Part shown: positions 1-64,000 of the stretch, in pieces | Position numbering within the stretch: the first letter of the stretch is position 1 | How the letters are laid out: every line of letters starts with the position of its first letter | Position numbers and translations under genes: made by a program | The notes under the pieces: generated by a model | The model's database searches: none | Told to the model about the DNA's origin: nothing | The model's input: only the letters and a program-made list of their open reading frames with translations | Source: Methylopila jiangsuensis | GTDB lineage: Bacteria > Pseudomonadota > Alphaproteobacteria > Rhizobiales > Methylopilaceae | Direction of reading: 5' to 3' | Assembly: GCF_027922305.1 (NCBI RefSeq) | Contig: NZ_BSFK01000010.1 | Location: forward strand, 62,001-126,000 | DNA: 64,000 nt

Positions 1-129
1 GTCCACCGAGAAGGCGCGGGCGATGAAGTCGCGGAGCCGGGGCGCGCCCGGCTCCGCGAACAGGTCTTCGCTCCAGATCGACACGCCGCCGGCGCCCGGC
101 GCGATGCGCAACGTCACTCGATCGCTCAT
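1..129 (-). CDS. N-terminus of an unidentified protein (partial)
   Basis: An ATG at 129 opens a frame that runs off the left edge after 43 codons, beginning MSDRVTLRIAPGAGG. It starts 25 bp after the stop of the TauE/SafE exporter gene on the same strand, so the two are probably cotranscribed. The fragment has no signal peptide or membrane segment and is too short to assign. The arrangement vaguely recalls the soluble start of a metal-transport ATPase, but no diagnostic motif is visible. Confidence 0.5.
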   Translation of the reverse strand, partial: MSDRVTLRIAPGAGGVSIWSEDLFAEPGAPRLRDFIARAFSVD

Positions 130-154
130 GCGGCGTCCGGACCTTCGCTCAGGC

Positions 155-1063
155 TTACGCCAGCGCCTTGTAGAGGTTGAACAGGCTCAACGTCGTGATC
201 AGCACCCCGACCGTGATCATCAGCACGCGCGTGGGGAGCTTCTTGACCAGCAGCGCCGCGAGCGGGGCCGCGAAAATGCCGCCGAACACAAGGCCCGCGA
301 TCGTGGTCCAGTGCGTGAAGCCGCCGAGCAGCGCGAACGAGAAGCCGCTGGTGATCGCCAGGAAGAACTCCGCGGCGTTGACCGAGCCGATGGTGGTGCG
401 CGGATCCTGTCCGCCGCCCACGAGCGAGGTCGTCACCACCGGGCCCCAGCCGCCGCCCCCTACAGCGTCTACGAAGCCGCCGGCAAGGCCGAGCGGGGCG
501 ATGTAGGTCGGCGGCTCGGTCCGGATGCGGATGGTCTTGAACGCCTTGATGATGATGTAGACGCCGATCAGCAGCAGGTAGGCGGCGATGAACGGCTTCA
601 GGATGTCGCCGTCGATGGACGTGACCACGAAGGCCCCGGTCACGGCGCCGACGACGCCGGGGATCAGCAGGCGGCGGAACAGCCGCACGTTCACGTTGCC
701 GAGCTTCCAATGGGACAGGCCCGAAAAGCCGGTCGTGAAGATTTCCGCGATGTGCACCGAAGCGGAGGCCGCGGCCGGCGGCACGCCGGTGGACAGCAGG
801 AAGGTGGTCGAGGTCACGCCGTAGGCCATGCCAAGCGCGCCGTCGACGATCTGGGCGAACAGGCCGACCGCGACCGCGGTCCAGAAGCCGCGGGACGCGA
901 GGCCCGTCGCGATCTCGTCGGGGGCGGCCGCCCAGTCGATCGGCGCAAGGTAAAGCCCCACGGCGATCGCTGCGACGACCAGCGTCAGGCCGGCGAGCAC
1001 GGCGATGCGGACGGGGCGGGACAGCGCCTCGGGCGCGGAGACGGAAGCATCCTGGGCGGTCAT
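155..1063 (-). CDS. TauE/SafE family sulfite/anion exporter
   Basis: A polytopic inner-membrane protein of about 302 residues with the repeated helical bundle of the TauE/SafE (DUF81) family. It has one helix near residues 17-37, then GALGMAYGV and, in the second half, the matching GGFVDAVGGGGWGP, the family's internal duplication. Members export sulfite, sulfoacetate or other organosulfur anions; the substrate cannot be read here. Possible starts are 1162, 1078 and 1063. A promoter-like TTGACA at 1183-1188 would place the -10 over the 1162 codon, so a downstream start is preferred. None has a strong Shine-Dalgarno. The next gene begins 25 bp downstream. Confidence 0.85.
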   Translation of the reverse strand: MTAQDASVSAPEALSRPVRIAVLAGLTLVVAAIAVGLYLAPIDWAAAPDEIATGLASRGFWTAVAVGLFAQIVDGALGMAYGVTSTTFLLSTGVPPAAASASVHIAEIFTTGFSGLSHWKLGNVNVRLFRRLLIPGVVGAVTGAFVVTSIDGDILKPFIAAYLLLIGVYIIIKAFKTIRIRTEPPTYIAPLGLAGGFVDAVGGGGWGPVVTTSLVGGGQDPRTTIGSVNAAEFFLAITSGFSFALLGGFTHWTTIAGLVFGGIFAAPLAALLVKKLPTRVLMITVGVLITTLSLFNLYKALA

Positions 1064-1159
1064 GAACGGCGCTCGCATCAGGGTTGAGGAACGCGACGGC
1101 CGCAGGCGCCGCGTAAGCGAAAACTTTGGCCTACCGTCGATCCGCAAGCCAGCGCCTCC

Positions 1160-1188
1160 CATAGTCCTGCGCGTGACCGTGTTGTCAA
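1160..1188 (-). promoter_or_regulatory. Possible sigma70 promoter of the TauE/SafE gene
   Basis: On the minus strand TTGACA (1188-1183) is followed after 16 bp by GACTAT (1166-1161). The upstream 1189-1220 stretch is unusually AT-rich for this genome and has weak dyad character. This fits transcription starting near 1150, upstream of the 1078/1063 start codons. Confidence 0.35.
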
Positions 1189-1311
1189 ATATTTTCTATA
1201 TAAATTATGGAATATGCCACATTTTTACGTGATGGGCTCGTAATTTCCGGCGCCGTTCCGTGCGAAACAAGACCGAGCCGCGTCCACCGGGAGCCCGACG
1301 GCGGCTGCGCC

Positions 1312-2649
1312 TTACTCCGCCGCCTCCGGAATGCGCTCGAATCCGCGATGTTCCAGCGCGGCGGGGAGGGGGCCGCCGGTGGCCCAGTCGGCGATCTCCG
1401 CCAGATGCAGGTGAGGCAGATCGCTCGCGCCGCGAAGCTGGGTCAGGCAGCCGATGTTGCCCGCGACCACCGCCTGCGCCTGGGTGCGGGCGATGTTGGC
1501 GGCCTTGCGGTCGCGCAGGCGGGTCGCGATCTCCGGCTGCAGGATGTTGTAGGTGCCGGCCGAGCCGCAGCACAGGTGCCCTTCCGCCGGCTCCTTCACC
1601 CGGAAGCCCAGCGCCTTCAGCGCGGCTTTGGGCTCCTCCTTGATCTGCTGGCCGTGCTGGATGGAGCAGGCGGCGTGGTAGGCGATGGTCTGGCCGGTGC
1701 GGCGCGCGGGCGCGAGCGGCAGCGTCGCCAGCACCTCGGAGATGTCCTTCGCCAGCGCCGACACCCGCGCGGCCTTCGCCGCGTAGGCCGCGTCCTCGCG
1801 CAGCATGAAGCCGTAGTCCTTGATGGTCGTGCCGCAGCCCGACGTGGTGACCACGATGGCGTCGAGCCCGTTGGCCGCGATCTCCCGCGTCCAGGCGTCC
1901 ACGTTGCGGCGGGCGCTGGCGAGGCTTTCCTCCTCGCGGCCCATGTGGTGCACGAGCGAGCCGCAGCAGCCTTCGCCCTCCACATGGACCACCTCGACGC
2001 CGAAGCGGGTCAGCAGGCGGATGGCGGCGTCGTTGATGGCGGGCTCCAGCACCTTCTGGGCGCAGCCCTGCAGCAGCGCCACGCGGGCGATGCGCTCGCC
2101 CTGGGCCGGGAAGGCGCGCGGCCCCTCGTTGGCCGACCGCGCCGGAACCGCCGCAGGCGCCAGCGCCAGCATGGCGGCGAGGGATTTCAGCGCGGGAATG
2201 TTCGCCAGCCAGCCGGCGAAGGGGCGCGCGAGGGCGGCCCCGGCGAGCGCCAGCCTGAACCGGCCGGGATAGGGCAGGAGCTTCGCCAGCAGCGCGCGCA
2301 GCGCCCGGTCGGCGAAGGGGCGGCGATAGCTCTTCTCGATGTGGGCGCGGGCGTGGTCGACGAGGTGCATGTAATGCACGCCCGAGGGGCAGGTGGTCAT
2401 GCAGGACAGGCAGGACAGGCAGCGGTCCACATGGCGCGCCACCTCCGCCGTCGCCGGCCGGTCGTTCTCCAGCATGTCCTTGATGAGGTAGATGCGGCCG
2501 CGCGGGGAATCGAGCTCGTCGCCCAGCAGCACATAGGTCGGGCAGGTGGCGGTGCAGAAGCCGCAATGCACGCAGGTGCGCAGGATGCTTTCGCTGGTTG
2601 CGAGCTGCGGATCGGCGGCGAGACGCTCGGGGGCGAAGGAGGTCTGCAT
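1312..2649 (-). CDS. glcF: Glycolate oxidase iron-sulfur subunit GlcF
   Basis: This 445-residue protein passes electrons from the flavin subunits of glycolate oxidase to the quinone pool. Two ferredoxin-type clusters are visible: C26-x2-C29-x2-C32-x3-C36-P and C77-x2-C80-x2-C83-x3-C87-P. Two CCG-domain motifs follow (GCCGSLVHHMG and CCGSAGTYN), as expected for COG0247. It is the last gene of the glcD-glcE-UPF0314-glcF set, 27 bp after the UPF0314 gene. In a serine-cycle organism the enzyme would make glyoxylate from glycolate. Confidence 0.93.
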   Translation of the reverse strand: MQTSFAPERLAADPQLATSESILRTCVHCGFCTATCPTYVLLGDELDSPRGRIYLIKDMLENDRPATAEVARHVDRCLSCLSCMTTCPSGVHYMHLVDHARAHIEKSYRRPFADRALRALLAKLLPYPGRFRLALAGAALARPFAGWLANIPALKSLAAMLALAPAAVPARSANEGPRAFPAQGERIARVALLQGCAQKVLEPAINDAAIRLLTRFGVEVVHVEGEGCCGSLVHHMGREEESLASARRNVDAWTREIAANGLDAIVVTTSGCGTTIKDYGFMLREDAAYAAKAARVSALAKDISEVLATLPLAPARRTGQTIAYHAACSIQHGQQIKEEPKAALKALGFRVKEPAEGHLCCGSAGTYNILQPEIATRLRDRKAANIARTQAQAVVAGNIGCLTQLRGASDLPHLHLAEIADWATGGPLPAALEHRGFERIPEAAE

Positions 2650-2676
2650 GGCTCTCTCGGAGAATGCGGCCGGCGG

Positions 2677-3282
2677 TCAGCCGCCGGTCTGCCAGTCCTT
2701 CACCGCCTCCAGCGGATAGAGGATCATCAGCACGTTGAGGGTGAGGTTGTCGCGGATCAGGATCAGGGTGGTCAGCTCCATCCCGAGCGCCAGCGCCACG
2801 GTGAGCGGCCAGGGCGCCTTGCGGGCGAACAGGAAGCCCAGAACCATCGCCAGGATGTCGGACACGGAGTTCAGCACGCTGTCGCCGGCGTAAGAGTCCG
2901 ACGAGGTGTTGGCCCGGTAGCGCTCGATCACGAGCGGGGAGTTCTCGATCACCTCCCACGCGCCCTCCACCGCGATCGCCGCCACCAGCGCCCAGGCGAA
3001 GGGCATCGGAACCTTGAGCCCGCGAAAGATCAGCGCCGCCACGCCGTAGAAGATGAAGCCGTGGATGACGTGGGAGGGCGTGTACCAGTCGCTGACGTGC
3101 TGGGAGGTCCCGCTGTCGTTGGCGTTGCCGTGCCACAGCTCGATGGTCCCGCAGGGGCAGATCGGCGGCCGCCCCATCAGATAGAGGATCGCCGCGAACA
3201 GCGCGATCAGGCCCGCGCCCACGAGCCAGGGCCGTGGGCTGGCGAAGGAGCGGGGCAGGGCGGCGTCAGGCGCGGCGGTCAT
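2677..3282 (-). CDS. UPF0314 / DUF2585 membrane protein
   Basis: A 201-residue integral membrane protein with about four hydrophobic segments. The conserved stretch GRPPICPCGTIELWHG and the following HVSDWYTPSHVIHGFIFYG match the DUF2585 (UPF0314) family of alphaproteobacteria, whose function is unknown. The start codon overlaps the end of glcE by 17 bp and glcF starts 27 bp after its stop, so it is translated inside the glycolate oxidase operon. Histidines and acidic residues (EVIENSP, HVSDWY) lie on predicted loops. A role in glycolate oxidation is only inferred from position. Confidence 0.9.
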   Translation of the reverse strand: MTAAPDAALPRSFASPRPWLVGAGLIALFAAILYLMGRPPICPCGTIELWHGNANDSGTSQHVSDWYTPSHVIHGFIFYGVAALIFRGLKVPMPFAWALVAAIAVEGAWEVIENSPLVIERYRANTSSDSYAGDSVLNSVSDILAMVLGFLFARKAPWPLTVALALGMELTTLILIRDNLTLNVLMILYPLEAVKDWQTGG

Positions 3283-4459
3283 GCATCTTTCCCGGGTTGA
3301 GCACGCCGGCGGGATCGAAGGCGGCGCGCACCTTTTCGCTCAGCTTCGCCAGCGCCGGCGCTTCTGGCTCGAACACGCCGACCGCGGCGCGGACCGCGTC
3401 CGGCGCCCGCACCAGCGTGGCGTGGCCGCGCAGCTCGCGGGTCAGGGCGCGCAGGCGCGCCGCGCCGGCGTCGCCCTCAGGGGAGGTCGCGATCCAGATC
3501 AGCCCGCCGCTCCAGTCGTAGACATGCGCCAGCGCCAGATCGCGGAGCAGCGCCACGAGCCCCGGCGCGCGGGTGGGGGCCACCGAGACGCGCCACACCG
3601 CCCGGTCGGCCGGTCCGAGATACGGCGCGGCCTGAGCCACCGAGCGCCACAGCGCGCGGCTGTCGTCGGGTGCGAGCCGCTCGGCGGGACCGAAGCTGCG
3701 CAGCCGGTCCGCCAGTTCGCCGGCGCGGTAGCGCAGCTGGTTGGCGAAGTTCTCGAGCCTGAGCAGCGTGCGCGCCGGCGCGCCGCCCTCGCCCGGCAGA
3801 TGCGCCGCGCCCGACACCTCGTAGGGCGAGCCCATGCCGGCGCAGAGCGCCGCCACGCCATGGGCGTCGTCGAGCCCTTCGATCACCAGCGTGGTCTCGC
3901 TTTCGGCGATGGGGAGCGTCTTGAAGGTGGCCTCGGTGATGACGCCGAGCGTTCCGTGGGAGCCGGCCGCGAGCTTGGTGATGTCGTAGCCGGTGACGTT
4001 CTTCATCACCCGCCCGCCGGCGCGGATCGCTTCGCCGCGCCCGGTGACGAGGCGCACGCCGATCAGCGCGTCCCGCGCCGCGCCGGTCTGCACCCGGCGG
4101 GGGCCCGAGGCGTTGGTCGCCACCAGCCCGCCGATGGTGGGCTCTCCGGTCGTCCGGTAGAGCGGCCGGTGGTCGAACGGCTCGAAGGCGAGCCGTTGCC
4201 CCGCGCGGGCGAGCTCCGCCTCCACCTCCGCGACCGGCGTGCCGGCCTTGGCCGCGATCACCAGCTCCGACGGCTCGAACAGCGTGATCCCGGTCAGCCG
4301 CGCGGTGGAGAGCGGCGCGGCCTCGACCGGCCGCCCCAGCCCCGCGCGCGTGCCCGCGCCCCGGATCGCGAGCGGCGCCCGCGTCTCCACATGCTCGCGG
4401 ATCACAGCCTCGATCCCGGCCTCGTCGAACGGGGCTATGACGTCGGCCGCCAGGGTCAC
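3266..4459 (-). CDS. glcE: Glycolate oxidase FAD-binding subunit GlcE
   Basis: A 397-residue PCMH-type FAD-binding protein. The FAD motif region reads APLAIRGAGTRAGLG near the N-terminus, followed by TIGGLVATNASGPRR and the strongly conserved VMKNVTGYDITKL. GlcE is the shortened paralogue of GlcD and forms the flavin part of glycolate oxidase with it. I chose the GTG at 4459 because it overlaps the glcD stop codon as GTGA, a classic translational-coupling junction; an upstream ATG at 4519 would overlap glcD by 60 bp. Its 3' end overlaps the UPF0314 gene. Confidence 0.93.
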   Translation of the reverse strand: MTLAADVIAPFDEAGIEAVIREHVETRAPLAIRGAGTRAGLGRPVEAAPLSTARLTGITLFEPSELVIAAKAGTPVAEVEAELARAGQRLAFEPFDHRPLYRTTGEPTIGGLVATNASGPRRVQTGAARDALIGVRLVTGRGEAIRAGGRVMKNVTGYDITKLAAGSHGTLGVITEATFKTLPIAESETTLVIEGLDDAHGVAALCAGMGSPYEVSGAAHLPGEGGAPARTLLRLENFANQLRYRAGELADRLRSFGPAERLAPDDSRALWRSVAQAAPYLGPADRAVWRVSVAPTRAPGLVALLRDLALAHVYDWSGGLIWIATSPEGDAGAARLRALTRELRGHATLVRAPDAVRAAVGVFEPEAPALAKLSEKVRAAFDPAGVLNPGKMHDRRA

Positions 4460-5901
4460 GCCGCGGCCTCCGTCAGCCGGTTCTCCAGCGGGAACACCTT
4501 GGCCGGGTTCATCAGCCATCTGGGGTCGAAGGCGCTCTTCACCCGCATCTGCTGTTCGAGTTCGATGCGTGTGAACTGGGCCGTCATCAGTTCGCGTTTC
4601 TCGATTCCGACGCCGTGCTCGCCGGTGAGGCAGCCGCCCACCTCGACGCAGGCGAGCAGGATGTCCTCGCCGGCCCTCTCGGCCTTCGCCAGCGAGACCG
4701 GATCGTTCATGTCGTAGAGCACCAGCGGATGCAGGTTGCCGTCGCCGGCGTGGAAGATGTTGGCGACCTTCAGCCCCTGCTCCTCGCAGATGGCTTCGAT
4801 CCGGGTCAGCACCTCGGGCAGGCGCCCCGTTGGGATGGTGCCGTCCATGCAGATGTAGTCGGAGACGCGGCCCATGGCGCCGAAGGCGGACTTGCGGCCC
4901 TTCCAGATGGCGGCGGCCTCTGCCGGGGTCCGGGCCTCGCGCATGTGGGTCATGCCGTGGCCTTCGGCGATGGCGGCGATGCGGGCGAGCTGCTCGTCGA
5001 TCTCGGCGGGGGAGCCTTCCACCTCCACGATCAGCATGGCGCCCACGTCGCGGGGGTAGCCGGCCCTGGCGAAGTCCTCGCAGATGTCGATGGCGAGCCG
5101 GTCCATGTACTCGATCGCCACCGGCACCACGCCGGCGCCGAGCACCGCGGCGACGCAGGCGCCCGCGGCTTCGGGCGAGGGGAAGCCGAACAGGATCGGC
5201 CGCGCGCCCTCCGCCATTGGCAGGATGCGCAGCGTCGCCTCGGTCACCATGCCGAACTGGCCCTCGGAGCCGCAGATCAGGCCGAGCAGGTCGAGCCCGG
5301 CCGCGTCCATGGCGTCGCCGCCGATCTCGACGATCTCGCCCTCCACCGTGACGAAGGTCACGCCCATCAGGTTGTTGGTGGTGACGCCGTATTTCAGGCA
5401 GTGGGCGCCGCCGGAGTTCATGGCCACGTTGCCGGCGATGGTGCAGGCGAGCTGGGACGAGGGATCCGGGGCGTAGAAGAAGCCTTCATGGGCGATGGCG
5501 GCGGAGACGCCCAGATTGGTGACGCCGGTCTGCACCCGCGCCGTGCGGTTGGCGAGGTCCACATCCAGCACCTTCGACATGCGGGAGACGCCGATCACCA
5601 CCGCGTCCTCCTGCGGCAGCGCCCCGCCCGCGAGCGAGGTGCCCGCGCCCCGGGGCACCATCGGCACCCCTTGCGCGTAAAGGTAGCGCATCACCGCCGC
5701 GGTCTCCTCGGTGGTGGCGGGCAGAACCACAGCCAGCGGCAGGCGGCGATAGGCGGTGAGAGCGTCGGTCTCGAACGCCCGGCGCTCGGTCTCGGAGGAG
5801 ATGACGCCTTCGCCGGAAACCAGCGCCTCCAGCCCCGCGACGATGGCGTCGCGCCGGACGAGGATGTTCGGATCGGGGGCGGGCATGGCGATGCCGGACA
5901 T
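4456..5901 (-). CDS. glcD: Glycolate oxidase subunit GlcD (FAD-linked oxidase)
   Basis: A 481-residue FAD-linked oxidase. The FAD pyrophosphate-binding motif is VPRGAGTSLAGGALP, followed by the IAGNVAMNSGGAHCLKYG region. The C-terminal cap carries GDGNLHPLVL and GEHGVGIEKRELM, typical of GlcD, which oxidises glycolate (and often lactate) to the 2-oxoacid. The ATG at 5901 is preferred over an ORF start at 5976 because GGGAGGAG lies about 10 bp upstream. It is the first gene of the operon and is divergent from lutA across about 213 bp in which I see no clear operator. Confidence 0.94.
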   Translation of the reverse strand: MSGIAMPAPDPNILVRRDAIVAGLEALVSGEGVISSETERRAFETDALTAYRRLPLAVVLPATTEETAAVMRYLYAQGVPMVPRGAGTSLAGGALPQEDAVVIGVSRMSKVLDVDLANRTARVQTGVTNLGVSAAIAHEGFFYAPDPSSQLACTIAGNVAMNSGGAHCLKYGVTTNNLMGVTFVTVEGEIVEIGGDAMDAAGLDLLGLICGSEGQFGMVTEATLRILPMAEGARPILFGFPSPEAAGACVAAVLGAGVVPVAIEYMDRLAIDICEDFARAGYPRDVGAMLIVEVEGSPAEIDEQLARIAAIAEGHGMTHMREARTPAEAAAIWKGRKSAFGAMGRVSDYICMDGTIPTGRLPEVLTRIEAICEEQGLKVANIFHAGDGNLHPLVLYDMNDPVSLAKAERAGEDILLACVEVGGCLTGEHGVGIEKRELMTAQFTRIELEQQMRVKSAFDPRWLMNPAKVFPLENRLTEAAA

Positions 5902-6114
5902 CGGGTCTCGTGCTCCTCCCGGGGCCGCCTTGACCGGCGGTCGTTCGCGCGTGGGCCGTTCGGCCAAACGCGGCATCTAGGGCGCGCAGGCCGCGGCCGG
6001 AACCCTGACCTTCCGCGGGGCGCCCATGGCTTGCGCCCGTCCGCGCTTGGGGTCAAGCTCCGCCATCCATCTCATGCGGCTGCCCTTTGTCGGCCCGGCT
6101 GGAGTCGTTATCAA

Positions 6115-6894
6115 GTGGTGTCTTCGCAGGGCTCGCGGCCGCGCGTCGGTCTGTTCGCCACCTGCCTCGTGGATCTGATCCGGCCCTCGGTCGGGTTCGC
6201 GGCGGCCAAGCTGATCGAGGACGCCGGCTGCGAGGTGGTGGTGCCGGAGCAGACCTGCTGCGGCCAGCCGGCCTTCAACTCCGGTGACCGGGCGACGGCG
6301 CGGGCGATCGCGCTCGAGATTCTCGACGCCTTCCAGGGCGTGGATTACGTGGTCGCGCCCTCCGGCTCCTGCGCCGGCATGCTGAAGCGCCATGTGCCGG
6401 AGCTGTTCGCCGGCGAGCCGGACCTCGAACGGCGGGCGCAGGGTCTCGCCGACAAGGTCCACGAGCTGGTGTCCTTCCTCACCGACGTGCGCGGCGTCAC
6501 GAAGGTCGCGGCCCGGTTCGACGGCGCGGTGACCTATCACGACAGCTGCTCGGGCCTTCGCGAGCTCGGCGTGCGCGACCAGCCGCGCAAGTTGCTGGAA
6601 ACCGTCGACGGCCTGACGCTGACCGAGATGAAGGACTCCGACGTCTGCTGCGGCTTCGGCGGAACCTTCGCGGTGAAGTACGGCGAGATCTCCGACGCCA
6701 TCGTGGCCAAGAAGGCCGCGAACGTCGCGGACGCCGGCGCCGCCACCCTGCTCGCGGGGGATCTGGGCTGCCTCATGAACATGGCCGGCAAGCTGCAGCG
6801 GCAGGGGAAGACCGTGCGCGTGCGGCATGTGGCCGAGGTGCTGGCGGGCATGGCCGACGGCCCGGCCATCGGCGAGCCGGAGGGCCGCTCATGA
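6115..6894 (+). CDS. lutA: Lactate utilisation Fe-S oxidoreductase LutA
   Basis: A protein of about 259 residues made of two CCG cysteine-rich domains (CCGQPAFNSGDRA and CCGFGGTFAVKYG), the architecture of LutA/YkgE. With LutB and LutC it forms a membrane-associated complex oxidising L-lactate to pyruvate. The start is a GTG at 6115 or 6118, with GGAG ten bases before the first. The long frame further upstream is antisense to glcD and is not coding. lutB starts within the stop codon (ATGA). Confidence 0.92.
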   Translation: MVSSQGSRPRVGLFATCLVDLIRPSVGFAAAKLIEDAGCEVVVPEQTCCGQPAFNSGDRATARAIALEILDAFQGVDYVVAPSGSCAGMLKRHVPELFAGEPDLERRAQGLADKVHELVSFLTDVRGVTKVAARFDGAVTYHDSCSGLRELGVRDQPRKLLETVDGLTLTEMKDSDVCCGFGGTFAVKYGEISDAIVAKKAANVADAGAATLLAGDLGCLMNMAGKLQRQGKTVRVRHVAEVLAGMADGPAIGEPEGRS

Positions 6895-8321
6895 CCGCCC
6901 ACGCGCCCACCTCGCCCGCCTTCAAGGCCAACGCCCACAGGGCGCTCAACGATCCGGCGCTGCAGCGGGCGCTGGGCAACGTGGAGACCGGCTTCATCCT
7001 CAAGCGCCGCAAGGCGGCGGACAAGCTGCCGGAGTTCGAGGCGCTCAGGGATTCCGCGCGCGATATCAAGAACCACACGCTGGCCCATCTCGACCTCTAT
7101 CTCGAGGCTTACGAGCGCAAGGTGACGGAGTCCGGCGGGCAGGTGCATTTCGCGCCCACCGCCGCGGACGCGCGCGAGATCGTCGCCGCCATCTGCCGGC
7201 GGGTCGGCGCCCGCACCGTGGTCAAGGGCAAGACCATGGTCTCCGAGGAGATCGACCTCAACGCCCATCTGGAGGCGATCGGCGTCACGCCCGTCGAGAC
7301 CGATCTCGGCGAGTACATCATCCAGCTCCGGAACGAGCGGCCGAGCCACATCGTGGCGCCGGTGATCCATCTCAACCGCGACCAGATCGAGACCAACTTC
7401 CGCGCCGCCCACGCCGATCTGCCGCAGGACCGCGACCTCTCGGCCCCGGAGGCGCTGCTGGCGGAGGCGCGCGCCATGCTGCGCGCCCGCTTCCTCGCCG
7501 CCGACGTCGGGATCACCGGCGCGAACTTCCTGGTGGCGGAGACCGGAACCTCGATCATCGTCACCAACGAGGGCAACGGCGATCTCAGCCAGACCCTGCC
7601 CAGGGTCCACATCGTGCTGGCCTCGATCGAGAAGCTGGTGCCGACGCTGGACGACGCGGCGCAGATGCTGCGGGTGCTGGCGCGCTCGGCCACGGGGCAG
7701 GAGATGTCGGTCTACACCACCTTCTCCACCGGCCCGCGCCGGCCGGAGGATCCGGACGGGCCTGAGGAATACCATGTGGTGCTGCTGGACAACGGCCGCT
7801 CGGCCATGCTCGGCGGCGAGTTCCGGGACATGCTGCGCTGCATCCGCTGCGCCGCCTGCATGAACCACTGCCCCGTCTACCACGCCGTCGGCGGCCATGC
7901 GTATGGCTGGGTCTATCCCGGCCCCATGGGCTCGGTGCTGTCCCCGTCGCTGATCGGGGTGGACAAGGCGGGCCACCTGCCCAACGCCTCCACCTTCTGC
8001 GGGCGCTGCGAGAGCGTGTGCCCGGTGCGGATTCCGCTGCCGAAGCTGATGCGGCACTGGCGCGAGCGGGAGTTCGAGCGCCACCTCTCGCCCGCGCCGG
8101 TGCGTTACGGCCTCGGGGTCTGGGGCTTCTTCGCCACGCGGCCGCGGCTCTACCGGCTGGCGACGCGCACGGGCATGGCGGCGCTGGCGCTGCTCGGGCG
8201 GAACAAGGGCCGGTTCCGTTCGTTGCCCTTCGCGAAGGGCTGGACGGCGACGCGGGATCTGGCGGCGCCCGAAGGCGGCACGTTTCAGGCCCGCTGGCGG
8301 GCGGAAAGGGCGAAGCGATGA
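6891..8321 (+). CDS. lutB: Lactate utilisation ferredoxin-like protein LutB
   Basis: A 476-residue LutB/YkgF protein. The N-terminal LUD domain contains GITGANFLVAETGTS and VTNEGNGDLS. The C-terminal part has two [4Fe-4S] binding sets, C317-x2-C320-x2-C323-x3-C327-P and C370-x2-C373-x3-C377-P, with the conserved YGWVYPGPMGSVLSP between them. Both ends overlap their neighbours by four bases (ATGA), so lutABC is one translationally coupled operon. Length and motif order match the family. Confidence 0.94.
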   Translation: MTAHAPTSPAFKANAHRALNDPALQRALGNVETGFILKRRKAADKLPEFEALRDSARDIKNHTLAHLDLYLEAYERKVTESGGQVHFAPTAADAREIVAAICRRVGARTVVKGKTMVSEEIDLNAHLEAIGVTPVETDLGEYIIQLRNERPSHIVAPVIHLNRDQIETNFRAAHADLPQDRDLSAPEALLAEARAMLRARFLAADVGITGANFLVAETGTSIIVTNEGNGDLSQTLPRVHIVLASIEKLVPTLDDAAQMLRVLARSATGQEMSVYTTFSTGPRRPEDPDGPEEYHVVLLDNGRSAMLGGEFRDMLRCIRCAACMNHCPVYHAVGGHAYGWVYPGPMGSVLSPSLIGVDKAGHLPNASTFCGRCESVCPVRIPLPKLMRHWREREFERHLSPAPVRYGLGVWGFFATRPRLYRLATRTGMAALALLGRNKGRFRSLPFAKGWTATRDLAAPEGGTFQARWRAERAKR

Positions 8322-9235
8322 CCATGAGCGCGCGGGATCAGGTGCTGGGCGCCGTCCGCCGGTCGCTCGGCGCGACCGGCGCGGAGCGGCCCCGGCTGAA
8401 GGCGGTCGAGGACCGGCTGGCGCGGCCGCCGCTGGGCGTCATCCCGGCGCGGGCGGCGGCGCGGGGCCCGCGGGAGCGGATCGCGCTGTTCGTGGAGATG
8501 GCGCTCGCCTCCGCCGCAACCGTCGACGTGGTGCGCGATGAGGCGGACGCGCCCGCCGCCGTCGCCGCCTATCTCCGCGCCCACAACCTCGCGCCCGAGG
8601 TCCGGCGCGGCGGCGACCCCCGGCTCGCGCGCCTGCCGTGGGCGACCACCGCGCTCACCCTCAAGGAGGGGCGGACCTATGGCGACGACCCGGTCGGGCT
8701 CAGCGCCGCGTTCGGCGGCGTGGCGGAGACCGGAACGCTGCTGCTGGCTTCGGGTCCCGACAACCCGACGTCGCTCAATTTCCTGCCGGACAATCATGTG
8801 GTCGTGCTCGACGCCGCGGACGTGGGCGCGACCTATGAGGAGCTGTGGGCCCGGCTCCGCGCCCGCTACGGCGCCGGCGTGATGCCCCGCGTGGCGAACT
8901 GGATCACCGGCCCGTCCCGCTCCGCCGACATCGAGCAGATCCTGCTCATGGGCGCTCACGGCCCGCGGCGGCTGCACATCGTGCTGATCGACCCGGAGCA
9001 CGCCGCGGCCAAAGCGGACGGGGACGCGGCCGTCCCGGCGGGCTCCACGCCCGCGGGGCCCGTGGGCGGCTCGACGCTCGCGGTCGCGCCGTCCGGCGGC
9101 GACGACGAAGAGCGCGCGCCGGAACCGCCCCCGCCCTCCGCTCCGTCGGAGAAGCAGGAGGAGGACGAAAAGCTCGACGAGGAGCTGGACGAGAGTTTCC
9201 CCGCGAGCGACCCGCCGTCCCAGACGCAGCCGTGA
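8318..9235 (+). CDS. lutC: LutC-type LUD domain protein with acidic C-terminal extension
   Basis: Residues 1 to about 226 are a LutC/YkgG LUD domain (FGGVAETGTLLLASG, NWITGPSRSADIEQILLMGAHGPR), the third subunit of lactate oxidation. Typical LutC proteins stop near here. This one continues about 79 residues with an Ala/Gly/Pro-rich linker, a Pro run, a highly acidic segment and the terminal motif LDESFPASDPPS. Such SFPASDPP ends are familiar from short alphaproteobacterial proteins of unknown role. The ATG at 8318 overlaps the lutB stop. No second start or stop separates the tail, so a true fusion is the simplest reading. Confidence 0.9.
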   Translation: MTMSARDQVLGAVRRSLGATGAERPRLKAVEDRLARPPLGVIPARAAARGPRERIALFVEMALASAATVDVVRDEADAPAAVAAYLRAHNLAPEVRRGGDPRLARLPWATTALTLKEGRTYGDDPVGLSAAFGGVAETGTLLLASGPDNPTSLNFLPDNHVVVLDAADVGATYEELWARLRARYGAGVMPRVANWITGPSRSADIEQILLMGAHGPRRLHIVLIDPEHAAAKADGDAAVPAGSTPAGPVGGSTLAVAPSGGDDEERAPEPPPPSAPSEKQEEDEKLDEELDESFPASDPPSQTQP

Positions 9236-9389
9236 CGGACGGCGCACGGCTGGGCGAGCCGGTCGGGAGATGAAGAGGCGCCGTGGCGCGCCGCGTTAAC
9301 GGCGGGTTGGGAAACCACAGTTATCGATATCTCAAGGGCGTCGCGACGCGACCGGCCCGCGCGCCCCCCTCGCCGCATGAGTTGGATCG

Positions 9390-10697
9390 ATGTCGTTCGG
9401 TTGGCCCTTCACCGCTTCTCCCGCGCACGTCCGTTTCAAGGATCTGGACCGTACGGGGGCCTGGTTCGCGTGCGACGCGGCGGGCGTGATCCAGGCGGGC
9501 AACACGAAATTCTTCGATCTGTTGGGCGCCACAGGCGGCGACCTCGTCGGCCGCAGCTATGAGGCGCTGCTGGCGGAGGCTCGCGAGGCGCGCCGCAGCG
9601 CCGCTCTGGCCTCGGCGCAGGTGGAGGCCATCCGCCGTTCGCAGGCGGTGATCCAGTTCACGCCCGAGGGCGAGATCGTCGAGGCCAACGAGAATTTTCT
9701 CGCGGCCAGCGGATATCAACTGGACGAGATCGTCGGCCGGCGTCACAGCCTGTTCGTCTGGCCGGACGAGGCGGAGAGCGCGGAGTATCGCGCCTTCTGG
9801 CGGGAGTTGCGCGAGGGTCGGTTCCAGAGCGGCGAGTTCCGCCGCCGTTCCAAGTCCGGCGGCGACGTCTGGCTGCAGGCCACCTACAACCCGATCGTCG
9901 ACGAGCAGGGCGCCGTCGTCGGGGTGGTGAAGTTCGCGATCGACGTCACCGCCGCCCATGACGACAGCCAGCGCCGCGCGCGGCTGCGGACCGAGATCGA
10001 CGGCGAGCTCGCCCGCATCGGCGAGCGGGTCGGGCAGACCAGCCGGGAGGCGGCGAGCGCCGCCGACGCGGCCGAAGGCGCCTTCGCCGGCGCGCAGAGC
10101 GTCGCGCACGGCGCGGCCGAGCTTTCCGTCTCGATCGATGAAATCAGCCGCCAGCTCGACGTGGCGCTCGCCACCACGCGGGAGGCGGTGGAGGTGGTGG
10201 CCGCCGCGTCCAGCCGCGTGCGCAGCCTCGAGGCCTCGGTGGCGGAGATCGGCTCCATCACCAACGTCATCCGCGACATCGCCTCGCAGACCAACCTTCT
10301 GGCGCTGAACGCCACCATCGAGGCCGCCCGCGCCGGCGAGGCGGGGCGCGGCTTCGCGGTGGTGGCGAGCGAGGTCAAGACGCTCGCCGCCCAGACCGCC
10401 GGCGCCACCGACGTGATCTCGGGCAACGTGACCACGGTGCAGGCCTCAACCTCCAGCGTCGTGGGGGCGATCGACGAGGTGGTCGCGCTCATCGACCGCA
10501 TCCATCAGGCCTCCGGCGGCATCGCCGCCGCGGTGGAGGAGCAGTCGGTGGTGACGCGCCACATGTCCGCCAGCATGAGCCGGGCCGCCGGCTCCTCCGA
10601 AAGCGTCACCCGCAGCCTGAGCGCGATCGCCGCCGCCGCCGGCGCGATCGACGCCGCCACCCGGCAGGTTCAGGAGGCGTCCCGCTCCATCGGCTGA
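9390..10697 (+). CDS. Soluble PAS-domain methyl-accepting chemotaxis protein
   Basis: A 435-residue chemoreceptor without membrane segments. An N-terminal PAS-like region ([14 protein letters not shown]) is followed by a clear PAS/PAC domain at about residues 80-190 ([40 protein letters not shown]). The C-terminal half is the signalling hairpin with the invariant tip [20 protein letters not shown] and [14 protein letters not shown], which contacts CheA/CheW. PAS domains in such receptors often bind FAD or haem and report redox or oxygen. The ligand is not readable here. No other chemotaxis gene is adjacent. Confidence 0.93.
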
Positions 10698-10781
10698 GGA
10701 TCGCCGCGGGTCACGCGAAAGACGGGTGCGGCCCGCACGGTTCGAGGTTAGGGTCGCCTACTCCGGGAGCCCCGAACGCTT

Positions 10782-13499
10782 ATGTCGACCCGCAACCTCG
10801 ACGCCGTCTTCGCGCCCCGCGCGGTCGCCCTCGCCGGCGGCAGCCCGCGCCCCGGCAGCGTCGGGCGGGCCGTGCTGGCGAACCTCCGGGACGGCGGCTT
10901 CGCCGGGCCCATCCGCCTCGTCAATCCGGACCACGCCGAACTCGACGGCATGGCGGCCGCGCCGGATTTCGCTTCGCTGCCCGAGACGCCGGACCTCGTG
11001 GTGGTGACGGCGCCGCCCGGCGCCGTGCCGGGCGTTCTGGAGGCGGCGGGCGCCGCAGGCGCGCGGGCCGCGGTGGTGGTGACCAAGGGGCTCGGCCACG
11101 GGCCGGGCTCGCTCAGGGACCGGGCCGAGACCGCCGCCCGGCGCCACGGCATGCGGCTGATCGGCCCCGGCTGCCTCGGCGTGCTGAGCCCGCACGCCAA
11201 ACTCAACGCCAGCTTCGCTCCCCACGCCGCGCCCGGCGACATCGCGCTGCTGTCCCAGTCCGGCGGCGTGGTCTCGGCGGTGATCGACTGGGCCGGCGCG
11301 CGCGGCATCGGCTTTTCCGGCGTCGTGTCCTTCGGCGACATGGCGGATGTGGATGTGGACGACCTGCTCGACCACTTCGCCACCGACCGCCGCACCCGGG
11401 CGATCGTGCTCTATCTCAACGCCATCACCGACGCGCCGCGCTTTCTGTCCGCCGCCCGCGCCGCCGCCCGCGCCAAGCCGGTGGTGGTGATGAAGGGCGG
11501 CCGCCACGCCGCCGGCGCCAAGGCCGCCGCCACGCACAGCGGCGCGCTCGCCACCTCGGACGCGGCTTACGACGCCGCCTTCCGCCGCGCCGGCCTGCTG
11601 CGGGTCGCCGACCTCGCCGACCTGTTCGCGGCGCTGGAGACGCTGGCCCATGTGTCGCCGCTGTCGGGCAAGCGCATCGCCATCGTCACCAACGGCGGCG
11701 GACTCGGCGTGCTGGCGGTGGACCGGCTGATCGACCTCGGCGGCGTGTCGGCGACGCTCGCGGACGCGACCGTGGAGACGCTCGACGTCGCGCTCGCCTG
11801 CGACTGGTCGCGGGCCAATCCGGTCGATCTCGCCGGCGACGCCACGCCCGCGCGTTACGAGGCCGCGCTCGACGCCGTGCTGGCGGACAGGGGCGTGGAC
11901 GCGGCGCTGGTGGTTCATGCGCCCACCACGCTGTCCGAGCCGGTCGCCTGCGCCCAGGCGGTCACGGCGAGCGCCCGCCGCGCGCGGAGCCGGGTCTATC
12001 CGCCCAAGCCCGTGTTCGCGGCCTTCCTCGGCTCCGACGCCGCCTCGCGCCGCGTGCTGGAGCAGGCGCGCATCCCGTTCTTCCGCACGCCGGAAAGCGC
12101 GCTCGCGGGGCTGATGCACCTGGTGCGCCATGTGGAGGCGCAGGCGGCGCTGGTGGAGACCCCGCCCTCGCTGCCGGACGATTTCGCCCCCGAGCCGGCG
12201 CGGGCGCGGGAGGCGCTGAACTTCGCCCTCGGCTCGGCGCGGGAGTGGCTGTCGCCCACCGACGTCGCCGAGGTGCTCCGGGCCTACGACATCCCCGTGC
12301 TGCCCCATGCGGTGGTGGACACGCCGAAGGCGGCCGCGGAAGCGGCGGAGGCCTTTCTCAGCCCCGGCGGCGCGGCGGTGCTGAAGATCGTCTCCGAAGA
12401 CCTGTCGCACAAGGCGGCGGTGGGCGGCGTGCGCCTCGCGCTCGACTCGAAAGCGGCGGTGGAGGAGGCGGCGACCGCCATGCTCGCCCGCATGGCCGAG
12501 CGCGCCCCCGACGCCCGGATCGAGGGCCTGCTGGTGCAGCCCCATGTGCGGCCGCAGGACGGGATCGAGCTGTTCGCCGGACTCTACGACGACCGCACCT
12601 TCGGCCCCGTCATCGCCTTCGGCGCCGGCGGAGGCGCGGTGGAGATCGTGCGCGACGTGGCGCTCGCCCTGCCGCCGCTTCATATGGGGCTGGCCCGCGA
12701 CCTGATCGCCCGCACCCGCATCGGCGCGCTGCTCCACGGCTACGAAGGCGTTCCGGCGGTGGACGTGGACGCCATCGCGCTCACGCTGGTGAAGCTCGCC
12801 CAGCTCGCGCAGGACATGCCGGAGATCGGCGAGCTCGACGTCAATCCGCTGCTGGCGACGCCGCGCGGCGTGGTGACGCTCGACGCCCGCGCCCGGGTGC
12901 GCATGGCGCCCCGCAACCTGCGGCCGGGCCCCGCCAATCTGCGCCTCGCCATCCGCCCTTATCCGAAGGAGTTCGAGACCCGGACCCAGCTTTCCGACGG
13001 CTCGACGATCGAGGTGCGCCCGGTGCGGCCGGAGGACGAGCCGGAGGTCGCCGCCTTCTTCCGCGCCGTGGAGCCGGACGACCTGCGCCAGCGCTTCTTC
13101 ACGCCGGTCAAGGAGGTGCCGCGCGCCTTCATCGCCCGCCTGACGCAGATCGACTACGCCCGCACCATGGTGCTGCTGGCGGTCGACGCCAGGGGCAGGG
13201 TGGTGGGGCTGGTGCAGCTGCACGCCGACGCGGACGGGCGGGAGGGCGAATACGCCATCCTGCTCAGCTCGGACTTCAAGGGCCGGGGCCTCGGCTGGCG
13301 GCTGATGACCCAGATGATCGAGCGCGCCCGGGACGAGCGCCTGCGCTGCGTCACCGGCCAGGTGCTGGCGGAGAACGGCGCCATGCTCGCCATGTGCCGG
13401 GCTCTGGGCTTCGAGGTGCGCATCGATCCGGAGGACACCGGCGTGCGCCTCGTCACCCTGCCGCTGCAGGCGGAACGCGCGCGAACGGTCACGGTCTGA
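10782..13499 (+). CDS. Bifunctional acyl-CoA synthetase (ADP-forming)-like / GNAT acetyltransferase, Pat family
   Basis: A 905-residue multidomain protein: CoA-binding Rossmann domain (about 1-130, VALAGGSPRPGSVGRAV), succinyl-CoA-ligase-like domain with H252 in KAAATHSGALATSDAA, an ATP-grasp domain (about 480-700, GGAAVLKIVSEDLSHKAAVGG) and a C-terminal GNAT domain (about 740-895, LLSSDFKGRGLGWRLM). This is the architecture of Pat/YfiQ protein lysine acetyltransferases, which acetylate acetyl-CoA synthetase and other enzymes. The phosphohistidine-type HSG motif is retained, so synthetase activity cannot be excluded. It is a single-gene unit, convergent with purD. Confidence 0.9.
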   Translation: MSTRNLDAVFAPRAVALAGGSPRPGSVGRAVLANLRDGGFAGPIRLVNPDHAELDGMAAAPDFASLPETPDLVVVTAPPGAVPGVLEAAGAAGARAAVVVTKGLGHGPGSLRDRAETAARRHGMRLIGPGCLGVLSPHAKLNASFAPHAAPGDIALLSQSGGVVSAVIDWAGARGIGFSGVVSFGDMADVDVDDLLDHFATDRRTRAIVLYLNAITDAPRFLSAARAAARAKPVVVMKGGRHAAGAKAAATHSGALATSDAAYDAAFRRAGLLRVADLADLFAALETLAHVSPLSGKRIAIVTNGGGLGVLAVDRLIDLGGVSATLADATVETLDVALACDWSRANPVDLAGDATPARYEAALDAVLADRGVDAALVVHAPTTLSEPVACAQAVTASARRARSRVYPPKPVFAAFLGSDAASRRVLEQARIPFFRTPESALAGLMHLVRHVEAQAALVETPPSLPDDFAPEPARAREALNFALGSAREWLSPTDVAEVLRAYDIPVLPHAVVDTPKAAAEAAEAFLSPGGAAVLKIVSEDLSHKAAVGGVRLALDSKAAVEEAATAMLARMAERAPDARIEGLLVQPHVRPQDGIELFAGLYDDRTFGPVIAFGAGGGAVEIVRDVALALPPLHMGLARDLIARTRIGALLHGYEGVPAVDVDAIALTLVKLAQLAQDMPEIGELDVNPLLATPRGVVTLDARARVRMAPRNLRPGPANLRLAIRPYPKEFETRTQLSDGSTIEVRPVRPEDEPEVAAFFRAVEPDDLRQRFFTPVKEVPRAFIARLTQIDYARTMVLLAVDARGRVVGLVQLHADADGREGEYAILLSSDFKGRGLGWRLMTQMIERARDERLRCVTGQVLAENGAMLAMCRALGFEVRIDPEDTGVRLVTLPLQAERARTVTV

Positions 13500-13522
13500 G
13501 GTTCGCGCGTCGCGCGGCGGCG

Positions 13523-14788
13523 CTACTCCTCCAGCCGCGCCACCGCCCGCCAGCCGATGTCCCGGCGGCAGAAGCCCTCCGGCCAGTCGATCATGTCCAC
13601 CGCGGCGTAGGCGCGGGCCTGGGCCTCGCGCACGTCGGCGCCGGTGGCGGTGACGGCCAGCACCCGGCCGCCGTTCGCCAGCAGCCGCTCGCCGTCGCGG
13701 GCGGTGCCGGCGTGGAACACGGTCACGCCCTCGCGGGCCTGCGCCTGCGGCAGGCCCCTGATTTCCGAACCCTTGGCGTAGGCGCCGGGATAACCTTTCG
13801 CGGCCATGACCACGGTGAGCGCCGCGTCCGGCGAGAAGGCGGGCGCCTTGTCCTCAAGCCGGCCGTCGACCGCGGCCAGCAGCAGCTCCAGCAGGTCGTC
13901 CTTCAGCCGGGGCAGCACCACCTGCGCCTCCGGATCGCCGAAGCGCACGTTGTACTCGACCAGCCGGGGCGCGCCGCCCTCGATCATCAGCCCGGCGTAG
14001 AGGAAGCCCGTGAACGGCGTCCCGGCCGCCTTCATGGCGGCGATGGTGGGGCGCACGATCTCGGCCATGGCGCGCTCGGCGATCTCGGGCGTCAGCACGG
14101 GGGCGGGGGAATAGGCGCCCATGCCGCCGGTGTTGGGGCCTTCGTCGCCGTCATAGGCGCGCTTGTGGTCCTGGGCGTCGCCGAACAGCAGGGCGGTCTC
14201 GCCGTCGCAGAGCGCGAACAGGCTGGCCTCCTCGCCGGTCATGAACTCCTCGATCACGGCCTCCGCGCCCGCGTCCGCGAAGATGGCCTCCACGGCGGCG
14301 TGCGCCTCCTCGATGGTCGTTGCGACCGTCACGCCCTTGCCGGCGGCGAGGCCGTCGGCCTTCACCACCACCGGCGCGCCGAAGGCGCCGAGCGCCGCAC
14401 GGGCCTCGTCGAGGCTTTTCGCGTGGCGGAAGCCCGCGGTCGGGAGATCGTGGGCGGCGCAGAGCTCCTTGGTGAAGGCCTTGGAGCCTTCGAGGCGGGC
14501 GGCCGCGGCGGTGGGGCCGAAGGCCCTGATCCCGGCCTCCGCCAGACGGTCGACGACGCCGAGCACCAGCGGCACCTCGGGGCCGACCACCACCAGATCG
14601 ACCGTCTCGGCCTTCGCCAGCGCCACCACCCCGTCGATGTCGTCCACCGCCACGTCGCGGAGTTCGGCGTGCTCGGCCACGCCGGGATTGCCGGGGGCCG
14701 CGATCAGCTTCGTGAGCGCGGAGCTCCGGGCCAGAGCCGCCGCCAGCGCGTGTTCGCGGCCGCCGGAGCCGAGCAGGAGAACGATCAT
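13523..14788 (-). CDS. purD: Phosphoribosylamine-glycine ligase
   Basis: A 421-residue ATP-grasp enzyme forming glycinamide ribonucleotide from phosphoribosylamine, glycine and ATP in purine synthesis. The N-terminus MIVLLLGSGGREHALA is diagnostic. DLVVVGPEVPLV, VVVKADGLAAGKGV, the GEEASLFALCDG loop, DEGPNTGGMGAYSP and NVRFGDPEAQVVLPRL mark the ATP-grasp core and metal site. Length is normal. It is convergent with the Pat-like gene with only 23 bp between stops. Confidence 0.97.
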   Translation of the reverse strand: MIVLLLGSGGREHALAAALARSSALTKLIAAPGNPGVAEHAELRDVAVDDIDGVVALAKAETVDLVVVGPEVPLVLGVVDRLAEAGIRAFGPTAAAARLEGSKAFTKELCAAHDLPTAGFRHAKSLDEARAALGAFGAPVVVKADGLAAGKGVTVATTIEEAHAAVEAIFADAGAEAVIEEFMTGEEASLFALCDGETALLFGDAQDHKRAYDGDEGPNTGGMGAYSPAPVLTPEIAERAMAEIVRPTIAAMKAAGTPFTGFLYAGLMIEGGAPRLVEYNVRFGDPEAQVVLPRLKDDLLELLLAAVDGRLEDKAPAFSPDAALTVVMAAKGYPGAYAKGSEIRGLPQAQAREGVTVFHAGTARDGERLLANGGRVLAVTATGADVREAQARAYAAVDMIDWPEGFCRRDIGWRAVARLEE

Positions 14789-14854
14789 GGCAGCCTCGCG
14801 CGGGGAAGAAGGGTTCGGTCGCGCCCTATCTAGACCAGCCGCGCGCGAACGAAA

Positions 14855-14878
14855 ACGCCCCGGACCATGCCGGGGCGT
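14855..14878 (-). terminator. Rho-independent terminator of the amicyanin-like gene
   Basis: A perfect 9-bp inverted repeat (ACGCCCCGG, loop ACCATG) lies about 40 bp after the amicyanin-like stop codon. Read on the minus strand it is followed by TTTTCGTT. Confidence 0.75.
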
Positions 14879-14917
14879 CGAAGCGTGCGTCCGATCGGAG
14901 GCGCGAGCGGCGCGCCG

Positions 14918-15280
14918 TCACTCGACGATGACTTTGCCCTTCATCATCGGATGCGGCGTGCAGATGTAGCTGTATTCGCCGGCGGTGTTGAACTTCACGG
15001 TCCAGGTGGCGTCGGTCGCCAGCATCTTGCCCTGGGCGTTCGGCGCGCCCTTGGCCGGGCCCTGACGGAAGTGGACGTTGTGGGCCATGGTGTCCTTGTT
15101 GGTCCAGGTCACCGAGTCGCCCGCCTTGATTTTGATCTCGGGGGTGGCGAAGGCCATCTTGTCGATGACGATGGCGTTGGCGCTCGGCGCGCCGCCTTCG
15201 ACGATTTCGATCGCGTCGGCGGCATGGGCCGCGCTGAAGGGAAGCGCGAGGCAGAACGCGGCGAGAAGGGCGGTGCGCAT
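14918..15280 (-). CDS. Amicyanin-like type 1 copper protein
   Basis: A 120-residue periplasmic cupredoxin. Residues 1-20 are a Sec signal peptide ending AHA. The copper ligands are visible as H67 (in MAHNVHF), C107, H110 and M113 (CTPHPMM). Their spacing is that of amicyanin, as is the KAGDSVTWTNKDTMAHNVHF stretch. Amicyanin normally accepts electrons from methylamine dehydrogenase, but no mau gene is in this window. The ATG at 15280 has AAGGAGA seven bases upstream. An alternative is a general pseudoazurin-like carrier for another periplasmic dehydrogenase such as the quinoprotein encoded at 27403-29286. Confidence 0.88.
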   Translation of the reverse strand: MRTALLAAFCLALPFSAAHAADAIEIVEGGAPSANAIVIDKMAFATPEIKIKAGDSVTWTNKDTMAHNVHFRQGPAKGAPNAQGKMLATDATWTVKFNTAGEYSYICTPHPMMKGKVIVE

Positions 15281-15600
15281 GGAAGTCTCCTTGGGGCTTG
15301 GGGCCGACCTCCGGGCTGCTGTTCCGAAGATGAGCCCGAAGATCGCGTTGGGCGTCTCGTGGACATCGGACGAAGCCCGACTGTTCCGAGGCGTCTTCTG
15401 AAGAGCGTGGCGGCCGTCGGCGCGCATCGCCGGCAGCCGTTTCGCGACGCTTTGAAATAAGACTTTTATAATCCACGCAAGGCCTCGCGCGGGTCCAAGC
15501 GAAAATGTGATGCTTCTGTTTTTCTTATTATTCGAGGCGGCGCGTTCGCGTTTCCGGCGCGGGCGCGATAAGCATCGGGGATCGCAGCCGCGAGGATTCC
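15281..15600. other. Intergenic region between divergent amicyanin-like gene and xseA
   Basis: These 320 bp contain no credible ORF. A TATAAT hexamer at 15467-15472 on the plus strand could be the -10 of xseA, but no good -35 accompanies it. The stretch 15450-15540 is AT-richer than the surroundings. I see no terminator or strong dyad. Confidence 0.4.
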
Positions 15601-17064
15601 ATGCCGCCCAAGGACACCGCCACCAACGCCCCGGACGTCACGGTTTCGGAGCTGTCGCAGGCGCTGAAGCGCACGGTCGAGGACGCGTTCGGCTATGTGC
15701 GCGTGCGCGGCGAGATTTCCGGCTATCGCGGTCCGCACTCCTCGGGCCACGCCTATTTCGCGTTGAAGGACGAGGGCGCCAAGATCGACGCCGTCGTGTG
15801 GCGCGGCTCGTTCTCCAAGCTCCGGTTCAAGCCGGAGGAGGGGATGGAGGTGATCGCCACCGGGCGGCTCACCACCTATCCGGGCAAGTCCGCCTACCAG
15901 ATCGTAGTGGACGCGCTGGAGCCCGCGGGCGTCGGCGCGCTGATGGCGCTGCTGGAGGAGCGCCGCAAGAAGCTCGCCGCCGAAGGCCTGTTCGACCGGG
16001 AGCGCAAGCGGCCGCTTCCCTATCTGCCCGAGGTCATCGGGGTGGTGACCTCGCCCACCGGCGCGGTCATCCGCGACATCCTGCACCGGGTGGCGGACCG
16101 GTTCCCGCGCCGGGTGCTGGTGTGGCCGGTGCGGGTGCAGGGTGACACCGCGGCGGCGGAGGTGGCCGCCGCCATCCGCGGCTTCAACGCGCTTCCGTCC
16201 GGCGGGCCGATACCCAGGCCGGACGTGCTGCTGGTGGCCCGCGGCGGGGGCAGCCTCGAGGACCTCTGGGCCTTCAACGAGGAGATCGTGGTGCGGGCCG
16301 CCGCTGAAAGCGCCATCCCGCTGGTCTCCGCGGTCGGCCACGAGACCGACACCACCCTGATCGACTTCGCGTCGGACGTGCGCGCCCCGACGCCGACCGC
16401 CGCCGCCGAGATGGTGACGCCGGTGCGCGCCGAACTGCTGGCTGTGACGGCCGAGCGCGGCGCCCGGCTGAAAGGCGCCATGCTCCGCGGCCTCGACGCC
16501 CGCCGGGTGGAGCTGCGGGCGGCCGCCCGGGCTCTGCCCTCGCTGGAGGCGCTGGTGCAGTCGCCCCGGCAGCGGCTGGACCACGCGTCGGCCCGGCTCG
16601 GCCCCGCGCTCGCCGCCAACGCCGGCCGCCACCGGGCGCGCCTCGCCGCCGCGGGCGCGCGGCTGTCGCCGGCCACGCTCACGGGCCGCGTGGCGCTGCT
16701 CCGGGAGCGCCTGGGCGGTCATGAGGCGCGGCTCGCACGCGCCTTCGCCGGTCTCACCGCCCGCCGACGCGACCGGCTGGAGGGCGTGTGGAAGCTGGCG
16801 CGCAGCCTGAGCTACGAGGGCGTGCTGGAGCGGGGCTACGCGCTGGTGGAGACGGCCGACGGCGCCGTGCGCCGCCGGGCTGCGGACGTGGTCGAGGGAG
16901 AGGCGCTGCGGCTGGTGTTCGTGGACGGCCGGCGGGAGGCCGTCGCGGGCGGCGCGTCAGCGGACGCCGGGGCTGCGCCTGAGGACGCGCCGCCGCCGCG
17001 AAAGGAGCCGCGGACCAGGCCGAAGCCCGTGGCTCCGGCGAAGCAGGCGGACCTGTTCGGGTGA
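15601..17064 (+). CDS. xseA: Exodeoxyribonuclease VII large subunit
   Basis: A 487-residue protein with an N-terminal OB fold ([31 protein letters not shown]) and the XseA catalytic core ([71 protein letters not shown], here split for length). With XseB it degrades single-stranded DNA. The C-terminal coiled-coil region is present, followed by a Pro/Lys-rich tail ([18 protein letters not shown]). xseB is not in the window. The GTG start of the next gene overlaps the stop codon. Confidence 0.95.
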
Positions 17065-17885
17065 GCCGCCGCATCGGCCTTGCGCTCGGCGGCGGGGGCG
17101 CGCGGGGACTGGCGCATCTCCATGCGCTGCAGGCCTTCGACGAGCTGGGCCTGCGCCCGGCGGCCATCGCCGGAACCTCGATCGGGGCGATCTACGCGGC
17201 GGCCTATGCTTCGGGGCTGACGGCGGCGGAGCTGCGCGCCCACACCGCGGCGCAGTTGCGCAACCGCGGCGAGGTGTTCGCCAAGCTGATGAAGGCCCGC
17301 GTGGGCCGGCTGGCGGACCTGTTCGGCTCCGGCTCCCGCAATCCTGTGCTGGTCGACGCCGAGGCCATGCTGGCGTCTTTCCTGCCGGAGGGCATGGCGG
17401 AGACGTTCGAGACGGCCGCGACGCCGCTGTCGGTGGTCGCCACCGACTTCTTCGCCAAGGCCGAGATCGTGTTCCGGGACGGGCCGCTGCTGCCGGCGGT
17501 GGCGGCCTCCGCCGCCATTCCCGGCCTGTTCCGGCCGGTGGTCCATCGCGGACGCACGCTGATCGACGGCGCCATGACCAATCCGCTGCCGTTCGACGTC
17601 TTCGACGACGTGGACGCCGTCATCGCCATCGACGTCACCGGCGGTCCGGTGATGGAGGCGGCGCGCATGCCCAACGCCTTCGAGGCGACGCTCGGGGCGC
17701 TGCAGATCATGCAGGCGGCGATCGTGGCCGGGAAGCTGGAGCGCCGTGCGCCGACGGCGGTGATCCGGCCCCGGGTCGAGGCCATCACGCTGCTGGATTT
17801 CCTGAAGACCACGGCCGTGCTGCGGGCCAGCGAAGGCGCCAGGGACGAGGTCAAGCGCGCCGTGGAGGCCGCTCTGGCGGGATGA
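17061..17885 (+). CDS. Patatin-like phospholipase family protein
   Basis: A 274-residue protein of the RssA/patatin family. The oxyanion-hole motif [11 protein letters not shown] is followed by the nucleophile elbow GTSIG with Ser40, and the catalytic Asp lies in the DGA motif near residue 170 ([11 protein letters not shown]). No signal peptide is seen, so a cytoplasmic or peripheral acyl hydrolase is expected. It starts at a GTG overlapping the xseA stop (GTGA) and is probably cotranslated with it. The substrate is unknown. Confidence 0.9.
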
Positions 17886-18047
17886 CGGGAGCCGTCGCCA
17901 TGCGGGGCTTCACCTCGAAAGGTTCAGGCGCGCATGGCGACGTCCACGGGACGGCGACCCCCCGGCGACCGCCCCAATTCCCGGAAGTGACGTGACAATA
18001 CCAGTGTGATGCCAGAAACCGGAACCGTCAATGCGCCTTTTCGCGCG

Positions 18048-18998
18048 CTACGGGCGGGAGCCGTCCTGCGTCATGGCGTCCACGGCGTCCCGGGCGGGCA
18101 GGGCGTCGAACACGCCGAATCGGGAGGCGACCAGCGCGCCGCAGGCGGCCGCCCGGCGCAGGGCCTGCGTCCAGCCATGGCCTTCGCACAGCGCCACGGC
18201 GAGGCCGGCCGCGAAGGCGTCGCCGGCGCCCAGCGTGTCGACCGCCGTCACCGCGAAGGCGGGCTGGATCAGCAGCGCGCCGTCGGGCAGCGCCGCCAGC
18301 GCGCCCTCCGCGCCGAGCGTCACCACCAGCGCCTCGGGGCCGTGAGGAAACAGCGCCGCGCCCAGCGCGCCCACGTCGTCGGCGTCGGGCAGGCCGAGCT
18401 GGGCCGCGAGCGCGGCGGCCTCCACCCGGTTGACGCACAGGATCGAGGTCGCGCTCAGGATGGCGGGCGGGATCGGACGGAAGGGCGAGGGGGTGAGCAG
18501 GGTGCGGCGTCCGCTCGCCCGGGCGAGGGCGAAGGCCTCCGCGATCACCGCGTCGGAGGTCTCGAACTGGGCGATGGTCATGTCCGCGGCGGCGATCGCC
18601 GACCCGCTGTCGCGGGCGTCGGCGGCCCCGAGCGTCATGTTGGCGCCGGCATGCACCGCGACCCATGTCTCGCCGCTCGCCGAGATGAAGCCGACGCCCG
18701 CTCCGGTGGGGCCGCGCCGCCGGCGCAGCATGCCGGCCGGCAGACCGGCGTGGATGAGGGCCGGCTCCGCCAGCGCCGAAAGCGCGTCGTCGCCGATGGC
18801 GAACAGGCCGTCGACCGCGGATTCGAGCCGTCGGCACGCGGCGGCGAGGTTGAACCCCTTGCCGCCGGCCTCCAGCAGGAAGGCCTCGGCCGCGACGGAT
18901 TCCCCTGCGCGTGGAGCCGTGAGGACCTTCGCGGAACAGGCCGCGACGAAACTTCCCAGAACGAAAATGTTCGCTCTCGCCGCGTTTTGCTGCATCAT
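18048..18998 (-). CDS. PfkB family carbohydrate kinase (ribokinase-like)
   Basis: A 316-residue kinase. The substrate lid motif GGKGFNLAAACRRL (PfkB signature 1) is near residue 45 and the catalytic DTLGAGDAFAAGLAVAL (signature 2, with the general base Asp) is near residue 260. The closest broad class is ribokinase, but the sugar cannot be told from sequence alone. It is divergent from a GntR/UTRA regulator 82 bp away, suggesting local substrate-responsive control. Start is ATG at 18998 or the next codon. Confidence 0.88.
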   Translation of the reverse strand: MMQQNAARANIFVLGSFVAACSAKVLTAPRAGESVAAEAFLLEAGGKGFNLAAACRRLESAVDGLFAIGDDALSALAEPALIHAGLPAGMLRRRRGPTGAGVGFISASGETWVAVHAGANMTLGAADARDSGSAIAAADMTIAQFETSDAVIAEAFALARASGRRTLLTPSPFRPIPPAILSATSILCVNRVEAAALAAQLGLPDADDVGALGAALFPHGPEALVVTLGAEGALAALPDGALLIQPAFAVTAVDTLGAGDAFAAGLAVALCEGHGWTQALRRAAACGALVASRFGVFDALPARDAVDAMTQDGSRP

Positions 18999-19080
18999 GG
19001 GCTTTCGCCGTTCGCGGTGCGCATCACGCCGCGCCGCCTGCCGTTCCCCTTGCCACCACAGAACATGCGACGCGTCCGCG

Positions 19081-19833
19081 GTGATCGACGACCCGAGCCT
19101 TCATACCCTGCTCCGGCTGCGCGACGATACCGCCATGCCGATCTATCGCCAGTTGGACATTCAGATCGGCGCGCTCATCGAGCGCGGCGCGCTGCAGCCC
19201 GGCGCGACCCTGCCGGCCGAGCGGCGGCTGGCGGAGGACCTCAACATCAGCCGCACCACGGTGCGCCACGCCTATGACGCCCTGCGCCGCCGCAAGCTGG
19301 TCAGCGCCCACGGCCGGCTGGGCTTCATCGTGGAGACGCCGCCGCGCATCCAGCCCGGCATGGAGCGGCTCAAGGGCTTCACCGAGGAAATGCGGGAGCT
19401 GAACCGCACGCCGTCGTCCAGAATCCTCGAGCAGCAGGTGGTCACCGACCGTTCCATCGCCTCCTTGTTCGGCAAGCCGTCGACGGCGACCTTCCTGCGG
19501 CTCGTGCGCATCCGCTTTGGCGACGACGTGCCCTTGTCGCGGGAGGTGGCGTGGTACGATCTGGCGGCAGCGCCGGGTCTCGACCAGCGCGACCTCACCG
19601 GTTCGGTCTACGAGGTCCTGCGGGAGTGCGGCGCCGCGCTGACGTCCTGCGAGCAGACCATCGAGGCGGCGACGCCCGACGCGGAGGAGTGCCGGGTGTT
19701 CGGCTTCGAGCAGCCCGTGCCCTGCCTCCTGATCAAGCGCCAGTCCCGCACCAAGGACGGGCGCATGGTGGAGTACGTGGAAGGCCTGTTCCGCGGCGAC
19801 GCCTACGCCTACCGCCTGACGCTCGCCGTGTAG
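19081..19833 (+). CDS. GntR family transcriptional regulator with UTRA domain
   Basis: About 250 residues. The winged helix-turn-helix lies at about residues 18-85 (LPAERRLAEDLNISRTTVRH, YDALRRRKLVSAHGRLGFIV) and a UTRA ligand-binding domain follows (FLRLVRIRFGDDVPLSREVAWYD; EQTIEAATPDAEE). HutC/FarR-type regulators of this kind bind small sugars or acids. It is divergent from the PfkB kinase, its most likely target. The start is uncertain: GTG at 19081 has no good Shine-Dalgarno, and ATG at 19135 would shorten it by 18 residues. Confidence 0.88.
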   Translation: MIDDPSLHTLLRLRDDTAMPIYRQLDIQIGALIERGALQPGATLPAERRLAEDLNISRTTVRHAYDALRRRKLVSAHGRLGFIVETPPRIQPGMERLKGFTEEMRELNRTPSSRILEQQVVTDRSIASLFGKPSTATFLRLVRIRFGDDVPLSREVAWYDLAAAPGLDQRDLTGSVYEVLRECGAALTSCEQTIEAATPDAEECRVFGFEQPVPCLLIKRQSRTKDGRMVEYVEGLFRGDAYAYRLTLAV

Positions 19834-19849
19834 GCGCACATTCTGAAAT

Positions 19850-21214
19850 TCAGAGGCCTCTCTCCGCGCTGCGCAGGTGGGACAGCATGGCGCGGATCTG
19901 TCCCGGCTTGATCGGCTTGTGGATCAGCGCGCATCCCGCCGCGCGCACCCGCTCCGCCACCTCCGCGGTGTGGTCGGCGGTGGTGACGATCGCCGGAAGG
20001 TCGGGCGAGAACCGCCGCCGGAGCGCGGCCACCGCGTCGAGCCCGCATTCGCCGTCGTCGAGATGGAAGTCCACCAGCGCGATCTCGGGCGGCGCCGCGT
20101 CGTCGAGCCGGGCCTCCAGCTCGGCGAGGGCGCGCGCGGCGGCGGTCTCCACCCCCCAGCCGCCCAGCAGCCGGGCGAGCGCGGCCGCCGCGTCGTCGTC
20201 GTTCTCCACCAGCGCCACCTTCAGCCCGGCGAGCGTGGGCGGCGCGACGCCGAAGGCGGCCAGCGCCGAGGTCCGGGACAACGGCGCGGCGGTCGCCATG
20301 GGCAGCCGCAGCCGGAAGCGGGAGCCGAGCCCCGGACGGGAGGTGAGCTGCAGCCCGTGGCCGAGCGCCAGCGTCATGCGCCGCACGATGGACAGGCCGA
20401 GGCCGAGCCCCACCTCGTCGCGCCGTCCGCCGTCGCAGCGGTAGAACTCGTCGAACACGCGGGCGCGGTCGTCCGCGGAGATGCCGGGGCCGGTGTCCAC
20501 CACGTCGATGGCGCAGAGCCCCGCGCGGGGCCGGGCGCGCAGCAGCACGCCGCCCTGGGCGGTGTAGCGCACCGCGTTGGAGACGAGGTTCTGCAGGATG
20601 CGCTTCAGCATCACCGGGTCGCTTTCCACGCCGAGCGGCGGCGCCTTGACCGCCAGCCGCAGGCCCTTGGCGGCCGCGGCCGGCTCGAAGCTCGCCGCGA
20701 TCTCGGCCATCAGCTCGTTGAGGTCGATCGCGCTCACGCTCGGGCGCACCACGCCGGCGTCGAGCTTCGAGACCTCGATCAGCGCCTTGATCAGCTCCTC
20801 GATGGTGGTCATGCCGCGTTCGGCCTGCAGCGCCACCGCGCGGGCCTCCTCCCCGAGCGGCATGTCGACCAGGGTGGACAGCGACAGCCGGGCCGCGTTC
20901 AGCGGCTGCAGCAGGTCGTGGCTCGCGCCGGCGAGAAAGCGGGTCTTGGAGCGGTTGGCGAGCTCGGCCTCCTCCTTCGCCTCCACCAGCGCCTGGTTGG
21001 AGCGTTCGAGGCGCCGCATCAGCCCGATCAGCTCCTCGGTGCGGGCCCGCACCCGCCCGTCCAGCATGATCGCGGTCTGGAACATGGAGTAGGCGTTGCC
21101 CTGCCGGTCGGTGGCGCGCTCCACATGCTCCATCAGCGCTTCGTTGATGCGCTCCAGCTTCGCGATGCGGCGGCGCAGCCGGGTCGGTTCGTCGTCGTCG
21201 GGCGCGACCGTCAC
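19850..21214 (-). CDS. Hybrid sensor histidine kinase with C-terminal receiver, NahK-like
   Basis: 454 residues without membrane helices. An N-terminal coiled coil (about 10-90) leads to a HisKA domain with H99 in FLAGASHDLLQPLNAARL, an HATPase domain (VSNAVRYT, DTGPGISADDRARVFDEFYR, GLGLGLSIVRRM) and a receiver (about 335-450; phospho-Asp in IALVDFHLDDG, Lys in IHKPIKPG). The arrangement resembles NahK/ErcS-type kinases. The GTG start overlaps the FIST gene stop as GTGA, so sensor and kinase are made together. No output regulator is adjacent, so phosphate probably leaves via a separate phosphotransfer protein. Confidence 0.9.
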   Translation of the reverse strand: MTVAPDDDEPTRLRRRIAKLERINEALMEHVERATDRQGNAYSMFQTAIMLDGRVRARTEELIGLMRRLERSNQALVEAKEEAELANRSKTRFLAGASHDLLQPLNAARLSLSTLVDMPLGEEARAVALQAERGMTTIEELIKALIEVSKLDAGVVRPSVSAIDLNELMAEIAASFEPAAAAKGLRLAVKAPPLGVESDPVMLKRILQNLVSNAVRYTAQGGVLLRARPRAGLCAIDVVDTGPGISADDRARVFDEFYRCDGGRRDEVGLGLGLSIVRRMTLALGHGLQLTSRPGLGSRFRLRLPMATAAPLSRTSALAAFGVAPPTLAGLKVALVENDDDAAAALARLLGGWGVETAAARALAELEARLDDAAPPEIALVDFHLDDGECGLDAVAALRRRFSPDLPAIVTTADHTAEVAERVRAAGCALIHKPIKPGQIRAMLSHLRSAERGL

Positions 21215-22377
21215 GGCGCGCTCTCCGCGAAGCCGATGGCGACGCCGGTGAAGGTCTGGTTGAGGTGCATGGAGCGGTACTGCTCGCCATAGGTCTCGAA
21301 GCCGATCACGCCGTACTGGCGGTAGAGGCTGGAGATGGTGCGGCGCTTCTGCCGGATCTCGGCGTCGAGCCGGCGCAGCACGCAGTCGAAGCCGATGATG
21401 AGGTCGACGCCGCCGAGCGAGGCCTCCAGCCGCTCCAGCTCCGCGCGGGTGACCTCCACGATGTCCTTCGGCCGGGCGAGAGTGAGCACCAGCCCGCGGT
21501 CGATGGCGCAGAAGAAGCTGAGGGAGCCGTCGGCGTTGAGCCGGCGGATCGAGCGGCAGAAATATTCGCCGCCGACCCGCACCACCAGCGGGTGGGACGC
21601 GAAGCTCATCGGGGTGAGGTTTCGGGGGTCGAGCCCCACCGCCATGGCGTATTCGGCCGCCGCCGGCTCCGCGTTCAGCTCGCGCACGGTGCGGGCGCCG
21701 TCGTCGGAAGCGGTGACGACGAACTTCACCTCGGTGGGCTCGAAATTGTCGGTCTTGAACGTCTCCACGGGAAAATCCGTGTCGCAGATCATCACGATCG
21801 CGGCGTCGGTCGCCACCTCGCCGTCGTAGATCAGCGCGGTGCGGCGGAAGGACAGGTCGTCGCCGGCGGAGCCGCCCACCAGCGGCACGCCCGCCAGCGC
21901 CCGGTCGATGGCGGACACCACCTGCTCCTCGGCGTCGGCGAGGCCGTCGATCAGGGTGAGGGCGAAGCGTCCGCCCTCCGCCGCCTGTTCGCCGGCGAGA
22001 CGGCAGCGCAGCGCGCTCACCGAGGCGGCGGTCTGCTCGGCGTCGAAGGCGCTCAGGTCGCGCACCAGCGTCGAGACGATGCGGAAGCCCTTCTGCGGGA
22101 AGGCGATGGCGACCAGCCCCCGGTCGAGCCCGCCGTCGGGGCTGATCTCGCCCGCGCTGCTGCAGGCGGCGAGCGGCGCGCCGGGAAAACGCGCCGCGAG
22201 CGCGCGGGCCAGATCGTCCGCCGGATAGGTGGGGGAGAAGAACACCACGAGCTGGGCGAGCGCCATGGAGCCGATGGCCTCGGCCAGCGCAGAAGCGGCG
22301 GCCTGCGGGTCGGGCAGGGTGGTCCAGGCGCTGCGCACGCCGCATTTGTGGGTGATCGCGCGGGCGGCCTGGCCCAT
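21211..22377 (-). CDS. FIST N/FIST C domain sensor protein (NosP-like)
   Basis: A 388-residue cytoplasmic protein with a FIST N domain (about 30-225: QLVVFFSPTYPADDLARAL, LVGGSAGDDLSFRRTALIYD) and a FIST C domain (about 230-365: EPAAAEYAMAVGLDP, IIGFDCVLRR, YGVIGFETYGEQYRSMHLN). In several proteobacteria FIST proteins coupled to NahK-type kinases bind haem and sense nitric oxide (NosP). Here the pair is fused by a GTGA overlap. The ATG at 22377 has GGAGGG eight bases upstream. Haem binding cannot be confirmed from sequence alone. Confidence 0.88.
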   Translation of the reverse strand: MGQAARAITHKCGVRSAWTTLPDPQAAASALAEAIGSMALAQLVVFFSPTYPADDLARALAARFPGAPLAACSSAGEISPDGGLDRGLVAIAFPQKGFRIVSTLVRDLSAFDAEQTAASVSALRCRLAGEQAAEGGRFALTLIDGLADAEEQVVSAIDRALAGVPLVGGSAGDDLSFRRTALIYDGEVATDAAIVMICDTDFPVETFKTDNFEPTEVKFVVTASDDGARTVRELNAEPAAAEYAMAVGLDPRNLTPMSFASHPLVVRVGGEYFCRSIRRLNADGSLSFFCAIDRGLVLTLARPKDIVEVTRAELERLEASLGGVDLIIGFDCVLRRLDAEIRQKRRTISSLYRQYGVIGFETYGEQYRSMHLNQTFTGVAIGFAESAP

Positions 22378-22486
22378 GTGCTGCCCTCCGAGCACCGTCA
22401 GGCCGCGGAAGAGGCCAGACGGGACCCTGAGCCTAGGCGCCGGGCGGGACGCGGGCAATCGCGCCATAGGGCCGAGACGGGCGGCC

Positions 22487-23446
22487 TCATGCGCTGCGTG
22501 CCGGCAGCCGCTCGCGTTCGAGACGCGGCAGCCGATGCATGACGGAGCGGGCGAATTCGTAGCGCGCCACCGCGAGCCTGTCGGTCCAGGCCGGCAGCGG
22601 TTCGGCCATCAGCTCGATCACGTCGAGCCCGCGCTCGAAGCCGTCGTCGATCCGCTCCTCGATCATGTCGAGCCAGTCCCGGGTCTGCTTCAGCCCTCGG
22701 GAGCCGGCTTCCGCGGGCCCATGGCCGGGGCAGAGCCGCCGGGCGGAGATGGGGGCGAGCGTGTCGAGCGCGGACCGCCAGAGGCCGAGGTCCGCGTCCG
22801 GGGTGGTGGGCGCGCGGTCGAGGAACGCCAGATCGCCCGCCACGAGCAGGCCCGAACGCTCCTCGAACAGGCAGAGGTCCGAGCCGGTGTGTCCGGCCAG
22901 GGGCAGGAACCGGAAGCGGCGCTCGCCCACGTCCTCCGTCTCCGCGCCCACCGCGCGGGCGGGGGCCGGCGTCTCGGTGCCGCGCATCCAGTCGCCGGCC
23001 ACCCGGTACATGGCGTCGGCCAGCGCGTCGCCGCGGGCCGCGAGATCGTCCCGCAACGCCGCCGTCGTCCACACCGTGTCGGGCGTGAAGGCGCCGGCGC
23101 CGAACACATGGTCGGCGTGGATGTGGGTGAGGTAGACCCGCGCCACGGGCTTGCCCGTCAGCTCCCGCGCGGCGGCCCGCAGCGCCTCGCCATAGGCGCG
23201 CGACGGGCCGGCGTCCACCAGCACCGCGCCCTCGCGCGTGTCGAAGATGACGACGTTGGCGATGGCGCCGCCGTTTTGGGCCGTGATCGGCTCGTCGAGG
23301 CCCCGCGCCAGCCAGACGCCGTCGCCGATCGGTTCGGGCCTGATGTCGTAGGCGCGTCGCGCGCGGGCCGTCGTCACGGCGAGGGGCGCGGCGAGAGCGC
23401 CGGCGCCCAGCGCCAGCGCCGCGCGGCGGGAAAGCGGCCCGATCAT
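22487..23446 (-). CDS. Quinoprotein relay system zinc metallohydrolase (MBL fold)
   Basis: 319 residues with an N-terminal export signal (RRAALALGAGALAAPLAV) and a metallo-beta-lactamase fold. The zinc motif is H108-x-H110-x-D112-H113 (THIHADHVFG), with further ligands in LAGHTGSDLC, VAGDLAF and CPGHGP. It matches the periplasmic MBL proteins consistently encoded with PQQ dehydrogenases. Their reaction is unknown. It is the last gene of the exa accessory operon and its ATG overlaps the preceding stop (ATGA). Confidence 0.85.
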   Translation of the reverse strand: MIGPLSRRAALALGAGALAAPLAVTTARARRAYDIRPEPIGDGVWLARGLDEPITAQNGGAIANVVIFDTREGAVLVDAGPSRAYGEALRAAARELTGKPVARVYLTHIHADHVFGAGAFTPDTVWTTAALRDDLAARGDALADAMYRVAGDWMRGTETPAPARAVGAETEDVGERRFRFLPLAGHTGSDLCLFEERSGLLVAGDLAFLDRAPTTPDADLGLWRSALDTLAPISARRLCPGHGPAEAGSRGLKQTRDWLDMIEERIDDGFERGLDVIELMAEPLPAWTDRLAVARYEFARSVMHRLPRLERERLPARSA

Positions 23447-24159
23447 CGTTCGGCCTCCGGTCCGGGCAGGCGGGCGTCGAACACCGCGCCGTTGTTGTCG
23501 CGGGCGCGGATGGCGAGGGCCGCGCCGTCGCCCGTCTCGACCAGCAGGGTGAAGGTGGGGTCGGGCGCCACCGCCTCCGACAGCGTGAGACGGGCGAGCG
23601 GGGCGCCTGCGGCCGAAATCTCCACCGTCTCCACGAAATAGGCCGGCGCGCCGGCGATCAGGCCGTTGTCCATGGGATGGTCGATGCGCAGGCGAAGCCG
23701 GGTCCGGCCGTTCTCCGCGGCCCAGCTCCGGGCGCGGATCTCGCCGACCGTGGACAGGTCCGCCCGGGCCTGCGTGGCCGGCTTGACCGAGCAGCCGCCG
23801 CCCGCGGCGTCGAGATAGGCCCCGCCCACCCGCCAGACCCCGTTCTGCCGCACGGCGGCGCGCAGCGCCGTGCCCTGCTCGATCTTCATGCGGAAGGCGA
23901 CGAAGGGCGCGGCCTTCACCGGCGACAGTCTCAGCGTGAGCGGAAACGGGTTCAGGTCCGCGATCACCAGCACGTCGCCCACCGGCCCGTCGGCCAGCAG
24001 GCCGCGCGCGTCCACCGCCAGCGGCGCCTGGGTCTGGTCCTCGGTCACCGGCGGCAGGATCACCCGCACGCGCTCGTCGAACGCGATCGGCGCGTCCGCG
24101 AGGTGGGCCGCGGCCATGGACGGCCACAGCGGCGAGTTGAGCGGATCGGGCGGGATCAT
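23443..24159 (-). CDS. Quinoprotein dehydrogenase-associated SoxYZ-like carrier protein
   Basis: A 238-residue protein in which a SoxY-like N-terminal part with GGGCSVKPA (the carrier Cys region) is joined to a SoxZ-like C-terminal part (FVETVEISAAGAPLARLTLSEA). Proteins of this fused type accompany PQQ alcohol dehydrogenases. By analogy to SoxYZ the Cys could carry a covalently bound intermediate for the rhodanese-like and zinc-hydrolase neighbours. The Sox carrier Cys is normally near the C-terminus of SoxY, which fits its mid-protein place here. Starts inside the stop of the upstream gene. No clear signal peptide is seen at this start. Confidence 0.82.
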   Translation of the reverse strand: MIPPDPLNSPLWPSMAAAHLADAPIAFDERVRVILPPVTEDQTQAPLAVDARGLLADGPVGDVLVIADLNPFPLTLRLSPVKAAPFVAFRMKIEQGTALRAAVRQNGVWRVGGAYLDAAGGGCSVKPATQARADLSTVGEIRARSWAAENGRTRLRLRIDHPMDNGLIAGAPAYFVETVEISAAGAPLARLTLSEAVAPDPTFTLLVETGDGAALAIRARDNNGAVFDARLPGPEAER

Positions 24160-24746
24160 GGCGCGGGCGTCTCCGGGGCGGGGGCGGGAACCGGCCACGG
24201 CTCGGCGCGGACAAGCTCCCGCCCGGCGTCGAACCAGCCGTCGGAGCCGTCGGCGAACCAGTAGACCGCGCGATGGCCAAGGCGGCTCGCGCGCCGCACG
24301 GCGTTCCACGACATCCAGCAGTCGGCCATGCAGTAGAACACCAGCGGCCGGTCGGGCCGGCCGGCGGCGAGCCGCGCCAGCGCCCGCTCGAAATAGGCGG
24401 CGAGGCGTGGATCCAGCGCGCCGCGGCCCACCTCCGGCAGCCAGACCGAGCCCGGAATGTTGTCGCGCCGGTCCACCAGCCGCCAGACGCCGGTCTCCGG
24501 GTCGTAGCCGGCGCGGGCGGGCATGACGTCGATCAGCGCGGCGCCGCGCTCCGTGATCAGGCGGTCCAGTTCCGCGAGGTCGACCGCCGCGCCGCCCTCC
24601 GCCGGTCGGTCCACCGGCGCGCGGTAGCGGTCGATCCGGTAGCCGGTCGCCGGGTCGAACAGGTCGCCCGCGACCGCCGCGGGCGCCGCCCACGCGAGAG
24701 CCGCGAGCCCGACGCCCGCGGCCGCGACCGCGGCGCGGCTCAGCAT
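24156..24746 (-). CDS. PQQ-dependent catabolism-associated CXXCW-family rhodanese-like protein
   Basis: 196 residues with a Sec signal peptide (cleavage near AVAGD, residue 27) and a rhodanese-like fold. The signature reads C139-M-A-D-C143-W144 followed by MSWNAVRRA, the hallmark of the PQQ-associated CXXCW family, here with three residues between the cysteines. DVMPARAGYDPETGVWRL and NIPGSVWLPEVG are also typical. Its likely role is sulfur or thiol chemistry in the periplasmic quinoprotein relay. It overlaps both neighbours (7 and 4 bp). Confidence 0.85.
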   Translation of the reverse strand: MLSRAAVAAAGVGLAALAWAAPAAVAGDLFDPATGYRIDRYRAPVDRPAEGGAAVDLAELDRLITERGAALIDVMPARAGYDPETGVWRLVDRRDNIPGSVWLPEVGRGALDPRLAAYFERALARLAAGRPDRPLVFYCMADCWMSWNAVRRASRLGHRAVYWFADGSDGWFDAGRELVRAEPWPVPAPAPETPAP

Positions 24747-25429
24747 TTCTCCCGCGCGGCCTGCGCCACGGCCAGGTCGTGCCGGGCGGTCTCGATCACG
24801 ATCTGGGTGCGGCTCATGACGCCGAGCTTGCGGATGATCTCCGACACATGCGCCTTGACGGTGGATTCCCCGATGCCGAGCTCGGTGGCGATCTCCCGGT
24901 TCAGCAGGCCCTGCCGCACCATGGCCAGAACGCGCCCCTGCGCAGGGGTGAGGCTCGCGATGCGCTCGCTCAGGTCCTTTTCGGCGCGCTTCGGCGCGGC
25001 GCGGCCGGCGTCGCCGCTCTGGGGCACGTAGATCGCGCCGCCCAGCACCGCGAGAATGGCCTCCGACAGCGCCGCCTTGCCCGAGGCCTTGGGCACGAAG
25101 CCGGAGGCGCCGAGGCAGAGCGCCTCGTAGACCAGCTTCGGCTCCTCCAGGCCGGACACCACCAGCACCGGCACGAAGGGATACTCCTTCCGGAGCCGCA
25201 CCAGACCTTCGAAATTGTCGAACCGCTGCAGCGACAGGTCGAGCAGGATCAGGTCCACGTCGGAGGACCCGGCGAGCGCGGAGCGGGCGCTCTCGATCGA
25301 AGCCGCCTCCTCGATCTCCGCGTCCGGGAACGAGGCCCTCAGCGCCGAGCGCAGCGCGTCCCGGAACAGCGGATGGTCGTCCACGATCAGGAAACGGCGC
25401 GGCAGGTCGAGGGCGAGCGGCGCGGTCAT
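24740..25429 (-). CDS. LuxR/NarL-family response regulator
   Basis: 229 residues: a canonical receiver (about 10-130; acidic pocket IVDDH, phospho-Asp in LILLDLSLQRF, Lys in GFVPKAS) and a C-terminal LuxR helix-turn-helix (LTPAQGRVLAMVRQGLLNRE, IGESTVKAHVSEIIRKLG). Regulators of this class (AgmR/ExaE/PedR-like) control PQQ ethanol dehydrogenase loci, and its place inside the accessory operon supports the same role. GAGGAGG lies five bases before the ATG. No partner histidine kinase is encoded nearby. Confidence 0.92.
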   Translation of the reverse strand: MTAPLALDLPRRFLIVDDHPLFRDALRSALRASFPDAEIEEAASIESARSALAGSSDVDLILLDLSLQRFDNFEGLVRLRKEYPFVPVLVVSGLEEPKLVYEALCLGASGFVPKASGKAALSEAILAVLGGAIYVPQSGDAGRAAPKRAEKDLSERIASLTPAQGRVLAMVRQGLLNREIATELGIGESTVKAHVSEIIRKLGVMSRTQIVIETARHDLAVAQAAREKC

Positions 25430-25737
25430 TGCGGCCTCCTCAGAAGGTCGAGGTTCGGGAACGACTTCTTCTCGGTTTCCACCGTGCATGACCATTCATC
25501 GTCCGGCTCGGGGCAGGCGATGTCGATCCCGTCAGGATAGAACGTCGCGTTGCCGCATTCTCCCACGAAGCGCTCCGCCTCGCCCGGTTTCGGCGCCACC
25601 CGCCGAAGCGCGTGGAGCTGACAGTCGGTGCGCAGGTTGAGCATGCGCGCGATCTGGTAGTCCTTGATCTCGGCCCCCGCCGGCGCCGTCCCGACGCCAA
25701 GCGCCAGAACAGCGCCGAGGACGCGCGCGCGGACCAC
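25426..25737 (-). CDS. Small secreted four-cysteine protein of unknown function
   Basis: About 103 residues from a GTG eight bases after the cytochrome stop, with an Ala/Val-rich signal peptide ending near APAGA. The mature part has four cysteines (TDCQL, GECGN, DIACPE, WSCTV), suggesting two disulfides in the periplasm. I do not recognise the family. Its stop overlaps the response regulator ATG (ATGA), so it belongs to the exa accessory operon. An ATG at 25770 would overlap the cytochrome gene by 26 bp and is less likely. Confidence 0.65.
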   Translation of the reverse strand: MVRARVLGAVLALGVGTAPAGAEIKDYQIARMLNLRTDCQLHALRRVAPKPGEAERFVGECGNATFYPDGIDIACPEPDDEWSCTVETEKKSFPNLDLLRRPQ

Positions 25738-25744
25738 GGCCGCG

Positions 25745-26158
25745 TCAGTCCTTCGGCTGGTTCTCCACATAGGTGCGGATCGCCCAGATGGCCTCCTGGT
25801 TCAGGATGCCGAGGAAGGGCGGCATGCGCACGCGGCCGTCCTTGGTCGCGCCGCCGGCGACGCGGGCGTAGAACCACGAGTCGCCCTCGGCGTCGGAGGG
25901 CAGTTCGCGCAAGTCCGGCGCCATGCCGCCGGACTTGGCGTCGAGGCCGTGGCAGCGGGCGCAGTTCTGGTTGTAGCCGCCGGCGCCGATGGAGATCGCG
26001 AGCTTGTCGCCGCGATAGGGGTTCTCGGCCACGGGGTCTTCGCCAAGCTCCTTCAGGCCCTTGGTGTCGACGGGGCTCGGGGCGCCGTCGCCATGGGCGA
26101 GGGCGACGCCCGCGGCGGCGAGCGCCAGAAGCGAGGCGAGGGCGAAAGGTTTCAGCAT
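25745..26158 (-). CDS. Cytochrome c-550 PedF-like
   Basis: A 137-residue periplasmic c-type cytochrome with a signal peptide ending ALA-HGDG. The haem site is C66-A-R-C69-H70 (GYNQNCARCHGL), with a probable axial Met in RMPPF. The VDTKGL, AENPYRG and FLGILNQEAIWAIRTY stretches match the PedF family, the electron acceptor of PQQ ethanol dehydrogenase, rather than the longer cytochrome cL (MxaG/XoxG). GGAAGGA lies nine bases before the ATG at 26158; a GTG at 26164 is possible. Confidence 0.87.
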   Translation of the reverse strand: MLKPFALASLLALAAAGVALAHGDGAPSPVDTKGLKELGEDPVAENPYRGDKLAISIGAGGYNQNCARCHGLDAKSGGMAPDLRELPSDAEGDSWFYARVAGGATKDGRVRMPPFLGILNQEAIWAIRTYVENQPKD

Positions 26159-26192
26159 GGACACGGGTCCTTCCGGTGGGGGGCGTCGGCCG

Positions 26193-26606
26193 TCAGGGCC
26201 GGGGTTCGAGCCAGACGCGCCAGGTCTCCGCGCCCGCGATGAGCAGCGAGTAGGAGCCGGGCTTCTCGATCAGATGGACGGCCGATCCGCCGCCGCCGAT
26301 GTGCAGGTTCTGGACGACCTGTCCCTGATCGTCCTTGAGGTAGAGGACGAAGATCGGGCCATCGCTCTCGTAGCGCAGCGCGGTCGGACCCGTGATCGTG
26401 AAGGGGTCCGTCTGCACCGTGAGCCGCCCGGCGTAGGTGGGCGGCGTCATCCGGGCCGCCGCGCCGTCGTAGCAGGCGAGCCGTTCGGCCGGGTCCGCCG
26501 TCGTCCGGCAGGCGGCGATCTGGGCTGCGGCCGAACCCTCCTCGCCTCGCGCCGCGCACGGCGCGAGAGCGGCGATGAGCGCGACCGCGGCCCATGGCGT
26601 CCTCAC
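26193..26606 (-). CDS. Small secreted protein of unknown function in the exa operon
   Basis: About 137 residues from a GTG that overlaps the pentapeptide-protein stop (GTGA). A signal peptide (AAVALIAALAPCAARG) precedes a motif AACRTTADPAERLACYDGAA, which recurs at the start of many secreted proteobacterial proteins. The rest is predicted beta-rich (FTITGPTALRYESDGPIFVLY; GSYSLLIAGAETWRVWLEP). I do not recognise a function. Position suggests a periplasmic partner of the quinoprotein system. Confidence 0.72.
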   Translation of the reverse strand: MRTPWAAVALIAALAPCAARGEEGSAAAQIAACRTTADPAERLACYDGAAARMTPPTYAGRLTVQTDPFTITGPTALRYESDGPIFVLYLKDDQGQVVQNLHIGGGGSAVHLIEKPGSYSLLIAGAETWRVWLEPRP

Positions 26607-27286
26607 GGCGCCTTGCGCCGGTCGCGGGCCTCGTCCGGCGAGCCCATCTCCCACGCGGGGGAGGCCGTCTGCCACGTCTGGGGGCAGGTGGGGCAGTCCT
26701 CCATCCAGGCGTCCTGGAAGATGGTGAAGCGGATCGAGGCCCCGGCCATGGAGGCTCCGGTGAAGTCGGCCTCGTAGAACTTGGCCTCCTGCAGGTCGGC
26801 GTCGTTCAGGATCGCCTTGCGGAACTTGGCCTTGCCGGCCTGGGCCATTTCGAGCGCCGCGACCGTGAAATCCGCGCCGGTGAAATCGGCGCCGGCCATG
26901 CGGGCGTGGTCGAGATTGGCGCCGATGAAGCGCGCGTTCACCGCCTGCGCGCCCTGCAGGAACGAGATCTGCAACTGCGCGCCGGACAGGTTGGCCCCGT
27001 CGAGCCGCGCGCCGCGCAGATTGGCGTGGCGGAGGTCGGCGCGGGCGAGATTGGCGTTGGTGAGGTCGGCGCCGGCGAGGTCGGCGCCCTTCAGGTCGGC
27101 GTGGCGCAGATCGGCGCCGGGGCAGGAGGCCTTGGGCGCGATGGCGCAGCCGTTCACGATCCAGGGGTCGGGCCGGGGCTCGTCGTTCTGGATCACGGTC
27201 TGGGCGCGGGCCGCGCCGGCGGCGAGGACGATCAGCAGCGCGGGCGCAAGGCGCCGCAGGGCGCGGGGGAGTCGAGTTCCGGACAT
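26603..27286 (-). CDS. Exported pentapeptide-repeat protein
   Basis: A 227-residue protein with a signal peptide (LAPALLIVLAAGAARAQ) and about twenty tandem A(D/N)Lxx pentapeptides from about residue 55 to 180 (ADLRHADLKGADLAGADLTN and on), which fold as a right-handed beta helix. Two cysteines near the start (NGCAIAPKASC) and CPTC near the end may form disulfides. It is the first gene of the overlapping accessory operon, after a terminator that separates it from exaA. It may be a scaffold; no enzymatic motif is present. Confidence 0.87.
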   Translation of the reverse strand: MSGTRLPRALRRLAPALLIVLAAGAARAQTVIQNDEPRPDPWIVNGCAIAPKASCPGADLRHADLKGADLAGADLTNANLARADLRHANLRGARLDGANLSGAQLQISFLQGAQAVNARFIGANLDHARMAGADFTGADFTVAALEMAQAGKAKFRKAILNDADLQEAKFYEADFTGASMAGASIRFTIFQDAWMEDCPTCPQTWQTASPAWEMGSPDEARDRRKAP

Positions 27287-27317
27287 GGCGTCGGTCTCGC
27301 GAAGAACGGGAAAAGAA

Positions 27318-27353
27318 CCGGCGGCGACCCTCAAGGGCTCATGTCGCCGCCGG
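27318..27353 (-). terminator. Rho-independent terminator after the PQQ dehydrogenase gene
   Basis: A perfect 11-bp inverted repeat (CCGGCGGCGAC, 14-nt loop) about 50 bp after the exaA stop. On the minus strand it is followed by TTCTTTTC. It would end most exaA transcripts and partly insulate the accessory operon. Confidence 0.75.
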
Positions 27354-27402
27354 CGGAGGTCGGCGCGGGGGCCGGAAGAGGAGCCGCCCGCGCCGCGAGG
27401 TC

Positions 27403-29286
27403 TCAGTTCTTCGAGGCGGTCTGCTGCGGCACCTCGAACAGCCAGAACGAGCCGCCCTGGCTGACGAGCTTGGTCTGGTCGGCCATGTCGCCGCCCCAGA
27501 GCGGCACGGCGCCGCCGTAGCCCGAGGCGATGCCGAGATACTGCTTGCCGTCCATCTCGAAGGTCATGGGCACGGACACCACGCCCGAGCCGGTCTGGAA
27601 CGCCCAGAGCTGCTCGCCGGTCTTGGCGTTGAAGGCCTTCACGTAGCCGTCGCTGGTGCCGGTGAAGACCAGATTGCCCTTGGTGGTCATGGTGCCCGCC
27701 CACAGCGGCATGGGCTCCAGGTGCTCCCACACGATCTTGCCGGTCTTCGGGTCGATCGCCCGCAGCGCGCCCACATGGGTGTCGAACTTGCGCTGGATGC
27801 GGAAGCCCTGGCCGAGATAGGCCGCACCCTTCTTGTAGGTGACGTTCTCGGTCCAGTAGTCCTCCATCCAGTCGTTCGACGGGATGTAGAACAGCCCGGT
27901 GTCCTGGCTGTAGGACATGGGGTTCCAGTTCTTACCGCCGAGGAAGTTCGGCGTGACCTTGATCGCCTGGCCCTTGGCCTCGCCCTCCTTGGGCGCCGGC
28001 GGGCGCTGGCCCTCCACCTCGATCGGACGGCCGGTCTTCAGGTCGAAGCCCTTGGCCCAGGAGATGTCGCGCACGAAGGGATAGGCCGCGATCAGCGCGT
28101 TCGGCTTGTTGATCTTGCCGTCGCGGGCGGTCAGCTTGTCGGTGTCGGTCAGGAAGAAGAAGCCGTTGCGGTCGGCGTGGGCGCCGGCGCGGACTTTCTT
28201 GCCGTCCTTTTCCAGGTCGAACAGGATGATCTCGTTGTTGCCCGAATAGTCCCAGGCGTCGTTCGGCGTGTGCTGGAAGAAGCCCACCGGCTCGCCGGTC
28301 GCGGGCTCGATGTAGATCTGGCCCGAGGTGTAGAGGCTGTCGTAGGGCTTCCAGTCGCCGCCGGGGCCGGAGCGGTAGTGGTGGTTCCAGGGCGCCGGGT
28401 TGCCGGTGCCGACCACGATGGTGTTGGTCTTCTCGTCATAGACCGGGCTCTGCCAGGGCGCGCCGCCGCCATGGTTCCAGGCCTCGACCTTCTTGCCGTC
28501 CTTGTCGTTCGGCCAGGAGGGGGCGGCCGCGTCGCCGGTGGGGTTGGAGGGCTTGCCGTTCAGGCGGCCCACATGGCCTTCGACCATGGGACGGTACCAG
28601 ACTTCCTCGCCGGTCTCCGGGTCGCGGGCGTAGAGGCCGCCGACCGCGCCGAATTCGTCGCCGGAATTGCCGTGCACCAGCAGAACCTTGCCGGACTTCG
28701 CGTCCTTCACGACGATGGGCGCCCCGGTGAAGGTGTAGCCGGCGGTGTGGTCGGCGAACTTCTTGTTCCACACCACCTTGCCGGTCTTGCGGTCGAGCGC
28801 GACCATGGAGGCGTCGAGCGTGCCGAAGTAGATCTTGTCGCCATAGATGGCGGCGCCGCGGCTCACCACGTCGCAGCAGGGGCGGATGTCGTCCGGCAGA
28901 CGGTGGGCGTAGCTCCAGAGCTTCTTGCCGGTCTTGGCGTCGAGCGCGAAAATGCGGCTGTAGGAGGCGGTGATGTAGATCACGCCGTCGCGCATCAGCG
29001 CCTGGCCTTCCTGGCCGCGCTGCTTTTCGTCGCCGAACGAGAACGACCACTTGGGCTTCATCTGCGCGACGTTTTCGGCGTTGATCTGGTCGAGCGTGCT
29101 GTAACGCTGCGCCTTGATCCCGAGGCCGTACATCAGGACGTCGTCGTTGCTGGCCTGGTCGTTGACGATGTCTTCCCACGTCACCGGCCGCATCTCGGCG
29201 GCGAGCGCAGGCGTGGCGGCGGCGAGAATGAGCGCGGACGCGCCCGCCGCCAGGAGGCGCAGGCCCCCACGGGTGAAGTCGGTCAT
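27403..29286 (-). CDS. exaA: PQQ-dependent alcohol (ethanol/methanol-family) dehydrogenase, ExaA-like
   Basis: 627 residues: a signal peptide (cleavage near ALAA-E, residue 31) and an eight-bladed quinoprotein propeller with the adjacent-cysteine pair C137-C138 next to PQQ. Metal/PQQ residues by alignment to the family are E211 (HGNSGDEFG), N296 (VVGTGNPAPW) and the catalytic base D346 (NDAWDYSGNNE). The residue two after D346 is Ser, not Asp, which marks the calcium-type ExaA/PedE class rather than lanthanide XoxF/PedH. It oxidises primary alcohols in the periplasm, passing electrons to a cytochrome c. GGAGGAACACT precedes the ATG. Confidence 0.93.
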   Translation of the reverse strand: MTDFTRGGLRLLAAGASALILAAATPALAAEMRPVTWEDIVNDQASNDDVLMYGLGIKAQRYSTLDQINAENVAQMKPKWSFSFGDEKQRGQEGQALMRDGVIYITASYSRIFALDAKTGKKLWSYAHRLPDDIRPCCDVVSRGAAIYGDKIYFGTLDASMVALDRKTGKVVWNKKFADHTAGYTFTGAPIVVKDAKSGKVLLVHGNSGDEFGAVGGLYARDPETGEEVWYRPMVEGHVGRLNGKPSNPTGDAAAPSWPNDKDGKKVEAWNHGGGAPWQSPVYDEKTNTIVVGTGNPAPWNHHYRSGPGGDWKPYDSLYTSGQIYIEPATGEPVGFFQHTPNDAWDYSGNNEIILFDLEKDGKKVRAGAHADRNGFFFLTDTDKLTARDGKINKPNALIAAYPFVRDISWAKGFDLKTGRPIEVEGQRPPAPKEGEAKGQAIKVTPNFLGGKNWNPMSYSQDTGLFYIPSNDWMEDYWTENVTYKKGAAYLGQGFRIQRKFDTHVGALRAIDPKTGKIVWEHLEPMPLWAGTMTTKGNLVFTGTSDGYVKAFNAKTGEQLWAFQTGSGVVSVPMTFEMDGKQYLGIASGYGGAVPLWGGDMADQTKLVSQGGSFWLFEVPQQTASKN

Positions 29287-29360
29287 AGTGTTCCTCCCAC
29301 GGCCTTGGTCTTTATCGCCAGCCGTTGGATGGAAACGTTACAGACAAGCCAAGACTAGTT

Positions 29361-29378
29361 CGTGAGAAAATTCTCACG
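29361..29378. promoter_or_regulatory. Perfect palindrome upstream of exaA (putative operator)
   Basis: CGTGAGAA-AA-TTCTCACG is an 8-bp perfect inverted repeat with a 2-bp centre, located 75-92 bp upstream of the exaA ATG. A second weaker dyad (CATGT at 29381, ACATG at 29397) lies beside it. A site for one of the two local response regulators is plausible but inferred. Confidence 0.5.
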
Positions 29379-29443
29379 ATCATGTGGAACATAGGGACAT
29401 GAGGCGGAAGGCGAACCTGGCGCCGATATAGATTATTATTTCA

Positions 29444-30139
29444 TTATTTCCTAATCGCGGCCGCGCTTCGGGCCGGCGCAGGCGCGGGCCTGCGGACCAG
29501 ATGGAAGCCCGCGCCGCGCACGGTGCGCACCGTCACGTCCGAGCCGAGCTTCGCGAGCTTGCGCCGCACGTAGCCCACATAGACGTCGACCGAATTGTGG
29601 GTCATGGAGCTCGGCGCGCCCCAGGCCTCCCGAAGCACGCTTTCCCGGTCCACCAGCGCCCCGTTGGCGCGCGCCAGCAGCGCCAGAAGCTCCGTCTCGC
29701 GGCGGGTGAGGTCCTGCCGGCGGTCGCCGACCTTCAGTTCAAGCCCCCGATGGTCGAGCACGGCGTCGCCGCCGGTGATGAGCGCCATGGCGCCGCCGCC
29801 CCGGCGGCGCAGCAGGGCGCGCAACTTGGCGGCGAGCTCCGACAAATGGAACGGGCGATGGAAGCAGGCGTCGGCGCCAGCCTCGTAGCAGGCGAGCCGC
29901 TCCGCGAGGACGTCGGCGTCGGTGGCGACCACCGCGATCGCGTCCGGCGCCCGGACGCGGAGCGCCGCCAGCTCCGCGAACACCCGCGCGTCGGCGGCGG
30001 GCGCCGCGATCAGGACGATCTCGGCCGCGCCGGTCTCCGGCAGGGTCTCAAAGGTGCGGGCCGCAAAGCCTTCCGCGTCGAGCGCGGTGGCGAGATAGCC
30101 GCGCAGGCCGCCGATTTCGATCACGACGACGGAGGTCAT
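29444..30139 (-). CDS. OmpR-type winged-helix regulator with degenerate receiver
   Basis: 231 residues. The C-terminal domain (about 125-218) is a clear OmpR/PhoB winged helix (LTRRETELLALLARANGALV; NSVDVYVGYVRRKL; VRTVRGAGFHLV). The N-terminal domain has receiver size and secondary structure (ADACFHRPFHLSELAAKLRALL near its end), but the acidic pocket reads VVVIEIGG and the phospho-acceptor position reads VLIAAPAAD, with no aspartate. It is therefore probably not controlled by phosphorylation. It precedes exaA in the same direction by 157 bp. Confidence 0.85.
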   Translation of the reverse strand: MTSVVVIEIGGLRGYLATALDAEGFAARTFETLPETGAAEIVLIAAPAADARVFAELAALRVRAPDAIAVVATDADVLAERLACYEAGADACFHRPFHLSELAAKLRALLRRRGGGAMALITGGDAVLDHRGLELKVGDRRQDLTRRETELLALLARANGALVDRESVLREAWGAPSSMTHNSVDVYVGYVRRKLAKLGSDVTVRTVRGAGFHLVRRPAPAPARSAAAIRK

Positions 30140-30278
30140 CCCGCTTCAGGCCTCATCAGCGACCGACGTCTCCGAACGACGGCGGACATGACGCCCGAAA
30201 CCATGGCCGATGACCGGGATCAATCCGTGCGAAAGGCGAAGCCGGGCCGGACAGCCCTCCCGGCGGCCCGCGCAGGCG

Positions 30279-31619
30279 TCAGCGGCGTCCCGCGATCCGG
30301 GACAGCTCCTTGAGATGGCCTTCGCTGCGCTGGAAGGCGGCGGAGGCGGCGTCCCAGTCCTGCGCCTGGATGTGCTGCATCATCTGCCCGGCCTCGCGGC
30401 GCACCGCGTCACGCGCGGCGATGGCCTCGTCGGCGGCGCGGCCCTGGCCGCGGATCACGTCGAGGCGCCTGCCGAAGCCGTCCACGTCCGTCAGCGGCGG
30501 CGTCAGGCCGACGAGCGCGCCGGCGAGGCGGCGGCGCATGGCTTCGGCGTCGGCCGGCAGGCGGGCGAGGTCGTAGCGCGGCAGGCCGCGCTCGCCGGCG
30601 GCGTCGACGCCGTTCAGCGCCGTGGTCTCGGCGGACACCAGCTGCTCCAGCGCCTGGTCGATCTCGCCGCGGGTCTTGCGGGCGGTCTCGGCGATGCGGC
30701 TGACGTTTTCGGCGATCTCGTTGGTGGCGGCCCGCTGCTGCCCCAGCACCTCCGCGAGCGCGTTCATGTGGTTGGTGATGATCGACACCCGCTCGCCGAC
30801 GCCTTCGACCTTCTGCCCGGCCATGCGGATGGTGGCGTCGCCGGCCGCGACCGCTTCGGCGCTCTCGCCGGTGGCGCGCTTGATGGCGTCGGTCTCCTCG
30901 GTCAGCGTGGCGATGCGGGCGCGGATCTGCTCGGTGGCCTTGGCGGTCTGCCCGGACAGCGACTTCACCTCGTTCGCCACCACCGCGAAGCCGCGGCCGG
31001 CTTCGCCCGCGCGGGCGGCTTCGATGGTCGCGTTCAGGGCGAGCAGGTTGGTCTGGCTGGAGATGGCCTCGATGGCCCCGGCCATTTCGGCGATCTGGCG
31101 CACGGCGTCCTCCAGCACGTCGATGCGCTGGGCGATGGCGGAGACCCGGTCGCTGATGACGGTCATGGAGCCGGCGGCGCCGCGCATCTCGTCGACGCAG
31201 AGGCGGGTCTCCTCGCGCACCGCGAGCGCGTCGTCCGCGCCGACGCGGCTGGTGGAGGACAGTTCGGCGATGGAGCTCGCCAGCTCTTCGACCGCGCCGG
31301 CGATGGTGGAGGTGCTTTCCGCCACCTGACGCACGTCGTGGGTGACCCAGCCGACCGAGATCGCGGTTCCCGATGCGCTGGTGGCGAGCCCGACCATGAC
31401 GTTGAGATCGTCGAGTCCGCGCGCCTGCTGGGCGGCGGAGAACGCCTCCAGCGCGGCGCCGGAAGCGCCTTCGGGCCACGCGGACGGCGTCGCGCCGCGC
31501 TTCATGGCGTCGAGCGCCGCCACGATGGCGGAGTGATCGAACTCCCGTTCCGCCGCAGGGGCGGGCTGGGCGGCCGCGGCCTTTGCGTTCGAAGCGAAGC
31601 GGCCAAAACCGAAAGTCAT
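30279..31619 (-). CDS. Soluble methyl-accepting chemotaxis protein
   Basis: 446 residues, no membrane helices. A short N-terminal region leads to the signalling domain (about 90-330) with the canonical tip [20 protein letters not shown] and [20 protein letters not shown]. The C-terminal about 110 residues (from about 335) form a separate helical domain ([38 protein letters not shown]) that I cannot assign; it sits where zinc-binding CZB domains are found in other soluble receptors, but the CZB His/Cys pattern is not evident. The ligand is unknown. Confidence 0.9.
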
Positions 31620-31740
31620 GATGTCCTCGTCAGGCTCTCCGGGCGCAGCCTTCTTGCGTGCTGGCCGCCAATGACGAGGCGATTGTTGCGCGGCGACCTT
31701 AACGTCCGGTCACCGCGCAACCTTTTTGAAGCGATTTAGG

Positions 31741-31755
31741 ACATTCGGCGAATGT
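31741..31755. promoter_or_regulatory. 15-bp perfect dyad upstream of the chemoreceptor gene
   Basis: ACATTCG-G-CGAATGT is a 7-1-7 palindrome between the SIMPL stop and the chemoreceptor start (about 122 bp upstream of that ATG). A one-base loop excludes an RNA terminator, so it is more likely a protein-binding site. The regulator is unknown. Confidence 0.35.
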
Positions 31756-31765
31756 GAATTCGGCG

Positions 31766-32479
31766 TCAGGGCTGGATGGACCAGCGCATCGTGACCTCCG
31801 CCCGGATGTCCTGCTCCCCGCGGGCGATCGGCGTGGGCGCGGCGGCGTCCTTGGCCGCCGCGCGCATGGCGTAAGGGCGCACGATGCCCTGGGGCGCATC
31901 GTTCTCCTGGATGAATTCGACCTTGCCGAGGGTGACGCCGGCGCTGGTGGCGTAAAGCTCCGCCTTGCGCTTGGCGTCGGCCACCGCCGCGCGGCGCGCC
32001 TCGTCCATTTTGGCGTCGCGGTCCGACACCTCGAAGGCGAGGCCCTCGATCTGGTTCGAGCCGGAGGCGACGATCGAATCGAGCAGCCCGCCGAGCTTGT
32101 CGATGTCGCGCGCGCGGATGGTGACGGCGTTGCGCACCTCATAGCCGGTCAGCACCGGCGGGCGGCCGTCGCCATAATCGTATTGCGGCTGGACGGTGAG
32201 CCCGGAGGTGCCGAAATCCCGGTCGGCGATCTTGGCGTCCCTGATCGTGGCGAACACCTTGGTCATGGCCTCGGCGTTGGCGCGCAGCGCGTCGCCGGCG
32301 TTCGGGGCGCGCGTCACCACGCCGGTGGTGATGATGGCGACGTCCGGCGCGGCGGTCGCGACGCCCTCGCCGGTGAGGGTGAGATGGAACGGCCGCTCTC
32401 CCCGTGGTTCCGCCCGCGCCGCCCCTGTCGCCAGAACGCCGGCCGCGGCGGCGGCGAGAACGAGATGGGAAAGACGCAT
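31766..32479 (-). CDS. SIMPL (DUF541) domain periplasmic protein
   Basis: 237 residues with a signal peptide (LVLAAAAAGVLATGAARA) and a SIMPL/DUF541 domain: ERPFHLTLTGEGVATAAPD, VQPQYDY, LTGYEVRNAVTIRARDIDKL and the helix EARRAAVADAKRKAELYA. Family members (BP26, YggE-like) form periplasmic or outer-membrane-associated oligomers linked to oxidative stress tolerance; the biochemical role is unresolved. The ATG at 32479 has AAGGAGCG just upstream and is preferred over the frame's earlier start at 32593. Confidence 0.9.
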   Translation of the reverse strand: MRLSHLVLAAAAAGVLATGAARAEPRGERPFHLTLTGEGVATAAPDVAIITTGVVTRAPNAGDALRANAEAMTKVFATIRDAKIADRDFGTSGLTVQPQYDYGDGRPPVLTGYEVRNAVTIRARDIDKLGGLLDSIVASGSNQIEGLAFEVSDRDAKMDEARRAAVADAKRKAELYATSAGVTLGKVEFIQENDAPQGIVRPYAMRAAAKDAAAPTPIARGEQDIRAEVTMRWSIQP

Positions 32480-32715
32480 GGCGCGCTCCTTGAGGCCGGT
32501 GACATGGCGGCCGGGCGCACACGTTGGAGGCGTCCGGCGGGTGGCGCTATCCATACCAAGGATTGCGTCCCTGATGGGGCGCCGGCGCGGCATGGTGTCT
32601 GAACGCGCCTCGCGGCGGGGCGGAGGCCGTTTCCGCTCCCGACGTCATTGAGACGCCGGAGAAGGCAAGCGATGGAGGGCCGCAAGCGGTCCGCATCAAG
32701 ACAATGCCGGGATGG

Positions 32716-32823
32716 AAAAAAGAAAAGGCGGAACCGCCTCGGGGGGAGCGGTTCCGCCTCTGCGCAAGGCGCGCCGGTCGGGGGGGCCGGTGGCCTTTTG
32801 GAAGGCTCGTTGCGAGCTTTCAG
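32716..32823 (-). ncRNA. Predicted stress-induced sRNA with two C-rich loops (GsrN-like design)
   Basis: Starting about 7 nt after a GGAAC-N16-CGTT promoter and ending in a T-tract, this predicts an RNA of about 107 nt. On the minus strand it forms: a small hairpin GCTCG-CAA-CGAGC; a GCCTT/AAGGC hairpin; a hairpin with CCGG arms (32774-32777, 32787-32790) around a loop of seven C plus GA; and a 12-bp terminator stem (32726-32737 with 32748-32759) whose loop holds six C, followed by TTTCTTTTTT. C-rich loops can pair with purine-rich ribosome binding sites. Caulobacter GsrN is a sigmaT-dependent sRNA of this size class with a C-rich loop. Homology is inferred from design, not alignment. Confidence 0.6.
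32726..32759 (-). terminator. Strong Rho-independent terminator of the sRNA candidate
   Basis: A perfect 12-bp stem (AGGCGGAACCGC) with a 10-nt loop containing six C on the minus strand, followed by TTTCTTTTTT. It could also end read-through from the hydrolase-like gene at 32883. Confidence 0.85.
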
Positions 32824-32829
32824 CCAACA

Positions 32830-32854
32830 AACGCGGGGCCGGAGGTTCGGTTCC
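32830..32854 (-). promoter_or_regulatory. Predicted EcfG (general stress response) promoter
   Basis: On the minus strand GGAAC (32854-32850) and CGTT (32833-32830) are separated by exactly 16 bp. This is the consensus of alphaproteobacterial EcfG/SigT promoters. No coding gene follows on this strand within the next 350 bp, only the sRNA candidate. Confidence 0.65.
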
Positions 32855-32860
32855 CGCCCC

Positions 32861-32883
32861 ATCCGTTTTTTTACGGATTTTTT
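32861..32883 (+). terminator. U-rich hairpin facing the hydrolase-like gene
   Basis: ATCCGT-TTTTTT-ACGGAT followed by TTTTT on the plus strand, ending at the stop codon of the minus-strand gene. It could stop plus-strand transcription entering that gene. No plus-strand gene lies upstream, so its function is unclear. The stem is only 6 bp. Confidence 0.45.
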
Positions 32884-33653
32884 CAGCGCACCGGCGGCGC
32901 CGTGCCCAGCCGGCTTTCCAGGAAGGCGATGGCGCGGTCCCAGGCCAGCTCGGCGGGGCGCCGGGCGTAGGCTTCCGGCTTGTCCGCGTCCTCGAAGCCA
33001 TGGGCCGCGCCTTCGTAAAGGAACAGCTCGAAGGTCTTCTCCTCCGCCTCCAGGGCCTTCTTGAAGGCCGGGATCGTGGCGGTCACGGCGTCGTCCAGCC
33101 CGGCGTAGTGCAGTTGAAGCGGGGCCTCCGCCCGCTCCGCCACCGCCTCGCTTCCGCGCCCGTCATAGGCGACCACGGCCTTCACCTGCGTCAGCGCCGC
33201 GAGCCGCAGGGCTCCGTCGGCGCCCGCGCCGAAGCCGAACACGCCTACGTCGCCCTTGGACTCCAGATGATGGGCGAGATAGGCCACGGCGCGGCCGAGC
33301 GCTTCGTCGCCGTCAGCGGGTGGGGTCTCCACCGCAAGCACCAGAAAACCCGCGACCGCCAGCCGGCGCGCCACGTCCTCGCGGTGCGGCGTGAGGCCGT
33401 CGACGTCGGGCAGGATCAGCACCGCCGGCCGCTTGGTCTCGGTTTTTCCCCGCGCGATCAGGCCGGCGACGCCCGCCTGCTCCGCAGTGACCCGCTCGGT
33501 CTCCAGCCGTCGGTCGTCGGGCGAGACCACCGCCGCGCCCGCGGCGACGGCGCCCAAAGCGCAGAACCCGAGCGCCGCCGCGAGCACGCTTCGGCGATCG
33601 GGGCTCCGGACAGGATCGGACACGCCGTCACGGCGCGGTGCTGAGACGGTCAT
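32883..33653 (-). CDS. Dienelactone-hydrolase-like exported protein lacking the nucleophile
   Basis: 256 residues from the ATG at 33653, with an N-terminal twin-arginine-like signal (DRRSVLAAALGFCALGAVAAG). The alpha/beta-hydrolase fold of the DLH family is clear: PAVLILPDVDGLTPHREDVA, VAYLAHHL, FLYEGAAHGFEDAD. The nucleophile elbow, normally G-x-C-x-G, reads GFGAGADG with Gly in the Cys position, while the His of AAHGF and an Asp in YAGLDDAV remain. It is thus probably not a normal esterase; a binding role or a different chemistry is possible. Confidence 0.82.
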   Translation of the reverse strand: MTVSAPRRDGVSDPVRSPDRRSVLAAALGFCALGAVAAGAAVVSPDDRRLETERVTAEQAGVAGLIARGKTETKRPAVLILPDVDGLTPHREDVARRLAVAGFLVLAVETPPADGDEALGRAVAYLAHHLESKGDVGVFGFGAGADGALRLAALTQVKAVVAYDGRGSEAVAERAEAPLQLHYAGLDDAVTATIPAFKKALEAEEKTFELFLYEGAAHGFEDADKPEAYARRPAELAWDRAIAFLESRLGTAPPVR

Positions 33654-33726
33654 CGCGAATCCTCGCATGCGCATGAGTGAGGGCCAGCCTACACGACCCG
33701 CGGGCCGGAGCGCCGTCACGGAGCCG

Positions 33727-34284
33727 TCAGCGCGGCGGCTGGACCGAGCGCGCCACCGCCTCGAACTCGGCGCGGTGCTGGTCGAACTGCTCCTTCGCCG
33801 TCACGCAGACCACGGTGGTTCGCCCGCGCGGCGTGTCCAGCAGCACGAAATAGGAACGGGCGTTCGCATTGGCGGGCGGCTGGCCTTCCGCCGGCTTGAT
33901 GTCGCCCACCACCGCCGCGCCGGCGAGGCCTCCCTGCTCGAACGGCTCCACGCTCACCACGTCGTAATAGAGCGCAAGCGTCGCCCGGATCAGGTCGTTC
34001 CACTCCTTCTTGGCGGTGAAGGCGTTGATCTGGTCCTGGGTCAGGCCGGCGTTCTGCGGGCTTTCCTGGAAGCCGACCCGGCAGCCGGGCTCTGACGGGT
34101 CGGGCTTGCGGATGTCGAACGCAGCGGCGTAGCGCTGACCGGCGTCGGTGCGATGAGCGGCGTAGCCGGGAGGCGGATCGACGGCGAGACCGGTGGCCTC
34201 GTCGCGCGCGGGCTCCGCCAGCGCCGGCGCGCACAGCAGGACGCCTGCGGCCAGAACGCTCACGCGCAAGAATCGGACCGCCAT
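33727..34284 (-). CDS. Exported protein of unknown function
   Basis: 185 residues with a clean signal peptide (VSVLAAGVLLCAPALA) and a mature domain beginning DEATGLAVDPPPGYAAHR. Two cysteines (PGCRVGF, VVCVTAKEQF) could pair. The arrangement (a short conserved start, a beta-rich core, SYFVLLDTPRGRTTVVCVT, then a C-terminal helix EFEAVARSVQPPR) recalls secreted alphaproteobacterial proteins of unknown role. ATG at 34284 is favoured over earlier frames because it directly precedes the signal. A separate gene 73 bp downstream runs in the same direction. Confidence 0.75.
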   Translation of the reverse strand: MAVRFLRVSVLAAGVLLCAPALAEPARDEATGLAVDPPPGYAAHRTDAGQRYAAAFDIRKPDPSEPGCRVGFQESPQNAGLTQDQINAFTAKKEWNDLIRATLALYYDVVSVEPFEQGGLAGAAVVGDIKPAEGQPPANANARSYFVLLDTPRGRTTVVCVTAKEQFDQHRAEFEAVARSVQPPR

Positions 34285-34404
34285 CAGGTGCTCCACGATA
34301 CGCCTGCGCCGCCGTCCGACGCCCTTGGCGCGGCAGTCTAGCGACGGCCCGCGCCCGCGCAATGCGCCCCACGACGAAGGACGCGCCGCCGCCGCGTCGA
34401 AACG

Positions 34405-34433
34405 GAGAAACCCGGACGTGAGCCGGGTTTCTC
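34405..34433 (-). terminator. Terminator of the Na/Pi cotransporter gene
   Basis: A perfect 11-bp inverted repeat (GAGAAACCCGG, 7-nt loop) 19 bp after the stop codon on the minus strand. The descending arm contains TTT and is followed by CGTTTCG. It is symmetrical enough to work in both directions. Confidence 0.7.
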
Positions 34434-34451
34434 AAGCGCGTCCGCCCGTCG

Positions 34452-36143
34452 TCAGGGGTGGGCGCTCGCCACGCCGCCGATCGGGGCGGGCTCCGCCTTC
34501 GGGGTCTCGTCCGGCGAGGCGCGGGTCACCGAGCGGCGCTCGGCGTCGATGCGGTCGATGAGGAAGAGCGCGCGCTCGGCGCTGCCGAGCAGGGCCAGGA
34601 TGGCGCCGCGCTCCGACCATTCGATGTCCGTGGTCGCCCGCAGCGCCTTTTCCCGCATCGCCAGCAGGAAGGCCTCGCCGGCGCCGAGCGCCGCGGAGCG
34701 GCCGGCGTCCTCGCGGGCGGCGAGGAGAGGCGCCATGGCGGCCTCCACGCGGGCGAGCATGGCGTCGACGATCTCGCGCCCGGCGGCGGAGAATGGCTCG
34801 CGCTTCACCCGGCGGGCGATCTGGTGGAGCGTTTCGCCGAGGCTCGCGGTGAAGTCCTCCTCCTCGATCAGGCTCGCCAGCAGGTCGCTGCGGCCGTAGC
34901 CCAGATCGGGCCGGAACATGGCGGAGGTGTAGCGCCGGATCTCCCGGTTCAGGATGTCCATGGCCGCGGCGTGCTCCTCCACGTCGTCCGGGGCGTCCTT
35001 GGCGCCGCGGGCGATGTCGATGAAGCGGGAGGCCGCCTGGAGGTAGCGCCCGGTCTCGGCCTGCACCGCGGGCAGGCCCGTGGACAACGCGCCGTCGTGG
35101 CGCGGATCGAGGAACTTCGGCTGGCTGTAATCCTCGATGTCGTCGACGGCGGACGCGCCGACCCGCGACAGCACCCGCTCGAACATGCCGATGAAGGGGA
35201 ACAGCAGCGCGGTGTTGAAGATGTTGAACACGGTCGAATAGACGCCGACCGCGATCGGCACCAGCGGATAGGTGACCTCGCCGTTGGGCGCGGTGGACGG
35301 CGCGCCGGGGTCGCCGATGAAGTAGACCAGAAGCTGGCAGGCCAGCGGGAACAGCGGCAGCATCACCGCCACGCCGATGAAGTTGAACGAGATGTGGGCG
35401 TAGGCCGCGCGCTTGGCGTTCTTCGACAGGTTCAGCGAGGCGATGAAGGAGGTGATGGTGGTGCCGAGGTCGGCGCCGAGCGAGAAGGCGAGCGCGGTCT
35501 GCCAGTCGAGCACGCCCGAGGCGCCGAGGCCCATGACGATGCCGATGGTGGCGGAGGAGGAGTGGATCATCGCCGTGATCAGGGCGGCGGTGACGACGCA
35601 GCGCAGGATGCCGCCATAGGTGTCGGCGTTCAGGGTCGAGATGACGTCCATCACCTCGGGAATGTTGCGCAGCGGCTTGAGGCCGCCGGTCATCATGGAG
35701 AGGCCGTAGAAGATCAGCGCGAAGCCCATGAGGGCGAGCGCGACGTTGCGGACCGAGTCCTTCTTGGCGAACACGTAGACCAGCGCCGCGAAGCCCGCCA
35801 CCAGCAGGCCGTAGAGGCCAAGCGGCAGCGCGATCAGCGTGTTGGTCAGCGTGGTGCCGATGTTGGCGCCCATGATCACGCTGATCGCGGGGCGCAGGCC
35901 CATCACGCCGGCGTTGACGAGGCCGACCACCATCACGGTCATGGCGGTGGAGGACTGGATGACGCCGGTGATGAGCGTGCCGGCGGCGAGGCCCTTGATG
36001 GGCGTGCCCGCCACCCGGCCGAGCACGGAGCGCATGCGGTTCACCGCCAGCGCCTGAATGCCGTTCGACATGAACTCCAGCCCCAGCATGAAGATGCCGA
36101 GGCCGCCGATCACCGGAACGATGATGTCCTTGAAGATGTCCAT
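34452..36143 (-). CDS. Na/Pi cotransporter family protein with PhoU-like C-terminus
   Basis: 563 residues. The membrane part (about 1-320) carries the duplicated NptA/SLC34 signature: GVIQSSTAMTVMVVGLVNAG and MIHSSSATIGIVMGLG, both with the QSS/HSSS-type substrate motif. The cytoplasmic part (about 350-540) is helical and PhoU-like. Such proteins couple sodium and phosphate movement, often as exporters or low-affinity importers. It ends at a good terminator. A weak PHO-box-like element lies 65-80 bp upstream. Confidence 0.92.
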   Translation of the reverse strand: MDIFKDIIVPVIGGLGIFMLGLEFMSNGIQALAVNRMRSVLGRVAGTPIKGLAAGTLITGVIQSSTAMTVMVVGLVNAGVMGLRPAISVIMGANIGTTLTNTLIALPLGLYGLLVAGFAALVYVFAKKDSVRNVALALMGFALIFYGLSMMTGGLKPLRNIPEVMDVISTLNADTYGGILRCVVTAALITAMIHSSSATIGIVMGLGASGVLDWQTALAFSLGADLGTTITSFIASLNLSKNAKRAAYAHISFNFIGVAVMLPLFPLACQLLVYFIGDPGAPSTAPNGEVTYPLVPIAVGVYSTVFNIFNTALLFPFIGMFERVLSRVGASAVDDIEDYSQPKFLDPRHDGALSTGLPAVQAETGRYLQAASRFIDIARGAKDAPDDVEEHAAAMDILNREIRRYTSAMFRPDLGYGRSDLLASLIEEEDFTASLGETLHQIARRVKREPFSAAGREIVDAMLARVEAAMAPLLAAREDAGRSAALGAGEAFLLAMREKALRATTDIEWSERGAILALLGSAERALFLIDRIDAERRSVTRASPDETPKAEPAPIGGVASAHP

Positions 36144-36206
36144 GTAAGCCTTCCCCCCGATCGCCGGCGGGACCGGCGCGTCAGGGGGAGACGTACTTTA
36201 ACTTTG

Positions 36207-36224
36207 CATTCACATTTATGACGT
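36207..36224 (-). promoter_or_regulatory. Possible PHO box upstream of the Na/Pi cotransporter
   Basis: On the minus strand ACGTCAT-AAAT-GTGAATG resembles the PhoB direct repeat CTGTCAT-N4-CTGTCAT. The first half-site matches well at GTCAT; the second is poor. Location before a phosphate transporter makes it plausible only. Confidence 0.25.
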
Positions 36225-36238
36225 GGGCGCCGGGCGCG

Positions 36239-36436
36239 TCAGCGCCCTTGCGGAACCGCGACGCGAGACGCCGCATGGTCGTTCTGGTTGGCCGGACGCG
36301 CCGGGCGGCACATGCGGGCGAGCGCTCCGCGACGCGGCGCTTCGACGCCGGCGGCGGCGAGCGCGACCTCGCGTTCCAGCAGATCGCCGAGCCGGCCTGA
36401 AGCGTAGGCGGAACGGATGTCCTCGAGCAACGTCAC
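36239..36436 (-). CDS. Small ORF coupled to the anti-sigma factor gene
   Basis: A 65-residue ORF starting MTLLEDIRSAYASGRLGDLL. Its ATG overlaps the anti-sigma stop codon as ATGA, the usual sign of a real cotranslated gene. It has no signal peptide or membrane segment; the first half is helical and acidic and the second half basic (RMCRPARPANQN). I recognise no family. Confidence 0.55.
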   Translation of the reverse strand: MTLLEDIRSAYASGRLGDLLEREVALAAAGVEAPRRGALARMCRPARPANQNDHAASRVAVPQGR

Positions 36437-37251
36437 GGCCGCGCCCCCGGCTTGGTCTTGTAGGGATCGAGCTTTCCGGCGAAACGCTGGGCGCGCGCCA
36501 GAAGTTCCTCGCCGCGGTGCTGGGCGACGAGGGTGTAGGCGACATCGGCCACCTGCCAGTAGGCGGCCTGCGCCCCTTCCATGGCGCGCACCACCGGCGC
36601 CTCCATGTCGAACACGCCGGGCCGCACGGCGTAGAACGAGATCAGACCCAGGTCGGGCGTCTCGATCGCCATCTGCAGGCTCGGTCCGTATTTGGACGGG
36701 AACACCTGCGCGTCGAGCACCTTCCAGTCCCGGGGCAGCTTCGGCACCACGATGGCCGTGGCGGCGCGCACCTCGTCGCGGTCGAACTCCGGCGTCTCCA
36801 CCTGCGAGCGCATGCCCGCCCGCAGCAGAGCGGTGCGATGGGACATGACCGCGTCCGACACATAGGCCGGGGCCTGGGGATAGGCGAACACCGTGCCGAT
36901 CAGCAGCGGGCCGAGCGCCGCGTTCGCCGCCCAGCCGGCGCCCACCAGCAGAGCCGCGGCCGCCGCCCGCTTCAGCCCGACCACCATGCGCGTCCGCGAC
37001 CGCGAGCCCTGCAGCCGACGGGCAAGCCGTTCGGTGCGCTTCCGAACCAGCGGAGCGGGCGGGATTTCGGGTTCGCCGCCGAACGCCGCGCGCAATTCGT
37101 CCCTCAGGCGCAGCGCGTCCATCACCCGGCTCGCAAGCGGCGGGTTCCGCGCCAGCAGAGCTTCGATCTCGATCCGGCGGTCGAGGTCCATCTGCCCGTC
37201 CACATAGGCGTCGATTTCCGCGTCGAGGATCGGCTCAGCCGTCGTGACCAT
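36433..37251 (-). CDS. Transmembrane anti-sigma factor
   Basis: 272 residues. The cytoplasmic N-terminus (ILDAEIDAYVDGQMDLDRRIEIEALLARNPPL) has the anti-sigma domain form without the zinc-binding HxxxCxxC motif. A membrane helix near residues 93-118 (AAAAALLVGAGWAANAALGP) leads to a periplasmic domain of about 150 residues (LPRDWKVLDAQVFPSKYGPS). It overlaps the sigma gene by 17 bp, so the pair is translationally coupled. The inducing signal is unknown. Confidence 0.85.
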   Translation of the reverse strand: MVTTAEPILDAEIDAYVDGQMDLDRRIEIEALLARNPPLASRVMDALRLRDELRAAFGGEPEIPPAPLVRKRTERLARRLQGSRSRTRMVVGLKRAAAAALLVGAGWAANAALGPLLIGTVFAYPQAPAYVSDAVMSHRTALLRAGMRSQVETPEFDRDEVRAATAIVVPKLPRDWKVLDAQVFPSKYGPSLQMAIETPDLGLISFYAVRPGVFDMEAPVVRAMEGAQAAYWQVADVAYTLVAQHRGEELLARAQRFAGKLDPYKTKPGARP

Positions 37252-37792
37252 CGGTTCCTCTCACAATGCGAAGATGGGCGCCGGGGCGCGGACGCGCCTC
37301 TCCGGCGTCGTGGCGTCGGAGCGTCTCCCGCGCGCGGGCGAGACGCGACATCAGCGTGCCGACCGGCGCGCCGACCACCGCCGCGGCGTCGGCGTAGGAC
37401 AGGCCTTCAACCGCGACGAGATGCAGCGCCGCGCGCTGGTCTTCGGGCAGCGCCCGGAAGCGCGCCCGCACCTCGGCGAGGCGGATGGAGTGCTCCTGAG
37501 CCGGCGGCTCATGGGTGTGTGCGACCTCGCCCGCCGCGGCGATGCGGATCAGCTCCGCCCGTCGGCTGCGGACGCCGTCCACGAAGACGTTGTGCAGGAT
37601 GGCGAGCAGCCAGGCGCGAAGGTCGCGCGTCACGTCGAAGGCGGCGCGGCGGTCGTAGGCGCGCACCAGCGCGTCCTGCACCAGATCCTCCGCGTCCGAC
37701 GGATCCCGCGTCAGCGCGAGCGCGTACCGCCTGAGAACAGGCAGTTCGCCGATCACGTCGAAGTCCGCGGAAGCGCGTGTCATGCCGGGCAT
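37235..37792 (-). CDS. ECF-family RNA polymerase sigma factor
   Basis: About 185 residues with sigma region 2 (YALALTRDPSDAEDLVQDAL, AWLLAILHNVFVDGVRSRR) and region 4 (RALPEDQRAALHLVAVEGLS, GTLMSRLARARETLRR). It is associated with a membrane anti-sigma factor rather than NepR/PhyR. Starts at 37792 or 37783 are both possible; neither has a strong Shine-Dalgarno. It begins 41 bp after the bacteriophytochrome stop in the same direction. Confidence 0.92.
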   Translation of the reverse strand: MPGMTRASADFDVIGELPVLRRYALALTRDPSDAEDLVQDALVRAYDRRAAFDVTRDLRAWLLAILHNVFVDGVRSRRAELIRIAAAGEVAHTHEPPAQEHSIRLAEVRARFRALPEDQRAALHLVAVEGLSYADAAAVVGAPVGTLMSRLARARETLRRHDAGEARPRPGAHLRIVRGTDGHDG

Positions 37793-37833
37793 ACGGAGCA
37801 GGAGGGCCGCTTCATCCCTGCCGGCGTCATTTT

Positions 37834-40395
37834 TTATTCCGCCCCGTCGGGTCTCCACGCGCGGAGGATCGCGGCGATCAGCGCGTCGGCCTCATAGGGC
37901 TTGCGCACCACCGGCACGTGGGAAAAATCCGGCGGGATCATCGACCGGTCGCCATACCCCGTGGCGAAGATGAACGGCACGCCCCGCAGCGCCAGCGCTT
38001 CGGCCACCGGCAGCGAGGTGCCGGCGCCCAGATTGACGTCGAGCACCGCCACGTCCGGCCGGAAAGTCTCGAGCTTGCGCAGGGCCTCCGCAGCCGATGC
38101 GCTCGTGGAGATGGACAGCGCTCCGCGCTTCGCGAGCAGCTCCTCCACGTTCATGGCGATCAGGAGCTGGTCCTCGACCAGAAGCACCGACAGGTCGCTC
38201 AGGGTCGTCTCGGCGGGAAGCGCGGGAGCGGCGACGCGCACGGAGGCCGGCCCGTCCCGCATCGCCCCGCGGCCTTCCGCCGACGACACATGGCGGGATG
38301 GAAGCAGCAGGCGCGCCTGCACCCCGTCCGGCAGATAGCGCACGTCGCTTTCGCCGCCGAGATCGTAAGGAATGCTGCGGTCCACCAGCACGGTGCCGAA
38401 GCCTTCGCGGGTGGGCGGCGCCACCGCCGGGCCGCCGGATTCCCGCCACAGGATTTCGCAGTCGCCGGTCTCCGTCCGCCGCCACGACACGTCGAGCCGT
38501 CCCCCGCTCCGGGAGAGGGCGCCATATTTGGCGGCGTTGGTGGAGAGCTCGTGCAGCACCAGCGCCATCACCGAAAAGGCGCGCGCATCGAGCCAGATGT
38601 CGTCGCCGCTGCAGACGATCTGGGCGGCGGGCTCGCGATAGGGAGACACTTCGGCCGCCACCAGCGCCGAAAGCCGACCGCCGCCGTCGCCCCGCACCAC
38701 CTGATCATGGGCGAAAGCCAACGCCTGGATGCGGCCCTTCAGCGACGTGACGTAATCGGCCAGCTCCTGCCCGTCCGCGGCCGGACGTCCCACCAGCGAT
38801 TTGATGATCGCGAGGATGTTCTTGACCCGGTGGTTCAGTTCTTCGTTCAGCATGCGCTGGCGCACGTCGGCCTTGTTGCGTTCGTCCTGCAGCAGCTCGC
38901 TGTGGCGCAGCGCGATCTCCACCAGCGCCGAGCGCGCCGCCTCTGCGGTTTCGCGGTCCGCCTCGGACCACGGCCGGGCCTGAAGCCGCACCGTCTCCTT
39001 CCAGATGTCGAAACTCTTGCGCGGGGTCAGCCGGTCGCCGAGCGGGCCGGTGGAGTAGATCTTGTCGGGGTTTCCCGCCCAGTCGAGCGTCTGCACCAGC
39101 TCCTTGCGGAAGAAGAACAGATAATCGCGCGGCCGCTGGGACAGCGGAACCGCCATGGCGCCCGCGGCCTCGGCGCTGAAGTCTTCCGCGCCGGGAACGA
39201 CCTGCGTCAGGCAATGCGACGCGTAGATCGCGCCCTCTCCCGCCTCGGCCGCCAGCGCCACAAGCCGCGCCACCGCGTCGCGGGGCGGCGTAGACCCCTC
39301 CGCCGTCCATTCTCCGTTCATCCAGAGCCCGACGCCGTCGCAGGGAACCAGGCGGGCGATGGACGCGAGGCTCTCGCGCACTGCGGCGCCTACGTCCTGA
39401 TGATGAGAGGCGAGACGCAACACGCCGTCCAATGCGCGGCGGGCGTCCGCTGCGGTGCTGAGCTTGCGCTTGTGCTTCAGCGCCTCAAGCGTCAGCGAGA
39501 AGAACTCGCCGAACATTTCCGCCGCCACCCGCTCGGGCATCGGCAGCACCCGCGGCGAATAATGATGACAGGCGATGAGGCCCCACAATTCGCCGCCGAC
39601 GATGATGGAGATCGACATGGACGCCGCGACGCCCATGTTGCGCAGATACTCGCAATGGATCGGCGACACGCTGCGCAGATGCGCGAAGGACAGGTCCAAC
39701 GGCTCGCCGGAGGCGTCCAGCATCGGGACAAGCGGAGAGCGGGCTCCCGACGCGTCCGAGATCACGCGGATGGTGTTGCGCAGGTAGAGCGCGCGCGCCT
39801 GCTGCGGGATGTCGCCGGCCGGAAAATACTGTCCGTAAAAGCTTTCGAGGTCCGGGCGCTTGGCTTCCGCCACGACCCGTCCGGAGCCGTCCGCCTCCAT
39901 GTGGTAGATCATCACCCGGTCGTAGCCGGCGATGGCCCGCACCAGCCGCGCCGCCGAGGCGACGAGCCGCTCCGGGGCGTCCGCCTCGCGGATGCGGCCG
40001 ATCAGCATGCGCGACAGCTCCAGCGGCTGCCGGGTCTCGGCTGCGGCCGGCTCGAACTCGGCGATGGACACGCCCTTGAAGCGGTGGACGGCCACGTCGA
40101 ACGCGCGACCGTGGACGGCGACGTCGAAGGCGAGCGCCGGGCGGGACGCGTCCGCCGCGGCGGCGAGCGCATTGCGCACCGTGTGCGCGGCCTCGGGGCC
40201 GATCACGTCCTCCAGGGGACGGCCGATGGCCTCGCCGCGGAGGCTGAGCATCTCTTCGGCGTTCTCCGAGCGTCGCAGCACCACGCCCGCCGCCGCGTCG
40301 CAGGCGAGCAGGCAGCCGTGGGGCTGGATGCTGCCCGGAATGTGGATCGGCTCCCGATCGCAGTTGGTGAGATCGACGCTGTAGGGATAGGTCAT
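37834..40395 (-). CDS. Bacteriophytochrome with HWE histidine kinase and C-terminal receiver
   Basis: 853 residues: PAS with the biliverdin-attachment Cys12 (VDLTNCDREPIHIPGSIQPH), GAF (about 140-310, PAGDIPQQARALYLRNTIRV), PHY (about 320-500), an HWE/HisKA2 kinase with the His in LNEELNHRVKN near residue 519, and a receiver with phospho-Asp near residue 786 (VAVLDVNLG). It senses red/far-red light through biliverdin. A nine-residue tandem duplication AFDVAVHGR/AFDVAVHRF sits in the PAS domain. The start at 40395 leaves Cys12 at the expected place. No haem oxygenase gene is adjacent. Confidence 0.93.
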   Translation of the reverse strand: MTYPYSVDLTNCDREPIHIPGSIQPHGCLLACDAAAGVVLRRSENAEEMLSLRGEAIGRPLEDVIGPEAAHTVRNALAAAADASRPALAFDVAVHGRAFDVAVHRFKGVSIAEFEPAAAETRQPLELSRMLIGRIREADAPERLVASAARLVRAIAGYDRVMIYHMEADGSGRVVAEAKRPDLESFYGQYFPAGDIPQQARALYLRNTIRVISDASGARSPLVPMLDASGEPLDLSFAHLRSVSPIHCEYLRNMGVAASMSISIIVGGELWGLIACHHYSPRVLPMPERVAAEMFGEFFSLTLEALKHKRKLSTAADARRALDGVLRLASHHQDVGAAVRESLASIARLVPCDGVGLWMNGEWTAEGSTPPRDAVARLVALAAEAGEGAIYASHCLTQVVPGAEDFSAEAAGAMAVPLSQRPRDYLFFFRKELVQTLDWAGNPDKIYSTGPLGDRLTPRKSFDIWKETVRLQARPWSEADRETAEAARSALVEIALRHSELLQDERNKADVRQRMLNEELNHRVKNILAIIKSLVGRPAADGQELADYVTSLKGRIQALAFAHDQVVRGDGGGRLSALVAAEVSPYREPAAQIVCSGDDIWLDARAFSVMALVLHELSTNAAKYGALSRSGGRLDVSWRRTETGDCEILWRESGGPAVAPPTREGFGTVLVDRSIPYDLGGESDVRYLPDGVQARLLLPSRHVSSAEGRGAMRDGPASVRVAAPALPAETTLSDLSVLLVEDQLLIAMNVEELLAKRGALSISTSASAAEALRKLETFRPDVAVLDVNLGAGTSLPVAEALALRGVPFIFATGYGDRSMIPPDFSHVPVVRKPYEADALIAAILRAWRPDGAE

Positions 40396-40628
40396 TGGGC
40401 GGTGACGAGCGAGGGCGCTTCCCTTTGTCGAGGCGCCATAGGTCACCCCAGAATGATGGTCCAGGCGGTCCGTGCGACGCCGGATACCTTAGGTCTTGAG
40501 GGGCAGATAGGGCGGCCTCGCGCCAAGAAAACGGTCTCCGGACGGACCAGCCCACGTCCGCTGCGCGGTCGCCGCCCCCCACCCACCGCCGCGCGAAGGG
40601 TGTTCCGCAGCCGCAGCGGGATACCCCA

Positions 40629-40664
40629 TTAACCATTTGCTAACGAAGTTCGCCTCCATTAACC
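40629..40664 (+). promoter_or_regulatory. CtrA-like binding site upstream of the SleB-type gene
   Basis: TTAA-N7-CTAAC (40629-40644) differs by one base from the CtrA consensus TTAA-N7-TTAAC, and a second half-site TTAACC follows at 40659-40664. It lies 60-95 bp before the GTG start at 40725. Confidence 0.5.
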
Positions 40665-40724
40665 GTGATGACGCCGCCCGTCGGGGGATTGGCGAAAAGA
40701 CTGAGAACAGGGGGACCGCCCGCC

Positions 40725-41540
40725 GTGAAGACGGATAGGCTCGTCGTTCGTTTCGCTGTCGCCACGGGCGCCGCCATGTCGCTCGCCGCCTGCGCGCAAC
40801 AGCCGAAAACGGCTCCGATCGTGAAGGTCAGCCACTCCGCCGCAGACCGCGAATGCCTCGCCCGGGCGATGTATTTCGAGTCCCATCGCGGCAGCGACGA
40901 CGGCATGCTCGCCGTCGGCACCGTGGTGGCGAACCGGGTGAAGTCCGGCCGCTACGGCCCCACCTTCTGCGATGTGGTGGCCCAGAAAGGTCAGTTCGCG
41001 CCGGGCGTGATGACCCGCTCCATGACCGACTCCGGCGCCGAGCGCGCGCGCCGGAACGCCGATGCGGTGCTCTCCGGCAAGCGCCATGCGGGCGTTCGCA
41101 ACGCTATGTTCTTCCACACCGCGGGCCTGCGCTTCCCCTACCCGAACATGCATTACGTTCTGGTGGCGGGCGGCAACGCCTTTTACGAGAAGCGCAGCGT
41201 GACCACCGTCGCCGACGCCCGCGCCAACGCCCGTTCGCGCGCCCTGGCCCTGGCCTTCGCAAAGGTTGATCCGACCGCCGCGGCCAAGCCCATCATGATC
41301 GCCTCACTGGCGCCGGAGCATCAGCTTCGGGCCGCCGCGCCGGCGGTCGGCGCATCGTCGCCGACCGTCGCCCCGCTTCCGCCGACCGCCGCGTCTGCGC
41401 CGATCCCTGTTCCCGCTCCCTCGACGACGGCGCTCGCCTTCGCCCAGCCCACCGCGTCCGTGGATGGGCCGATCGCGGTGGGCACAGCGCAGGCGACCGA
41501 AGCCGCGCCCTTGCCCGGCTTCGCCGAACTGCGGCGCTGA
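40725..41540 (+). CDS. SleB-type cell wall hydrolase lipoprotein
   Basis: About 271 residues. A lipoprotein signal (lipobox LAAC, Cys23) precedes a Hydrolase_2/SleB domain with the catalytic-Glu region CLARAMYFESHRGSDDGMLA and VVANRVKSGRYGPTFCDVV, then FFHTAGLRFPYP. The C-terminal 80 residues are Ala/Pro-rich. Such enzymes act on peptidoglycan. The GTG at 40725 follows AGGGGGA; an upstream GTG/ATG at 40665/40668 would abut the CtrA-like site and precede the signal with 20 unneeded residues, so it is less likely. Confidence 0.85.
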   Translation: MKTDRLVVRFAVATGAAMSLAACAQQPKTAPIVKVSHSAADRECLARAMYFESHRGSDDGMLAVGTVVANRVKSGRYGPTFCDVVAQKGQFAPGVMTRSMTDSGAERARRNADAVLSGKRHAGVRNAMFFHTAGLRFPYPNMHYVLVAGGNAFYEKRSVTTVADARANARSRALALAFAKVDPTAAAKPIMIASLAPEHQLRAAAPAVGASSPTVAPLPPTAASAPIPVPAPSTTALAFAQPTASVDGPIAVGTAQATEAAPLPGFAELRR

Positions 41541-41694
41541 TCCGACGCCCCCGGCGGAAAAGCGCGCCGAAGCTCCGATTTCTGGCGTCCTGACCGCAGG
41601 GCGCGACGTCCGCGCGCGTTTCAGGCGCGTGGGGTTGCGGATCGGGATCGCCCCTCAGTCGCGTCATCCGGTCCGCGCATGTGAGGATACGCTC

Positions 41695-41997
41695 ATGAAG
41701 ACGGTTCTGCTTTCCTGCGGCTTCGCCCTCGGGCTTGGCCTGGCCGCGGTCCCCGCCGGCGCGGCCACCTATCTGGTTCCGGCGACGCCGCTGGCCGCGC
41801 CCGTGGTCGTGACCGATGTGGCCTGTCGCACGGTCGTGCGCCGGGTGGTGCGCCCGAACGGAACCGTCCGCATGGTCCGGACCCGCACCTGCACCGACAC
41901 GCGACGGCCGGTCTATCGCGAGCGCCGCGTCTACCGCGACCGCCCGCACTATCGTCCGGCGCCCCGTCCGGGGGTCACCATCCGCGTGAACCCATAA
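41695..41997 (+). CDS. Small exported basic protein of unknown function
   Basis: 100 residues with a signal peptide (LSCGFALGLGLAAVPAGAA) and an Arg/Tyr-rich mature chain (RRPVYRERRVYRDRPHYRP). Two cysteines (DVACRTV, TRTCTD) may form a disulfide. The ATG at 41695 has GAGG nine bases upstream. Similar short Arg/Tyr-rich secreted proteins are common in Hyphomicrobiales; no function is known to me. Confidence 0.65.
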   Translation: MKTVLLSCGFALGLGLAAVPAGAATYLVPATPLAAPVVVTDVACRTVVRRVVRPNGTVRMVRTRTCTDTRRPVYRERRVYRDRPHYRPAPRPGVTIRVNP

Positions 41998-42160
41998 AGG
42001 CGCTCCGCGCGCGTCGCCGCTTAAGCGCGGCGCGCGCGCCACAGGGCGCGGCCTTTGCGTTTTCGGGCGCCTGTTTCGCGCAGAATGCAATTGTATTTGG
42101 GCGCGCCGGCCCCTATGTGCTGGGCGCTCCCGAAACCATAAGCAAAGGTGCCCGCCGCAC

Positions 42161-42517
42161 ATGCCGATTGACGACAGCCTCGAGTCCCGCCGCAAATCCT
42201 CTCTGGAAGCTAAGAAGCAGCTTCTCGCTAAGTTCAAGTCTGCGGCCGAGGACCCGGAAGCTCAGAAGCGAGCCGCTGAGCGCAAGGCCATCGCGGATGC
42301 GCGGGCGGAGCGTGAGCGGGTGAAGGCTGAAGCGCGCCGCATCCAGGAAGAGGAAGAGCGTCGCATTCAGGAAGAGATCGCCGCCCGCAAGGCGGAGGAG
42401 GAGCGCCTGCGCGCCGAGGCCGCCGCTGCGACCGAAGCCGCACGCCGCAAGTCTTCCACCTTCATGGCCGCGCGCGCTCTCGCCTCCGTGGTCGGCGACA
42501 TCCGCCGCCGGGCCTGA
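42161..42517 (+). CDS. DUF6481 family protein
   Basis: 118 residues, almost entirely charged alpha helix (QEEEERRIQEEIAARKAEEE), predicted coiled coil over residues 15-95, with a short hydrophobic C-terminal helix (FMAARALASVVGDIRRR). It matches the small DUF6481 proteins of alphaproteobacteria, of unknown function. It is followed by a terminator. Confidence 0.82.
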   Translation: MPIDDSLESRRKSSLEAKKQLLAKFKSAAEDPEAQKRAAERKAIADARAERERVKAEARRIQEEEERRIQEEIAARKAEEERLRAEAAAATEAARRKSSTFMAARALASVVGDIRRRA

Positions 42518-42615
42518 TCGCCGTCCGAACGCGGAAGCCCCGCGTCGCGCGTTTGGCGTTGGCTTTTGTCCCGCCAGGATCGCGCCGACGCCGTCACGAT
42601 AGATCGTGACCCGAA

Positions 42616-42645
42616 GCGCCGAGTTCCGCTCGGCGCTTTTTCTTT
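42616..42645 (+). terminator. Rho-independent terminator after the DUF6481 gene
   Basis: A 10-bp perfect stem (AAGCGCCGAG, loop TTCCG) followed by TTTCTTT on the plus strand, about 100 bp after the stop codon. Confidence 0.8.
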
Positions 42646-42781
42646 GGCCGTCTCCGGTCCGCCCCGGTCCCGATCTCAGAACCTCGCTGATGGGAGATTG
42701 CAGGCCAACCCGCGTTCCGAGGTTCGCGGCTGATCTGTCTTACTCGCGCGGGACGGCTTCCTTTCGCGCTCGGCGCCTGGC

Positions 42782-43921
42782 TCAGATTCCGGAGCGGAAC
42801 AGGGCGCCGTCTCCACACCCCACGTGCCGCCGTGCGAAGCGGGGGCCGAGCGCGGTCAGCACCTCGTAACCGATGGTGCCGCTGGCGCGAGCTAGGTCGT
42901 CGACCGTCACACGCGGACCGAGAATTTCCACGACCTCGCCGCGCCGGGGCGGGTCGGGGAGGGCGGTGACGTCGATGGCGATCAGGTCCATGGAGATGCG
43001 GCCCACATAGGCGCAGAACGCGCCGTTGAAGGCGGCGACCGCGCCGGGCGCGCCGTCGGCGGAGCCGGCCGCCCGGAACACGCCGTCGGCGTAGCCGAGC
43101 GACAGGATCGCGAGCCGGGAACGCCGCGTCAGCCGCTCGGCGCCGCCATAGCCCACCGCGGTTCCGCCCTCCGCCTCGCGGACCTGGACCACATGGGCCT
43201 CGAGGGTGACGACCGGGCTGAGCGGCGCGGGCCGGCCGACGATCGGGTTCGAGCCGTAGAGCGCCACGCCTGGCCGGCGCAGGGCGAAGCCGAGTCCGCC
43301 GCCGGAGGTCGCGCCAAGCAGCGTTCCGGCGGAGTTGGCGAGGCTGGCCGGAGCGTCGGGCGCAAGCGCGGAGAGTTCGGCGAACAGCGCGCGCTGGCGC
43401 TCGGTCTCGGGCCGGTCGGGCTCGTCGGCGCAGGCGAGGTGGCTCATCACCAGCGCCGGACGGAACGGCGGCCGGGACAGGACCGCACGCGCCTCGTCCG
43501 GCGTGAGCCCGAGCCGCGTCATGCCGGTGTCGAGATGCAGCGCGGCCTCCGTCGCGGCGCCGGTCGCGGCGCGGAAGGCGGCCCATTCGAGGACCTCCTC
43601 GGTCGAGCCCAGCACGGGGCGGGCGTCGAGCGCGGCGAAGGCGTCGGCCGCGCCCGGCGGCAGGCCGTTGAGCACGTAGATCACAGCGTCCGGCGCCGCG
43701 GCGCGGACCACCCGCGCCTCGCTCAGATGGGCGACGAAGAAGGTGCGCGCGCCCGCAGCGCGCAACGCTGGAACCACCTCGGCCGCGCCGAGGCCGTAGG
43801 CGTCGGCCTTCACCACGGCGGCGCATTCCGAGGACGGGTCGAGCGCCGCCAGCGTCCGCCAGTTGCGCGCGATGGCGCCGAGGTCGATGGTCAGCCGCGC
43901 GCCGGGAAACGAAGCGCTCAC
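42782..43921 (-). CDS. alr: Alanine racemase
   Basis: 379 residues of a PLP-dependent fold-type III enzyme making D-alanine for peptidoglycan. The PLP lysine is K38 in AAVVKADAYGLGA. LHLDTGMTRLGL, LANSAGTLLG, GVALYGSNP and YVGRISMDLIAIDVT (the second catalytic base region) are all present, and length is normal. It begins 22 bp after dnaB on the same strand and is likely cotranscribed with it. Confidence 0.96.
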   Translation of the reverse strand: MSASFPGARLTIDLGAIARNWRTLAALDPSSECAAVVKADAYGLGAAEVVPALRAAGARTFFVAHLSEARVVRAAAPDAVIYVLNGLPPGAADAFAALDARPVLGSTEEVLEWAAFRAATGAATEAALHLDTGMTRLGLTPDEARAVLSRPPFRPALVMSHLACADEPDRPETERQRALFAELSALAPDAPASLANSAGTLLGATSGGGLGFALRRPGVALYGSNPIVGRPAPLSPVVTLEAHVVQVREAEGGTAVGYGGAERLTRRSRLAILSLGYADGVFRAAGSADGAPGAVAAFNGAFCAYVGRISMDLIAIDVTALPDPPRRGEVVEILGPRVTVDDLARASGTIGYEVLTALGPRFARRHVGCGDGALFRSGI

Positions 43922-43943
43922 GGCCGCCCCGCCATGCGGCGGC

Positions 43944-45434
43944 TCACATCTGCTCCGGCAGATGGTCGGGCTGGGCCAGATTGCCGAAGCGGGTGAACTC
44001 GGCCTCGAACTGCAGCAGCACGGTGCCGGTGGGACCGTGACGCTGCTTGCCGATGATGACCTCGGCCTTGCCCGCCACGTTCTCCATCTCCGTGAACCAC
44101 TGGTCGAACTCCGGCGTGCCTTCGCGCGGCTTCTTGTTCTTCACGTAATACTCTTCGCGGAACACGAACAGCACCACGTCGGCGTCCTGCTCGATGGAGC
44201 CGGATTCGCGCAGGTCCGAGAGCTGGGGCCGCTTGTCCTCGCGGCTCTCCACCTGGCGGGAGAGCTGGGACAGGGCGATGATCGGCACCGCGAGCTCCTT
44301 CGCCAGCGCCTTCAGGCCGGTGGTGATCTCGGTCAGCTCCTGCACCCGGTTCTCGCCCTTCTTGGCGGAGGCGGAGAGCAGCTGCAGATAGTCCACCACC
44401 ATCACGTCGAGGCCTTTGGAGCGCTTCAGGCGCCGCGCGCGGGCGGCGAGCTGGGCGATGGAGATGCCGCCGGTTTCGTCGATGAACAGCGGCACGCGCT
44501 GCATCTCCGCCACCGCCTCGGTGAGCTTGAAAAAGTCGCTCTCCAGAATGTCGCCGCGGCGGATCTTGGACGACGAGATCGAGGCCTGCTCGGCGATGAT
44601 GCGGGTGGCGAGCTGTTCGGCCGACATTTCCAGCGAGAAGAAGCCGACCACGCCGCCGTTCACCGTCTCCACCCGGCCGTCGGGCAGGGTCTCGCCCTTG
44701 TAGGCCTGGGCGACGTTGTAGGCGATGTTGGTGACGAGCGAGGTCTTGCCCATGCCGGGGCGGCCCGCGAGGATGATCAGGTCCGAGGCCTGAAGTCCGC
44801 CCATCAGCCGGTCCAGGTCGTCGAGGCCGGTGGCGATGCCGGACAGGCCGCCGTCGCGCTTGTAGGCCTTGGCGGCCATGTCCACGGCGGTGGCGAGCGC
44901 CTGGGAGAACGGCTGGAAGCCGCCGTCGTAGCGGCCGGTCTCGGCGAGGGCGAACAGCTTGCGCTCCGCGTCCTCGATCTGGCCGCGGGGGGAGGCGTCC
45001 ACGCCGGCGTCGTAGGCCTCGTTCACCAGCTCCTCGCCGATGCCGATCAGCGAGCGGCGGATGGCGAGGTCGTAGATGGTGCGGCCGTAGTCCTCGGCGT
45101 TGATGACGGTGGTGGCCTCGGCCGCGAGGCGAGCGAGATACTGCGGCACGGTCATGCCGCCGAGGTCGATCTCCACCGGCAGGAAGGTCTTGATGGTGAC
45201 CGGCGTCGCCGCCTTGCCGGCCCGCACCAGGCTCGCCACGATCTCGTAGATGCGCTGGTGCAGCCCCTCGTGGAAATGCGCGGCCTCCAGAAAGTCCGAG
45301 ACGCGCCAGAAGGCGTCGTTGTTCACCAGCAGCGCGCCCAGCAGCGCCTGCTCCACCTCCACGTTGGAGGGGGCCTGCCGGTACTGCGGCTCGGGGTCGA
45401 TGAGGCGGCGGGCGAGGGAATCGGCGAGGGCCAT
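43944..45434 (-). CDS. dnaB: Replicative DNA helicase
   Basis: 496 residues. The N-terminal DnaB domain (QAPSNVEVEQALLGALLVNN) is followed by a RecA-like ATPase with Walker A LAGRPGMGKTSLVTNIA, Walker B LDVMVVDYLQLL and the ESREDKRPQLSDLRESGSIE stretch. The DnaC-type hexameric helicase unwinds DNA at forks. There is no intein. It sits upstream of alr in the same direction. Confidence 0.97.
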   Translation of the reverse strand: MALADSLARRLIDPEPQYRQAPSNVEVEQALLGALLVNNDAFWRVSDFLEAAHFHEGLHQRIYEIVASLVRAGKAATPVTIKTFLPVEIDLGGMTVPQYLARLAAEATTVINAEDYGRTIYDLAIRRSLIGIGEELVNEAYDAGVDASPRGQIEDAERKLFALAETGRYDGGFQPFSQALATAVDMAAKAYKRDGGLSGIATGLDDLDRLMGGLQASDLIILAGRPGMGKTSLVTNIAYNVAQAYKGETLPDGRVETVNGGVVGFFSLEMSAEQLATRIIAEQASISSSKIRRGDILESDFFKLTEAVAEMQRVPLFIDETGGISIAQLAARARRLKRSKGLDVMVVDYLQLLSASAKKGENRVQELTEITTGLKALAKELAVPIIALSQLSRQVESREDKRPQLSDLRESGSIEQDADVVLFVFREEYYVKNKKPREGTPEFDQWFTEMENVAGKAEVIIGKQRHGPTGTVLLQFEAEFTRFGNLAQPDHLPEQM

Positions 45435-45610
45435 GGCGGACGGGTCTTCGGCTGCGACGGGTTGCGCGCAAGCCTAACACGCCCGTGCGCCCTGCGAGAA
45501 CGAACCGGGACCGGAAACGCCGCGATCCGGCGTCGCCCCCGATTCCCACAGGCCAAAAACACGAGCCGGGCGAGTCCGTTGACTTGCGGGCCGACTCGGG
45601 GCGGCCGGCG

Positions 45611-46243
45611 TCAGCGCGCCGCGAGCAGCGGGTCGATCAGCGCCGAGAACTCGTCGACGGTCATCATGCCGGCGGCTTTGCGGCCGTTGATGAAGAAGGT
45701 GGGCGTGCCGGTGACGCCCGCGGCGACGCCGCGCCGGGCCACCGCGTTGACGCCGTCGAGCAGGCTCTGGTCGGCGAGGCAGGCGTTCACCTGCTCCGCG
45801 CCCATGCCGAACTGGCGCATCAGGCCGCGCAGGCCCTCCAGCGGATCGGGCGCGTGGGCCCAAGCCTCGTCGGAGCGGTAGAGCATGTCCACCACGCCGT
45901 GCCAGCCCTTCTCGCCCGCGCAGCGCGCCAGCATGAAGCCGCCGGCGTCGAGGGCGTTGAGCGGGAACTCCCGGAACACGAACTGGATCTTGCCCGTGTC
46001 CACATATTTGGCCTTCACCGCCGGCCAGGTCTTGAGGTGGAAGTCGCGGCAGCGGTGGCAGGTGAGCGATGCGTATTCGATCACCGTGACCGGCGCCTGC
46101 GCGGCGCCGAAGGAGTTCTCCGGCAGTGGGCCGGACTGGGCCAGCGCTTTCTCCGCCTCGGTCTGGGCGAGGGCCGGGCTCGCGCCCGCAAGCGCCGAGG
46201 CGGCGGCGAGCAGCATGAGGTCGCGGCGGGTGAACAGGGGCAT
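45611..46243 (-). CDS. DsbA family thioredoxin-fold protein with CHRC active site
   Basis: 210 residues with an export signal carrying a double arginine (FTRRDLMLLAAASALAG). The thioredoxin fold has the redox motif C62-H-R-C65 (YASLTCHRCRDFH), and the cis-Pro loop GTPTFFING is present. It resembles the DsbA/ScsC-like exported disulfide proteins typical of alphaproteobacteria, where C-P-H-C or C-x-H-C is more usual. It probably oxidises or isomerises periplasmic disulfides. Start at 46243 or 46252. Confidence 0.88.
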   Translation of the reverse strand: MPLFTRRDLMLLAAASALAGASPALAQTEAEKALAQSGPLPENSFGAAQAPVTVIEYASLTCHRCRDFHLKTWPAVKAKYVDTGKIQFVFREFPLNALDAGGFMLARCAGEKGWHGVVDMLYRSDEAWAHAPDPLEGLRGLMRQFGMGAEQVNACLADQSLLDGVNAVARRGVAAGVTGTPTFFINGRKAAGMMTVDEFSALIDPLLAAR

Positions 46244-46350
46244 GGGCGTCAAGGCTCCGGCGCGGGCGGAAGGACCGCGGGCCGGCGGAGCTTAAGCGCC
46301 CGCCGCGGGTCGCGCTCAAGGGGCGACGCATCAACAGTCGGTGAAAACGA

Positions 46351-46377
46351 AAACGCCCGGCGCGAGGCCGGGCGTTT
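46351..46377 (-). terminator. Rho-independent terminator of rplI
   Basis: A perfect 11-bp stem (AAACGCCCGGC, 5-nt loop) 29 bp after the rplI stop, followed on the minus strand by TCGTTTTC. It ends the rpsF-rpsR-DUF2232-rplI unit. Confidence 0.82.
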
Positions 46378-46405
46378 CCTGAAGAGTTGAGGTTGCGTCC
46401 GCCGA

Positions 46406-47005
46406 TCAGCGGGCGTCGTCCTCGGCCTCGTCGGACGGAGCCTCGTCCCGGTCGCGACGGTCGCGGCGGTCGTCCTCGTCGTCCTCGGAGAAGGTCTCGA
46501 AGGCCGGGCCTTCCTCACGCACGGTGAGGTCCTCGCCCTCGGCCTGGCGCACGGCCTCGGCCTCGGAGCGGGCGACGTTGATCTCGACGAAGACCTCGAC
46601 TTCCGGGTGCAGGCGCACCGGCACCTTGTGCAGGCCGATGGTCTTGATCGGCACGTGCAGCACCACCTGGTTGCGGGCCACCGTGAAGCCCTCGGCGGTC
46701 AGCGCCTCGGCCACGTCGCGGGCCGACACCGAACCGTAGAGCTGGCCGGTCTCGCCCGCCTGGCGGACGAGGATCACCGACACGCCGTCGAGCTTGGAGC
46801 CGACGGCCTCGGCCTCGTTCTTGAGCTCGAGGTTGCGGGCCTCGAGCTGGGCGCGCTGGCTCTCGAACTTCTTGCGGTTCGCCTCGTTGGCGCGGAGCGC
46901 CTTGTGGTTGGGCAGCAGGAAGTTGCGGGCGTAGCCGTCGCGCACGCGCACCTCGTCGCCCATCTGGCCGAGCTTGGCGATGCGTTCGAGAAGGATGACC
47001 TGCAT
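46406..47005 (-). CDS. rplI: 50S ribosomal protein L9
   Basis: 199 residues. The conserved L9 start [20 protein letters not shown] and [14 protein letters not shown] are followed by the connecting helix and a C-terminal domain ([16 protein letters not shown]). An acidic and Arg/Asp-rich tail of about 45 residues ([20 protein letters not shown]) extends beyond the usual length, as in several Hyphomicrobiales. The ATG at 47005 is preceded by GGAG. Confidence 0.96.
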
Positions 47006-47051
47006 GGGAGTTCTCCGTGTGTTTGAGCGTGGATCGGGATGAAGCGCGGCG

Positions 47052-48005
47052 TCAGGGCGTGGGCGCTGCCGGCGGACCGCCGAAGCGCTTGCGCACGCCG
47101 ATGCTCTGCTCCGCAAGGCCGAGGGCGGCGAGGAACACGCCGACCCAGGGCTGGATCAGCAGCAGGGCGTAGACGCCGAAGAGGATGAGCCCGCGCGTCG
47201 GCATGGCGCGGGTGGTGACGTGCACCACCGCGAGGCCGAGCAGGGTGAAGGCCACCAGCAGCGTGGTCGCGAACAGCTCCGCCACCAGCCCCGCCAGATC
47301 CGGCAGGAACGAGCCCAGCATGGCGGCGAAGAAGCCGTAGGAGGCGGTGCGCGGGAAGGTCATGGCCGACAGATCCGGCCACGGCCGGATGAGCCGGCCG
47401 GAGGCGCGGGTGATGCGGCCGGCGAGCCAGAGGTTGACCAGCGACGACACCGTCCACAGCAGCGCCGCCATGATCGGCAGCAGCGCCGCCATCAGGTCGA
47501 ACAGCCGGGCGCGGTCCTCGCCCTCGGGCAGGCCGGGCGTGGCCGGCGCGGTCTCGAACACCCGGCCGAACAGGGCCTTCAGCGCGCCGCGATACTCGTC
47601 GAGCGAGGTCCCGACCATGGGAATCGACAGCGTCACCAGCAGCGCGCCGATGACGGCGGTCCACAGCACCAGCCGGCCGACGGGGTACCATTCGGTCTGG
47701 CTCTCGGTCGCGCCGGGGCGCGCCAGCAGCGCCAGATAGGCGAGCCACCAGGCCGGCAGGCCCACTGCGACGGCGTGGAACAGGCCGCCGGTGGGCCCGA
47801 GCGCGACGCCGAGCGCCAGCGCGGCCACGACGGCGCCGATCAGGCCGGCGTGGTGGCGCCAGCCGATGCCCGCGATCAGGATCGGCAGCGGGGCGATGTA
47901 GAACAGGAAGATGGCGAGGACGGAGCCGGACGCGGCCGAGGCGTAGAGCAGCGCGGACGCAAGTCCGGCGCAGAAGCCTACAAGCAAGAGGGGCGCGTTC
48001 GTCAT
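47052..48005 (-). CDS. DUF2232 domain membrane protein
   Basis: 317 residues with about eight hydrophobic helices ([57 protein letters not shown]). The DUF2232 family is regularly encoded between rpsR and rplI in alphaproteobacteria; it resembles S-component-like or YybS membrane proteins. Function is unknown. It starts about 180 bp after rpsR, with hairpins in the gap. Confidence 0.87.
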
Positions 48006-48111
48006 CGGTCGTCCTGCTGTCCCGCGGGCGAGGGCGCCTGAGCGGTTAGGGCGGGGTCTTCGGGCCCGGCCCAACGGCGCCGTCGGAACGGCGCTTCGGA
48101 TCACTGGAAGA

Positions 48112-48137
48112 CGGCTTCGGCGCGGACGCCGAAGCCG
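48112..48137 (-). terminator. Hairpin between rpsR and the DUF2232 gene
   Basis: An 11-bp perfect stem (CGGCTTCGGCG) with a 4-nt loop, followed by TCTTCC on the minus strand. A second hairpin (GAGGCGGC arms, 48160-48180) lies next to the rpsR stop. Both lack a good U-tract, so partial termination or RNA processing is more likely than full termination. Confidence 0.4.
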
Positions 48138-48183
48138 GAAACGGTCGTCTCAGTGACGGGAGGCGGCGCGAGGCCGCCTCAGA

Positions 48184-48432
48184 TCACTTGATGACGTAGG
48201 GCAGCAGGCCGAGGAAGCGCGAACGCTTGATGGCGCGGGCCAGCTCGCGCTGCTTCTTGGCGGAGACCGCCGTGATGCGCGAGGGCACGATCTTGCCGCG
48301 CTCGGAGATGTAGCGCTGCAGAAGCCGCACGTCCTTGTGGTCGATCTTCGGGGCGTTGGCGCCGGAGAACGGGCAGGTCTTGCGACGGCGGAAGAAGGGG
48401 CGGCGCTGGCCGCCGGACGCTGCGGCGGCCAT
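48184..48432 (-). CDS. rpsR: 30S ribosomal protein S18
   Basis: 82 residues with the S18 signature: [55 protein letters not shown]. The ATG overlaps the rpsF stop in a TGATG junction; a GTG one codon earlier is also in frame. Confidence 0.97.
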
Positions 48433-48887
48433 CACTCGGCTCCCTGCTCGTCGCGGCGCGGGCCGCGGTCGTCACGGCGCGGACCACGGTCCCCGCCCTC
48501 GCGGCGGAAACCGCCGCGCTCGCCGTCGCGGCCGCCGCGGGGGCGGTCGTCGCGGTCGTCGCGGTCACGGCGCTGAAGCATCGCGGACGGGCCCTCCTCG
48601 AGCTCCTCCACCTTCAGGGTGAGCACGCGCAGGATGTCTTCGCTGATGCCCTGCTGACGCTCCAGCTCGGCGACGGCGGAGGCCGGCGCGTCGATGTTCA
48701 GGAGCGTGTAGTGGGCCTTGCGGTTCTTCTTGATGCGGTAGGCGAGCGGCTTCACGCCCCAGTACTCGGTCTTGGTGACCTCTCCGCCGAGCCCCTGAAG
48801 GACGGCCTTGTACTGTTCGGTGAGCGCCTCGACCTGCTGCGCCGTCACGTCCTGGCGCGCCAGGAAGACGTGTTCGTAAAGCGGCAT
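48432..48887 (-). CDS. rpsF: 30S ribosomal protein S6
   Basis: 151 residues. The S6 fold ([60 protein letters not shown]) is complete by residue 100. The last 45 residues are an Arg/Asp/Gly-rich tail ([20 protein letters not shown]), commonly seen in alphaproteobacteria. First gene of the rpsF-rpsR unit. Confidence 0.97.
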
Positions 48888-49226
48888 GAGGGCTTGAACC
48901 TTCTTGCGGTGGATCCTGCCGTCCGGCGCGAAGCCCTTCGAGCCCGCGAAGGCCCGAACAGATTCTCGAAGGCGGAGACACGGGAGGTCGGACCCCTTAC
49001 GGTCCTGATCGGGCGGAACCCGAACCCTCCGTTCAGCCCCCAGCCGAACGACGCGAAGCGCGCCCTATAGAGGAATCCCCCGTGACGCGCAAGACCTTCG
49101 CCGTCGCCCCCGGATCGCAGAGGGCCGCGAGAGCGGCGTGACCGGTTATCAAGCTTGGGGCGGGAAGGGGTTTTGATCGCGCGTTTCGGCGATTTTCAAG
49201 CCGGCCTTGAATCGCTCTCTTTGCTT
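48888..49226. other. Intergenic region upstream of rpsF and downstream of hisG
   Basis: These 339 bp have no convincing ORF. The part next to rpsF (48888-48980) would be the mRNA leader and can fold locally; it includes ACCGCAAGAAGG just before the start. Many bacteria have an S6:S18-binding leader here, but I cannot confirm the consensus. No hisG terminator is visible. Confidence 0.35.
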
Positions 49227-50237
49227 TCAGACCTTGCCGGCCAGCGCGTCGAACAGGCCCGCCACCAGCGGCGGGTTCGGCTCGAACACGTCTTCCAGCG
49301 TCGCGACCGTGATCGCGCCGGCGCCCGCGGCGGTGAGAGCGTCGATCAGCGGGAACAGCGCCTTCTTCGGCGCGTGCAGCGTCAGCGGCGTTCCGGGCGC
49401 CGGCGGGCCGAACGGCGCGCGGGCGTCGAAGCGGGCCGCCACGTCCACCAGCACCCGCTCCACGCCGGCGTCGAAGCGCGCCCGCACCTCGCGGATCTCC
49501 CGCGCCCGCACCTCGGCCGCGATCCGGGTCAGGATCACGCGGGCGGCGGTGCGCGCCGCGTCCGACCAGTCGGCGGACAGCCCCGCCACCAGATGGGCCT
49601 GGCTGCGCAGGATGACGCCGTCGCTCAGGATCTTGAGCGCGTTGGCGGACAGGGTGGCGCCGGTGGAGGTGATGTCCACGATCACGTCCGCGGCGCCCGC
49701 CGCCGGCGCGCCTTCCGTGGCGCCGAGGCTCTCCACGATGCGGTAGTTGGAGACGCCCGCGCGGCCGCGGCCGTCGGCGCGGTCCTTCCATGCGAAGAAG
49801 CCGTGGGTCAGGTTGACGTATTTGGTGGCGACCCGCAGCCGGCGGCCGTGGCGGCGCTGCAGGTCGGCGGCCACGTCGTCGAGATCGGCCATGGTGTTGA
49901 CGTCGATCCAGGCCTTGGGCGCGGCCACCACAACGTCCGCATGGCCGAAGCCCAGCGGCTGGAGCAGCTTCACGCGGGTCGCGGCGTCCGGAATCTGCTC
50001 CCGGATCAGATCCTCTCCGGTCACGCCGAGGTGCGCGCCGCCGCTCGCGAGCTGGCTCGCGATGTCGGAGGCGGAAAGATAGGCGATCTCCACCGCCGGC
50101 AGGTCGGCGATGCCGCCGCGATAGTCGCGCGCGCCGTTCGGGCGGGTGAAGTGCAGGCCGGCGCGGGCGAAGAAGGCCTGCGCGTTCTCCTGCAGGCGGC
50201 CCTTGGAGGGAACGGCGAGGATCAGGGGCCGGGTCAT
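49227..50237 (-). CDS. hisG: ATP phosphoribosyltransferase catalytic subunit
   Basis: 336 residues, first step of histidine synthesis. [47 protein letters not shown] and the PRPP loop [18 protein letters not shown] are conserved. It is longer than the about 220-residue short form, yet hisZ is present, as is usual in Hyphomicrobiales. The ATG overlaps the hisZ stop (ATGA). Confidence 0.95.
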
Positions 50238-51337
50238 CGGGCGGCTCCGGGGAAGCGGTCGAGCCAGAGCGAGAAGCCGACGCCCGTCACGGGGGAGGGA
50301 GCTCCCAGCGCGGAGAGAAGCCGGTCGTAGCGTCCGCCGCCGGCGAGCGGCCCTTCGGCCTGACCCGGTTGCGACAGCTCGAACACGAGGCCGGTGTAGT
50401 AGTCGAGCCGGCGGCCGAAGCGGGCGGAGAAGCGCATGCGGTTCACCGGCAGGCCCGCGGCCTCGAAGGCGTCGAGCCGCGCGGCGAAGGCCTCGGCCGC
50501 GGCGCCGAGCCCGAGGCCGGATGAGGCCAGCGCCGCCAGCCGGTCGGCGGCCTCGCGCGCGCCGCCCTCGATGGCGAGGAAGGCGTTCAGCGCCCGGCGG
50601 GCCTCGTCGTCCAGCGCGCCGGCGGAGCGGGCGGCGTTCTGCTCGATGAAGCGGTCGGCGATCTCCGCCGGCGTCCGGCCGCCCACGGCGGCGATGCCGG
50701 CGAGCGACAGCACGTCCTCGATCACCGCGCGGGCGGCTTTTGGGCCGGCGGCGTCGAGCGCCGCGAACAGGCCTTCGAGCTCCTGCGGAGCGGGTCCGGG
50801 GTCGGCCAGCGCGTCAAGCGTCGCGCCGCCATAGGCGATCTCGCGGGTGAGGCGCCGCTTCAGGGCGTCCGGCGCGTCGACGGCCTCGACCGCGGCGGCG
50901 ATGAGGCCCAGATCGCCGAGCTGGATGTGGGGCTCAGCCACGCCGAGCGTGGCGCAGGCCTCGAGCGCCAGCGCCAGCATCTCGGTCTCGCAGGCGAGGC
51001 TGTCGGCGCGGCCGAAGCTCTCCACGCCCGCCTGCGGGGTCTCGCTTGGGCCCGATCGCCGCTGACGGAAGATGGGGCCGGCGTAGAAATAGGCCCGCGC
51101 GGCCGCCGCATCCGGGCCCGCGAGATGGGCGCGGGCGACCGGAATGGTGAAATCCGGACGCAGGCAGAGCTCCCGGCCTTCGGCGTCGGAGGTCAGGAAC
51201 ATGCGCTGGCGCAGCTCCTCGCCCATCACATGCAGGAACGGCTCGCTTGGCTGCAGGATCGAGGGCTCGACCCGGCGGAGGCCTGCGGCCTCGAAACGGT
51301 CGAGCAGGGTCGAAGGGATCGGAACCAGCGGGGACAT
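50234..51337 (-). CDS. hisZ: ATP phosphoribosyltransferase regulatory subunit
   Basis: 367 residues of a class II histidyl-tRNA-synthetase-like fold without an anticodon domain: [50 protein letters not shown] and [14 protein letters not shown]. It forms the octameric enzyme with HisG and gives histidine feedback. The ATG at 51337 is chosen over a frame start at 51427 because family homology begins here. It is divergent from the COG0523 GTPase gene. Confidence 0.93.
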
Positions 51338-51461
51338 CGGCTCGCACGGTTGAACGGGGGCGGGTTGCCCGCGCGAATAGCAAACGGGGGCCGCGAGCGC
51401 GACCCTTTTCCCGCGGGCCGCGGCCATGGCGCGCGGGTTGCGAGGTTGGGATGCGTCTTAT

Positions 51462-51478
51462 ATGTTATAAAATAACAT
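51462..51478. promoter_or_regulatory. Predicted Zur box upstream of the COG0523 GTPase
   Basis: ATGTTAT-AAA-ATAACAT is a perfect 7-3-7 palindrome in a very AT-rich stretch, 20 bp before the ATG of the GTPase gene. It closely fits the alphaproteobacterial zinc-uptake-regulator (Zur) operator TGTTAT-N-ATAACA type. Confidence 0.7.
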
Positions 51479-51497
51479 TACATAATGAGGACTGGCC

Positions 51498-52703
51498 ATG
51501 GCCGACCCCCGCCTTCCCGTCACCGTGCTGTCCGGCTTCCTCGGCGCCGGCAAGACCACCCTGCTCAACCACATCCTCGCCAACCGGGCGGACCTCAAGG
51601 TGGCGGTGATCGTCAACGACATGTCGGAGGTGAACATCGACGCCGATCTGGTGCGGAACGGCGGTAGGCTGTCGCGCACCGAGGAAAAGCTGGTGGAGAT
51701 GACCAACGGCTGCATCTGCTGCACCCTGCGCGACGACCTGCTGACGGAGGTGCGCCGCCTCGCCGCCGAGAAGCGCTTCGACGCGTTGGTGATCGAATCC
51801 ACCGGCATCGCCGAGCCCATGCCGGTGGCCGCCACCTTCGACTTCCGCGACGAAAACGGCTTCTCGCTGTCGGACGTGGCCCGGCTCGACGCCATGGTGA
51901 CGGTGGTGGACGCGGCCAACCTGCTGAAGGACTACGGCGGCAAGGACTTCCTGAAGGACCGCGGCGAGACCGCAGGCGAGGGCGACGAGCGCACGCTAGT
52001 CGATCTGCTGGTGGAGCAGATCGAGTTCGCCGATCTGGTGGTGCTGAACAAGGCCTCCGCGGCGACGCCCGAGCAGCGCGCCGCGGCCCGGGGCGTGATC
52101 CGCGCGCTGAACGGCGACGCGGAGATCGTGGAGGCGGATTTTGGACGCGTGCCGCTGGCCAAGCTCGTCGACACCGGCCGGTTCGATTTCGAGCAGGCGC
52201 GGCGCAATCCGCTGTGGGCCAAGGAACTGTTCGGCTTCAAGGACCATGTGCCGGAGACCGAGGAGTACGGCGTCTCGAGCTTCGTGTTCCGGGCGCGCCG
52301 TCCGTTCCACCCCGAGCGGTTCTCGGCTGTGCTTGCCCGCACCTGGCCGGGGCTGGTGCGGGCCAAGGGCCATTTCTGGCTCGCGACCCGGCCGGACTGG
52401 GCCGGCGAGATGTCGCTTGCCGGCACGATCTGCCGCACCGAGGGCGCGGGCTTCTGGTGGGCTGCGGTGCCGAAGCGCGACTGGCCGGAGCATCCCGAAT
52501 GGCGCGACTGGCTGAAGGCGCGCTGGGACAAGGTCTGGGGCGACCGCCGGCAGGAACTGGTGTTCATCGGCGTCGGGCTCGACCGCGCCGCGATCGAGGC
52601 GGCCCTGGAGGAGGCGCTGGTGGGCTCGGAGACCGGGCCGGACTGGTCGCTCTACGCGCGGCTGCCAGACCCGTTTCCGCTCTGGCGCCGGGATGCGGCC
52701 TGA
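51498..52703 (+). CDS. COG0523 (CobW-family) GTPase, ZigA-like zinc metallochaperone
   Basis: 401 residues. The P-loop is GFLGAGKTT (13-21), followed by the metal-binding C72-I-C74-C75 motif ([14 protein letters not shown]), IESTGIAEP (Walker B region), VLNKAS (G4) and a C-terminal CobW_C domain ([28 protein letters not shown]). The CxCC motif and an upstream Zur-like operator indicate the zinc-starvation subgroup (ZigA/YeiR-type), which hands zinc to client enzymes. A small gene follows 18 bp downstream. Confidence 0.92.
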
Positions 52704-52721
52704 GGGTAGAGGTTAGGGCCA

Positions 52722-52996
52722 TGGCCCTGTTCTTCCGCTCGAAACGCGCCGAAGACCCCGAGCGCGCCGCCGTCTCGCGCCGGCTCAACGATCTGGCGCG
52801 GGCGGCGCTTGCGCTCGGCGAGGACGACGCCCTCACCGTCAGCGAGATCGCCTGCGGCGATCCCGCCTGCGGCGGGGCGGAGACGGTGATCCTCGTCATG
52901 CGCGTCGGGGCCCGCACCAAGGCGCTGAAGCTCGCCATGCCCATGGCGCAGGTGACGGAAGACGCCCTGCGCCGTGCGGCCGAAGAAGCGGCCTGA
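52722..52996 (+). CDS. Small conserved-looking protein downstream of the zinc GTPase
   Basis: 91 residues beginning MALFFRSKRAEDPERAAVSR. The central motif ACGDPACGGAETVILVM with two cysteines four apart, then ALKLAMPMAQVTEDALRRAA, suggests a small folded domain. It is probably in the same transcript as the GTPase and thus also zinc-regulated. I do not recognise a function; the cysteines could bind metal. Confidence 0.7.
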
Positions 52997-53138
52997 CCGC
53001 CCTTCGCCTCTCTTTCCAACAGAAATCCGTGGTCTTATAACGCGCCCCGATCTCATTCGTCGGACGAGCGTTCACCGCTGATCCCGCCTTGCGCCGGAAA
53101 CGGCGGCGGACCCCGTCCCGCAACCGCCGGAGGCGTCC

Positions 53139-53882
53139 GTGGCCGGACATTCGCAGTTCAAGAACATCATGCACCGCAAGGGCCGCCAGGATGCGGTGCG
53201 GGCCAAGCTGTTCTCGAAGCTCGGGCGCGAAATCACCGTCGCCGCCAAGTCGGGTCTGCCGGACCCGGCCATGAACCCGCGCCTGCGCCTCGCGGTGGCT
53301 GCGGCCAAGGCCCAGTCCATGCCCAAGGACAACATCCAGCGCGCCATCAACAAGGCCTCCGGCGGCGACGCGGACAACTATGAAGAGGTGCGCTACGAGG
53401 GCTACGGCCCCGGCGGCGTCGCCGTCATCGTCGAGGCGCTGACCGACAACCGCAACCGCACCGCGGCCGCCGTGCGCTCCTACTTCACCAAATCCGGCGG
53501 AGCGATGGGCGAAACCGGCTCGGTGGCGTTCATGTTCAGCCGGGTGGGCGAGATCGTCTATCCGGCCAAGGCAGGCTCCCCCGACGAGGTGCTGGAGGCG
53601 GCGATCGAGGCCGGCGCGGACGACGTGGAGTCCGACGAGGAAAGCCACGTCGTCACCTGCGCCTTTGAGGACCTGAACGAGGTGTCCAAGGCGCTGGAGG
53701 CCAAGCTCGGCGAGGCCGAGGCCGCCAAGGCGGTGTGGCGCCCCTCCACCACCACCGCGCTGGACGAAGACAAGGCGGTCTCGCTGCTCAAGCTGGTCGA
53801 CGCGCTGGACGACGACGACGACGTGCAGAATGTCTACGGCAACTACGAGATCTCCGAAGAGATCATGGCCAAGATCGGCTGA
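53139..53882 (+). CDS. yebC: YebC/PmpR family protein
   Basis: 247 residues with the family start [20 protein letters not shown] and the internal [55 protein letters not shown] and [20 protein letters not shown]. Members are DNA-binding regulators or, as shown for some, help ribosomes through proline-rich stretches. It is often placed before ruvC, which is not seen here. A strong terminator follows. Confidence 0.95.
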
Positions 53883-53910
53883 GCCCGGCCTTTCAGTCCC
53901 CCCATTGCGA

Positions 53911-53942
53911 AAAACCCGCGGGCGAAGGTCCGCGGGTTTTTT
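53911..53942 (+). terminator. Rho-independent terminator of yebC
   Basis: A perfect 11-bp stem (AAAACCCGCGG with CCGCGGGTTTT, 8-nt loop) continuing into a T-run, 28 bp after the stop codon. Confidence 0.88.
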
Positions 53943-53981
53943 CATGCGCCCGCCGGCGCGGCGGCGAAGCCCGCGAACGAA

Positions 53982-54011
53982 AACGGCCGGGACGCGATGT
54001 TCCCGGCCGTT
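53982..54011 (-). terminator. Rho-independent terminator of the malyl-CoA lyase gene
   Basis: A perfect 11-bp stem (AACGGCCGGGA, 8-nt loop) about 27 bp after the mclA stop, followed on the minus strand by TTCGTTCG. It ends the serine-cycle block. Confidence 0.8.
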
Positions 54012-54038
54012 CCGCGTGTCTGGGAGGCGTTAAGCCGA

Positions 54039-55013
54039 TCAGGCCGCCTTCATGGCGTTGGCCTTCTCGATCAGCGCTTCCGCCATGCGGATGGAGGCGA
54101 TGTCGATCAGGCGGCCGTCGAGCGCCACGGCGCCGCGGCCGGCCTTGGCGGCCTCTTCCATGGCCTCGAGGATGCGGCGGGCCTTGGTGACCTCGGCCTC
54201 GGACGGCGTGAACACGTCGTTGGCGAGTTCGATCTGCGAGGGGTGGATCGCCCACTTGCCCTCGTAGCCCGCGGCCGCGCAGCGGCGGGCGGCGGACAGG
54301 TAGCCGTCCGGATCGGAGAAGTCGCCGAACGGGCCGTCGATCGGGCGCAGGCCATAGGCGCGGCAGGCGACCAGCATGCGCTGCTGGGCGAACAGCCACG
54401 GATCCTGCCAGTGGGTCTCGCGCTTGCCGGACTCGTCCTTGTCGGTGAGCACCGAGTAGTCCGGGTTCACGCCGCCGATGACGGTGGAGCGGGTGCGGCA
54501 GGAGGCGGCGTAGTCCGCCACGCCGAAGGACATGGCCTCGAGGCGCTTGGACGAGGTGGCGATCGCCTCCACGTTCGCCATGCCGAGGGCGGTCTCGATC
54601 AGCACCTCGAAGCCGATCTTCTTCTCGCGCTTCTTGGCCTGCTCGATCTGGGTGACCAGCACGTCGATGGCGTAGACGTCCTGCGGAACGCCCACCTTCG
54701 GGATCAGGATCATGTCGAGGCGCGGGCAGGCCTCAACGATGTCGACCACGTCGCGGTACATGTAGTGGGTGTCGAGACCGTTGATGCGGATCATCATGGT
54801 CTTGGCGCCCCAATCGATCTCGTTCAGGGCCTGGATGATGTTCTTGCGCGCCTGCTCCTTGTCGTCGGGCGCGACGGCGTCCTCGAGATCGAGGAAGATC
54901 ACGTCCGCCTTCGACTGGGCCGACTTCTCCATGAAGGTCGGGTTGGAGCCGGGCACCGCCAGCTCGGAGCGATGAAGACGCGGCGTGGCCTGCTGAACCA
55001 GCGTGAAGCTCAT
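54039..55013 (-). CDS. mclA: Malyl-CoA lyase
   Basis: 324 residues of the HpcH/CitE family. RSELAVPGSNPTFMEKSAQS, VIFLDLEDAVAPDDKEQAR, MMIRINGLDTHYMYRD, FEVLIETALGMANVEAIA, MSFGVADYAAS, IDGPFGDFSDPDGY and GKWAIHPSQIELANDVF match serine-cycle MclA. It cleaves malyl-CoA into glyoxylate and acetyl-CoA. It lies downstream of ppc but is separated by 188 bp with a strong inverted repeat, so it may have its own promoter. GAGGAGG precedes the ATG. Confidence 0.95.
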   Translation of the reverse strand: MSFTLVQQATPRLHRSELAVPGSNPTFMEKSAQSKADVIFLDLEDAVAPDDKEQARKNIIQALNEIDWGAKTMMIRINGLDTHYMYRDVVDIVEACPRLDMILIPKVGVPQDVYAIDVLVTQIEQAKKREKKIGFEVLIETALGMANVEAIATSSKRLEAMSFGVADYAASCRTRSTVIGGVNPDYSVLTDKDESGKRETHWQDPWLFAQQRMLVACRAYGLRPIDGPFGDFSDPDGYLSAARRCAAAGYEGKWAIHPSQIELANDVFTPSEAEVTKARRILEAMEEAAKAGRGAVALDGRLIDIASIRMAEALIEKANAMKAA

Positions 55014-55040
55014 GATATCCTCCTCGGATGTCCGGATGCT

Positions 55041-55059
55041 TGTTCGTCTATAACGAACA
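55041..55059. promoter_or_regulatory. Inverted repeat upstream of mclA (putative operator)
   Basis: TGTTCGT-CTATA-ACGAACA is a perfect 7-5-7 inverted repeat, 28-46 bp upstream of the mclA ATG. Further partial dyads (AGAC-TTAC-GTCT; GTGAC...GTCAC around 55110-55138) fill the same AT-rich gap. Function as a regulator site is inferred. Confidence 0.5.
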
Positions 55060-55146
55060 CGGCGTTTCTTGAAGCGCGTCTTTTTAGTCCGTTAGACTTA
55101 CGTCTTTGTGACGCGCGCGACATATTATTCTTGTCACGTCTTGTAT

Positions 55147-55175
55147 GCCACGGCGTCGCCCTGCGGCGCCGTGGC
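55147..55175 (-). terminator. Hairpin after ppc
   Basis: A 9-bp stem (GCCACGGCG with CGCCGTGGC) and 11-nt loop, 27 bp after the ppc stop. There is no T-run on the minus strand, so it may be a weak terminator or an mRNA-stabilising 3' hairpin. Confidence 0.35.
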
Positions 55176-55201
55176 GATGGTTCGCGTGCCGGCGGAGAGG
55201 C

Positions 55202-57985
55202 TCAGCCCGTGGCGCCGAAACCGACCGCGATGCAGTTGATCGACAGCAGCAGCGCGGACTTGCTTTCCTCGCGCTTGAACTCGTCGGTCTCCGCCCGGAA
55301 GCGGCGCAGCAGCTCCACCTGTTCGCGGCTGACCTGGTTGATCACCGGCAGGCGCTCCTCCAGCCTTTCCCGGAAAGCGGGGTAGCGGAAGGCGATTTCG
55401 CCGCCGCCGGAGACGCGCAGCGCCATCTCGCAGGTGAGCGCGTACTCCTCCTCGATCATGCGGAAGATCTCGTCGCGGATCTGCTGGTCCGGCACGAGAG
55501 TGGAGTATTCGCGCGCGATCGACAGGTCGACCATGCGCAATGTCTTCTCCACCTCGTCGAGGATCAGGCGGAACGGCTTGGACTGCTCGAACATGCGCTT
55601 CAGCAGCGCCTCGCCGTCCTGCCCGCGCACGTCGATGAAGTTCTTGAAGGCGGAGCCGATGCCGTACCAGCCGGTGACGATGTGCCGGTTCTGCGCCCAG
55701 GCGAACACCCAGGGGATCGCCCGAAGGTCGCTGAGCGAGCGCGCCCCGAAGCGCCGCGCCGGGCGCGAGCCGATGTTGAGCAGCGCCAGTTCGTCGAGCG
55801 GGCTCGCGTTCTGGAAATACTCCACCAGCCCGGGGTGCTGGATCAGCTTGGTGTAGACCGCCCGGGACGCGCCGGACAGCGCCTCCATGGCGTCGTCGAA
55901 TTCGGGCCGGGAGCCGTTCTTCTCCAGCTTCGACTTCAGGATGTGCTCCATCACCGAAGCGGCGGTGAGCTCCATCTGATAGGCGGCGGTGCCGCGGTTG
56001 GAGTATTTGAACGACACCACCTCGCCCTGGTCGGTCACCCGGTACTGGCGGCTGATGGAGCCGGGGGGCTGGGCCTCGATGGCGCGGGCGGTCGGCGCGC
56101 CGCCGCGGGACACCGAGCCGCCGCGGCCATGGAAGAAAGCGATCGGCACGCCCGCCTGCTGGCCGACTTCGGTCAGCTTGGACTGCGCCTTGTACAGCTC
56201 CCAGTTGGAGGCGAAGTAGCCGCCGTCCTTGTTGCTGTCCGAATAGCCGACCATGACCTCGTGGAAGCCGCCCTGCCAGCGCACCGAACGGCGCACCAGC
56301 GGGATCGACAGCAGCTCCTTCATGATGGCGGGCGCGGCGCGCAGGTCCTCGATGGTCTCGAACAGCGGGACGATCGGCAGCTGGCAGATCTCCACGCCGG
56401 GGCTGTCCAGATAGAGCCGGGCCTCCTTGGCGATGAGGTAGACGCCGAGGATGTCGTTCACCGAGCGCGTCATGGACAGGATGAAGCTGCCCACCGCCTC
56501 GCGGTCGAGCTCGGTCTTCATCTCCGCCACCAGCGCGAAGGTGGCGAGCGTCTCGCGCGACGCGTCGGACAGGCCGTCCAGCGAACGCTTTACGGTGCGG
56601 GGCTTGGACAGCTCCGAGGTCAGCCAGGTGCGCCATTCGGTCGATTCGACGTCCGGCGCCTCCTCCACCGGGCGACCCTGGATCGAGGCCCAGATCTCCC
56701 GCAGCGTGTTGGTGGTGCGGGTCGAGTTCTCGCGGATGTCGAGATTGACGGTGGAGAAGCGGAAGATCTCCACCATGCGACGCACCGGGCGCACCTGATT
56801 GACCGCAAGCGACCGGCAGCCGGAGTCGATCAGGCCCTGCTCCAGCGCCTTGATGTCGTTGATCAGTTCGTCCGCGTCCACATAGAACGGGCCCGGCAGG
56901 ACGACCGGCTCCTCCTTGTTGCGCTCGATGGTGGCGTCGAGCTTGCGCAGCATGCAGGTCTGGAACTGGCGGAAGTGCTCGCCGGGATTGCGCGCCTGAA
57001 TGGCCTCGCCGTCGCCGCTGGCCGCAAGCCGCGCGGTCAGCTCCTTGCGGAAGGCGATCGGCGTCGGCAGCGCCCGTTCGGTGATCGACAGCAGTTTGCC
57101 GAGGTCGTTGAGCCGGGCGCGGAACCGCCGCATGGAGGCGCGGCCGTTGCGCTTCAGCGTGGTGCGGGTGACGTCCGAGGTCACGAAGGGGTTGCCGTCC
57201 CGGTCGCCGCCGATCCAGCAGCCGAACTGGAAGAAGGCCGGCACTTCGAAGCTCTCGTCCGGATAATATTCGGCGAGGGAGGCTTCGAGCGAGTACAGCA
57301 CCTCGGGGATCATCTCAAACAGCGCTTCGTCGAAGAAGTGCAGGCCCCAGGAGACCTCGCGCTCGACGGTGGTCTTCTCGAGCTGCAGCTCGCCCGTCAT
57401 CCAGATCAGCTCGATCTGGTCGCGCAGGTCCGCGAGCAGCGCCGCGCGCTCGCGCTCGGTCCAGCGCGGCAGCTCCAGCTCGCGCAGGTCGAGATAGATG
57501 CGGCGCAGCTTCTCCAGCACCGTCACGCGCTTGGCCTCGGTCGGATGCGCGGTGAGCGTCGGGCGGATGCGGATCGACTTCAGCAGCTCATGGATCTCGG
57601 GCGCCTTCACGCCGGCCGCCACCGCCTCGGCGAGAACGTGGGAGAAGGTGCCGCGCACCGCGTCGCGCCCCTGGGTCCGCTCCGCATGGCGGCGGCGGCG
57701 CATGGCGGTGTTCTCCTCCACGATCGACAGCAGGCGGAACCAGATGCCCTGCACCTGCAGCGCCCGGCCCAGCAGCTCCGGCGTGAGCTGGGAGATGTCC
57801 GCCTCGCCGCGCAGGACGGATTCAAGCTCCGGCTGGTGCCGGCGGCACACCTCGATCAGAGCGTGGAACAGGATTTCGGTGGCCGCGTCCGGCGCCGTTC
57901 CGGTGATGACCGGCGGCGCGAAGGGCTCGATGGTGTCCGGCATGGGCGCGGCGAATTGAGCTTGGGGAGACATCGCAAGGTCCAT
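55202..57985 (-). CDS. ppc: Phosphoenolpyruvate carboxylase
   Basis: 927 residues. The catalytic His147 lies in RPTLTAHPTEAKR. The second signature, EVMVGYSDSNKDGGYFASNW, and the glycine loop FHGRGGSVSRGGAP are present, and the C-terminus ends GFGATG. It fixes bicarbonate onto PEP to give oxaloacetate, the CO2-fixing step of the serine cycle. It sits 86 bp after mtkB on the same strand. Starts at 57985 and four codons later are both possible. Confidence 0.96.
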   Translation of the reverse strand: MDLAMSPQAQFAAPMPDTIEPFAPPVITGTAPDAATEILFHALIEVCRRHQPELESVLRGEADISQLTPELLGRALQVQGIWFRLLSIVEENTAMRRRRHAERTQGRDAVRGTFSHVLAEAVAAGVKAPEIHELLKSIRIRPTLTAHPTEAKRVTVLEKLRRIYLDLRELELPRWTERERAALLADLRDQIELIWMTGELQLEKTTVEREVSWGLHFFDEALFEMIPEVLYSLEASLAEYYPDESFEVPAFFQFGCWIGGDRDGNPFVTSDVTRTTLKRNGRASMRRFRARLNDLGKLLSITERALPTPIAFRKELTARLAASGDGEAIQARNPGEHFRQFQTCMLRKLDATIERNKEEPVVLPGPFYVDADELINDIKALEQGLIDSGCRSLAVNQVRPVRRMVEIFRFSTVNLDIRENSTRTTNTLREIWASIQGRPVEEAPDVESTEWRTWLTSELSKPRTVKRSLDGLSDASRETLATFALVAEMKTELDREAVGSFILSMTRSVNDILGVYLIAKEARLYLDSPGVEICQLPIVPLFETIEDLRAAPAIMKELLSIPLVRRSVRWQGGFHEVMVGYSDSNKDGGYFASNWELYKAQSKLTEVGQQAGVPIAFFHGRGGSVSRGGAPTARAIEAQPPGSISRQYRVTDQGEVVSFKYSNRGTAAYQMELTAASVMEHILKSKLEKNGSRPEFDDAMEALSGASRAVYTKLIQHPGLVEYFQNASPLDELALLNIGSRPARRFGARSLSDLRAIPWVFAWAQNRHIVTGWYGIGSAFKNFIDVRGQDGEALLKRMFEQSKPFRLILDEVEKTLRMVDLSIAREYSTLVPDQQIRDEIFRMIEEEYALTCEMALRVSGGGEIAFRYPAFRERLEERLPVINQVSREQVELLRRFRAETDEFKREESKSALLLSINCIAVGFGATG

Positions 57986-58071
57986 GTCTGCGGGCGGCGG
58001 GCGCCGTCAGGTAAGGCGGATGACGCGGGCGGCGGCGGAGAATTCAGGCGCCGCCGCCGGCGTTCGAAGGT

Positions 58072-58971
58072 TCAGGCTGCGGATTTCAGCCTGCCCAGCA
58101 CCTCTGCAACCGTCGTGCCGAAATCGCCGGGGGAGGGGGCGACCGTCAGACCGTAGGAGCGCATGATCTCCGCCTTCTCGGCGGCGCTGTCGCCGGCGGC
58201 GGAGATGATGGCGCCCGCATGGCCCATGCGCCGGCCCTTGGGCGCGGTGAGGCCGGCCACGAAGCCCACCACCGGCTTCGTCATGTTGTCCTTGATCCAG
58301 GCGGCGGCTTCGGCTTCCTGCGGGCCGCCGATCTCGCCGATCATCAGCACCGCGTCGGTCTCGTCGTCCTGCTCGAACAGGGCGAGATGGTCGAGGAAGG
58401 ACGAGCCGTTGATGGGGTCGCCGCCGATGCCGACCGAGGTCGAGACGCCGATCCCGAGCGCCTTCATCTGGGAGGCGGCCTCGTAGCCGAGCGTGCCGGA
58501 GCGGGAGATCACGCCCACGTTGCCCTTGAGGTAGATGTGGCCCGGCATGATGCCGAGCATGGCCTTGCCCGGCGAGATGATGCCGGCGCAGTTGGGGCCC
58601 ACCACCATGGTCCGCTTGTCCTTGGGATAGCGGCGCAGGTAGCGCTTCACGCGCATCATGTCCTGGGCGGGAATGCCGTCGGTGATGGAGCAGACCAGCT
58701 TCAGCCCGGCGTCGGCGGCCTCCATGATGGCGTCGGCCGCGAACGGGGGAGCGACAAAGGTGATGGAGGTGGTGGCCCCGGTGGCGGCCACGGCGTCCTT
58801 CACGGTGTCGAACACCGGAACGTCCAGATGGGTGGTCCCGCCCTTGCCGGGCGTCACGCCCGCCACCACGCGGGAGCCGTAGGCGATCATCTCACGGGCG
58901 TGGAAGGTGCCCTTGTCGCCGGTCATGCCCTGAATGAGGATCGGGGTGGTTTCGTCGATGAGGATGCTCAT
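58072..58971 (-). CDS. mtkB: Malate-CoA ligase (malate thiokinase) alpha subunit
   Basis: 299 residues of the succinyl-CoA synthetase alpha family: PILIQGMTGDKGTFHAREMI, GTTHLDVPVFDTV, VGPNCAGIISPGKAMLGIMP, SRSGTLGYEAASQM and the phosphohistidine loop GRRMGHAGAIIS. Position between mtkA and ppc in the serine-cycle block identifies it as the malate-specific enzyme rather than TCA-cycle SucD. It starts 14 bp after mtkA. Confidence 0.94.
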   Translation of the reverse strand: MSILIDETTPILIQGMTGDKGTFHAREMIAYGSRVVAGVTPGKGGTTHLDVPVFDTVKDAVAATGATTSITFVAPPFAADAIMEAADAGLKLVCSITDGIPAQDMMRVKRYLRRYPKDKRTMVVGPNCAGIISPGKAMLGIMPGHIYLKGNVGVISRSGTLGYEAASQMKALGIGVSTSVGIGGDPINGSSFLDHLALFEQDDETDAVLMIGEIGGPQEAEAAAWIKDNMTKPVVGFVAGLTAPKGRRMGHAGAIISAAGDSAAEKAEIMRSYGLTVAPSPGDFGTTVAEVLGRLKSAA

Positions 58972-58985
58972 GGAACCGTCTCCCC

Positions 58986-60164
58986 TCAGGCCGCGCGCTT
59001 GGCGTCGGCGCAGGCCGCCACCGCCTTGGCGGCGGCTTCCGACAGGGTGTCGGCGGCGATGATGTCGAGGCCGCTTTCCTCAAGGATTTTCTTGCCCGCC
59101 TCCACGTTGGTGCCGGCGAGGCGCACGATCAGCGGCGCGTCGATCTTCACCTCGCGAGCGGCCTGGATCACGCCCTGGGCCACCCAGTCGCAGCGGTTGA
59201 TGCCGGCGAAGATGTTGACCAGGATCGCCTTCACCTTCGGATCGGACAGCACCAGCCGGAAGGCGGTGGCGACCCGGTCCGGCGAGGCGCCGCCGCCCAC
59301 GTCGAGGAAGTTCGCCGGCTCGCCGCCGGCGTGCTTGATCATGTCCATGGTGGCCATGGCGAGGCCCGCGCCGTTGACGATGCAGCCGATCTCGCCGTCG
59401 AGGCCGATGTAGCTCAGATTGTGCTCCGCCGCCTGCGCCTCGCGCGGGTCGGACTGGGAGGGGTCGTGCATGTCGGCCACGTTGGGGCGGCGGAACAGCG
59501 CGTTGTCGTCGAAGGACATCTTGGCGTCGAGCGCCAGCACCCGGTCGTCGCGGGAGACCACCAGCGGGTTGATCTCCAGCATGACGCAGTCGGTGTCGCG
59601 GAAGGCGCGGTAGGCGTTCAGGATCACCTTCACGGCGGCTGAGGCCTGCCGGATGTTGAGCCCGAGCTTGAAGGCGAGCTCCCGCGCCTCGAACGGCTGC
59701 AGGCCGACCGCCGGCTCCACCACCACCTGGATCAGCGCGTCCGGGTCGGTCCTGGCGATCTCCTCGATCTCCATGCCGCCGCGGGTGGAGGCGATGACGC
59801 GCACCCGTTCCGCCTTCCGGTCGAGCACATAGCCCAGATAGAGCTCGCGCTCGAACGGATCGGCCGCCTCCACGTAGACGCGCTGGACGGGCTTGCCCTC
59901 GGGGCCGGTCTGGACCGTGACGAGCCGCTTGCCGAGCATGGACTTGGCGGCGTCGCGCACCTCGTTGTAGGTGCGGCACAGTCGGACGCCGCCCGCCTTG
60001 CCCCGCGCGCCGGCGTGGATCTGGGCCTTGACCGCCCAGGCGCCGCCGCCGAGTTCGGTGGCGGCGTAGACCGCCTGATCGGGGCTGAACGCCACCGCCC
60101 CCTTGGGGACGGCGACGCCGAAGCTCGCGAGCAGTTCCTTGGCTTGATACTCGTGAACGTCCAT
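58986..60164 (-). CDS. mtkA: Malate-CoA ligase (malate thiokinase) beta subunit
   Basis: 392 residues of the ATP-grasp SucC family: [79 protein letters not shown] and [20 protein letters not shown]. It activates malate to malyl-CoA for MclA. The ATG at 60164 has GGGAGGA seven bases upstream; a GTG one codon earlier is also in frame. It is 59 bp after fchA. Confidence 0.95.
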
Positions 60165-60223
60165 CACGAATCCTCCCTAAGCGTTCAGAGTCTTCCCGCG
60201 AGCCTGTTGTTGTCGTTGGGCGG

Positions 60224-60850
60224 TCAACCCAGCTTGTTCTTGACCAGCTCGTAGGTCTTTCCGGTCAGAGCGCCCGCGTCCGCGATCAGGGTCTCCAGCT
60301 CGGCGAGCCGGGCGTCCGCGAACTCGCGGTCCTTGATCGACTTGGCGTTGACGCGAACGTTGAGGGCGGCGCTCATCAGGCCGGCGTAGGCCGACTGGAC
60401 CGCGACGCCCGCGTCCGAGATCACGTTGAGGTTGCCGATCTCGGCGATCTCGGCGGAGAGCTCGATCGCCTCGGCGCAGAGCCGGGCGGCCTCCAGCGGC
60501 ACGTCGGTCGCCACCTTCAGCGACGCCTGGATGCGCTCGGAGCGGGAGGCCTTCTCCTCATCGGTGCCGCGCGGCAGGCCATAGGCCCCCATCACGGCGT
60601 CGAAGGCCTTCACGTCGTCGGCGATGGCGTCGGTGAGCTTGGCGCGCAGCGGCTCGGACTTCGCCAGCACCGCCTTCACCTGCTCCTCCACCTCGGCGTA
60701 TTTCGGCTTGCCGATGGTCAGGTTGGCGACCATGGAGACGAGCGCCGCCCCCATGGCGCCGGAGATCGCGGCCGCGCCGCCGCCGCCCGGCGTCGGCGCT
60801 TCGCTCGCCAGTTCGTCGAGGAACCGGCCGAGAGCCTGCTCCCGCGCCAT
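60224..60850 (-). CDS. fchA: Methenyltetrahydrofolate cyclohydrolase
   Basis: 208 residues of the FTCD_C/FchA family: LASEAPTPGGGGAAAISGAM, LVSMVANLTIGKPKYAEVEE, AFDAVMGAYGLPRGTDEEKA and NLNVISDAGVAVQSAYAGLM. It interconverts methenyl-H4F and formyl-H4F in the C1 pathway. The ATG shares a base with the mtdA stop (TGATG), giving coupled synthesis of the two H4F enzymes. Confidence 0.94.
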   Translation of the reverse strand: MAREQALGRFLDELASEAPTPGGGGAAAISGAMGAALVSMVANLTIGKPKYAEVEEQVKAVLAKSEPLRAKLTDAIADDVKAFDAVMGAYGLPRGTDEEKASRSERIQASLKVATDVPLEAARLCAEAIELSAEIAEIGNLNVISDAGVAVQSAYAGLMSAALNVRVNAKSIKDREFADARLAELETLIADAGALTGKTYELVKNKLG

Positions 60851-61716
60851 CACGCCATCTCTTTCGCGAGGGCGTAGATCTCGTCGGCGTCGAACGACTG
60901 CTCGGCCGAATCGAACAGCTTGCCGATCAGCGTGCGGTGCAGCTTCAGCTTCAGGCCGCCGAGGCCGAGCGCGCCGATGGCGAGCTTGCCGTGACGCTCC
61001 TTGGCCTTGTCGAAGGCCTCGATGCCGCCGATGCCGAGCGGGGGCTGCGCGTTGTAGTCGACCACGATCTCGACCGAGGCTTCCGACGACCAGTTCTCTT
61101 CCGAGATCAGCTCGAAGCCGATGGCGCCGGCGGAGAACACCAGATTCGCGCCGGAGATCGCCGCCTTGCGGGACGCCTCGTCGGCGGCCGCGACGGCCTC
61201 GATCTTGACGCCGAAGCGCTTCTCGATGGCGTCCGCCGCCTTCTGGGTCTTGGCGAGGTCGCGGCCGGTAATGGCGACCGTCGCGCCTTCCTTGGCGAGC
61301 ATGGCGGCCGAGCGCATGCCGACCGGACCGGTGCCGGCGAGCACCACGGCCTTCTTGCCCTTGATGTCGCCGCCGGCGGCCTTAACCGCCAGCGCCACGC
61401 CCGCCGCGGCGGTGGTGTTCGAGCCGTTCGAGTCCAGCATGACCGAAACGCGGAACGGACCGAAGAACCGCTTCTTCACGGCGTCGAACACCGCCTCGCC
61501 GGCCGCCATGTCGCCGCCGCCCACGAAGATCGCCGTCGACTTCTTCTCGGGGCCGCCGCGCGTGTAGATGGTGCCGTCCACATACGCGCCGACGTTGTCG
61601 GGCGTGACATTGCCGTAGCCGGTCACATGGTCCGCGCCGCCGTCATAGGCGACGACCACGTCGAACACGCTCGGGGTGGCGTCGGTGTCGAATTGGAACA
61701 GAAGCTTCTTGGTCAT
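60850..61716 (-). CDS. mtdA: NADP-dependent methylene-H4MPT/methylene-H4F dehydrogenase
   Basis: 288 residues: DVVVAYDGGADHVTGYGNVT, the Rossmann motif GKKAVVLAGTGPVGMRSAAM, AVTGRDLAKT-type NADP site (reads VAITGRDLAKTQKA) and DYNAQPPLGIGGIEAFD. MtdA oxidises methylene-tetrahydrofolate or -methanopterin and is characteristic of serine-cycle methylotrophs. It starts 179 bp after hprA; the gap has only small hairpins. Coupled to fchA. Confidence 0.95.
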   Translation of the reverse strand: MTKKLLFQFDTDATPSVFDVVVAYDGGADHVTGYGNVTPDNVGAYVDGTIYTRGGPEKKSTAIFVGGGDMAAGEAVFDAVKKRFFGPFRVSVMLDSNGSNTTAAAGVALAVKAAGGDIKGKKAVVLAGTGPVGMRSAAMLAKEGATVAITGRDLAKTQKAADAIEKRFGVKIEAVAAADEASRKAAISGANLVFSAGAIGFELISEENWSSEASVEIVVDYNAQPPLGIGGIEAFDKAKERHGKLAIGALGLGGLKLKLHRTLIGKLFDSAEQSFDADEIYALAKEMA

Positions 61717-61895
61717 GATCTTCCCTGTGGTCCGCGCGTCCGCGGCCGTTTCGTAAGACGCCCGAGGCTGCAGACCTCGCGCGGCGTCCTGCCCGTTTCG
61801 TGCGGGCGTTTCAGATGTCGCCTCGCCCCGAACCCCCGCCGGCGCGACCGCCCGGCTCGCCCGGGCGTCGCGACGGAGGCCGAGGGCTTAAGACG

Positions 61896-62837
61896 TCACT
61901 CCACGACGTTCGACGGCTTGCCGGCGACGAAGTTCTCGACGTTGTCGATGAGCTGGTCGGCGAGGATCTGCATCGCCTCCTTGCTCGCCCAGGCCACATG
62001 CGGCGTGACGATGAGGTTCGGCAGGTCGGCGTCGCACAGGATGTTGCCGTCCTTCGGAGGCTCCTGCGCCACCACGTCAAAGCCTGCGCCGCCGATCTCG
62101 CCGGCTTTCAGCGCCTCGATCAGCGCCGCCTCGTCCACCAGGCCGCCGCGGGCGGTGTTGATGAGGATGGCGCTGTTCTTCATCTTCTTGAACTGCTCGG
62201 CGCCGAACATGTTCTTGGTGTCGGGCGTGAGCGGAACGTGGATGGTGATGACGTCCGACTGGGTCAGCACGGTCTCGAAGTCCACGAGGCCGTCCTGCGG
62301 GAACACGTCGTAGGGCAGCACCTTCATGCCGAGCGCTTCCGCGCGCTTGCCGATGGACTTGCCGAGCGCGCCGTAGCCGATGATGCCGAGCGTGGAGCCG
62401 GCGATGTCGTAGATCGGATAGTCGAAGTAGCAGAACTGCTGCGACTTGTTCCAGTCGCCGCGCTTCACGGAGTTCGCGTAAGGCACGATCGAGCGGCGCA
62501 GCGCGAAGATCAGCGCGATGACGTGCTCGGGCACCGTGTTGAAGGCGTAGCCGCGGATGTTGGAGACGGTGATCCCCTGCGCCTTGGCCTGGACCTTGTC
62601 GACCACATCCGTGCCGGTGGCGGCGACGGCGATCAGCTTCAGCTTCGGAAGCTGCTTCAGCACCTCGGCCCGCATCGGCACCTTGTTGATCAGGGCGATG
62701 TCGGCGTCCTTCAGGCGCTCGACGATCTCGTCGGGCGTCCAGGTCGACTGATATTCCACGTAGTCGTGCGGAAAATTCGGACGGCGGACGTTCGCGTCCA
62801 CGCTCTCGCGGTCGAGAAAGACAATCTTGTGCGTCAT
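61896..62837 (-). CDS. hprA: NAD(P)H-dependent hydroxypyruvate reductase
   Basis: 313 residues of the D-2-hydroxyacid dehydrogenase family: nucleotide motif GIIGYGALGKSIGKRAEALG, catalytic Arg in INTARGGLVDEAAL, Glu in DVVAQEPPKDGN and His in TPHVAWASKE. It reduces hydroxypyruvate to glycerate in the serine cycle. The ATG at 62837 (MTHKIVFLDRESVD) follows GGGGAGCG; upstream frames lack homology. Confidence 0.95.
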   Translation of the reverse strand: MTHKIVFLDRESVDANVRRPNFPHDYVEYQSTWTPDEIVERLKDADIALINKVPMRAEVLKQLPKLKLIAVAATGTDVVDKVQAKAQGITVSNIRGYAFNTVPEHVIALIFALRRSIVPYANSVKRGDWNKSQQFCYFDYPIYDIAGSTLGIIGYGALGKSIGKRAEALGMKVLPYDVFPQDGLVDFETVLTQSDVITIHVPLTPDTKNMFGAEQFKKMKNSAILINTARGGLVDEAALIEALKAGEIGGAGFDVVAQEPPKDGNILCDADLPNLIVTPHVAWASKEAMQILADQLIDNVENFVAGKPSNVVE

Positions 62838-62917
62838 TGCGCTCCCCATGCCGCCGGCATCTCGTGCGGAGGGAGGCCCCGCTGCGCGTGCGGCGTTTTC
62901 AAACCCGGGCAGAATGC

Positions 62918-62951
62918 CCACCGGGCGCGCGGTTTCAAGCGCGCCCGGTGG
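62918..62951 (-). terminator. Strong hairpin between sgaA and hprA
   Basis: A perfect 13-bp stem (CCACCGGGCGCGC, 8-nt loop) 14 bp after the sgaA stop. On the minus strand it is not followed by a T-run, so it may attenuate, stabilise or mark processing of the sgaA message rather than end it. Confidence 0.45.
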
Positions 62952-62964
62952 TGTGATCCCGGTG

Positions 62965-64000
62965 TCAGGCCGCCTTGGGGGCCGCAGCCTGCGGCTCGAT
63001 CGGGTTGTCGCGCAGGTAGTCCTGCGCGGCGCCCACGCCCGAGCCCGCCTTGATCTTCACGCCGTTGTCGAGCATCGACATCTCCGCGCCGGCGATCGCG
63101 CCGAGCAGCATCAGCTCGTTCAGGTCGCCGATGTGGCCGATGCGGAACACGCGACCCGCGACCTTCGACAGGCCGGCGCCAAGCGCGAGGTTGTAGCGGT
63201 CATAGGCGTGGCGGATGATCTTCGCCGCGTCGATGCCTTCCGGCGCCAGAATCGCCGACACGGTGTCGGAGTGCCAGCGGGGCTCCTTCGCGCAGACCTT
63301 CAGGCCCCATGCGGCGACCGCCTTGCGGGTGGCCTCGGCGAGGATGTGATGGCGGCGGAAGATGTTCTCCAGACCCTCGTCCTCGATGCAGGCCAGGGCC
63401 TCCTTGAGGCCGTGCAGCAGCGGGGTGGCCGGCGTGTAGGGGAAGTAGCCGGAGGGGTTGGTGTTGATGTGGTCCTGGAAGTCGAAATAGACCTTGTTCA
63501 GGCCCGCGTTCTTGCGGAGGCCGAGCGCGCGCTGGCTGACGCAGACGAAGCCAAGGCCGGCCGGCAGCATGAGGCCCTTCTGCGAGCCGGAGACCGCGCA
63601 GTCCACCTTCCACTCGTCGAAGCGGAAGTCGATCGAGCCGAGGCCCGAGACCGAGTCGACGAACAGCAGGGCCGGGTGCTTGGCCGCGTCGATCGCCTTG
63701 CGGATGGCGCCGATGTTGGAGGTCACGCCGGTCGCCGTCTCGTTGTGGACGACCATGACGGCCTTGATCTCATGGTTCTTGTCGGCGACGAGAGCCTCTT
63801 CGATCTTCTCCTCGTGGGCGCCGGTGCCCCACTCCTCTTCCTGGATCTGGACGTCCAGGCCGAGACGCTGGGCCATGTCGGTCCACAGGTGCGAGAACTG
63901 GCCGAAGCGGGCGGTCAGCACCTTGTCGCCGGGGGCGAGGGTGTTGGTCAGCGCCGCTTCCCAGCCGCCGGTGCCCGAGGACGGGAAGATGAAGACCTGG
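62965..64000 (-). CDS. sgaA: Serine-glyoxylate aminotransferase (partial, N-terminus beyond window)
   Basis: 345 codons are visible; the frame continues past the right edge and opens with IFPSSGTGGWEAALTNTL. A fold-type I PLP enzyme: MVVHNETATGVTSNIGAIRK, LFVDSVSGLGSIDFRFDEWK and the PLP lysine in AVSGSQKGLMLPAGLGFVCV. It transfers the amino group of serine to glyoxylate, giving hydroxypyruvate and glycine, the entry step of the serine cycle. It is the first gene of the visible block. Confidence 0.94.
   Translation of the reverse strand, partial: QVFIFPSSGTGGWEAALTNTLAPGDKVLTARFGQFSHLWTDMAQRLGLDVQIQEEEWGTGAHEEKIEEALVADKNHEIKAVMVVHNETATGVTSNIGAIRKAIDAAKHPALLFVDSVSGLGSIDFRFDEWKVDCAVSGSQKGLMLPAGLGFVCVSQRALGLRKNAGLNKVYFDFQDHINTNPSGYFPYTPATPLLHGLKEALACIEDEGLENIFRRHHILAEATRKAVAAWGLKVCAKEPRWHSDTVSAILAPEGIDAAKIIRHAYDRYNLALGAGLSKVAGRVFRIGHIGDLNELMLLGAIAGAEMSMLDNGVKIKAGSGVGAAQDYLRDNPIEPQAAAPKAA

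Follow-up and report, generated by a model that had tools for sequence, protein, structure and literature searches.

Does the intergenic minus-strand DNA that follows a dienelactone-hydrolase-family gene in Methylopila jiangsuensis carry a small RNA (sRNA) gene of the general stress response, and how might such an RNA act? We addressed this question in a window of 64,000 nucleotides (contig NZ_BSFK01000010.1, positions 62,001 to 126,000), whose numbering is used in Table 1. Direct reading of the minus strand bore out the anatomy given in the first-pass annotation, namely a GGAAC-N16-CGTT promoter, an RNA of ~107 nt and a 12-pair terminator, together with loops of seven and six cytosines (CCCCCCCGA and CCCCCCGA). 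The RNA comprises three hairpins with a 3′ end near 32717, and transcription is expected, from the placement of the promoter, to start near 32822-32825, a few nucleotides inside the gene as modelled. The terminator stem contains 12 perfect pairs, or 14-15 when G-U and closing pairs are counted. RNAfold gave -52.4 kcal/mol compared with a mean of -39.6 for shuffled sequences (z = -3.8), with 0 of 200 shuffles equalling it. No sigma-70-type promoter was found within 32600-33000. Immediately upstream of the promoter, at 32861-32878 on the plus strand, there is a weak terminator-like hairpin with a T-tract and no obvious plus-strand gene; many relatives, too, have A/T tracts 11-19 bp upstream of the -35 box, judged by eye.

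Table 1. Positions in the window of the putative sRNA gene, its parts and the two genes used as synteny markers.
Feature	Coordinates	Strand	Basis or remark
EcfG-type promoter, -35 box GGAAC	32850..32854	-	read from sequence; unchanged in 13/13 genus genomes
EcfG-type promoter, -10 box CGTT	32830..32833	-	spacer 16 nt in 13/13 genus genomes
sRNA gene as modelled	32717..32829	-	R1 match (sequence within the R1 training set); 13-genome alignment A2
Hairpin 1, loop GCAAC	32801..32821	-	sequence reading and alignments
Hairpin 2, loop CCCCCCCGA, seven C	32767..32796	-	5/9 pairs changed on both sides (13 species)
First CCCCCGA loop motif (hairpin 2), proposed pairing seed	32778..32784	-	invariant 13/13; C-run unpaired, predicted 0.85
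Hairpin 3 = intrinsic terminator, loop CCCCCCGA, six C	32725..32760	-	sequence reading, alignment, covariation
Second CCCCCGA loop motif (terminator loop)	32739..32745	-	invariant 13/13; C-run unpaired, predicted 0.90
U-rich terminator tail, TTCTTTTT after hairpin 3	32717..32724	-	sequence reading
Dienelactone-hydrolase-family gene, directly upstream, synteny marker	32883..33719	-	PF01738 E 1.2e-24
Uncharacterised protein gene, second synteny marker	33727..34362	-	no Pfam match at 0.001

The promoter box by itself is little proof, since GGAAC-N16-CGTT is not rare in this genome (42 occurrences, compared with 6 for the reversed pattern); its conservation, by contrast, exceeds chance. Our genus set comprised 13 genomes of Methylopila, Hansschlegelia and Chenggangzhangella, the M. 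jiangsuensis genome and 12 others, and the element was present in all 12 others (E 9e-9 to 3e-20). The promoter reads GGAACC...CGTT in every one of the 13, always with a spacer of 16 nt separating GGAAC from CGTT; column identity was 100% in the boxes, compared with an average of 45% over the spacer and 44% over the 20 upstream columns. The heptamer CCCCCGA was invariant in the alignment in both the hairpin 2 and the terminator loops (13/13), and the hairpin 1 loop holds a third copy in three genomes (L005, L009 and L012). The first-pass annotation had staked its reading beforehand on the persistence of promoter and loops in close relatives, and both are kept throughout the set. The five other Methylopilaceae genomes, outside the genus set, yielded a best match of E 6.8e-4 over 30 nt, and none was found in them by R1, a covariance model of the transcript alone that was trained on the genus only.

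The structure shared by the 13 sequences has 31 pairs, with 97.5% of cells paired and eight pairs changed on both sides, and 0 of 500 shuffles matched its paired percentage, double-change counts or covariation score. Further pair types were no better than in shuffles (218/500 as high), and when partners were slid by +3, seven doubly changed pairs still remained (10 cells vs 18) with 46% of cells paired. C-runs of at least five were predicted to be unpaired at ≥0.80 in each of 19 sequences. This conserved, covarying structure in 13 genomes supports, at the sequence level, the claim of an unannotated sRNA gene, and we regard a real EcfG-type sRNA gene at this locus as highly probable. A strict scan of 384 kb from the genus for terminators returned 15 strong ones, of which only three have C5 loops, all of them copies of the sRNA; since only 3 of the 11 sRNA copies present were caught, the scan misses many terminators. 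The 211-nt sRNA region has a single match in its own genome (E ≤ 0.001), for which reason we rejected a dispersed repeat.

Two other readings of the locus were weighed. The first is a cis element, serving either to terminate the hydrolase transcript or as a leader/attenuator for the gene downstream. It would fit the arrangement in the window, where the hydrolase gene immediately precedes the sRNA and both share their strand with the next downstream gene. The hairpins, however, are separated from the hydrolase stop codon by a complete conserved promoter. Moreover, the downstream gene, whose orientation was judged from the top-ranked stop-to-stop ORF and codon-position GC, runs in the same direction only in the window and is convergent with the sRNA in 12/13 genomes, so the sRNA is not its leader. 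Both synteny markers adjoin the sRNA in 12/13 genomes, including that of M. jiangsuensis, yet L004 has the sRNA without a hydrolase gene within 1.5 kb. The hydrolase protein is only 42.7-48.3% identical in the aligned relatives (one split alignment has a 59% piece), so the sRNA loops are held far more tightly than their surroundings.

The second such reading is a small-protein gene. Some short ORF starting with ATG, GTG or TTG exists in every sequence, and subsets share a start (position 3 in 6/13 and an ATG at 66-69 in 5/13) with differing ends; frames and lengths nevertheless vary by species, and conservation tracks base pairs and loops, not codons. No ORF with both a common start and a common end exists across the 13 genomes, which agrees with the earlier statement that the region holds no credible ORF. 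A convergent neighbor and the absence of a common ORF make it most likely that the sRNA neither leads another gene nor codes for a protein. Given its own promoter, the convergent neighbor and the lack of a conserved frame, we therefore rejected the hydrolase terminator, the downstream leader and the small ORF, rating a cis element as very improbable and a small-protein gene as scarcely credible.

We next considered which sigma factor would read the promoter. The first-pass annotation had called it EcfG-type, and the boxes in all 13 genomes equal the sigma-EcfG1 motif of Rhizobium etli, GGAAC-N16-CGTT (PMC3892343). The corresponding regulators are encoded in the genome (nepR, phyR and ecfG); nepR scored above cut-off in 13/13 genus genomes, and phyR and ecfG stand beside it in 3/3 genomes inspected, with PhyR models matching. 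Another ECF sigma factor might instead be the main reader, for example the one encoded at 37235-37858 of the window (best NCBIfam NF009164), which is 33% identical to EcfG, has a PF22029 match as EcfG does and lies 4.4 kb from the sRNA. It had no match at 1e-6, however, in the sRNA-bearing 8-kb stretches of ten named relatives, whereas nepR is present in 13/13, and the boxes exactly equal the published sigma-EcfG1 motif. We judge it quite unlikely that a sigma factor other than EcfG is the main reader, and dependence on EcfG is the predicted mode of transcription. The window's ECF gene and an anti-sigma-like gene (36433-37251, weak NF010501) overlap, and next to the ECF gene a phytochrome HWE histidine kinase carrying a receiver domain is encoded (37834-40446); this cluster (36433-40446) is a possible light input to stress signalling.

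How far does the element extend beyond the genus? A pattern scan of an 84,980-species collection returned 31 stretches: 10 from Methylopilaceae (Methylopila, Hansschlegelia, Chenggangzhangella and one record filed as Chelatococcus), two from Hyphomicrobium, four from Nonomuraea and 15 scattered records that are probably chance matches, judging by lineage and fold. Around Hyphomicrobium facile, a diverged counterpart was found in 6/60 genomes (H. facile and relatives) and was absent from the other 54 at E 0.01; L078 and L159 are the same locus, as are L102 and L158, and each was counted once. These counterparts have an EcfG-type box in 6/6 (spacer 16 or 17 nt). Each of their three hairpins carries a C-rich loop, C5-6 except for C4 in the terminator loop of L161, and the hairpin 1 loop has a C5 run or longer. 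R1 matched five of the six with default filters (32.6-41 bits) and all six at full length without filters (32.3-41 bits). Two loci that lack an EcfG box, L044 and L045, nevertheless scored 35.5 and 32.6 bits with R1, equal to the weaker Hyphomicrobium scores, and antisense readings of the genus terminators reached up to 30 bits. Because scores of C-loop hairpins are thus unspecific, homology across families is only suggestive, and the same holds for common descent of the Hyphomicrobium counterpart with the genus sRNA.

Wider model searches were in keeping with this caution. Against 397 genomes of the order, R1 gave strong matches in the 13 genus genomes and weak ones in 11 others (E 4.5e-5 to 0.006), and none of 16 weak places (those in the 11 other genomes and five second places in genus genomes) has an EcfG box. 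A second model, R2, was trained on alignment A5, which was made with a stricter cut-off and leaves out four antisense terminator readings of alignment A4; A5 was itself fitted to the R1 structure, so pair counts from it are biased toward that structure and were not used as evidence. Against 385 genomes of the class, R2 found 14 places in 13 genomes besides that of M. jiangsuensis, and an EcfG-like box lies just upstream of two (L172 and L173, the latter in the relaxed GGTT form), the same relaxed pattern occurring at 7 of 4,356 random positions. Pooling the R1 and R2 places, for which slightly different box patterns were used, gives an EcfG-like box in 2/30.

Several further elements came to light during these searches. 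Four Nonomuraea species (L082:3517-3641, L091:7167-7292, L099:2751-2876 and L105:6370-6495) have a GGAAC-N16-CGTT box ahead of a pair of hairpins, each with a CCCCCGA loop; this element sits 103-124 bp upstream of the tmRNA gene, faces away from that gene and is possibly an ECF-driven sRNA of Actinobacteria. L047:1501-1601, from a genome of another family that has no NepR match, is an RNA-like element of three hairpins, two of them with CCCCCGA-containing loops, and has no EcfG box. In other families again, L044, L045 and L052 (~1501-1626) have C-rich loop hairpins and terminators, with loops such as CUCUCCUCA and CUCUCCCC and no EcfG box, and are perhaps other sRNA families. L056, L058, L059 and the similar L057 (~1501-1611) carry a repeated C5-loop hairpin with a shared tail containing GATCGGGGATG; this repeat occurs at several places in genus genomes and has a REP-like look. 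Sites with an EcfG box and C-rich loops were also seen in other families near position 1501, or its reverse-strand equivalent, of L125, L129, L107, L123, L172 and L173.

The first-pass annotation likened the RNA to GsrN, which depends on Hfq for its stability and is cleaved to a 5′ isoform. Both RNAs belong to Alphaproteobacteria with a PhyR-NepR-EcfG system. As described for Caulobacter crescentus GsrN (PMC5869019), the two also share an EcfG-type (sigma-T) promoter, a length of ~100 nt, an intrinsic terminator and a C-rich loop, which in GsrN has six tandem cytosines that pair with G-rich leaders. As compared by description, the C-loops of our sRNA lie in hairpins 2 and 3 rather than in the 5′ part, and its terminator loop is C-rich as well; a C-rich 5′ loop is lacking in the window and was seen in 3/13 genus genomes and in the Hyphomicrobium group. 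A similar likeness, by description and not by sequence, holds for R. etli ReC64, a non-coding RNA with the same GGAAC-N16-CGTT promoter for which EcfG dependence has been shown, although ReC64 is placed downstream of phyR-tcrY (PMC3892343) and our sRNA lies elsewhere.

Location bears directly on this comparison. GsrN-like RNAs have been described near the general-stress locus, the typical place being close to phyR/nepR/ecfG, while C. crescentus gsrN itself is elsewhere (PMC5869019). The M. jiangsuensis sRNA is not at that locus either: it and nepR are on different contigs, as in seven of the other genus genomes, and the distance ranges from 153 kb to 2.6 Mb in the five genomes where they share one contig. 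In three Methylopilaceae genomes we inspected the 14-15 kb surrounding nepR and found no GGAAC-N16/17-[CT]GTT. In a blind order-wide scan for an EcfG box with a 16-nt spacer and two C5 runs, 19/397 genomes had a match (7 for the reversed pattern), three within the genus and 16 outside; the pattern demands an early C5 run, which is why it finds just 3 of the 13 genus genomes and misses many. Of the 16 genomes outside the genus, at least 6 have their site no more than 3 kb from nepR or phyR (nepR 1.9-2.8 kb away in G069, G334, G368, G362 and G301; phyR ~1 kb away in G316), a lower bound because nine of the remaining ten were checked for just 1.5 kb on each side. Through these sites the GsrN likeness stands as one of kind, while the location at the locus and the 5′ C-loop do not carry over to our sRNA.

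These data also bear on whether the sRNA is a true orthologue of Caulobacter GsrN/R. etli ReC64 that moved off the general-stress locus in Methylopilaceae and Hyphomicrobium. The promoter type, approximate length, exposed C-rich loops and terminator are alike, and the surroundings of nepR in three Methylopilaceae genomes show no resident GsrN-like gene with an EcfG box, so an RNA off the locus could be a moved counterpart, as C. crescentus gsrN is. C-run sites occupy the locus in other families, some with weak full-length matches to R1 and R2 (E 0.002 and 0.001 for L135, 0.006 and 0.002 for L136, 0.24 and 0.09 for L139, and 0.01 with R2 only for L116). Those sites were chosen for their C5 runs, however, so their scores are inflated, and one of them, L137, matched neither model. 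GsrN, moreover, works through its 5′ C-rich loop (PMC5869019), whereas the 5′ hairpin here has the loop GCAAC, and the katG pairing is not conserved. Orthology is therefore a doubtful, though serious, possibility.

Known RNA families offer a second comparison. At cut-off, Rfam returned no family in the window and nothing but one tRNA in 13 loci of relatives; a separate scan covered H. facile (L102), L078 and L047. Weak resemblances to CC3552 (RF01529; 20.8 bits, cut-off 50) and to the stress-induced CcsR1 with its CCUCCUCCC motif (RF02791; 17.6 bits, cut-off 65.3) do not make the sRNA a member of either. The four matches of a permissive scan of the sRNA region (up to E 10), all of them well under their cut-offs, did not include alpha-r14, which we take to be among the Rfam families. 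The Rhizobiales RNA alpha-r14/NfeR1 (SmelA075; PMC10746234, PMC3927594) shares with ours three hairpins, an anti-Shine-Dalgarno seed repeated in the loops and diverging stems, and its three redundant loop seeds silence mRNAs at their start regions. Its loop motif, however, is CCUCCUCCC in all three loops, where our sRNA has GCAAC, CCCCCCCGA and CCCCCCGA, and its transcription is activated by LsrB and repressed by NtrC (same sources). Considered by its anatomy, our sRNA would be most like a hybrid in which GsrN-type promoter and control are combined with repeated loop seeds of the alpha-r14/NfeR1 type.

Which mRNAs might these loops contact? Pairing of the seven-C loop with katG, which the first-pass annotation put forward for checking, was not upheld: katG had no match in 3/13 genus genomes, including that of M. 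jiangsuensis, and the 260-nt upstream regions of the other ten contain TCGGGG in 0/10 and a run of at least five G in 1/10 (six G), so we rejected katG as a conserved target. The one other candidate leader compared across relatives fared no better. In the window, the best complementary leader is that of an Na/Pi symporter gene (34452-36143), where TCGGGGGGA at 36152-36160, 8 nt before the ATG, is complementary along its whole length to UCCCCCCGA in the terminator loop of the sRNA. This gene is present in 6/13 genomes (E ≤ 1e-40), and in the 70 nt before the match TCGGGGG occurs in 0/5 orthologues, two of which have a four-G run; with the complementary leader kept in none, the symporter too was rejected as a conserved target.

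Counts of potential sites were equally restrained in what they say. TCGGGGG-N2-14-ATG occurs at 64 places genome-wide compared with nine for the reversed pattern, which is a poor control, and in the 64-kb window an ATG follows TCGGGGG in 4/14 cases compared with 154/1037 for 41 other arrangements of the same letters; the window counts are too small, and we claim no target enrichment. Plausible gene starts with such a site, picked by eye and named from their N-terminal sequences, include two TonB-receptor-like proteins, a porin-like and an RTX-like protein, a tricarboxylate transporter and ribosomal protein L5.

Taken together, these observations lead us to favor, as probable, a trans-acting, EcfG-driven sRNA with an antisense mode through its CCCCCGA loops. 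Under stress, PhyR would release EcfG from NepR, and RNA polymerase carrying EcfG would transcribe the ~107-nt sRNA. The RNA would fold into three hairpins, with hairpins 2 and 3 (all three in some relatives) exposing an unpaired CCCCCGA seed on stems free to drift in sequence. The seeds may pair with UCGGGGG-like stretches, the simplest case being stretches that overlap a ribosome-binding site or lie close to one. Pairing would block translation or destabilise the mRNA, repression being the expected outcome rather than activation; the loops would be redundant, as in alpha-r14/NfeR1. We infer this mechanism from the anatomy of the RNA and from its relatives in kind, GsrN and NfeR1. The C-loops could instead bind a protein or another RNA, as a sponge, and not the ribosome-binding sites of mRNAs, given that identical repeated loops on variable stems suit a titrating RNA too and that we found no conserved mRNA target (katG, Na/Pi symporter). 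We know of no protein that binds CCCCCGA, and GsrN and NfeR1/alpha-r14, which have the same layout and likewise come from Alphaproteobacteria, act through base pairing, which makes a sponge an unlikely alternative to the antisense sRNA.

An sRNA driven by EcfG is in itself no rarity: in Sinorhizobium meliloti, a motif for the general-stress sigma factor RpoE2 precedes 23 sRNAs (PMC3616915). GsrN itself has been studied experimentally; outside Caulobacteraceae, relatives of it have been proposed from position, promoter and a few loci (PMC5869019). Among the matches listed for literature on Methylopila, Hansschlegelia and Hyphomicrobium RNAs, on EcfG/RpoE2 sRNAs and on GsrN/ReC64, the titles and abstract openings do not describe the present sRNA. 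What is new here is the joining of GsrN-type control to repeated seeds of the alpha-r14 type, in a promoter-anchored, covarying RNA of methylotrophs that lies off the general-stress locus and presents an invariant CCCCCGA seed two to three times. Because the M. jiangsuensis genome is without katG, the job of the sRNA there must differ from the known activation of katG. More tentatively, the EcfG-driven poly-C-loop RNAs, namely the genus sRNA, the Hyphomicrobium form, the forms at the general-stress locus and GsrN/ReC64, may be one old, fast-drifting family, a riboregulatory arm that is standard in the general stress response of Alphaproteobacteria. Were this so, evolution would have preserved nothing but the promoter and the redundant CCCCC(GA) seeds, with changes in stems, loop positions and genome location. 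The sRNA makes it possible to ask concretely whether C-loop RNAs belong to the regular equipment of that response.
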